From IMG/VR virus record IMGVR_UViG_3300030333_003022, positions 1-23,689 of that record: a DNA stretch of 23,689 nucleotides. One strand, 5' to 3'. The position numbers were made by a program, and so were the translations under genes. This DNA is from a virus. Numbering within the stretch: the first letter of the stretch is position 1; the number at the start of each line of letters is the position of its first letter. This document shows positions 1-23,689 of the stretch, in pieces. The notes beneath the pieces were generated by a model. It saw only the letters and a list, made by a program, of their open reading frames with translations, was not told where the DNA came from and ran no database searches.

Positions 1-54
1 TATGCGCTCCTCTCCATAAACATTTTTAATTTCTACTGTTAATATTTTATTCAT
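1..54 (-). CDS. Partial small protein of unknown function (N-terminus only)
   Basis: The minus strand reads ATG at 54 and stays open to the window edge, giving the N-terminus MNKILTVEIKNVYGEERI. A run of five Gs lies just upstream of the ATG and can serve as a ribosome-binding site. The start falls one base after the stop of the 39-aa gene, so this is the fourth gene of the leftward operon that begins with the antirestriction gene. The N-terminus resembles a short conserved protein of unknown function seen in phages and plasmids (recalled, not searched). The rest of the gene lies outside the window, so no function is proposed. Confidence 0.6.
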   Translation of the reverse strand, partial: MNKILTVEIKNVYGEERI

Positions 55-55
55 T

Positions 56-175
56 TTAACCCCCAATTACATAAAAAATAAATATTATTGAAATCCATAA
101 ACTTGCTAATATAAAAGCATCAAATAAAACGCTTGCTTTTTTACTAGCTGATAATTTTAAAAAATCTTTTATCAT
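56..175 (-). CDS. 39-aa single-helix membrane protein, unknown function
   Basis: This short ORF starts with ATG at 175. That ATG shares one base with the TAA stop of the upstream 69-aa membrane protein (TAATG overlap), so translation is probably coupled. The product begins MIKDFLKLSASKK, a short basic segment, followed by a continuous hydrophobic stretch from about residue 17 to 38 with a Trp, consistent with one transmembrane helix. It ends one base before the next gene starts. TAATG junctions recur among the phage's clear structural genes, which supports a real gene. Possible roles are a holin-like partner, superinfection exclusion or membrane association of the operon products, but nothing in the sequence picks one of these. 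Confidence 0.55.
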   Translation of the reverse strand: MIKDFLKLSASKKASVLFDAFILASLWISIIFIFYVIGG

Positions 176-384
176 TAATCTAGGTCAACAGTTATTGCGA
201 TTAATAATAAAATAGCACCGTATAAATACATACCGCCAAAAATACAAGCGTTTAATGTATGTCCATATTCTAAACTTACAGCCATTGGAATAATTGAAAA
301 ACAAGTTATTAATGTTCCAATAAGTCCAAATGATATATTATAATAAGTTTTTCTTTGTTGTAGTTCTTTTCTATATTTTGACAT
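175..384 (-). CDS. 69-aa two-helix membrane protein, unknown function
   Basis: I choose the ATG at 384 (MSKYRKEL...) over the in-frame ATG at 399, because AAAGGA lies six bases upstream of 384 and the ATG at 399 would sit on top of that site. The N-terminus is basic and polar. Two hydrophobic segments follow, at about residues 16-36 and 47-66, and the protein ends in an acidic VDLD tail, so a two-helix inner-membrane protein is likely. Its leader is nearly identical to that of the ardC-like gene upstream (GAAAGGA, pyrimidine, ACACAATG), suggesting common translational control or duplication of the leader. Size and topology would fit a holin or an exclusion protein. The position, next to antirestriction and away from any visible lysin, does not decide between them. 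Confidence 0.65.
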   Translation of the reverse strand: MSKYRKELQQRKTYYNISFGLIGTLITCFSIIPMAVSLEYGHTLNACIFGGMYLYGAILLLIAITVDLD

Positions 385-423
385 TGTGTGTCCTTTCATT
401 GTTAATTATTGTTTGTGTCTTAG

Positions 424-450
424 ACTAGCCAATTTTTGACGTTGGCTAGT
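424..450. other. 9-bp perfect inverted repeat in the leftward operon
   Basis: ACTAGCCAA (424-432) and TTGGCTAGT (442-450) form a perfect 9-bp stem with a 9-base loop. It lies between the stop of the antirestriction gene (479) and the start of the 69-aa membrane protein (384). There is no U-run after it on the minus strand, so it is not a standard intrinsic terminator in the direction of transcription. It may be a weak attenuator, an mRNA processing or stability element, or a protein-binding operator. Confidence 0.45.
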
Positions 451-478
451 TTCGGATATATAATCCTCATCAGTAAGA

Positions 479-1372
479 CTAAGCGGCTTTTTTCATAGTT
501 GCCTTAGCTTGTTTGTCTAGTAAATATTTGCTTGCTTTATCTGCCGCCGCCGCCGCTTTAAAGATAATGTCGTTATTATCTTTTATTGCTTGAATCCAGT
601 TGTTAAGATATTGTGCATGGTCTTTTCTAGGCGTTTTGCTTATACCTAACTGTCCAGCTAACATTGCCGCCCCTAGTTCAGCTACAAGTTCTTCAATGGC
701 ATAGGCTTGATTACCAAATTTAGATTTTCCGTAATCTCTTTCTAAATTTTGTGCTTTACCTTTTGTCCAATGTGTTAATTCATGTAATAAAGTACAAGCG
801 TATGATTCTTTACAATTAAAATATTTAATATCTGTCATTGTAATTGTGTCGCTTGATGGGTGATAATAGCATTGTCCATTGTGAGAATAATTGACTTTTG
901 CTTTTACATCACTTGCTAATTTGTCCGCTAGCGTATCAGCTTTCCACTTGTTACCTTGTATAGTTGGTGATACGTATCCGTCAACTTGATCCGCATTAAA
1001 AACAACAAAATGTTTTAATATTGGAATAGTTTTATTAAATATTTCTTCACCTTTTTGCTCAGCGGCTATTTCTTCAGGTGTTAATTTGCGATCAATAGTT
1101 TTATAAAGAACTACTAATTTTCCTTTCTCACCTTTTCTAACAGTTCCGCCGTTTTCCTTCCATTGTTTATAAGTCCCCCATTCATGAGAACTATAATTGT
1201 ATTTTGTTTGATAAATACTTAATAATAAATGATTGATACCATTGTAAGGTTTGTTAGTTGCTTTTGACGTTGGCAACGAGCCGCCCCATGATTTATTCCA
1301 ATCTGCGCCACTTGTTTTCATTGCTTCTATTACTGTTTCAGCAACTTGTTTTCTTATATCTTGTGTTAACAT
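479..1372 (-). CDS. ardC: ArdC-type antirestriction protein with HExxH metallopeptidase domain
   Basis: This 297-aa protein matches the two-domain plan of ArdC. The N-terminal part (about residues 1-130) carries the family signature KPYNGINHLLLS (41-52) and the conserved EWGTYKQW...KGEKG block (64-84). In known ArdC proteins this region binds single-stranded DNA. The C-terminal part has the zinc-peptidase motif HELTH (197-201) and a downstream EELVAE (227-232) that can supply the third metal ligand. Plasmid ArdC homologues are known to protect incoming DNA from restriction, so an early protective role is likely here. A Lys- and Ala-rich tail closes the protein. The ATG at 1372 has AAAGGA at normal spacing. 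A strong promoter-like sequence lies 40-66 bases upstream, making this the first gene of a leftward operon. Confidence 0.88.
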   Translation of the reverse strand: MLTQDIRKQVAETVIEAMKTSGADWNKSWGGSLPTSKATNKPYNGINHLLLSIYQTKYNYSSHEWGTYKQWKENGGTVRKGEKGKLVVLYKTIDRKLTPEEIAAEQKGEEIFNKTIPILKHFVVFNADQVDGYVSPTIQGNKWKADTLADKLASDVKAKVNYSHNGQCYYHPSSDTITMTDIKYFNCKESYACTLLHELTHWTKGKAQNLERDYGKSKFGNQAYAIEELVAELGAAMLAGQLGISKTPRKDHAQYLNNWIQAIKDNNDIIFKAAAAADKASKYLLDKQAKATMKKAA

Positions 1373-1411
1373 TGTGTATCCTTTCAGTGTTTGTTTGTGT
1401 TATGGTGTTAT

Positions 1412-1438
1412 ATTATAACATATAAAATAACAAGTCAA
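1412..1438 (-). promoter_or_regulatory. Sigma70-like promoter with extended -10 for the leftward operon
   Basis: On the minus strand TTGACT (1438-1433) is followed after 15 bases by a perfect TATAAT (1417-1412), directly preceded by TGT. The TGn TATAAT arrangement is an extended -10, which tolerates a non-ideal -35 spacing. The -10 lies inside a GTTAT-ATT-ATAAC inverted repeat (1407-1419) that could bind a regulator. Predicted transcription starts about 30 bases before the antirestriction ATG. This suggests host RNA polymerase reads the operon, as expected for early genes. Confidence 0.65.
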
Positions 1439-1541
1439 CAAATAAAAGCATAAAAAAGAATATAAAATAATATTTGACCGCAATTAGCATATATGATAAG
1501 GAAATTATATAAACTGGCGGTAACTAACATATAAACACACA

Positions 1542-1570
1542 TTGACCGCTACACACGCAACCCCAACAAT
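1542..1570 (+). promoter_or_regulatory. Weak candidate rightward promoter
   Basis: TTGACC (1542-1547) is followed, after exactly 17 bases, by AACAAT (1565-1570), a 5/6 and 4/6 match to the sigma70 boxes. It points toward the small terminase gene about 200 bases downstream. The -35 lies in one of two TTGACCGC repeats. In A/T-rich DNA such matches occur by chance, and late genes may use another polymerase, so this is tentative. Confidence 0.25.
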
Positions 1571-1634
1571 GATTTATTTATTGGAACTTTTATTGGCACT
1601 ATCTTTTAAAAGCATTGAATTACCTACATTCTTA

Positions 1635-1651
1635 ACAGGCTAATAGCCTGT
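1635..1651. repeat. 17-nt palindrome (operator-like)
   Basis: ACAGGCTA, one central A, then TAGCCTGT forms a perfect 8-bp inverted repeat. It is followed by an A/T-rich stretch (TATATATAAATT). No U-run follows directly in either direction, so an operator or a packaging/recognition site is more likely than a terminator. Confidence 0.4.
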
Positions 1652-1684
1652 ATATATAAATTATTTATTGTTTTTTGTAAGCAT

Positions 1685-1739
1685 GGGGGGGTTATTTAAA
1701 CCCCACCACCCCGAATTTTTGCGGCGGCTTCGATCCGCC
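1685..1739. other. GC-rich double-hairpin island before the small terminase
   Basis: A run of seven Gs (1685-1691) begins a stem GGGGTT (1688-1693) pairing with AACCCC (1699-1704). A second stem follows, GGCGG (1723-1727) with CCGCC (1735-1739) and a CTTCGAT loop. The island is flanked by two copies of AAGCATGG (1679-1686 and 1745-1752). It stands out sharply from the surrounding A/T-rich DNA. It ends about 30 bases before the small terminase ATG, so it could be a packaging site or a structured leader. The function is inferred from position only. Confidence 0.35.
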
Positions 1740-1768
1740 CTAAAAAGCATGGAGCAAATATACACACT

Positions 1769-2191
1769 ATGTCAAAAATAAAAATGACGGAACAAATTTT
1801 ATTAGACGTTTGTAATCGTTTAGCGATAGGCGATACACTTACAGGCATTTTACGTTCTGATAAAAACAAGTTTCCAAGCAAACAAGCATTTTATAATGGT
1901 TTACGATCTAATGAAGAATGGCGTAACAAATACAATGAAGCTCGTGTTGATCAAGCACAGCATTTCTTTGATAAAATTGTAAATGAAGCCGAAGCCTTAG
2001 ATGACAAAAACTTAAATCATGCACAAGTTAATGCAAAACGTGTCAAGATAGATGCGTTAAAATGGGCAGCAGCAAGACTGTCTCCTATGGATTATGCGGA
2101 TAAACTTAATGCTAAAGTAAGTGGTACAGGACCAAATGGGGCATTGGTTGTAAAATGGGCTGATGCTGATGATAATACCAAAACTAAATGA
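1769..2191 (+). CDS. Terminase small subunit
   Basis: The 140-aa protein has an N-terminal helical region resembling the helix-turn-helix of small terminases (residues about 5-50, including LRSDKNKFPSKQAFYNGL). A central helical, charged region follows, and then the motif KIDALKWAAARLSPMDYADK (93-112), which is characteristic of small terminase proteins in many podo- and siphophages. Small terminase recognises the phage DNA and regulates the large subunit during packaging. The position two genes ahead of the large terminase agrees. The ATG at 1769 is the only reasonable early start. The nearest GGAG lies rather far upstream (about 14 bases), so initiation may be weak. Confidence 0.82.
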   Translation: MSKIKMTEQILLDVCNRLAIGDTLTGILRSDKNKFPSKQAFYNGLRSNEEWRNKYNEARVDQAQHFFDKIVNEAEALDDKNLNHAQVNAKRVKIDALKWAAARLSPMDYADKLNAKVSGTGPNGALVVKWADADDNTKTK

Positions 2192-2345
2192 AGAAGATGA
2201 AGATATACAAATTTCGTATTTTATAACTGAGCCGCCGACAGCTTTAACATTAGTAATTTCATCTTTAGATAATTCAGAACAAGCGGAAGCATTAGCAAAG
2301 GATATACAATTAGTTGTTGAACAAAGGAATAGTACAACACATTGA
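2163..2345 (+). CDS. Small acidic protein of unknown function
   Basis: A 60-aa ORF that overlaps the last 29 bases of the small terminase and ends in TGA overlapping the TTG start of the nuclease-like gene. The start may be ATG 2163 or the next in-frame ATG at 2169; neither has a clear ribosome-binding site. The first part is acidic (NEEDEDIQ). The rest (residues about 20-55, TEPPTALTLVISSL...) has an alternating hydrophobic strand-like segment and an amphipathic helix, unlike a random reading frame in this A/T-rich DNA. The tight packing on both sides supports a translated gene. I do not recognise a family. Confidence 0.55.
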   Translation: MLMIIPKLNEEDEDIQISYFITEPPTALTLVISSLDNSEQAEALAKDIQLVVEQRNSTTH

Positions 2346-2749
2346 TAAACCGTTATCCAGCAAAACAGATTGGCAGGATAGGGGAGTTGTTTATAGGATA
2401 TATTTTAGAAAAAGAGGGGTATCATACTACAATATGCGATGCGGAAGGTTTTGATATTATTGTATGGAAAAATCATTTTGTTAAAAGAATACAAGTTAAA
2501 TCAACATCTGTATTAATACGCAATCCTAAAATAAATTATTATAATTTTACTATAGGGTTAGGGGCAAATAAAAATAATTTACAAGAATATGCTTATGATA
2601 TTTTAGCATTAGTAGCTATTGATACAGAATTATGTAATTTTTACGCAGCCAATGTTCATAAAGGAAAAACAGTTAAAATAAAACCTGATTTTTTGTATGA
2701 GCCTATGGCAGCAATAAAACAATTTAATAAAATATACAAAAGGCGGTAA
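2342..2749 (+). CDS. PD-(D/E)XK nuclease-like protein between the terminase genes
   Basis: The 135-aa product starts with TTG at 2342, overlapping the previous stop, and ends one base before the large terminase ATG. It shows the classic small PD-(D/E)XK core: an N-terminal helix with Glu (GRIGELFIGYIL, E15), GFDIIVW (D38) on a strand, and IQVKST (Q51, K53) on the next strand. In this superfamily the second acidic residue of the catalytic triad is often replaced by Gln, so an active metal-dependent nuclease is plausible. Related small domains occur in Holliday-junction-resolvase-like and intron-type endonucleases. Its place between the terminase genes suggests a role in DNA maturation or resolving branches before packaging. 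A defensive or host-DNA-cutting role is also possible. Confidence 0.72.
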   Translation: MINRYPAKQIGRIGELFIGYILEKEGYHTTICDAEGFDIIVWKNHFVKRIQVKSTSVLIRNPKINYYNFTIGLGANKNNLQEYAYDILALVAIDTELCNFYAANVHKGKTVKIKPDFLYEPMAAIKQFNKIYKRR

Positions 2750-2750
2750 T

Positions 2751-4034
2751 ATGGAAATTCGGATACCATATACGCCACGAAAAGTGCAACGTGAAATACA
2801 TGATAAAATTAAGCGTTGGAATGTGGTAGTTATGCACCGTAGAGCTGGCAAAACAGTTTGGGCGGTAAATGAAATAATAAAACAAGCTTTAACGTGTCAG
2901 TTGCCAAGACCAAGAGTAGCGTATATTGGACCAACAGCTGTTCAAGCTCGGCGTGTAGCATGGGATTATTTAAAACAATATACGGCGGGAATACCACAAG
3001 TTAAGTTTAACGAAACACAATTAACAGTAGACTTACCTAATGATTCACGAATTATGTTATTGTCAAGTGAAAATGGGGAAAGTATTAGAGGATTATATTT
3101 AGACTTTGTTGTATTAGATGAGTATCAAATGCACAGTCCAAGAGTGTTTCCAGAAATTATAAGACCAGCTTTATCTGATAGAGAAGGTGGGGCGGTATTT
3201 ACAGGAACACCTAGCGGTCATAATCATTTTTTTGATATATTAGAAACTGCTCGTAGGGAAGTTACTGAAAAAAATAACAACTGGAACTATGCTATTGTAA
3301 AAGCAAGTGAAAGCGGCATACTTCCTGAAACAGAATTAAAAGCTGCTCAAGAGATGATGGCAAAAGAGCAGTATGAACAAGAGTATGAGTGTTCGTTTTC
3401 TGCGGGTGTTATGGGGGCGTACTATGCAGAAATTATTGATGAATTAGATGAAAAGGGGCGGATAGGAGATGTGCCGTATGATCCAAATGAGAAAGTCCAC
3501 ACCAGTTGGGATATAGGGGTAACAGACAGTACCAGTATAATATTTTTCCAACACATAACAGGTGGCGGAATACATATCATTGATTATTTGGAGAATACAG
3601 GAAAAGGGTTACCTTGGTACATAAAGGAACTCGAAAAGAAAAATTATTATTACGGAGACCATATAGCTCCTTGGGATATAGAAGCCAAAGAATTTGGTAC
3701 AGGACGAAGCAGAGTAGAAACAGCGTTGAATTTAGGTATTCGTTTTCGTGTATGTCCAAAATTAACAATAGCCGATGGCATACATGGTGTAAGACAAGTT
3801 TTACCACGATGTAAATTTGATAGAGAACAATGTGCAGAGTTATTAACAGCATTGCGGCAATATAGACAAGAATGGTCAGAAAGAAATCAACGATTTTTAG
3901 ATAGACCACATCATGGCTGGGAAAGCCATGCTGCTGATGCTATGCGATATTTAGCTATAGGATTGCCAAGAGATAGTGGGTTTGAAGCACCAAGTCAAAG
4001 ACAAGCAAAGACTTCTTACAATATATTTGCATGA
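2751..4034 (+). CDS. terL: Terminase large subunit (packaging ATPase and nuclease)
   Basis: The 427-aa protein has an N-terminal ATPase with Walker A HRRAGKT (29-35), Walker B VVLDE (120-124) and the coupling motif TGTP (151-154). The C-terminal RNase H-like nuclease domain has acidic residues in WDIGVTDS (D254), APWDIEAK (D309) and SHAADAMRY (D396). This protein pumps DNA through the portal into the procapsid and cuts the concatemer. Length is normal for a short large terminase. The start has AGGCGG immediately upstream, which also encodes the end of the preceding gene. The last codons overlap the start of the acetyltransferase gene (ATGA). Confidence 0.95.
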   Translation: MEIRIPYTPRKVQREIHDKIKRWNVVVMHRRAGKTVWAVNEIIKQALTCQLPRPRVAYIGPTAVQARRVAWDYLKQYTAGIPQVKFNETQLTVDLPNDSRIMLLSSENGESIRGLYLDFVVLDEYQMHSPRVFPEIIRPALSDREGGAVFTGTPSGHNHFFDILETARREVTEKNNNWNYAIVKASESGILPETELKAAQEMMAKEQYEQEYECSFSAGVMGAYYAEIIDELDEKGRIGDVPYDPNEKVHTSWDIGVTDSTSIIFFQHITGGGIHIIDYLENTGKGLPWYIKELEKKNYYYGDHIAPWDIEAKEFGTGRSRVETALNLGIRFRVCPKLTIADGIHGVRQVLPRCKFDREQCAELLTALRQYRQEWSERNQRFLDRPHHGWESHAADAMRYLAIGLPRDSGFEAPSQRQAKTSYNIFA

Positions 4035-4471
4035 TTAGAGCATTTAAAAGTTCAGATAAAGATATTTTACTGGGTATGGCGAAACGTATGCACCAAGAAT
4101 CCGAATGGTCAGTTTTGCCATTTAGCGATGAACAAGCTGGGAATATAGCGCATAAAGTCATGGGTGGGGATTATGCGTGTTTTGTTGCAGAAGATATACA
4201 AGTTGTAGGTATGATTGTAGGTTTTGTTGCACCACATTATTTTACACAAGCAACAATAGCAGCAGATTTATTATGTTATGTTACTCCTGAAAAACGTGGG
4301 GGTACTTACGGATTTAGACTTATTAAAGCATTTGAACAATGGGCGTATGAACAAGGTGCGTCTATGGTTACATTAGGAATAACGACAGGTATTAATACAG
4401 AACGTACTGCCCGTCTTTATGAAAAGTTAGGTTACAAACAATCAGGATTAATATTAAGAAAGGAACTATAG
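4031..4471 (+). CDS. GNAT-family N-acetyltransferase
   Basis: The 146-aa product is a complete single-domain GNAT. Motif A, which binds the acetyl-CoA pyrophosphate, is visible as LCYVTPEKRGGTYGFRLIKA (81-100) with the R-G-G-x-Y-G turn. Motif B follows as ERTARLYEKLGYK (124-136). The start overlaps the large terminase stop as ATGA, so the two are translationally coupled. Phage GNAT genes next to terminase and portal genes are known, but their substrates mostly are not. Candidates are a virion protein, a host protein or a small molecule. Nothing in the sequence identifies the acceptor. Confidence 0.88.
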   Translation: MIRAFKSSDKDILLGMAKRMHQESEWSVLPFSDEQAGNIAHKVMGGDYACFVAEDIQVVGMIVGFVAPHYFTQATIAADLLCYVTPEKRGGTYGFRLIKAFEQWAYEQGASMVTLGITTGINTERTARLYEKLGYKQSGLILRKEL

Positions 4472-4472
4472 T

Positions 4473-4673
4473 ATGTGTGGATTTTTAAGACCAAAAGCTC
4501 CTCCACCACCACCACCACCTCCTCCTCCTTTGCCAGAACCCGATATGGCTGATACTGAGGAAAGACAAGCAGAATTTAAGCGTAGACGTGCTTTAAGACG
4601 TAAAGGAAGAAAAAGTACGGTGCTTGGTGGTACAGGTTTGTTAGGCACAGGTAAAGAAAATACATTATTATAA
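4473..4673 (+). CDS. Small poly-proline protein preceding the portal
   Basis: A 66-aa protein starting MCGFLRPKA, followed by ten consecutive prolines (residues 10-19), then a charged helix rich in Glu and Arg (EERQAEFKRRRALRRKGR) and a Gly-rich tail (VLGGTGLLGTG). Small proteins with a proline run and a KGR(A/K)ST...GG...GL tail recur just before portal genes in many podophages (recalled from general knowledge), and are probably head-assembly or minor virion components. AAGGA lies about 10 bases upstream of the ATG. The stop overlaps the portal start (TAATG). A ten-proline run should stall ribosomes and make translation dependent on EF-P, which may tune expression of the coupled portal gene. 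Confidence 0.75.
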   Translation: MCGFLRPKAPPPPPPPPPPLPEPDMADTEERQAEFKRRRALRRKGRKSTVLGGTGLLGTGKENTLL

Positions 4674-6283
4674 TGGCAGATGTAACTTTAGCGGAACGCA
4701 CATATAGTCGAGCTAAATCTTTAAAGACAAGTCGCATTGTTTGGGACGATCATTATCAAGATTTAGCAGATTATATGTTACCTCGCAAAAATTCTATTAT
4801 TCAGAAAAAGACTTCAGGGGATAAACGTAATGACGTTATCTATGATGGTACGGCATTACAAGCAGTCGATTTATTAGCAGCATCATTACATGGTATGTTG
4901 ACAAGTCCGTCTGTGCCGTGGTTTGAATTATCTGCTGGTAGTCCTGAATTAGATGGTAATTATCAAATTAAAGAATGGTTAGAAGAAACCACAAACATTC
5001 TGCGTATGTATTTTTCACAATCTAATTTTAATATGGAAATACATGAAGCATATATTGATTTGGTAGTATTTGGTACAGCTGCAATGTATTCAGAATTTAC
5101 AGATAATAAACTACGATTTTCAACACGACATATATCGGAATTTTTTATAACAGAAGATAATCATGGACGAGTAGATAGTTTATATCGTTGGTATAATGAA
5201 CCAGCACGTATTGTCGTTCAAAGGTTTGGCTTGGAAAACATTGGTGAGAGAATTACAAAAATTTACAGTAAAGAACCTGATCAAGAAGTTCCAGTCATAC
5301 ATGCCGTTTTCCCCAGAGATGAATATGACGCTACAAAAATAGATACATTAAATAAACCTTATGAGAGTTTATTCTTAGATGGCGAAAATGGCACACTTAT
5401 AAGCCAAGGTGGTTTTGATGAATTTCCTTATGTTGTGCCAAGATTTTTAAAATCTACAGGGGAAAGTTATGGACGTTCAGTAGCTATGAACGCTTTACCT
5501 GATGTAAAAATGCTTAATTTAATGAGCAAAACTATTATTATGGCATCACAAAAACAAATAGATCCTCCATTGTTAGTACCCGATGATGGTTTTGCTTTAC
5601 CTATTCGAACAACACCAGCCAGTATAAATTTTTATAGAGCTGGTGGTAGAGACACTATTCAACCTTTAAATACCCAAGCAAATATTCCTTTAGGATTAAA
5701 TATGGAAGATCAACGGAGAGCAGCAATACGAAGTGCTTTTTTTGTTGATCAAATATTATCAGGTAGAGAACCAAATATGACAGCTACCGAAGTGTTGCAA
5801 AGAAATGAAGAACGTATGCGAGTTCTTGGTCCAGTATTAGGGCGATTAACTGATGAATTATTAAGACCATTAATTGATAGATGTTTTGCTTTATTAGATA
5901 GGGCAGGGTTAATACCACCTGCACCACAAATATTAGAAGGTCAAAATATTAATATTGAGTATGTATCTCCTATGGCAAGAGCAGCAAAATCAAGTGGTTT
6001 AAATAGCACAATGCAAGCATTACAAATGTTAATGCCATTAGCAGAAACACAACCAATTATGGATTATATTAATGGTGATGGCATAGTACGCCATGTTGTT
6101 GAAAGTTTAGGTGTACCTAGTCGAGTTATACGTAGTGATGCTGAAGTACGTAAAATGCGTAAAGAACGTGCAGAACAACAAGCAGAAATGGAAGAAAAAC
6201 AACAATTACAAGAAGATGTTTATACAGCTGCACAAGCAGGACAAGCAATGACGAATGTAAGTAATGCAACAACAAAAGAATAA
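4673..6283 (+). CDS. Portal (head-to-tail connector) protein, T7 gp8-like
   Basis: The 536-aa product matches the podovirus head-tail connector family: an N-terminal LAERTYSRAKSLKTSR...WDDHYQDLADYMLPRK block (residues 5-38), a central NLMSKTIIMASQKQIDPPLL region (near 281-300) and a long Glu/Gln-rich helix near the C-terminus. T7 gp8 is the same length (536 aa). The protein forms the dodecameric ring through which DNA enters and leaves the head and to which the tail tube attaches. ATG 4673 shares one base with the preceding stop, so translation is probably coupled. The last 20 bases overlap the next gene. Confidence 0.95.
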   Translation: MADVTLAERTYSRAKSLKTSRIVWDDHYQDLADYMLPRKNSIIQKKTSGDKRNDVIYDGTALQAVDLLAASLHGMLTSPSVPWFELSAGSPELDGNYQIKEWLEETTNILRMYFSQSNFNMEIHEAYIDLVVFGTAAMYSEFTDNKLRFSTRHISEFFITEDNHGRVDSLYRWYNEPARIVVQRFGLENIGERITKIYSKEPDQEVPVIHAVFPRDEYDATKIDTLNKPYESLFLDGENGTLISQGGFDEFPYVVPRFLKSTGESYGRSVAMNALPDVKMLNLMSKTIIMASQKQIDPPLLVPDDGFALPIRTTPASINFYRAGGRDTIQPLNTQANIPLGLNMEDQRRAAIRSAFFVDQILSGREPNMTATEVLQRNEERMRVLGPVLGRLTDELLRPLIDRCFALLDRAGLIPPAPQILEGQNINIEYVSPMARAAKSSGLNSTMQALQMLMPLAETQPIMDYINGDGIVRHVVESLGVPSRVIRSDAEVRKMRKERAEQQAEMEEKQQLQEDVYTAAQAGQAMTNVSNATTKE

Positions 6284-6482
6284 ACACAATGCCCTTCGTA
6301 GAGCATATCTACGAACTTTTGAATCAGAAGATGGGGAAACTGTTTTAAAAGACTTAGAAGCAAGATGTGGTTACAATGCTGTGTCGCATGTTGCTGGTGA
6401 TCCCCATGAAACTGCATTTCGTGAAGGACAACGAAGTGTCATACTGGCAATCCACGCAATTATGCGTGGATCAGGAGATTAA
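6264..6482 (+). CDS. Bbp19-like small phage protein
   Basis: A 72-aa basic/amphipathic protein with the core RRAYLRTFESEDGETVLKDL (12-31), a Cys-Gly turn, and TAFREGQRSVILAI (50-63). This layout resembles the small Bbp19-like family described from Bordetella phage BPP-1 and commonly found between portal and scaffold genes. The role is unknown but presumably in head assembly. It starts inside the portal gene and ends three bases before the scaffold start; no strong ribosome-binding site is seen, consistent with coupling to portal translation. Confidence 0.68.
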   Translation: MQQQKNKHNALRRAYLRTFESEDGETVLKDLEARCGYNAVSHVAGDPHETAFREGQRSVILAIHAIMRGSGD

Positions 6483-6484
6483 AT

Positions 6485-7309
6485 ATGTCTGAAGAAAATA
6501 CCAATGTAGAAGAAGTAGTAAATGCTACTCCTGAAACACCAACAACATCAGTAAATGATTGGCGAAGTAGTTTACCTGATGATTTAAAAAGTGATGCACA
6601 ACTTGAAAGAATAAAAGATGTGCCAACATTAGCAAAATCTTATATTCATGCTCAAAGAATGGTCGGAGCAGAAAAGATTGCTATACCATCAAAAACAGCA
6701 ACCGATGATGACTGGGGAGTTGTATATTCACGGCTTGGTCGCCCTGATGATCCTACAGGATATGACATTAAAGCTGATGGTCAAATTATAACAGAAGATA
6801 ATGTATCCAGTATTAAAGATACTTTTCATAAAATTGGTTTAAATAATAATCAAGCAGAAAAGTTATTAGATTGGTATGGGGGTACAATTAAATCTTCATT
6901 AGAAGCTCAACAACAAAATGGCGAATTAGAAGCTGCTGCACAAATTGACAATGCAGAAAAAGCATTACGGCAAGAGTGGGGCAAAGCATACGATCAACGA
7001 TTATCGACAGCAAATACTATGGCGGAAAAGTTTGGTTTTAGTGAATTATTAGAACAAGCAGATAGTAATGGTCAAAAGTTAGGAAATAATCCTAATTTTA
7101 TTAAAGCTATTTACAACATAAGTGAAGCTGTAGGCGAACATGGAAATGTTGGTCAAACAAAAAATGAAATAATGACACCAGCACAAGCAACTTTAGAAAT
7201 TAATTCATTACGGGCAAGTGAAGCATATAGAAATGCTAGACACCCTGAACATAATAATGCTGTTCAACAAATGACAAAATTATATGAGTTGCGTGATGGA
7301 AACAGTTAG
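6485..7309 (+). CDS. Capsid assembly scaffolding protein, T7 gp9-like
   Basis: The 274-aa protein is acidic and mostly helical, with a disordered N-terminus rich in Glu, Asn and Thr. The conserved scaffold block DWRSSLPDDLKSDAQLERIKDVPTLAKSYIHAQ... occupies residues 25-57, and IPSKTATDDDW...GRPDDPTGYDI lies near 67-96. These are typical of T7-like scaffolding proteins. It acts inside the procapsid to direct capsid protein assembly around the portal and leaves before DNA packaging. AGGAG lies 7 bases upstream of ATG 6485. Its position between portal and capsid genes is as in T7. Confidence 0.9.
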   Translation: MSEENTNVEEVVNATPETPTTSVNDWRSSLPDDLKSDAQLERIKDVPTLAKSYIHAQRMVGAEKIAIPSKTATDDDWGVVYSRLGRPDDPTGYDIKADGQIITEDNVSSIKDTFHKIGLNNNQAEKLLDWYGGTIKSSLEAQQQNGELEAAAQIDNAEKALRQEWGKAYDQRLSTANTMAEKFGFSELLEQADSNGQKLGNNPNFIKAIYNISEAVGEHGNVGQTKNEIMTPAQATLEINSLRASEAYRNARHPEHNNAVQQMTKLYELRDGNS

Positions 7310-7484
7310 TAAAACAGAAATACGTTTAGAGTGTTTAAGATTTGCTGTTGAATTTGGATCAGTAGCAAATATTAAAGATCCGATACCTCTTGCAAATATG
7401 TATTACAAGTGGGTAATGGATAATCCTGATAAAGTGGATAAAAGTATTGTTACTCTCCACCCTAAAGGTAAAAAATCGAGATAA
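7296..7484 (+). CDS. 62-aa protein of unknown function between scaffold and capsid genes
   Basis: The ORF overlaps the last 14 bases of the scaffold gene. An in-frame ATG at 7284 would give 66 aa, but the extra MSCV adds nothing recognisable. METVSKTEIRLECLRFAVEF looks like a natural helical N-terminus and a GAG precedes it at 7 bases, so I favour 7296. The protein is a short helical N-terminal half with an aromatic segment (LANMYYKWVM) and a basic tail (KGKKSR). Small proteins of this look accompany scaffold genes in other podophages in my recollection, but I do not know a function. Confidence 0.6.
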   Translation: METVSKTEIRLECLRFAVEFGSVANIKDPIPLANMYYKWVMDNPDKVDKSIVTLHPKGKKSR

Positions 7485-7488
7485 ACTG

Positions 7489-7556
7489 TATAGTCCTCGT
7501 TGCATGTAAGTAAGTCTTACCGCTAACCACGTCAGGTTATAGTCCTTCGTAGAAGG
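7489..7556 (+). promoter_or_regulatory. Structured leader of the capsid gene with repeated TATAGTCCT
   Basis: The 113-base gap before the capsid gene contains three consecutive small hairpins. They are GTAAG/CTTAC (7506-7510 with 7516-7520), TAACC/GGTTA (7524-7528 with 7535-7539) and CCTTC/GAAGG (7544-7548 with 7552-7556). The nonamer TATAGTCCT occurs twice (7489-7497 and 7538-7546). T7-type late promoters end in a TATAG-like initiation sequence and T7 has promoters right here, so a promoter pair or an mRNA processing/stability leader is possible. No long U-run follows, so it is not an evident terminator. Confidence 0.4.
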
Positions 7557-7597
7557 GTAGCTTATTTTCATTAACTGATAACTATAAGGAGTTTGTG

Positions 7598-8461
7598 ATG
7601 AGTACACAAATTACTACAGCCTTTGTCAATCAGTTTTCGGATAATGTTCAAATGTTAGCACAACAGCTACAGAGTAAGCTTAGTGATAAAGTTAGAACAG
7701 CTACCGTAAATGGTGAAAAGGCTTTTTTTGATCAAGTAGGATCAAGTGCGGCTGTTGCAAGAACTTCACGACATGCCGATACTCCCGTAGTTGACACACC
7801 ACACTCGAGAAGAATGTGTGTGATGACAGACTATGAATGGGGGGACCTAATTGACAAACAGGACGAGGTGAGATTATTAATAGATCCCGCTTCTGTATAT
7901 GCAAAAACTGCGGCAGCAGCAATGAACAGGTCTATGGACGATGTTTTAATTACTGCGGCAACAGGAACATCATATACTGGTAAAACAGGTTCAACTTCAA
8001 CAGCTTTACCAGCTGGTCAACAAATTGCTCATGGTAGTGCAAAATTAACTTTAGCTAAATTAAGATCAGCTAAAGAAATACTAGACATCAACAATGTTGA
8101 TGAAAGTATTAAAAGATATTTTGCTATTTCACCACAAGGCATGACAGACTTGTTGGAAGATACAAACATAACTTCAGCAGATTTTAATACTGTGAGAGCG
8201 ATGGTCTCAGGAGACGTTAACCAATTTATGGGATTTGAGTTTGTAAAAAGCACAAGATTAGCGAAATCAGGCAACATTCGTTCAGGCTTTGCATGGGCGG
8301 AAGATGGTCTTTTATTAGCAGTTGGACAATCACCAATGGCGAGAGTAGATGAAAGGTCTGATAAATCTTACGCTACTCAAGTTTATTATTGCATGACTAT
8401 TGGGGCAACTAGAATGGAAGAAGAAAAAGTTGTTCAAGTAGATTATGATGAATCAGCGTAG
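7598..8461 (+). CDS. Major capsid protein
   Basis: The 287-aa protein is the major head subunit. It has a helical N-terminal arm, QVGSSAAVARTSRHADTPVV (46-65), MCVMTDYEWGDLIDKQDEVR (73-92) and the AKTAAAAMNRSMDDVLI helix, a pattern typical of HK97-fold podovirus capsids. It is the only product here of the right size and position after the scaffold. AAGGAG at 7586-7591 lies six bases before ATG 7598; the alternative GTG at 7595 would be too close to it. This is one of the best ribosome-binding sites in the window, and codon choice is less A/T-biased than in neighbours, both fitting very high expression. Confidence 0.92.
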   Translation: MSTQITTAFVNQFSDNVQMLAQQLQSKLSDKVRTATVNGEKAFFDQVGSSAAVARTSRHADTPVVDTPHSRRMCVMTDYEWGDLIDKQDEVRLLIDPASVYAKTAAAAMNRSMDDVLITAATGTSYTGKTGSTSTALPAGQQIAHGSAKLTLAKLRSAKEILDINNVDESIKRYFAISPQGMTDLLEDTNITSADFNTVRAMVSGDVNQFMGFEFVKSTRLAKSGNIRSGFAWAEDGLLLAVGQSPMARVDERSDKSYATQVYYCMTIGATRMEEEKVVQVDYDESA

Positions 8462-8476
8462 GAAGGGAGATAGAAT

Positions 8477-8902
8477 ATGGCTACAGTATATGGTGCAAAT
8501 ATAACCAATCTTGATGCTTCACCTGTTGTTCTTCCAGACGCAGATGATTGGCATGGTAAAGTAAGGGTACAACATGATCAGTATGAAGCTTCGTCTTTAG
8601 CTGCTGGATCAACAATTACCGTTGCAAGATTACCAGCTAATGCAAGAGTGGTAAATTGGACAGTAAAAGCAGATGCTCTAGGAGGAAGCGTTACGCTCAA
8701 ACTAGGCGATGCAGATGATGATGATCGCTATCTAGCGGCAACTACTTATAATACTGCTAATCAAGCAAAGCAGTCTAAAGTAGACGGACCAATAGGTGGT
8801 GTGATGTATCAATACAGTTCACAAACAGACTTAATAATCACAACAGCAGGAGCATCAGCTTCAGGAACTATAGAATCTATAGTTGAATATGTGGTTAATT
8901 AA
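8477..8902 (+). CDS. Probable capsid decoration/cement protein
   Basis: A 141-aa, predicted beta-rich protein: many alternating strands rich in Val, Thr, Ala and Gly, an acidic DADDDD turn near 77-82, no membrane segment and no enzyme motif. It lies 15 bases after the capsid gene, has a very strong AGGAAGGGAG site and is followed by an intrinsic terminator. It is therefore co-expressed at high level with the capsid protein, as expected for a head decoration or cement protein. I base the role on context and composition rather than a recognised motif. A minor head-tail protein is the main alternative. Confidence 0.62.
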   Translation: MATVYGANITNLDASPVVLPDADDWHGKVRVQHDQYEASSLAAGSTITVARLPANARVVNWTVKADALGGSVTLKLGDADDDDRYLAATTYNTANQAKQSKVDGPIGGVMYQYSSQTDLIITTAGASASGTIESIVEYVVN

Positions 8903-8909
8903 ATCATTG

Positions 8910-8938
8910 ATAGGGGGCGTTTGCCCCCTATTTTTTTT
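8910..8938 (+). terminator. Intrinsic terminator after the capsid operon
   Basis: ATAGGGGGC (8910-8918), a GTTT loop, and GCCCCCTAT (8923-8931) form a perfect 9-bp GC-rich stem followed by an unbroken run of Ts to 8938. It separates the head genes from the tail genes. In T7 the main late terminator also lies between the capsid gene and gene 11. Confidence 0.93.
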
Positions 8939-8952
8939 ATAAGGAATTTATT

Positions 8953-9537
8953 ATGGCGAGTGATGTAGCAATTTGTAATACAGCGTTAAATCGTTTAGGA
9001 GCAAATACTATTACATCTTTTACAGAAAACTCAAAAGAAGCACGTTTATGTAATGCAGAGTATGAAGGTATTAGAGATCAAGTATTGCGTTCTCACCCTT
9101 GGAATTGTGCGTTAAGACGAGCAACATTAGCACAAGAAAGTGATACACCTTCATTTGGTTATGCGTATCAATATATATTACCAACTGATCCGTATTGTTT
9201 GCGTGTATTACAAATGGAAACAGAAGTAGAGCAATTTAAAGTAGAAGGTCGTAAATTATTAACAGATGAATCTACAGCAAAAATTTTATATATAGGACGT
9301 GTAACTGATCCTGAAGAATTTGATAGTTTGTTAGTAGATACACTTTCCGCAAGAATAGCAGTTGAATTTGCTTTTAATATTACAGGAAGTCGTACATTAC
9401 AAGCAGATATGTTTGATTTGTATAATCGAAAATTAGCATTAGCTAGAAGCTTTGATGCACAAGAAAGTGGTATGTTTTATAATCAAGGTGATGGCGATAA
9501 AATTATAGCAGATGATTTCATAAATAGGCGTAGATAA
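8953..9537 (+). CDS. Tail tubular protein A (T7 gp11-like adaptor)
   Basis: The 194-aa length is essentially that of T7 gp11 (196 aa). The N-terminus ASDVAICNTALNRLGANTI and the later block YEGIRDQVLRSHPWNCALRR (36-55) are signatures of the tubular A family. The protein forms the ring that joins the portal to the tail nozzle. It opens the tail operon directly after the terminator, with AAGGA upstream of the ATG. Its stop overlaps the tubular B start as TAATG. Confidence 0.93.
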   Translation: MASDVAICNTALNRLGANTITSFTENSKEARLCNAEYEGIRDQVLRSHPWNCALRRATLAQESDTPSFGYAYQYILPTDPYCLRVLQMETEVEQFKVEGRKLLTDESTAKILYIGRVTDPEEFDSLLVDTLSARIAVEFAFNITGSRTLQADMFDLYNRKLALARSFDAQESGMFYNQGDGDKIIADDFINRRR

Positions 9538-11708
9538 TGGCAAGAGTTACTACTGTTCTTTCTAATTTTCGAGCTGGCGAATTAACTCCAAAATTAGAAG
9601 GAAGAACTGATCTTGATTTTTATCAAGAAGGTAGCAAAGAAATTACCAATATGATTGTTGACACTACAGGTGGTTTAACTCGTAGAGCTGGAACAACATA
9701 TATAGCAAATACAAAATCTGATGGAGAAGCACGTTTAATTCCTTTTGTATTTTCAGAAGAACAAGCATATATACTAGAATTTGGTAATGATTATTTAAGA
9801 GTATATAAAGATAAAGCACAAGTTACAGATAGTGGAAGTGCTGTTGAAGTTGCTACACCGTATGAAACAAGTGATTTAGCAGATATAAATTTTACGCAAA
9901 GTGCTGATGTGTTATATATATCACACCCTAGTTATCACCCTAGAAAACTTACTCGTACAAGTCATACAGCATGGACATTAACAAAAATTGCTTTTGAACA
10001 TGGTCCATATTTAGATGAAAATACAACAGCAACAACAATTACATCTAATGCAACTACAGGTAATGTAACATTAACAGCATCAGCAAGTACATTTGTTAGT
10101 AATCATGTTGGAAGTATATGGGAATTACGTCAACAAATAGCATCAGAAATTGATTTATGGGAAGCTAATAAATCTGTTAGTACAAATAATTTAAGACGAT
10201 ATGAAGGCAATGTATATAAAGCAACAGGTGGAGGAACAACAGGAACTAGACCACCTGTGCATACAGAAGGTACAGAAAGTGATGGTACTGTTAATTGGGC
10301 GTTTCAACATGACGGTCAAGGGTATGTAGAAATTACAGGTTACACTAGCGCAACAGTCGTATCAGCAACCGTAAAATCACAATTACCTGATAGTGTAACA
10401 AGTGGTACAAAGTTTTGGAGTGAAGGGGCGTGGAGTGATCATAGAGGGTATCCCAGAGCTATAGGTTTTTTTGAAGAACGTATTTATTATGCAGGAACAT
10501 CTTATCAACCACAAACAATATGGGGTAGTACGACAGCAGATTTTGAAAATTTTAAATCTGGATCAGAAGATGATAGTAGCGTAGCATTTACGATTGCATC
10601 AGATCAAGTTAATGCTATACGACATTTATTACCTGAACAAGTATTAGCTATGTTTACACAAGGCGGTGAGTTTGTTTTACAAGCCACAGGTACAAGTAGT
10701 TCAACGGTAACACCGACAAACGTACAAGTGGCACGACAAACAGCGTATGGTGCAGCAAATATACGTCCTATAAGGGCGGGAAATGTTAGTTTGTTTGTGC
10801 AATCTGGAGGAAAAAAAGTAAGAGAGTTTTCTTACCAAGCAGAAGTAGAAGGCTATGTAGGTGTTGATTTAACAATACGTGGTGAACATCTTATGTCAGG
10901 TAAGATTAAAGAAATGGGGTATCAACAAGAACCAAGGGATTTAGTATGGATAGTAACACAAGACGGGAATTTGAGAACATTAACTTACGACAGACAGAAC
11001 AATTTAGTTGCTCTTGCTCAACACCCAATGACGGGAACGAATGTTGCGGTGGAGAGTGTGGCTGTAATACCCAACAGCAACACGGAGACGGAGGATCAAG
11101 TATGGTTTGTTGTAAAGAGAACAATTAATAGTGCAACAAAAAGACACGTAGTATGTTTAAATACTTTTGACTTTGGAACTGATATTGCTGATGCAAAGTA
11201 TTTAGATAGTATGATTACGTATAGTGGAGGTAGTACATCAACTATTACAGGATTAGGACACTTAGAAGGTGAAACAGTAAGTGTATTAGTAAATGGTGCA
11301 TCACACGCTGATAAAACAGTTTCTAGTGGACAAATTACATTAGACAGGGCAACTACAAAAGCACAAGTTGGTTTGTCTTATGTTAGTACAATTCAATCTA
11401 TGCCTTTAGAAACACAAGCAGAATTAGGATCAGCAGTATCAAGAGATAAACGTATTAATCGTGTGTTTGTACGTTTTTATGAAACTGTTGGTGCAGAAGT
11501 CGGATATGATTCTGATAATTTAGATCGTATTCCTTTTAGAGATAGTAGTATGCAAATGGATAAACCTGTGCCTTTATTTACAGGTGATAAAGATGTTGTA
11601 TTTCCGAGAGGGTGGGATAGACAGCAAACCATTTATGTACGTCAAAATCAACCTTTGCCAATGACAGTATTAAATATAGTGGCACAAATAACAACGAATG
11701 ATTTTTAA
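9537..11708 (+). CDS. Tail tubular protein B (T7 gp12-like nozzle)
   Basis: The 723-aa protein starts with the family signature LSNFRAGELTPKLEGRTDL (8-26), followed by MIVDTTGGLTRRAGTTYIA, typical of tubular B / stabilisation proteins. The central region (RGYPRAIGFFEERIYYAGT) and the C-terminal block RDKRINRVFVRFYETVGAEV also match that family. T7 gp12 is 794 aa. Six copies form the tapered nozzle through which DNA exits. The coding stretch near 11000-11110 has noticeably more G and C at third positions than the rest of the gene, perhaps from recombination. ATG 9537 overlaps the preceding stop. Confidence 0.94.
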   Translation: MARVTTVLSNFRAGELTPKLEGRTDLDFYQEGSKEITNMIVDTTGGLTRRAGTTYIANTKSDGEARLIPFVFSEEQAYILEFGNDYLRVYKDKAQVTDSGSAVEVATPYETSDLADINFTQSADVLYISHPSYHPRKLTRTSHTAWTLTKIAFEHGPYLDENTTATTITSNATTGNVTLTASASTFVSNHVGSIWELRQQIASEIDLWEANKSVSTNNLRRYEGNVYKATGGGTTGTRPPVHTEGTESDGTVNWAFQHDGQGYVEITGYTSATVVSATVKSQLPDSVTSGTKFWSEGAWSDHRGYPRAIGFFEERIYYAGTSYQPQTIWGSTTADFENFKSGSEDDSSVAFTIASDQVNAIRHLLPEQVLAMFTQGGEFVLQATGTSSSTVTPTNVQVARQTAYGAANIRPIRAGNVSLFVQSGGKKVREFSYQAEVEGYVGVDLTIRGEHLMSGKIKEMGYQQEPRDLVWIVTQDGNLRTLTYDRQNNLVALAQHPMTGTNVAVESVAVIPNSNTETEDQVWFVVKRTINSATKRHVVCLNTFDFGTDIADAKYLDSMITYSGGSTSTITGLGHLEGETVSVLVNGASHADKTVSSGQITLDRATTKAQVGLSYVSTIQSMPLETQAELGSAVSRDKRINRVFVRFYETVGAEVGYDSDNLDRIPFRDSSMQMDKPVPLFTGDKDVVFPRGWDRQQTIYVRQNQPLPMTVLNIVAQITTNDF

Positions 11709-11710
11709 AT

Positions 11711-12253
11711 ATGTGTACAGGATTAGAAATTGCCTTAATTAGTGGTGGTACAGCTGCATTTTCAGCAGTAACACAAGCTCAAGCTGCTGCTGCTCAAATG
11801 GAGCATCAAGCAAAAATTAATGAATATAATGCAGGTTTAGCAAGAAATAAAGCTATAGCAGCACGACAAACAGCTGCGGCAAGAGAAGCGCAAGTACGAA
11901 AAGCGGGTAGACGTGCTTTATCAAATATGAGTGCTGGATATGGTGCAGCAGGTGTAACTACAGCAGGTACGCCATTATTAGTAATGTCTGAAACTGTAGG
12001 CGAAATAGAATTAGATGCTTTACGACTACAAAGACAAGGTAATCAAGAAGCGATTAATGCTTTAGCAGAACAAAGCTTAGAAAAATGGCAAGCCGCTTCT
12101 ATGCGATCTATGGCTGGTCATACAAGAAAAATGGGTTTTGTAAGTGCTGGTACGTCTTTATTAGGTAGTTATGGAAAATATAAATTTGGTCAACAATCAT
12201 CAACTACAGATAATCCATTACAAAAATTTTATCCGCAAACAAGTTATTCATAA
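11711..12253 (+). CDS. Internal virion protein, T7 gp14-like
   Basis: The 180-aa protein has a short hydrophobic N-terminus (ALISGGTAAFSAVTQAQAAAA, split by small residues), followed by a long Ala/Arg/Gln-rich helical region. The segment ALSNMSAGYGAAGVTTAGTP (69-88) is highly typical of the gp14-like internal core proteins of podoviruses. T7 gp14 is 196 aa and inserts into the outer membrane as part of the ejection channel. The start lies two bases after the tubular B stop without a clear ribosome-binding site, so coupling is likely. Confidence 0.87.
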   Translation: MCTGLEIALISGGTAAFSAVTQAQAAAAQMEHQAKINEYNAGLARNKAIAARQTAAAREAQVRKAGRRALSNMSAGYGAAGVTTAGTPLLVMSETVGEIELDALRLQRQGNQEAINALAEQSLEKWQAASMRSMAGHTRKMGFVSAGTSLLGSYGKYKFGQQSSTTDNPLQKFYPQTSYS

Positions 12254-12265
12254 GAAAGTAAAAGT

Positions 12266-14956
12266 ATGCCAAAAATACAACGATACCAAAATTTAGTACC
12301 AATACGTAATGTTGCAGGGGGCAGTCAAAGAGCTAGAGCATTGCCATTAAGCGATATGGATTTATTGTCTAATATTGGATCTGAAATACAAAATGTAATG
12401 GGTGAAATAGAAAGGAAAAATTTAATCAATGAAGCGAAAAAAGAACGTGAAATCGAAAAACAACGTGCAGAAGCAGAACAAAAACGTAAAAAGACAATCG
12501 CACAATATAAAAAAGAAAAAGAAACTTTATTAAATTTACAATATGATTCTAAGTTAGATATAGATTTATTAGAAAAAACATTTCAATTAAATAAAAATTA
12601 TCAAAATAGTACAGATTTTTCTAATAATGTAGCAAATTATAGTAATGATTTAGATGATATTTTTTCTGAAAATATTGATGCTATAGAAACTTCTGATTTA
12701 GATAATGTAAAAAAAGCATTATTTTTAAATAAAATTAAACTGCATAAAAAAAATGCTCTTTTAAAATACGAAGTTTTTAATGACAAAGCATTAGTAGAAC
12801 ACCATAAAAATGAATTAGAATTAAATGTAGAAAATTTTGCCACATTTAGAACAACTAATAAAATTTGGAAAATGAATCAAGAACAAAGTGATCAACATTT
12901 TTTATTAGAACAAAAAGTTATTAATAGTATAAAAATGTTTGGTAAAGTTAACCATCATTCTGATGCTGAAATTAATGCGGAAATTAAAAAATTTTTATCA
13001 GACACTACTAATGAAGGGTTACAACAATTTTATACAGAAGATCAAGAAGGTTTTTTAGCAACGTATGGTATTAAAGAAAATGGAAATTGGATATTAGATG
13101 AAGGTGTTGCTCCTTTAAACAGTACCATTCCTATTACAAAATTAACAGAATGGATAAAAACAGCAGGAAAAGCAAAAGATAAAAAAGAAGCAGCAAAATT
13201 AACTAATTTACAAAATGAGATAAAAAATAATGAAGCAAATACTATAAATGTTCTTTTAAGAGGTGGGCAAGCAAAATTTGATGATGATTTAGTATTAAAT
13301 ACGTTTACAGGTGAAAATGCTGATATAGGTGAAACTATTGTTAAACAAAGAAATTTAACTCGTGATTTTGTTGAGATTATGGAAGAAACACAGAATTTTA
13401 ATCAATACACAGGTAGCGGAGAAATAATTACACAAGAAGTGTTAAATGAAATAGCTAATGATCCAAAAAGACAAAAACACTTATCTTTGTATGAAAAAAT
13501 TGCAGAAGCACAGGCAAAAATTCTTAATTCTAATAGACAAAATATTCAAAATAATGGTGCAGAATATGTTGATAGTCAAATTTTAAAAAATATAGATAAT
13601 GAGGTATGGGGAGAATTATCAGAAGAAGAAAGAATAGATAATCGTAGAGTTTGGTACGAACAACATGGAGTACCACAAGAATATAGAAAAATTTTATCTG
13701 ATGATACATTAGTTAAAACAAGTGGTAATTTATTAAAACAAATACAAGAAAATCCAGAAGATGCTTTAGAATTATATACAGCATTTAAAAATGATTTTGG
13801 ATCACATTGGAATGAAGCATTTAATTTATTTAGAGGTCATAAAGGAGGATCATTATTACCTCCTAGTTTAGCAGCATTAGATGTATATAAATCTGCACCT
13901 TCAATAGAACAAAAATTAGTAGAAGTTATTTTTGAAGAAACAAAAAATACACAAATATTAGAAGATAAATTAGACGCATCAAAAACGGATTTAGATAATG
14001 CAATAATTAACGTATTTGAAGATGTACGTTTAGCTATGAGAAAATCAGGGAGAGGTAATGAAACTGAATGGCAATCACAAAAAGAAATATATAAAAAATT
14101 AATTTTGTTACATGATAAAACAGGTACAAAATCCTTACAAAAATCAGCAGAAGAAATACGAGAATTATTATTTGGAGATAATGGTGATTTTTATATGTAT
14201 GATTATAATAATTCTGATGTAATTATTCCTCGTTATAATGAATATGGCGAATTTAGAAACCTAGATTTAATACAAAATAATTTTGAATTTTTTGAAAATT
14301 CAGAACCAAATTTTGAAAGGTTTTTAGATTTAGAAGAAAATAAAAATGTTGTTATTCCTAATGCTGTAATAGCAAGAAATCTAGGAGCAAGTTTATTTGT
14401 AAATAGTCCTATTCCTAACAATTTTAATAAACAAGAACAATATTTATTAAATGAACATAGAACGCATTTAAATAATGGAACATATTTAACAACAGCTGGT
14501 GGCGTTACAACAGTACGTACAATAGGTGTGCATTATAATGGCAAAGAATACATTGTTCCAAGTTATATACAAGGTAAAGTCTTAGATATACATACAGTTG
14601 TTGAATATTTAACTAATAATAACTTATGGGATAATTACCCAAGCTACAATAGCGTTGCAGAAGCCGAAGCTGCGAATACAAGATTGCGTACTATTATAGA
14701 ACCTGATGGTAATCATTCTGTTATTCAAGAAGAAATAAAAAATGCTAAAACTATTTTTACAGATCATTGGGGTAAATCTTATTTAGCTACACATGCTAAT
14801 GGGCAAGGGGTAGTTATGTATATGGACACAGTTGATGGGGAACAGATTATTGTCAAAGATAATGGTGAACCAGTAGTTATACCTTTTGATGATCCTATGG
14901 ATTGGTTATTACAAAATCAAAAACAAGATAATACAATGTCTGGTGTTGTTAATTAA
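12266..14956 (+). CDS. Internal virion protein, T7 gp15-like by position
   Basis: The 896-aa protein is helical, highly charged and rich in Asn, Lys and Glu, with a strong coiled coil at about residues 46-95 (repeated EKQRAEAEQKRKK pattern). By position and size it corresponds to the second internal core protein (T7 gp15, 747 aa), part of the ejection tube. Near the C-terminus (about 735-812) lies a small compact domain with GGVTTVRTIGVHYNGKEYIV, VPSYIQGKVL and SVAEAEAANTRL. This pattern resembles a conserved ~70-residue module found in many phage structural proteins (STVR(T/S)I...E.LIPT...G.V). I see no lytic enzyme motif. It ends in a TAATG overlap with the next gene. Confidence 0.72.
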   Translation: MPKIQRYQNLVPIRNVAGGSQRARALPLSDMDLLSNIGSEIQNVMGEIERKNLINEAKKEREIEKQRAEAEQKRKKTIAQYKKEKETLLNLQYDSKLDIDLLEKTFQLNKNYQNSTDFSNNVANYSNDLDDIFSENIDAIETSDLDNVKKALFLNKIKLHKKNALLKYEVFNDKALVEHHKNELELNVENFATFRTTNKIWKMNQEQSDQHFLLEQKVINSIKMFGKVNHHSDAEINAEIKKFLSDTTNEGLQQFYTEDQEGFLATYGIKENGNWILDEGVAPLNSTIPITKLTEWIKTAGKAKDKKEAAKLTNLQNEIKNNEANTINVLLRGGQAKFDDDLVLNTFTGENADIGETIVKQRNLTRDFVEIMEETQNFNQYTGSGEIITQEVLNEIANDPKRQKHLSLYEKIAEAQAKILNSNRQNIQNNGAEYVDSQILKNIDNEVWGELSEEERIDNRRVWYEQHGVPQEYRKILSDDTLVKTSGNLLKQIQENPEDALELYTAFKNDFGSHWNEAFNLFRGHKGGSLLPPSLAALDVYKSAPSIEQKLVEVIFEETKNTQILEDKLDASKTDLDNAIINVFEDVRLAMRKSGRGNETEWQSQKEIYKKLILLHDKTGTKSLQKSAEEIRELLFGDNGDFYMYDYNNSDVIIPRYNEYGEFRNLDLIQNNFEFFENSEPNFERFLDLEENKNVVIPNAVIARNLGASLFVNSPIPNNFNKQEQYLLNEHRTHLNNGTYLTTAGGVTTVRTIGVHYNGKEYIVPSYIQGKVLDIHTVVEYLTNNNLWDNYPSYNSVAEAEAANTRLRTIIEPDGNHSVIQEEIKNAKTIFTDHWGKSYLATHANGQGVVMYMDTVDGEQIIVKDNGEPVVIPFDDPMDWLLQNQKQDNTMSGVVN

Positions 14957-16386
14957 TGGGTACATTTAATTTAAAAAATAATGATGCTATGGATAATATT
15001 ACTGCTAGTAGTTATGAAGCAGATATGTCAACAGTATTAGGAGAAACATTTAGTTATATTCGTAGTTTAAATCCTGTTCCTTTAATGAGTAGAAGCTATG
15101 AAAGAGTACGTTCACGAGAAGGTAGTTTAGATGATCCTTTATCTTTAGTTGTTATTCCAGAAAAAGCTCCTGATCCTAAAGTAGATAAAAATACATTAAA
15201 TGAACAATACTCGTATTTAGGTTTGCATTTTGATGAAGATGATACAGAATTTGCGGCACAATCTTTAGCTGATGCAAAAGAAATAGAACTATCACAACAG
15301 TCTATGATGCAATCAGGGAGAGGTGGAGTTGTAGAAACAACAGCAAAATTTGGTATAGGGTTAGCAGCAACAATAGTTGATCCTTTAAATATTGCATCTA
15401 TGTTAGTGTTTCCGCCATTAGCAGGTGCAAAGTTTTTTTCAAGTGCTGCAAAAGTAGGTGTTAATTTAACTCGTTTAAAATCAGGTGCAAGATCAGGTTT
15501 TTTAGGAACAGCTGCTATAGAACCATTAGTTTATGGTTTAGCTCGACAAGAACAAAAAGATTATGATTTTACACATAGTTTATTAAATGTAGCAGCAGGA
15601 ACAGTATTAGGTGGTGGATTACATTTAGTCGGAGGTAAAGTCAAAGATGTTGTAGGCTTGTGGTCAGGCAACCAAACTATGAAAACAAAAATTACAGAAT
15701 TACAAAACATACAAAATACTAAATTAAATACTGAAGCAAAAGATGTTTTATTTCAAGTAGCTATGCGTCAATTTGTGCAAGGTAAAAATATAGATGTAGA
15801 AAAATTATTTAAATTTTTTACAAAACAACAAGAATTATCTCCACAAAAATTAGTTAACAATATGACAATGAAACAATTACAATTTGAAATTAAAGCATGG
15901 TTAAAAAATACAAAAAATGATCCTGTTTATAAAGAAGCTTTAAAAAATGTAAATGTTAAATTAAATCAGAAAAAAGCAGATTTACAAAGTTTATTACATA
16001 AGTTACATGCCATAAAACAAGGTGGTGCAGAAGAATTGATGAGTGGCAATATTACAAGTATAGAAAAAGCTTTAGCTAAAGGAGATAAAGACGCATTTGA
16101 CGCAATTAATACGGCTGCAAATACTCCAAAACAATCAGAAAAATTACAACCTGATTTAGATAAAGTAAATGAACAAGCAAATAGACCAGATGTTAATGTA
16201 GATGTTCAAGCAGCAAAAAAACATACAGATGAAATGATTGTTAATTTACAAGAAGATATAAATAGCAAATCTATAGATAAGATAGATCCTGATAATGCAA
16301 AAAGGATAAAAGAAGCAGATAATGTTATTAAAAATGCAGAAAGAGATGTAGCAGCTTTAAAAGCCGCAATGAGGTGTTTAACATAA
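14956..16386 (+). CDS. Internal/ejection protein, probable N-terminal part of a split gp16-like protein
   Basis: The 476-aa protein starts with a polar region. It then has a hydrophobic stretch at 131-163 (GIGLAATIVDPLNIASMLV...), and a second one at 208-227 (LLNVAAGTVLGGGLHLVGG). The rest is a long charged helical region. Hydrophobic segments followed by GFLGTAAIEPLVYGLARQEQ are typical of the large ejection proteins of podoviruses that cross the inner membrane. With the next gene the total is 1,302 aa, close to the 1,318 aa of T7 gp16, so the pair probably does the job of one protein. No transglycosylase motif is visible. The stop TAA shares a base with the next start. Confidence 0.7.
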   Translation: MGTFNLKNNDAMDNITASSYEADMSTVLGETFSYIRSLNPVPLMSRSYERVRSREGSLDDPLSLVVIPEKAPDPKVDKNTLNEQYSYLGLHFDEDDTEFAAQSLADAKEIELSQQSMMQSGRGGVVETTAKFGIGLAATIVDPLNIASMLVFPPLAGAKFFSSAAKVGVNLTRLKSGARSGFLGTAAIEPLVYGLARQEQKDYDFTHSLLNVAAGTVLGGGLHLVGGKVKDVVGLWSGNQTMKTKITELQNIQNTKLNTEAKDVLFQVAMRQFVQGKNIDVEKLFKFFTKQQELSPQKLVNNMTMKQLQFEIKAWLKNTKNDPVYKEALKNVNVKLNQKKADLQSLLHKLHAIKQGGAEELMSGNITSIEKALAKGDKDAFDAINTAANTPKQSEKLQPDLDKVNEQANRPDVNVDVQAAKKHTDEMIVNLQEDINSKSIDKIDPDNAKRIKEADNVIKNAERDVAALKAAMRCLT

Positions 16387-18866
16387 TGCAAAAATGTGTT
16401 GATATAATTTTAAAAACTTTAGGTAAAGACAAAAAATTTGCAAAAGAATTTAATAAATTAAAACCTGAAGAACAAGCCAGAGTAGCCGAAGAAGCATTAG
16501 AAACCCTAGATGATGCGGGTTTAACTATGTTAAAAAATGCAGATATTAAAGAAATGGATAGATTAGCAAGAGGTATTGTTAATAATAAATTAACAAAAGC
16601 TATGGCTAAAAAACGTGGAGCTATGTTAGATGCACAAATATTAAGAGATGCTGTTGATTTTATTAAAACAGAATTTGCTGATGATCCATCATTAGGATTA
16701 ACAGCATTTTTAGTAGGTATTAATTCTGTAAGACAAGGATCAAGATCATCTGTAGCAGCAAGACAAACAGAATTAGAACAAGCATTTACTGGAGCTTTAA
16801 TACGAGATTTAGAAGAAGCAAATTTATTAAAAGCTTATAATGATGGTAGATTAGATAAAGACGTAGCAAGAGCTTTATATAAATTACGTCAAGGTGATCA
16901 AGATGCGGGCAAAAGTGTTGCTGGTCAAATTGCTACTATAGTACAAAAACATCAAGAACATGCTCGAAAAATGGCTAACGATTTTGGGGCGACAATAGGG
17001 TATTTACCAGCATATATAGCAAGACAAACACATGATGTTTATAAAATACGTAAGGTAACAAAAGACGAATGGGTAGAATACGTTATTGATCGAGTAGATC
17101 ATAAAAGAACATTTAAAACTGATGCTATGAGTGATGAGCAAAAAATTAAAATGCTTGGGAATATATACAATGATTTTGTAGATGGATCACACATGCACGG
17201 GGGAACAACTCGTAGAGGTAATAGTAATTTAGCAAAACGTATGAGCCAAGAAAGAATATTACATTTTAAAGATGCGGATTCATGGCTTGATTATAATACT
17301 CAATTTGGGGGAGGAAGTTTAAGAGAAAGTATAGCTGATGGATTTGCTTATATGGCACAAAATATTGGATTGTTGCAAAAAATGGGAACTAACCCTTCTA
17401 ATATGTTTACTAAAATTAAAGAAAATATAGGTAAAACAGGGCAACGTCCAGAATGGGCATTTAATGTTGTAACAGGATTAACAAGAGTTCCTGCTGATGC
17501 TACTGTTGCAAAAGTATCTAATTTTGTAAGAGCTGTGCAAAACATGGCAAAATTAGGTGGTGCAGTTGTATCAGCATTAGCAGATATTCCTTTATTCGCA
17601 TCTGAAGTTAATTATGGTGGTGGCACATTATTAGGAGGTTATGCTCAAGCTATAAAATCTTTAACAACAAGAACAGGAGCAGATAAAAAAGAAATAGCAC
17701 GATTTTTAGGAATATATAGTAATACAGTAAAAGGTAAAATGGCAGCTCGTTTTGGGGCAGCTGATGATGTATCTTCTCGTGTTAATAAATGGCAAAATAC
17801 TTTTTTTAAATTAAATCTTTTAAATTGGTGGACACATACATTAGAAGAAGGTTTTGCTTTAGGTTTTAGTAATAGATTAGCATTACAAGCAAAAAAAGGT
17901 TTTAAAAATTTAGATGATGAAACTTTACGATATTTTAAATTATACGATATAGATGAAGCAAAATGGAATGTTATTAGGCAAAACACTATACGCAAAGCTG
18001 ATGATGGAAATATATATTTAACACCAGAAAATATTAAAAATATTGATGATAAAATTATTAAAAATATTTTAGGAGAAACAGCATCTAACGCTGATGTCAG
18101 ACGTTTTAAATATGATTTAGAAAGTCGTGTACGTGAAATGATAATAGATCGCAGTAAATATGCGGTTATACAGCCTGATGCTCGTACAAAAGGTATACAA
18201 ACTATGGGAACTAAAGGGGGAACATGGTTAGGAGAATTTATGCGTTTTTCTATGCAATTTAAATCTTTTCCTATAGCTGTATTACAAAAAGCAGCAGGGA
18301 GAGAAATACATGGTAAAACAGGTAATATGGCAAGTGCATTAGGTATTGCACACATGGTTATAGGTATGACAATATTCGGATATATGGCAATGACAGCAAA
18401 AGATATGTTACGAGGAAAAACACCTCGTGATCCTCGAAATTGGAAAACATTTTTTGCAGCATCATTGCAAGGTGGGGCGTTAGGTATATATGGTGATTTT
18501 CTCTTTAGAGATTTAAGTCATTATGGTGGTGGATTAATTTCAACTGCGGCTGGTCCAACAGCTACAACTGTTGACAGTTTAGCAAAAGCATTAACATCGA
18601 GTATTCAAGGAGATCCAACAAAAGGTGCAAAAGAATTAACACGAACTATTATACAAAATATACCTTTTGTAAATTTATTTTATACTCGCACAATTTTAGA
18701 TTATTTAATTTTACATCAAATATACGAACAAATATCGCCAAATTATATGCGTAGAATGGAAAGAAGATTAGAAAGGGATTACGGACAAGAGTTCTTTTTA
18801 CCGCCGTCATCTGTAATTCCTAAAGGTGGTAATATATTAAGTGAGCCTTTTGCTGGAGTACGATAA
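16386..18866 (+). CDS. Internal/ejection protein, gp16-like C-terminal part
   Basis: I choose ATG 16386, which overlaps the previous stop (TAATG) and has GAGGT about 10 bases upstream, over GTG 16374; this gives 826 aa. The N-terminal half is helical and charged. The C-terminal third carries the signatures of large podovirus ejection proteins: FMRFSMQFKSFPIAVLQK (near 617), then GKTPRDPRNWKTFFAASLQG and GALGIYGDFLF (about 677-708). Last comes NLFYTRTILDYLI...SPNYMRRMERRLERDYGQ...LPPS (about 762-808). A hydrophobic stretch near 650-670 may span the membrane. The protein is expected inside the virion and ejected with the DNA. Confidence 0.82.
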   Translation: MQKCVDIILKTLGKDKKFAKEFNKLKPEEQARVAEEALETLDDAGLTMLKNADIKEMDRLARGIVNNKLTKAMAKKRGAMLDAQILRDAVDFIKTEFADDPSLGLTAFLVGINSVRQGSRSSVAARQTELEQAFTGALIRDLEEANLLKAYNDGRLDKDVARALYKLRQGDQDAGKSVAGQIATIVQKHQEHARKMANDFGATIGYLPAYIARQTHDVYKIRKVTKDEWVEYVIDRVDHKRTFKTDAMSDEQKIKMLGNIYNDFVDGSHMHGGTTRRGNSNLAKRMSQERILHFKDADSWLDYNTQFGGGSLRESIADGFAYMAQNIGLLQKMGTNPSNMFTKIKENIGKTGQRPEWAFNVVTGLTRVPADATVAKVSNFVRAVQNMAKLGGAVVSALADIPLFASEVNYGGGTLLGGYAQAIKSLTTRTGADKKEIARFLGIYSNTVKGKMAARFGAADDVSSRVNKWQNTFFKLNLLNWWTHTLEEGFALGFSNRLALQAKKGFKNLDDETLRYFKLYDIDEAKWNVIRQNTIRKADDGNIYLTPENIKNIDDKIIKNILGETASNADVRRFKYDLESRVREMIIDRSKYAVIQPDARTKGIQTMGTKGGTWLGEFMRFSMQFKSFPIAVLQKAAGREIHGKTGNMASALGIAHMVIGMTIFGYMAMTAKDMLRGKTPRDPRNWKTFFAASLQGGALGIYGDFLFRDLSHYGGGLISTAAGPTATTVDSLAKALTSSIQGDPTKGAKELTRTIIQNIPFVNLFYTRTILDYLILHQIYEQISPNYMRRMERRLERDYGQEFFLPPSSVIPKGGNILSEPFAGVR

Positions 18867-18926
18867 AATATATTAGAAGAACTTGCAGATTAAGCGTTTT
18901 TAAGCTATATTTTTTTTAACTTATAT

Positions 18927-18958
18927 AAGCTGGTTGTGTATGCAACTGGCTTTTTTTT
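18927..18958 (+). terminator. Intrinsic terminator before the tail fibre gene
   Basis: AAGCTGGTTG (18927-18936) pairs with CAACTGGCTT (18943-18952) in a 10-bp stem with two G-U pairs and a six-base loop, followed by Ts through 18958. It lies between the ejection module and the tail fibre gene. The fibre gene must be reached by readthrough or a promoter of its own. Confidence 0.8.
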
Positions 18959-18970
18959 ATGGAAAATTCA

Positions 18971-21040
18971 ATGACAGTCAGTAGTACAACAACAAAAAAT
19001 ACCTATTCAGGTAACGGATCAACTACGGCTTTTGCTTATGGTTTTAAAATATTTGCAGCAACAGACTTAAAAGTAATTATACGATCTAGTGCTGGTGTTG
19101 AAAGTGTTAAATCTAATGGTACACATTATAATGTATCTAACGTAGGTAATGCCAATGGTGGTAATGTTACCTTTACATCTGGAAATACACCCGCTAGTGG
19201 TGAAACTGTAATTATAAAACGAAATTTAACAAAAACACAAGCAACTGATTATGTGGCTAATGATCCGTTTCCAGCCGAAACACATGAAGAAGCATTAGAT
19301 CGTTTAACTATGATTACACACCAGATACAAGAAGAAATGGACAGAACTATTAAAGTGTCTGAATCAGTTACAGATTTTACAACACCACAAATAACAGATA
19401 ATGCAGCAAGTAGAGCAAGTAAATTATTAGGATTTAGTTCTAATGGTGCTGCATTAGAAGCTGTTACTGGGCGTGTAAATACAGTTTCCGTAAGTAACGT
19501 ATCAGCTGGAGGTGATGCTACAGCAGCGTTTACAGCTTCTACTGGAGCTTTAGCGTTAGGTATTCCTATTGGAAATACTGGCGCACAAGGTAATACTGGG
19601 GCAACGGGGGCAAGTACAAAATGGACTACTGGCACATCTTTTCCTACATCTTCATTAAATAATGGTGATTTATTTTTATTTAATTCAGCAGTTGGATCAG
19701 GATTAACTTGGTTTGATACAGATGGATCATCTGGTTTGTCGGCTGCTGCTAAAGGTGATGTAGCACAATATCAATCTTCTGGTACAAAATGGGTTAAACA
19801 AACAAATGTTATTGGAAGTACGGGAAATACGGGAGCTGTAGGTCCAGCTGGATCGGCGGGAATTAACTTAACATGGGAAACTGCAACAGCTGATAGCAAT
19901 CAAGGAAATGGTAAAATATGGGGGAATCATTCAACATTCTCCTCAATTTCTGGGTTATATATTTCTGATGTAGATGCTAATAGTGTTAATATTGAAAGCT
20001 GGATACAAGCTTTAGATGACAGTACAAACACAGCATTACGTGGAACTATATATTTTGAAGAAGCAGGAACAAACTCTAATTTTGGTGTTTTTAATGTTAC
20101 AGGGGCAGTAGTAGATAAAACTTCATATTGGTTTATACCTGTTAGCCATGTAGTTTCTAATGTTAGTTCTTTAGCTGATGGCGATAGTGTTGGAGCTGTA
20201 TTTACGAGAACAGGTAATAAAGGAGCAGATGGCGCAGATGGTGATGGAACATTTAATAATTTTACTTTAACAGCTGATAGTGGAAGCAATCAAACTATAG
20301 CAGATGGCAACACACTAAACATTGAAGGTGGGGAAGGAATTGATACTGTCGTAGGTGCTACTGATAAAGTTACAATATCTGGTGAAGATGCTTCTACAAG
20401 TAACAAAGGTATTGCAAGTTTCCATTCTGATAATTTCTCTGTATCAAGTGGTGCTGTAACAATTAAAGATCAAGGTGTAGCTTTAGCAGAAATAGTTAAT
20501 GTAAGTGCTACCGACAAAATACTAGGTCGTAGTTCAAGTGGTGCTGGTACTATAGAAGAAATAACTTGTACTGCGGCAGGTAGAGCATTGTTAGATGATG
20601 CAGATGCTTCAGCACAAAGAACAACTCTTGGTTTAGCAATAGGCACAAATGTCCAAGCTTATAATGCTGATACAGTATTTAAAGATGAACAGAATACTTT
20701 TACAAAAGCACAGTTAGCAAGTACACAAACTGCTGATGCAACTGGTAGTGTTACGCTTGATTTTGATACATACCAAAACTTTATATTAACATTTACAGGT
20801 AATGTAACTTTAGCAGCACCTAGTACCGAAGCATCGCAAGTAGGTCAAACAGGTGTTATTATAATAAAACAAGATGGTACTGGCTCACGAACATTATCGT
20901 TACATGGTGATTACGAAACTCCTTCGGCTGGTGGCGTAGGTACAATAAGTACAGCCGCTAATGCAGTTGACATTATACCATACTGCGTTCTTGAAAATAA
21001 TAGAATCATGCTCGGATCAGTACAAATAGCGTTTGGATAA
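18971..21040 (+). CDS. Tail fibre protein with T7 gp17-like N-terminal anchor
   Basis: The first ATG (18959) emerges from the T-run of the terminator and has no ribosome-binding site. ATG 18971, with GGA upstream, gives a normal fibre N-terminus MTVSSTTTKNTYSGNGSTTA and 689 aa. Residues about 1-130 match the T7 tail-fibre attachment domain: the FAYGFKIF turn, TVIIKRNLTKTQ, and DPFPAETHEEALDRLTMI ending in DRTIKVSE. Short collagen-like Gly-X-Y stretches follow at 201-214, 282-297 and near 415-425, which may form triple-helical shaft segments. The remainder is Gly/Ser/Thr-rich and beta-like. Its C-terminal 90 residues (from about QTADATGSVTLDFDTYQNF) look like a compact fibre-tip fold. It attaches the virion to the host. 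Confidence 0.88.
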   Translation: MTVSSTTTKNTYSGNGSTTAFAYGFKIFAATDLKVIIRSSAGVESVKSNGTHYNVSNVGNANGGNVTFTSGNTPASGETVIIKRNLTKTQATDYVANDPFPAETHEEALDRLTMITHQIQEEMDRTIKVSESVTDFTTPQITDNAASRASKLLGFSSNGAALEAVTGRVNTVSVSNVSAGGDATAAFTASTGALALGIPIGNTGAQGNTGATGASTKWTTGTSFPTSSLNNGDLFLFNSAVGSGLTWFDTDGSSGLSAAAKGDVAQYQSSGTKWVKQTNVIGSTGNTGAVGPAGSAGINLTWETATADSNQGNGKIWGNHSTFSSISGLYISDVDANSVNIESWIQALDDSTNTALRGTIYFEEAGTNSNFGVFNVTGAVVDKTSYWFIPVSHVVSNVSSLADGDSVGAVFTRTGNKGADGADGDGTFNNFTLTADSGSNQTIADGNTLNIEGGEGIDTVVGATDKVTISGEDASTSNKGIASFHSDNFSVSSGAVTIKDQGVALAEIVNVSATDKILGRSSSGAGTIEEITCTAAGRALLDDADASAQRTTLGLAIGTNVQAYNADTVFKDEQNTFTKAQLASTQTADATGSVTLDFDTYQNFILTFTGNVTLAAPSTEASQVGQTGVIIIKQDGTGSRTLSLHGDYETPSAGGVGTISTAANAVDIIPYCVLENNRIMLGSVQIAFG

Positions 21041-21043
21041 AAT

Positions 21044-23605
21044 ATGTTTACTAATGAATTATGGAACAAACCTCCTGCTGGTGCAACTGGTTTTTATGAG
21101 TATCAAATAGCTCACAGTCTTAGGTTTCCAACTGGAGCAAATGGTTATTTGTCAAATACCAGTTTATCTGCTGGCAACAGAAGAACTTGGACTTATAGTA
21201 TATGGACTAAAAAGAATTGGATAAACAACACAACTAATGGAGAACGAAGTTGGTTGTCTGGTTATAGTACAGGTGGTGCTACTTATGTTTTTTGGGGATT
21301 TCAAGGACACTCTAGTAATACTGCTCACATGGACGACTTTAAATTTGAAGAAACAAGTGGTTCAACACAAAGTGCTTTTTCTATAGATGGTACTCCAGAA
21401 AGAAAATTTCGTGATCCTAGTGCGTGGTATCATGTTGTGCTTGCTATAGACACAACACAATCAACAGCAACAAATAGACAAAAACTTTGGATTAATGGAG
21501 AAGCTCAAACATTGGCAGTTTCTACTCAAATGGCACAAGATTATGAATTTAGTTTTGTAAATAATGGTACTGCAAAAATTTCACATTTAGCATGGTCAAA
21601 TGGTTTAGAAGATACACAACTTGCAGATTATATTTTTCTTGATGGAGTAGCTGGAACTGCTGATACTTTCGGTGAATTTCATAACGGAGTTTGGCGACCT
21701 GTAGAATATTCAGGGAGCTATGGTGATGAAGGGTATCATTTAAAATTTGAAGATAGTTCTAATTTAGGGAATGATTCATCTGGAAATAATAATGATTTTT
21801 CAGTTACTAATCTTTCAGCACACGATCAAACATCAGATAGTCCCACTAATAATTTTTGTACTATAAATCCAGTATTTAGAGGAACAGAAACATCTGATGC
21901 AAAATATGGAACTTTATCAGAAGGTAATTTAAAATTATCTTATACAAGCAATTCTGATGCTTATCAATGTTGTACTCATAAAGTACCTGCATCTGGTAAA
22001 TGGTATTGGGAATATGCTATTATTGCAGGTGGAGGTAGTACAAATTTTAATCCAGCATTTGGCATATTTGATCCTAATGGTGAAGCATACGCATCTGGAG
22101 ATGGTGGCAATAAAGGATTTGTAGATTCTATTGTTTATAATAATGCTGATAATAATGTTTATAAAGCAAGATCATCTACTAAAGCTTATGATGGTTCAAG
22201 AGGTTCTGATGGAGATGTTATGGGAGTTGCTCTTGATATGGATAATGGTGCTATTTATTTTAGTAAAAATGGTACATGGTATTCTTCTGGTGATCCTACT
22301 TCTGGTTCTAGTAGAACTAATGCAGGTGCAACATGGACACCAGCAAGTGAATTTACAGCAGGTGCAGTTCCTTTAGCTTGTTGTGGAGGTGGAAGTACAC
22401 CACAAATAGTAGCCAATTTTGGACAAGAAGGCACATTTGGTGGCACAGAAACAGCAGGTGGTAATAGTGATACTAATGGTTATGGTAATTTTTATAGTAC
22501 TGTACCATCTGGTTATTCAGCAATATGTACTGGAGCATTGACAGTAGCAGAGGAAATCGATCCTGCTGAAACTGATGACGATTATCCACAGAAATTGTTT
22601 AATGCAATAGTATATTCTGGAGATGGAGGAGGAAGTCAAACAACTGGATTTCAACCAGACCTTGTGTGGGTGAAAAGACGAAATGGCGATCAAGGTAATG
22701 GTTTGTGGGATAGTTCAAGAGGAACTACTAAAGTATTAAATTCAGATAGTACAAGTTCTGAAGGCACATCTTCTGGTTTAACATCTTTTAATTCTACTGG
22801 TTATACTATGGGTAATTATTATAATCAAAGTGGTAACACTTATGTTTCATGGTCGTGGAGAGCAAATGGTGGAACTACAAGTTCAGAAACAGCAGGAAGT
22901 ATTAATACAACTGTTCAAGTAAATCAAAATGCAGGATTTTCTATAGTACAATATGTGGGTGATGGAGGTTCTAGTAATTGCACAATGGTCCATGGATTAG
23001 GAGCTAAACCTGCTATGGTATTTTTAAAAGATAGAGATAGCAATGGTAATAATAATTCATGGCAAGCATGGCATCATAAATTAGATACAAATGGATATTT
23101 TTATTTAAATTCTAATGATCAACAATATACTTCAACAAATGGAACTGTAAATGTTTCAGCTAATACAACAAATTTAATTGGTTGGCAAAGAACTAGCACA
23201 ACTGGTGGTTCACAAACTATAACTGAAAGTGGAGATAATTATGTAATGTATATATGGGCTGAAATTGAAGGATTTTCTAAATTTGGAAGCTATGTAGGAA
23301 ATGGTGATACAGATGGAACATTTGTTTATACTGGATTTAGACCTGCATTAGTAACTATAAAAAGAACTGATAGTTCTGGCTCATGGCATGTCTATGATGA
23401 TGCAAGAGATACTTATAATCCAGCAGATACATATTTATTATGGGATACTACTGGTTCTGATGATACTGCATCAAGTAATGCAATATCCCTTTTAAGTAAT
23501 GGTTTTAAACTTAGAAATACTGCAGCAGGACTTAATGGAAGTGGTAATGATTATGTATATGCAGCATGGGCACATAACTCATTTAAATACGCAACAGCTC
23601 GATGA
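21044..23605 (+). CDS. Large tail protein with LamG-like, SPRY-like and triple C-terminal repeats (probable receptor binding)
   Basis: The 853-aa protein is built from carbohydrate-binding-like beta domains. Residues about 25-255 resemble a concanavalin/LamG fold (RRTWTYSIWTKK, then WYHVVLAID and RQKLWING). Residues about 318-462 look like a SPRY domain (GKWYWEY, then DVMGVALDMDNGAIYFSKNG, then IVANFG). The C-terminus holds three tandem ~111-residue repeats at 519-631, 632-743 and 744-853. Each has a V-x-Y-x-G-D/N-G start, a G-x-x-P-x-(L/M)-V-x-(I/V/L)-K core, and a YV..W near its end. This repeat resembles the DUF7483 family of marine phage tail proteins (recalled). It lies directly after the fibre gene and has GGA upstream of the ATG. 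Glycan or receptor recognition is the likely role. Confidence 0.78.
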   Translation: MFTNELWNKPPAGATGFYEYQIAHSLRFPTGANGYLSNTSLSAGNRRTWTYSIWTKKNWINNTTNGERSWLSGYSTGGATYVFWGFQGHSSNTAHMDDFKFEETSGSTQSAFSIDGTPERKFRDPSAWYHVVLAIDTTQSTATNRQKLWINGEAQTLAVSTQMAQDYEFSFVNNGTAKISHLAWSNGLEDTQLADYIFLDGVAGTADTFGEFHNGVWRPVEYSGSYGDEGYHLKFEDSSNLGNDSSGNNNDFSVTNLSAHDQTSDSPTNNFCTINPVFRGTETSDAKYGTLSEGNLKLSYTSNSDAYQCCTHKVPASGKWYWEYAIIAGGGSTNFNPAFGIFDPNGEAYASGDGGNKGFVDSIVYNNADNNVYKARSSTKAYDGSRGSDGDVMGVALDMDNGAIYFSKNGTWYSSGDPTSGSSRTNAGATWTPASEFTAGAVPLACCGGGSTPQIVANFGQEGTFGGTETAGGNSDTNGYGNFYSTVPSGYSAICTGALTVAEEIDPAETDDDYPQKLFNAIVYSGDGGGSQTTGFQPDLVWVKRRNGDQGNGLWDSSRGTTKVLNSDSTSSEGTSSGLTSFNSTGYTMGNYYNQSGNTYVSWSWRANGGTTSSETAGSINTTVQVNQNAGFSIVQYVGDGGSSNCTMVHGLGAKPAMVFLKDRDSNGNNNSWQAWHHKLDTNGYFYLNSNDQQYTSTNGTVNVSANTTNLIGWQRTSTTGGSQTITESGDNYVMYIWAEIEGFSKFGSYVGNGDTDGTFVYTGFRPALVTIKRTDSSGSWHVYDDARDTYNPADTYLLWDTTGSDDTASSNAISLLSNGFKLRNTAAGLNGSGNDYVYAAWAHNSFKYATAR

Positions 23606-23624
23606 TTAATAAAGGAGAAAAACA

Positions 23625-23689
23625 ATGTGGGCGTTAGTAAAAAGTAATAAAATAGAAGAAATAATATCTAGTCCAAAAGACATGATAAT
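23625..23689 (+). CDS. Partial small protein following the tail genes (N-terminus only)
   Basis: The ATG at 23625 has an excellent AAAGGAG site (23611-23617) seven bases upstream. The frame stays open to the window edge and reads MWALVKSNKIEEIISSPKDM. This N-terminus (MWALV..NK(I/V).E.I..PK) resembles short proteins encoded after tail fibre genes in many marine phages, perhaps tail-associated or fibre-assembly factors (recalled, not searched). It lies 19 bases after the large tail protein and is probably in the same transcript. Confidence 0.72.
   Translation, partial: MWALVKSNKIEEIISSPKDMI

Follow-up and report, generated by a model that had tools for sequence, protein, structure and literature searches.

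A putative receptor-binding protein of a probable HTVC010P-like marine phage is a mosaic of exchanged lectin-like blocks

Near the end of the window (the whole stretch of viral DNA analysed, a partial record of 23,689 bases), an open reading frame on the + strand at 21044–23605 encodes an 853-residue protein of the receptor-binding type. It consists of an N-terminal anchor peptide, a LamG/pentraxin-like module, a SPRY module and three repeats (R1, R2 and R3) of the DUF7483 family. An earlier note had described exactly this reading frame as a modular lectin-like tail protein with LamG-like, SPRY-like and repeated parts, and our analysis bore this out. Upstream on the same strand lies a tail-fibre gene (18959–21040, 693 aa), whose product has a phage-type fibre N-terminus (residues 5 to ~170; PHROG tail protein phrog_13893 matches residues 5–169) and a weak collagen-like stretch, the Collagen match being below the Pfam cut-off. 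The C-terminal piece of the fibre (about 20693–21034, residues ~579–692) recurs in two of the window's three closest relatives by block and shows 67% identity in G001 and G003. Downstream, also on the + strand, a gene starts with ATG at 23625, preceded by AGGAG at 23613–23617, and is truncated by the window end (23625–23689). Its relatives are open frames of 217–230 aa, one of three having a sub-threshold match to the tail fibre assembly family phrog_4912 (E 0.079).

The portal protein of the window is closest to that of HTVC034P (52.5% at best). The fibre N-terminus is 67% identical to HTVC034P, and pieces of the fibre are 51% identical to HTVC010P. The two features by which we recognized HTVC010P-type pelagiphages, a homologous portal and a homologous fibre N-terminus, are both present, and on the best reading of these similarities the window would come from an HTVC010P-like podovirus of the SAR11-phage type.

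The first large module (21107–21847, residues ~22–268) had no match to any Pfam LamG family at E ≤ 1 in a Pfam scan, and we therefore call it LamG-like rather than a LamG member. Its predicted structure has the jelly-roll fold of LG domains and pentraxins, matching CRP (1gnh_A; Z 17.2, rmsd 2.6, 191 residues aligned), 8hgh_A (Z 18.7) and the LG domains of PAPP-A. The likeness to pentraxins and LG domains (CRP, SAP and PAPP-A) is one of fold (Z ~16–19), with identity of about 9–14%. The second module (21851–22540, residues ~270–499) matches Pfam SPRY (PF00622) at residues 319–412 with 27.4 bits, above the gathering cut-off of 26.3. Its predicted structure forms the SPRY beta-sandwich (Z ~19 against solved SPRY domains), matching Ash2L (4x8n_A; Z 19.4, rmsd 2.3, 172 residues aligned); SPRY7 (7ccb_A) gave Z 19.2, and Foldseek E-values went down to 7e-8. 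The SPRY/B30.2 domains of Ash2L, RanBP9/10 and DDX1, which share the fold (Z 18–19), are eukaryotic intracellular peptide binders, whereas that of the window sits in a phage tail-type protein. A sequence search of the PDB with the 853-aa protein found no relative, and NCBIfam gave no match. A SPRY domain in a phage tail protein had been thought unusual, a view that did not hold: the same domains recur in isolates infecting Pelagibacter, Roseobacter, Methylophilales, Synechococcus, Prochlorococcus and, in a different order, Vibrio. Of 50,697 phage records, 70 match, and proteins of this type are common in marine phages.

The remainder of the protein is made up of R1 (22589–22927, residues 516–628, 113 aa), R2 (22928–23275, residues 629–744, 116 aa) and R3 (23276–23602, residues 745–853, 109 aa), which ends in ..NSFKYATAR. 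Pfam already covers the repeats as a single family, DUF7483 (PF24299), matched at residues 515–844 with 315.5 bits against a cut-off of 27 (profile positions 2–328 of 330); this one domain of unknown function is here resolved into three homologous repeats. In pairwise local alignments compared with 2000 shuffles, the repeats scored Z 7.3 (R1/R2), 10.1 (R1/R3) and 9.3 (R2/R3), none of the shuffles reaching the score of any repeat pair, whereas the LamG-like or SPRY module against any repeat gave Z −0.6 to 2.5. The repeats also aligned by profile, with hhalign probabilities of 98.2, 99.0 and 97.1 for the repeat pairs and at most 7.2 for the seven remaining module pairs. BLASTP of the protein against itself detected no repeat, so that the earlier note was right to call the three ~111-residue copies strongly diverged. 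This divergence is not recent diversification: a separate profile describes each of R1, R2 and R3, which are mostly found in the order R1-R2-R3 and move together as an ordered triad. Relatives hardly differ in how many repeats they carry (at 11 of 14 isolate loci there is exactly one R1-R2-R3 triad), so changes in copy number are not the chief route of diversification; it is the block version in each slot that varies, and block exchange is the main route. R3 is the least variable module, with a median pairwise identity of 50% versus 36–42% for the others. Under a strict cut-off R1 and R3 were found exchanged singly; R2 was not. A PDB comparison of the DUF7483 structure, with the repeats folded jointly, gave no clear relative (best Foldseek E 3e-3, best VIA Z 4.7); apicomplexan APC-beta domains and the heads of single-chain C1q are among the top Foldseek matches, a possible hint of a three-fold arrangement.

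Two linkers separate the modules: linker 1 (21761–21868, residues ~240–275), which is conserved, and linker 2 (22412–22588, residues ~457–515), which is partly conserved and is the point at which the gene is split in many relatives. Among 27 splits inspected by hand, 23 fall between SPRY and DUF7483, three between LamG and SPRY, and one inside R1; in 26 of the 27 the two ORFs share a reading frame, interrupted by one or two stops. Stop-codon readthrough was considered and dropped, because the split loci came from single-frame tblastn matches, which are biased to in-frame pairs. Most of these loci also offer an in-frame ATG no more than a few codons away, and in HTVC011P, Greip, HTVC024P and Skadi-4 the second gene uses a different frame and overlaps the first by 1 base. 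A gene split with a coupled start would be the simpler reading.

The blocks of the window protein resemble different relatives. Identities to its LamG-like, SPRY, R1, R2 and R3 blocks are 97/34/31/28/54% in L002 (LamG 97% over residues 25–240), 32/77/30/36/48% in L003 and 33/34/90/93/68% in L116. R2 of L011 is 85% identical to that of the window, and R3 is without a close relative (68% at best). The DNA of the window aligns with L002 at 85.5% over 20767–21846, with L003 at 80.4% over 21763–22596 and with L006 at 82.3% over 22408–22887, the first two alignments overlapping in linker 1 (21763–21846). Outside this gene, the three nearest records have at most a terminase (about 43%, two of three) and the fibre C-terminus (two of three) in common with the window, and its portal family is absent from all eight related records (positive control, the window itself). 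In phylogenetic analyses (AU tests under LG+G4, chosen after the identities had been seen), the LamG tree joined the window and L002 at 100/100 and pairings of the window with L003 or L116 were rejected, as were those with L002 for SPRY and R2. For R1, the pairing with L002 was not rejected (p 0.144), and the window and L116 were not sisters; for R3, the pairing with L116 was mildly rejected (p 0.0345). The protein is thus mosaic, its blocks having histories that disagree across phages otherwise unrelated.

No sister phage of the window emerged from a scan of core genes, so we asked of other pairs and of isolates whether the same core can carry a different protein. One such pair is L006 and L118, whose DNA is 96% identical over 2.5 kb upstream and 93% identical over R1–R3 and downstream, while their LamG blocks are only 39% and their SPRY blocks only 36% identical. 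The two differ by a clean LamG+SPRY replacement amid surroundings ~93–96% identical. Could fast-evolving block cores between constrained linkers produce such alternating identity with no recombination at all? The linkers and block edges are indeed conserved above many block cores, but this explanation is hardly credible: blocks at 97%, 77% and 90–93% belong to different contigs with the remainder at ~30%, the ~95% DNA identity of L006 and L118 is sharply lost and then regained, and a single history, rejected by the AU tests, is already contradicted.

Discordance of this kind is widespread. Among 122 proteins, a collection fetched with the window protein and its blocks as queries and therefore favouring pairs that share a block, 131 of 142 pairs with one block at least 70% identical also have another at most 45% identical (121 of 132 without the window), and the discordance is spread over 55 of the 122. 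Five pairs are alike throughout, all of near-identical proteins: four are 100% identical in all blocks, and the fifth is L007/L008. Neighbouring ORFs of the same loci, cut into fifths, are mosaic as well (220 of 490 pairs discordant, 127 alike throughout), and the contrast with the blocks is one of degree. The flanks of the 131 discordant pairs show long similarity in 27, some in 28 and little in 76; two or more of those 27 (L015, L151) represent two genes of one locus, each lying in the flank of its partner, and are not to be counted. Most of these relatives are assembled IMG/VR contigs, and conserved linkers could misjoin assemblies, so that the mosaics might be assembly chimeras. Among 11 isolates, moreover, only one of 55 pairs (HTVC011P/Greip) has a block at least 70% identical. 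That pair is itself discordant, however (LamG 60, SPRY 88, R1 38, R2 52 and R3 60%), and together with the spread over 55 proteins this makes chimerism improbable. Isolate–environment pairs with a block at least 70% identical number 0 of 1331; so few high-identity pairs do not demonstrate a pool on which all marine phages would draw.

Diversity-generating retroelements and site-specific inversion are known routes by which phage adhesins diversify. Either seems very improbable here, as the variation resembles whole-block replacement and a Pfam scan of 17 ORFs of this partial genome revealed neither a reverse transcriptase nor a recombinase, a weak negative. Block exchange itself is shown by the incongruent block histories and the clean replacement. 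The ends of DNA alignments point to homologous recombination at the linkers as its probable route: 176 of 249 fall in linker zones, which make up 31% of the length, with a cluster at linker 2, and 45 of 249 fall at residues 176–225, inside the LamG fold and outside the linker zones. Exact 20-mers common to the window and 121 relatives peak at residues 501–525 (mean 4.9 relatives) and 601–625 (4.6) and are rare at residues 251–300, in and after linker 1 (0.4 or fewer relatives).

How the protein is mounted may be read from its N-terminus. The anchor peptide (21044–21103, residues 1–20, MFTNELWNKP type) has pLDDT <50 at residues 1–14 in the predicted monomer structure, and at other loci the peptide type tends to track the type of the upstream fibre C-terminus. 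We suggest that this adhesin-type protein would be carried on the tail fibre of an HTVC010P-like podovirus, the short peptide docking onto the C-terminal domain of the upstream fibre protein. Each of the five lectin-like blocks beyond it (LamG/pentraxin-like, SPRY and three DUF7483 repeats) would be a slot able to take any of a set of alleles that occur in many marine phages. The linkers and the edges of the blocks would provide DNA homology, at which recombination could swap one or several adjacent blocks with fold and frame kept.

Isolates place this locus in a known variable region. The hypervariable region of Skadi-1 (13,646–15,713), reported with low read coverage and a lectin domain (PMC10504331), spans LamG, SPRY, R1 and R2 but only the first ~49 bp of R3, and corresponds to the LamG-SPRY and DUF7483 locus of the window. 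The Skadi/HTVC010P group also resembles the window in its portal (52% identical), but Skadi has two separate genes in place of one fused gene. The parts of that account drawn on here name neither five blocks nor a mechanism, and SPRY is absent from its main text (PMC10504331). At this locus all nine listed Skadi records agree completely (100% identity), so isolates of one species do not display the variation. The portals of HTVC024P and Greip are 92% alike, their blocks 49–56%. Every block differs among the three isolates for which HTCC1062 is the recorded host (HTVC024P, Greip and Skadi-4; 43–58% alike), and block sequence is therefore not simply mapped onto laboratory host.

Different blocks on one recorded host would also suit structural decoration, in which fibre- or capsid-associated lectin-like domains vary through weak constraint and bind no receptor. 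PHROG phrog_19943 labels relatives 'virion structural protein'. We nevertheless regard decoration as unlikely: in HTVC011P, Greip, Skadi-4 and HTVC121P the gene comes directly after the one annotated as tail fibre (in HTVC024P and MEP301 further genes intervene), near-identical blocks in otherwise different phages argue for use rather than drift, and the locus is hypervariable in natural populations (PMC10504331). Judging by the kind of domain, where the gene lies and the hypervariability reported for the locus, the blocks would bind ligands on the cell surface, and swapping them would alter host recognition. We give a probability of about 70% to a receptor-binding protein that is carried on the fibre and owes its diversity to the exchange of blocks, in which we infer the receptor binding. 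The earlier idea of a diversified host recognition is supported in so far as a protein of host-recognition type is diversified.

Mosaic receptor-binding proteins are already known. Tail fibre domains are shuffled across distant phages (PMC10684548), a survey that resembles our case in domain shuffling and whose main text lacks lectin and SPRY; in Alteromonas phages, a tail fibre and its neighbour gene are common to unrelated marine phages (PMC10579305), there as a whole module with a chaperone and other domains, SPRY and LamG being absent from the text considered. Open-licence PMC papers yielded nothing on DUF7483 or on a SPRY domain in pelagiphages and, judged by listings, nothing on topic for SPRY/LamG marine phage tail fiber or lectin/SPRY/Pelagibacter; other precedents there were general or partial, and the five-slot case was not found in the literature searched.

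To our knowledge, there is no settled account of what decides which SAR11 strain each phage infects. In the sea, SAR11 phages are found everywhere and in large numbers (PMC10504331). The apparent swapping of blocks among marine phages that are not otherwise related may account for the high variability of this site in such genomes. We consider it an even chance that the HTVC010P-type hypervariable island is a combinatorial adhesin locus, whose five exchangeable lectin-type slots (LamG, SPRY, R1, R2 and, least variable, R3) would be refilled through conserved inter-slot sequence from alleles of unrelated marine phages, so that recognition diversity would arise by combination and not by point mutation or retroelements. 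If so, host range would become a readable code, with block alleles catalogued from metagenomes and their binding testable singly, and the hypervariable region reported as low read coverage (PMC10504331) would gain a concrete mechanism.

The 853-residue protein encoded at positions 21044–23605 (+) matches exactly the ORF reported in the earlier note. The 23,689-base virus record also encodes terminase, portal, capsid, tail and T7 gp14-like internal virion genes. Its portal is closest to those of SAR11 phages (HTVC034P, 52.5%), and a search of the phage collection for a DNA-level sister of the window returned only one 57-base match. Other features of the window include an ArdC-type anti-restriction protein (ArdcN plus a zincin-like metallopeptidase; 479–1372, − strand) at the beginning of the window, a GNAT acetyltransferase gene (4031–4471, +) between terminase and portal, and an 896-residue ORF in internal virion position (12266–14956, +), where local GC drops to 27–28% and for which no match was found in PHROGs or the phage collection.

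We divided the protein into five blocks: LamG, SPRY and the repeats R1 (residues 516–628), R2 (629–744) and R3 (745–853). Pfam detects SPRY at residues 319–412, barely over the cut-off, and DUF7483 at residues 515–844 with 315 bits. The AlphaFold2 model of the whole protein (93 sequences; mean pLDDT 84.4, pTM 0.85) has a fold resembling pentraxin/LG domains at residues ~22–268 and SPRY domains at ~270–499. DUF7483 modeled alone (121 sequences) reached pLDDT 91.6 and pTM 0.91, and structure searches gave no convincing solved relative of its fold (Foldseek best E 3e-3, VIA best Z 4.7). The proposed homology of the three repeats was borne out: each pair score was reached by none of 2000 shuffles, and profile comparison gave 97–99% probability between repeats versus at most 7.2% for seven other module pairs. 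BLASTP of the protein against itself did not detect the repeats.

In the fetched loci, the commonest architectures, counted with ORFs truncated at locus ends, are LamG-SPRY-R1-R2-R3 (128 ORFs), R1-R2-R3 (57), LamG-SPRY (49) and SPRY-R1-R2-R3 (37). The earlier note had suggested comparing repeat number between relatives; it turned out to be nearly, but not strictly, constant, because 11 of 14 isolate loci examined have exactly one R1-R2-R3 triad and the other three (Vibrio phage GR7B, phage C72C1 and Roseobacter phage CRP-603) carry additional or incomplete sets. In one locus (L035:1381–1383) an in-frame TAG lies inside R1 with no ATG nearby, representing an error, a broken gene or recoding. 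The DUF7483 protein of phage Greip (L287, 3251–4321) is annotated as 'SprT-like protease', a label that is probably wrong, since the protein carries R1-R2-R3.

The blocks are exchanged between phages. Already in the first alignment, the best relative changed along the protein. Following block-specific scans for relatives, LamG was found to be 97% identical to that of locus L002, whose SPRY, R1, R2 and R3 are 34, 31, 28 and 54% identical; SPRY is 77% identical to that of L003 (LamG, R1, R2 and R3: 32, 30, 36 and 48%), and R1 and R2 are 90% and 93% identical to those of L116 (LamG 33%, SPRY 34%, R3 68%). DNA alignments of the window with L002 (20767–21846, 85.5%), L003 (21763–22596, 80.4%) and L006 (22408–22887, 82.3%) overlap, each with the next, within linkers. 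Outside this gene, the most that the L002, L003 and L116 records have in common with the window is a terminase (~43%) and the fibre C-terminus (67%), each in two of the three records. The window's portal family, found in the window as a control, occurs in none of eight related records, which may be fragments.

We also built trees of 25 proteins per block (LG+G4, long branches flagged, tested pairs picked after identities were known). The window's protein groups with L002 in the LamG tree (100/100); this grouping is rejected for SPRY (p = 3e-38), R2 (8e-69) and R3 (1e-5), and not for R1 (p = 0.144). The SPRY tree recovers a grouping with L003 (89/87.6, not starred), which all other blocks reject. 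For L116, the R2 tree recovers the grouping (87/63); LamG and SPRY reject it, R3 does so mildly (0.0345) and R1 does not (0.361).

We then considered all 122 five-block proteins (7381 pairs). A block is at least 70% identical in 142 pairs, 131 of which also have another block at 45% or less; five are alike throughout, all of them near-identical proteins. The discordant share is 121/132 without the window, and 357/529 (60/40), 80/89 (80/45), 83/89 (80/50) and 24/29 (90/50) at other cut-offs. Of the 122 proteins, 55 take part in discordant pairs. Thirty pairs share a single block at 80% or more with the rest at 55% or less (R1 17, SPRY 5, LamG 4, R3 4, R2 0). For a control set, further long ORFs from these loci were divided into fifths, giving 220 of 490 pairs discordant and 127 alike throughout; mosaicism therefore extends beyond this gene, but is weaker elsewhere.

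Where do the breakpoints lie? Among 249 internal ends of 152 DNA alignments, 176 fall in four linker zones which, with 12 residues included on each side, make up 31% of the protein, a count in which pairs are non-independent and ends overshoot into conserved edges. No ends fall in 25-residue bins of the SPRY core (301–425) and LamG core (76–150), and 45 lie at residues 176–225, within the LamG fold. Exact 20-mers that the protein shares with any of 121 relatives are most frequent at residues 501–525 and 601–625 and rare at 251–300, within and after linker 1 (between LamG and SPRY), so the case for homologous recombination is stronger at linker 2 (between SPRY and R1) and R1/R2 than at linker 1.

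Blocks are also replaced cleanly between closely related loci. L006 and L118 match at 96.0% over 2499 bp reaching ~residue 31 of the protein, then share a sole 196-bp piece (79%) across LamG-SPRY, and are again 93.4% identical from linker 2 through R1-R3 and past. Upstream of the protein and for its first ~60 residues, L070 and L060 are 96% identical; their LamG, SPRY and R3 are 58, 30 and 55% identical, but R1 and R2 are 94 and 100%. Among 11 five-block isolates (55 pairs), only HTVC011P and Greip reach 70% in any block, and this pair is discordant (LamG 60, SPRY 88, R1 38, R2 52, R3 60%). None of 1331 isolate-environment pairs reaches 70% in a block, so the evidence for a common pool applies inside each set and does not extend across all of them. 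These isolate counts (1/55; 0/1331) slightly lower our confidence in the preferred explanation and raise that in the apparent mosaics being metagenome assembly chimeras, which we consider very improbable.

Related isolates also differ in their blocks. Portal similarity is 92% between HTVC024P and Greip, against 49–56% for the blocks; Skadi-4 compared with both has 80% for the portal and 43–58% for the blocks. All three are recorded on HTCC1062, which disfavors a simple block-to-strain rule. The Skadi-4 locus (L289, 1935–4312), 100% identical in nine listed Skadi records (Skadi-4 included), aligns with HTVC031P (MH598800.1, 33584–35957) at 76.6% DNA identity across 83% of its length; HTVC031P and Skadi are cultured pelagiphages with genomes of 41.0 and 34.9 kb. 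More broadly, 70 of 50,697 phage records gave tblastn matches to the protein, 29 of them with a single place covering at least 80% of it, all below 60% identity; hosts include Pelagibacter, Roseobacter, Methylophilales, Synechococcus, Prochlorococcus and Vibrio. The blocks form one gene in MEP301, CRP-811, S-SRM01 and SS120-1, two (LamG-SPRY and DUF7483) in HTVC011P, Greip, HTVC024P, Skadi-4, HTVC103P and HTVC121P, and three in HTVC202P; thus, linkers double as gene-split points. Four loci (L015, L050, L051 and L151) carry two copies of this protein type, possibly a local reservoir for exchange.

The upstream tail-fibre gene (18959–21040) ends 3 bases before the protein. In L006 (3000–4570) and relatives, the many off-diagonal similar stretches of the corresponding upstream fibre gene indicate an internal repeat array. 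The window's N-terminal peptide is MFTNELWNKP. Among 70 of 164 rows from other loci, at least 10 (some near-duplicates) start with MFN..LW.KP and have upstream fibre ends 54–68% identical to the window's, and at least 12 start with MG[VI]FQN, with fibre ends at 36–43%. Judging from these sequences, peptide type tends to go with fibre C-terminus type; the link is only suggestive, because fibre ends also reach 53–69% with MSGP.. starts and 61–68% with other N-termini (L125, L135, L033, L111). In L006/L118, the first ~30 residues remain with the upstream gene. The peptide would dock onto the upstream fibre. The gene directly after the protein (23625–23689, +; L002:7483–8175, L007:7523–8194; relatives' open frames 217–230 residues) may encode a fibre chaperone: one of three relatives has a sub-threshold match to phrog_4912, tail fibre assembly (E 0.079), and it has matches in only three phage records.

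PMC10504331 describes a hypervariable region in Skadi-1 at 13,646–15,713, which under-recruits in five of 11 other HTVC010P-like phages, those recruiting enough reads. In Skadi-1, one gene (13353–14408) holds R3 (13386–13694), R2 (13698–14015) and R1 (14058–14381), and another (14408–15730) holds SPRY (14414–15046) and LamG (15110–15727). By these coordinates, the region as described there spans LamG, SPRY, R1 and R2 and ends just within R3. In our comparison, too, R3 varies least of all blocks (median pairwise identity 50% versus 36–42% for the others). Mosaic receptor-binding proteins are already known (PMC10684548, PMC10579305); our literature search did not find the five-slot organisation, DUF7483 as a triad or the correspondence with the hypervariable region of pelagiphages. 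Overall, the best explanation, to which we assign a probability of about 0.70, is a fibre-borne receptor-binding protein diversified by block exchange: the protein would be located in the virion and bind the receptor, and block swaps may affect host range.
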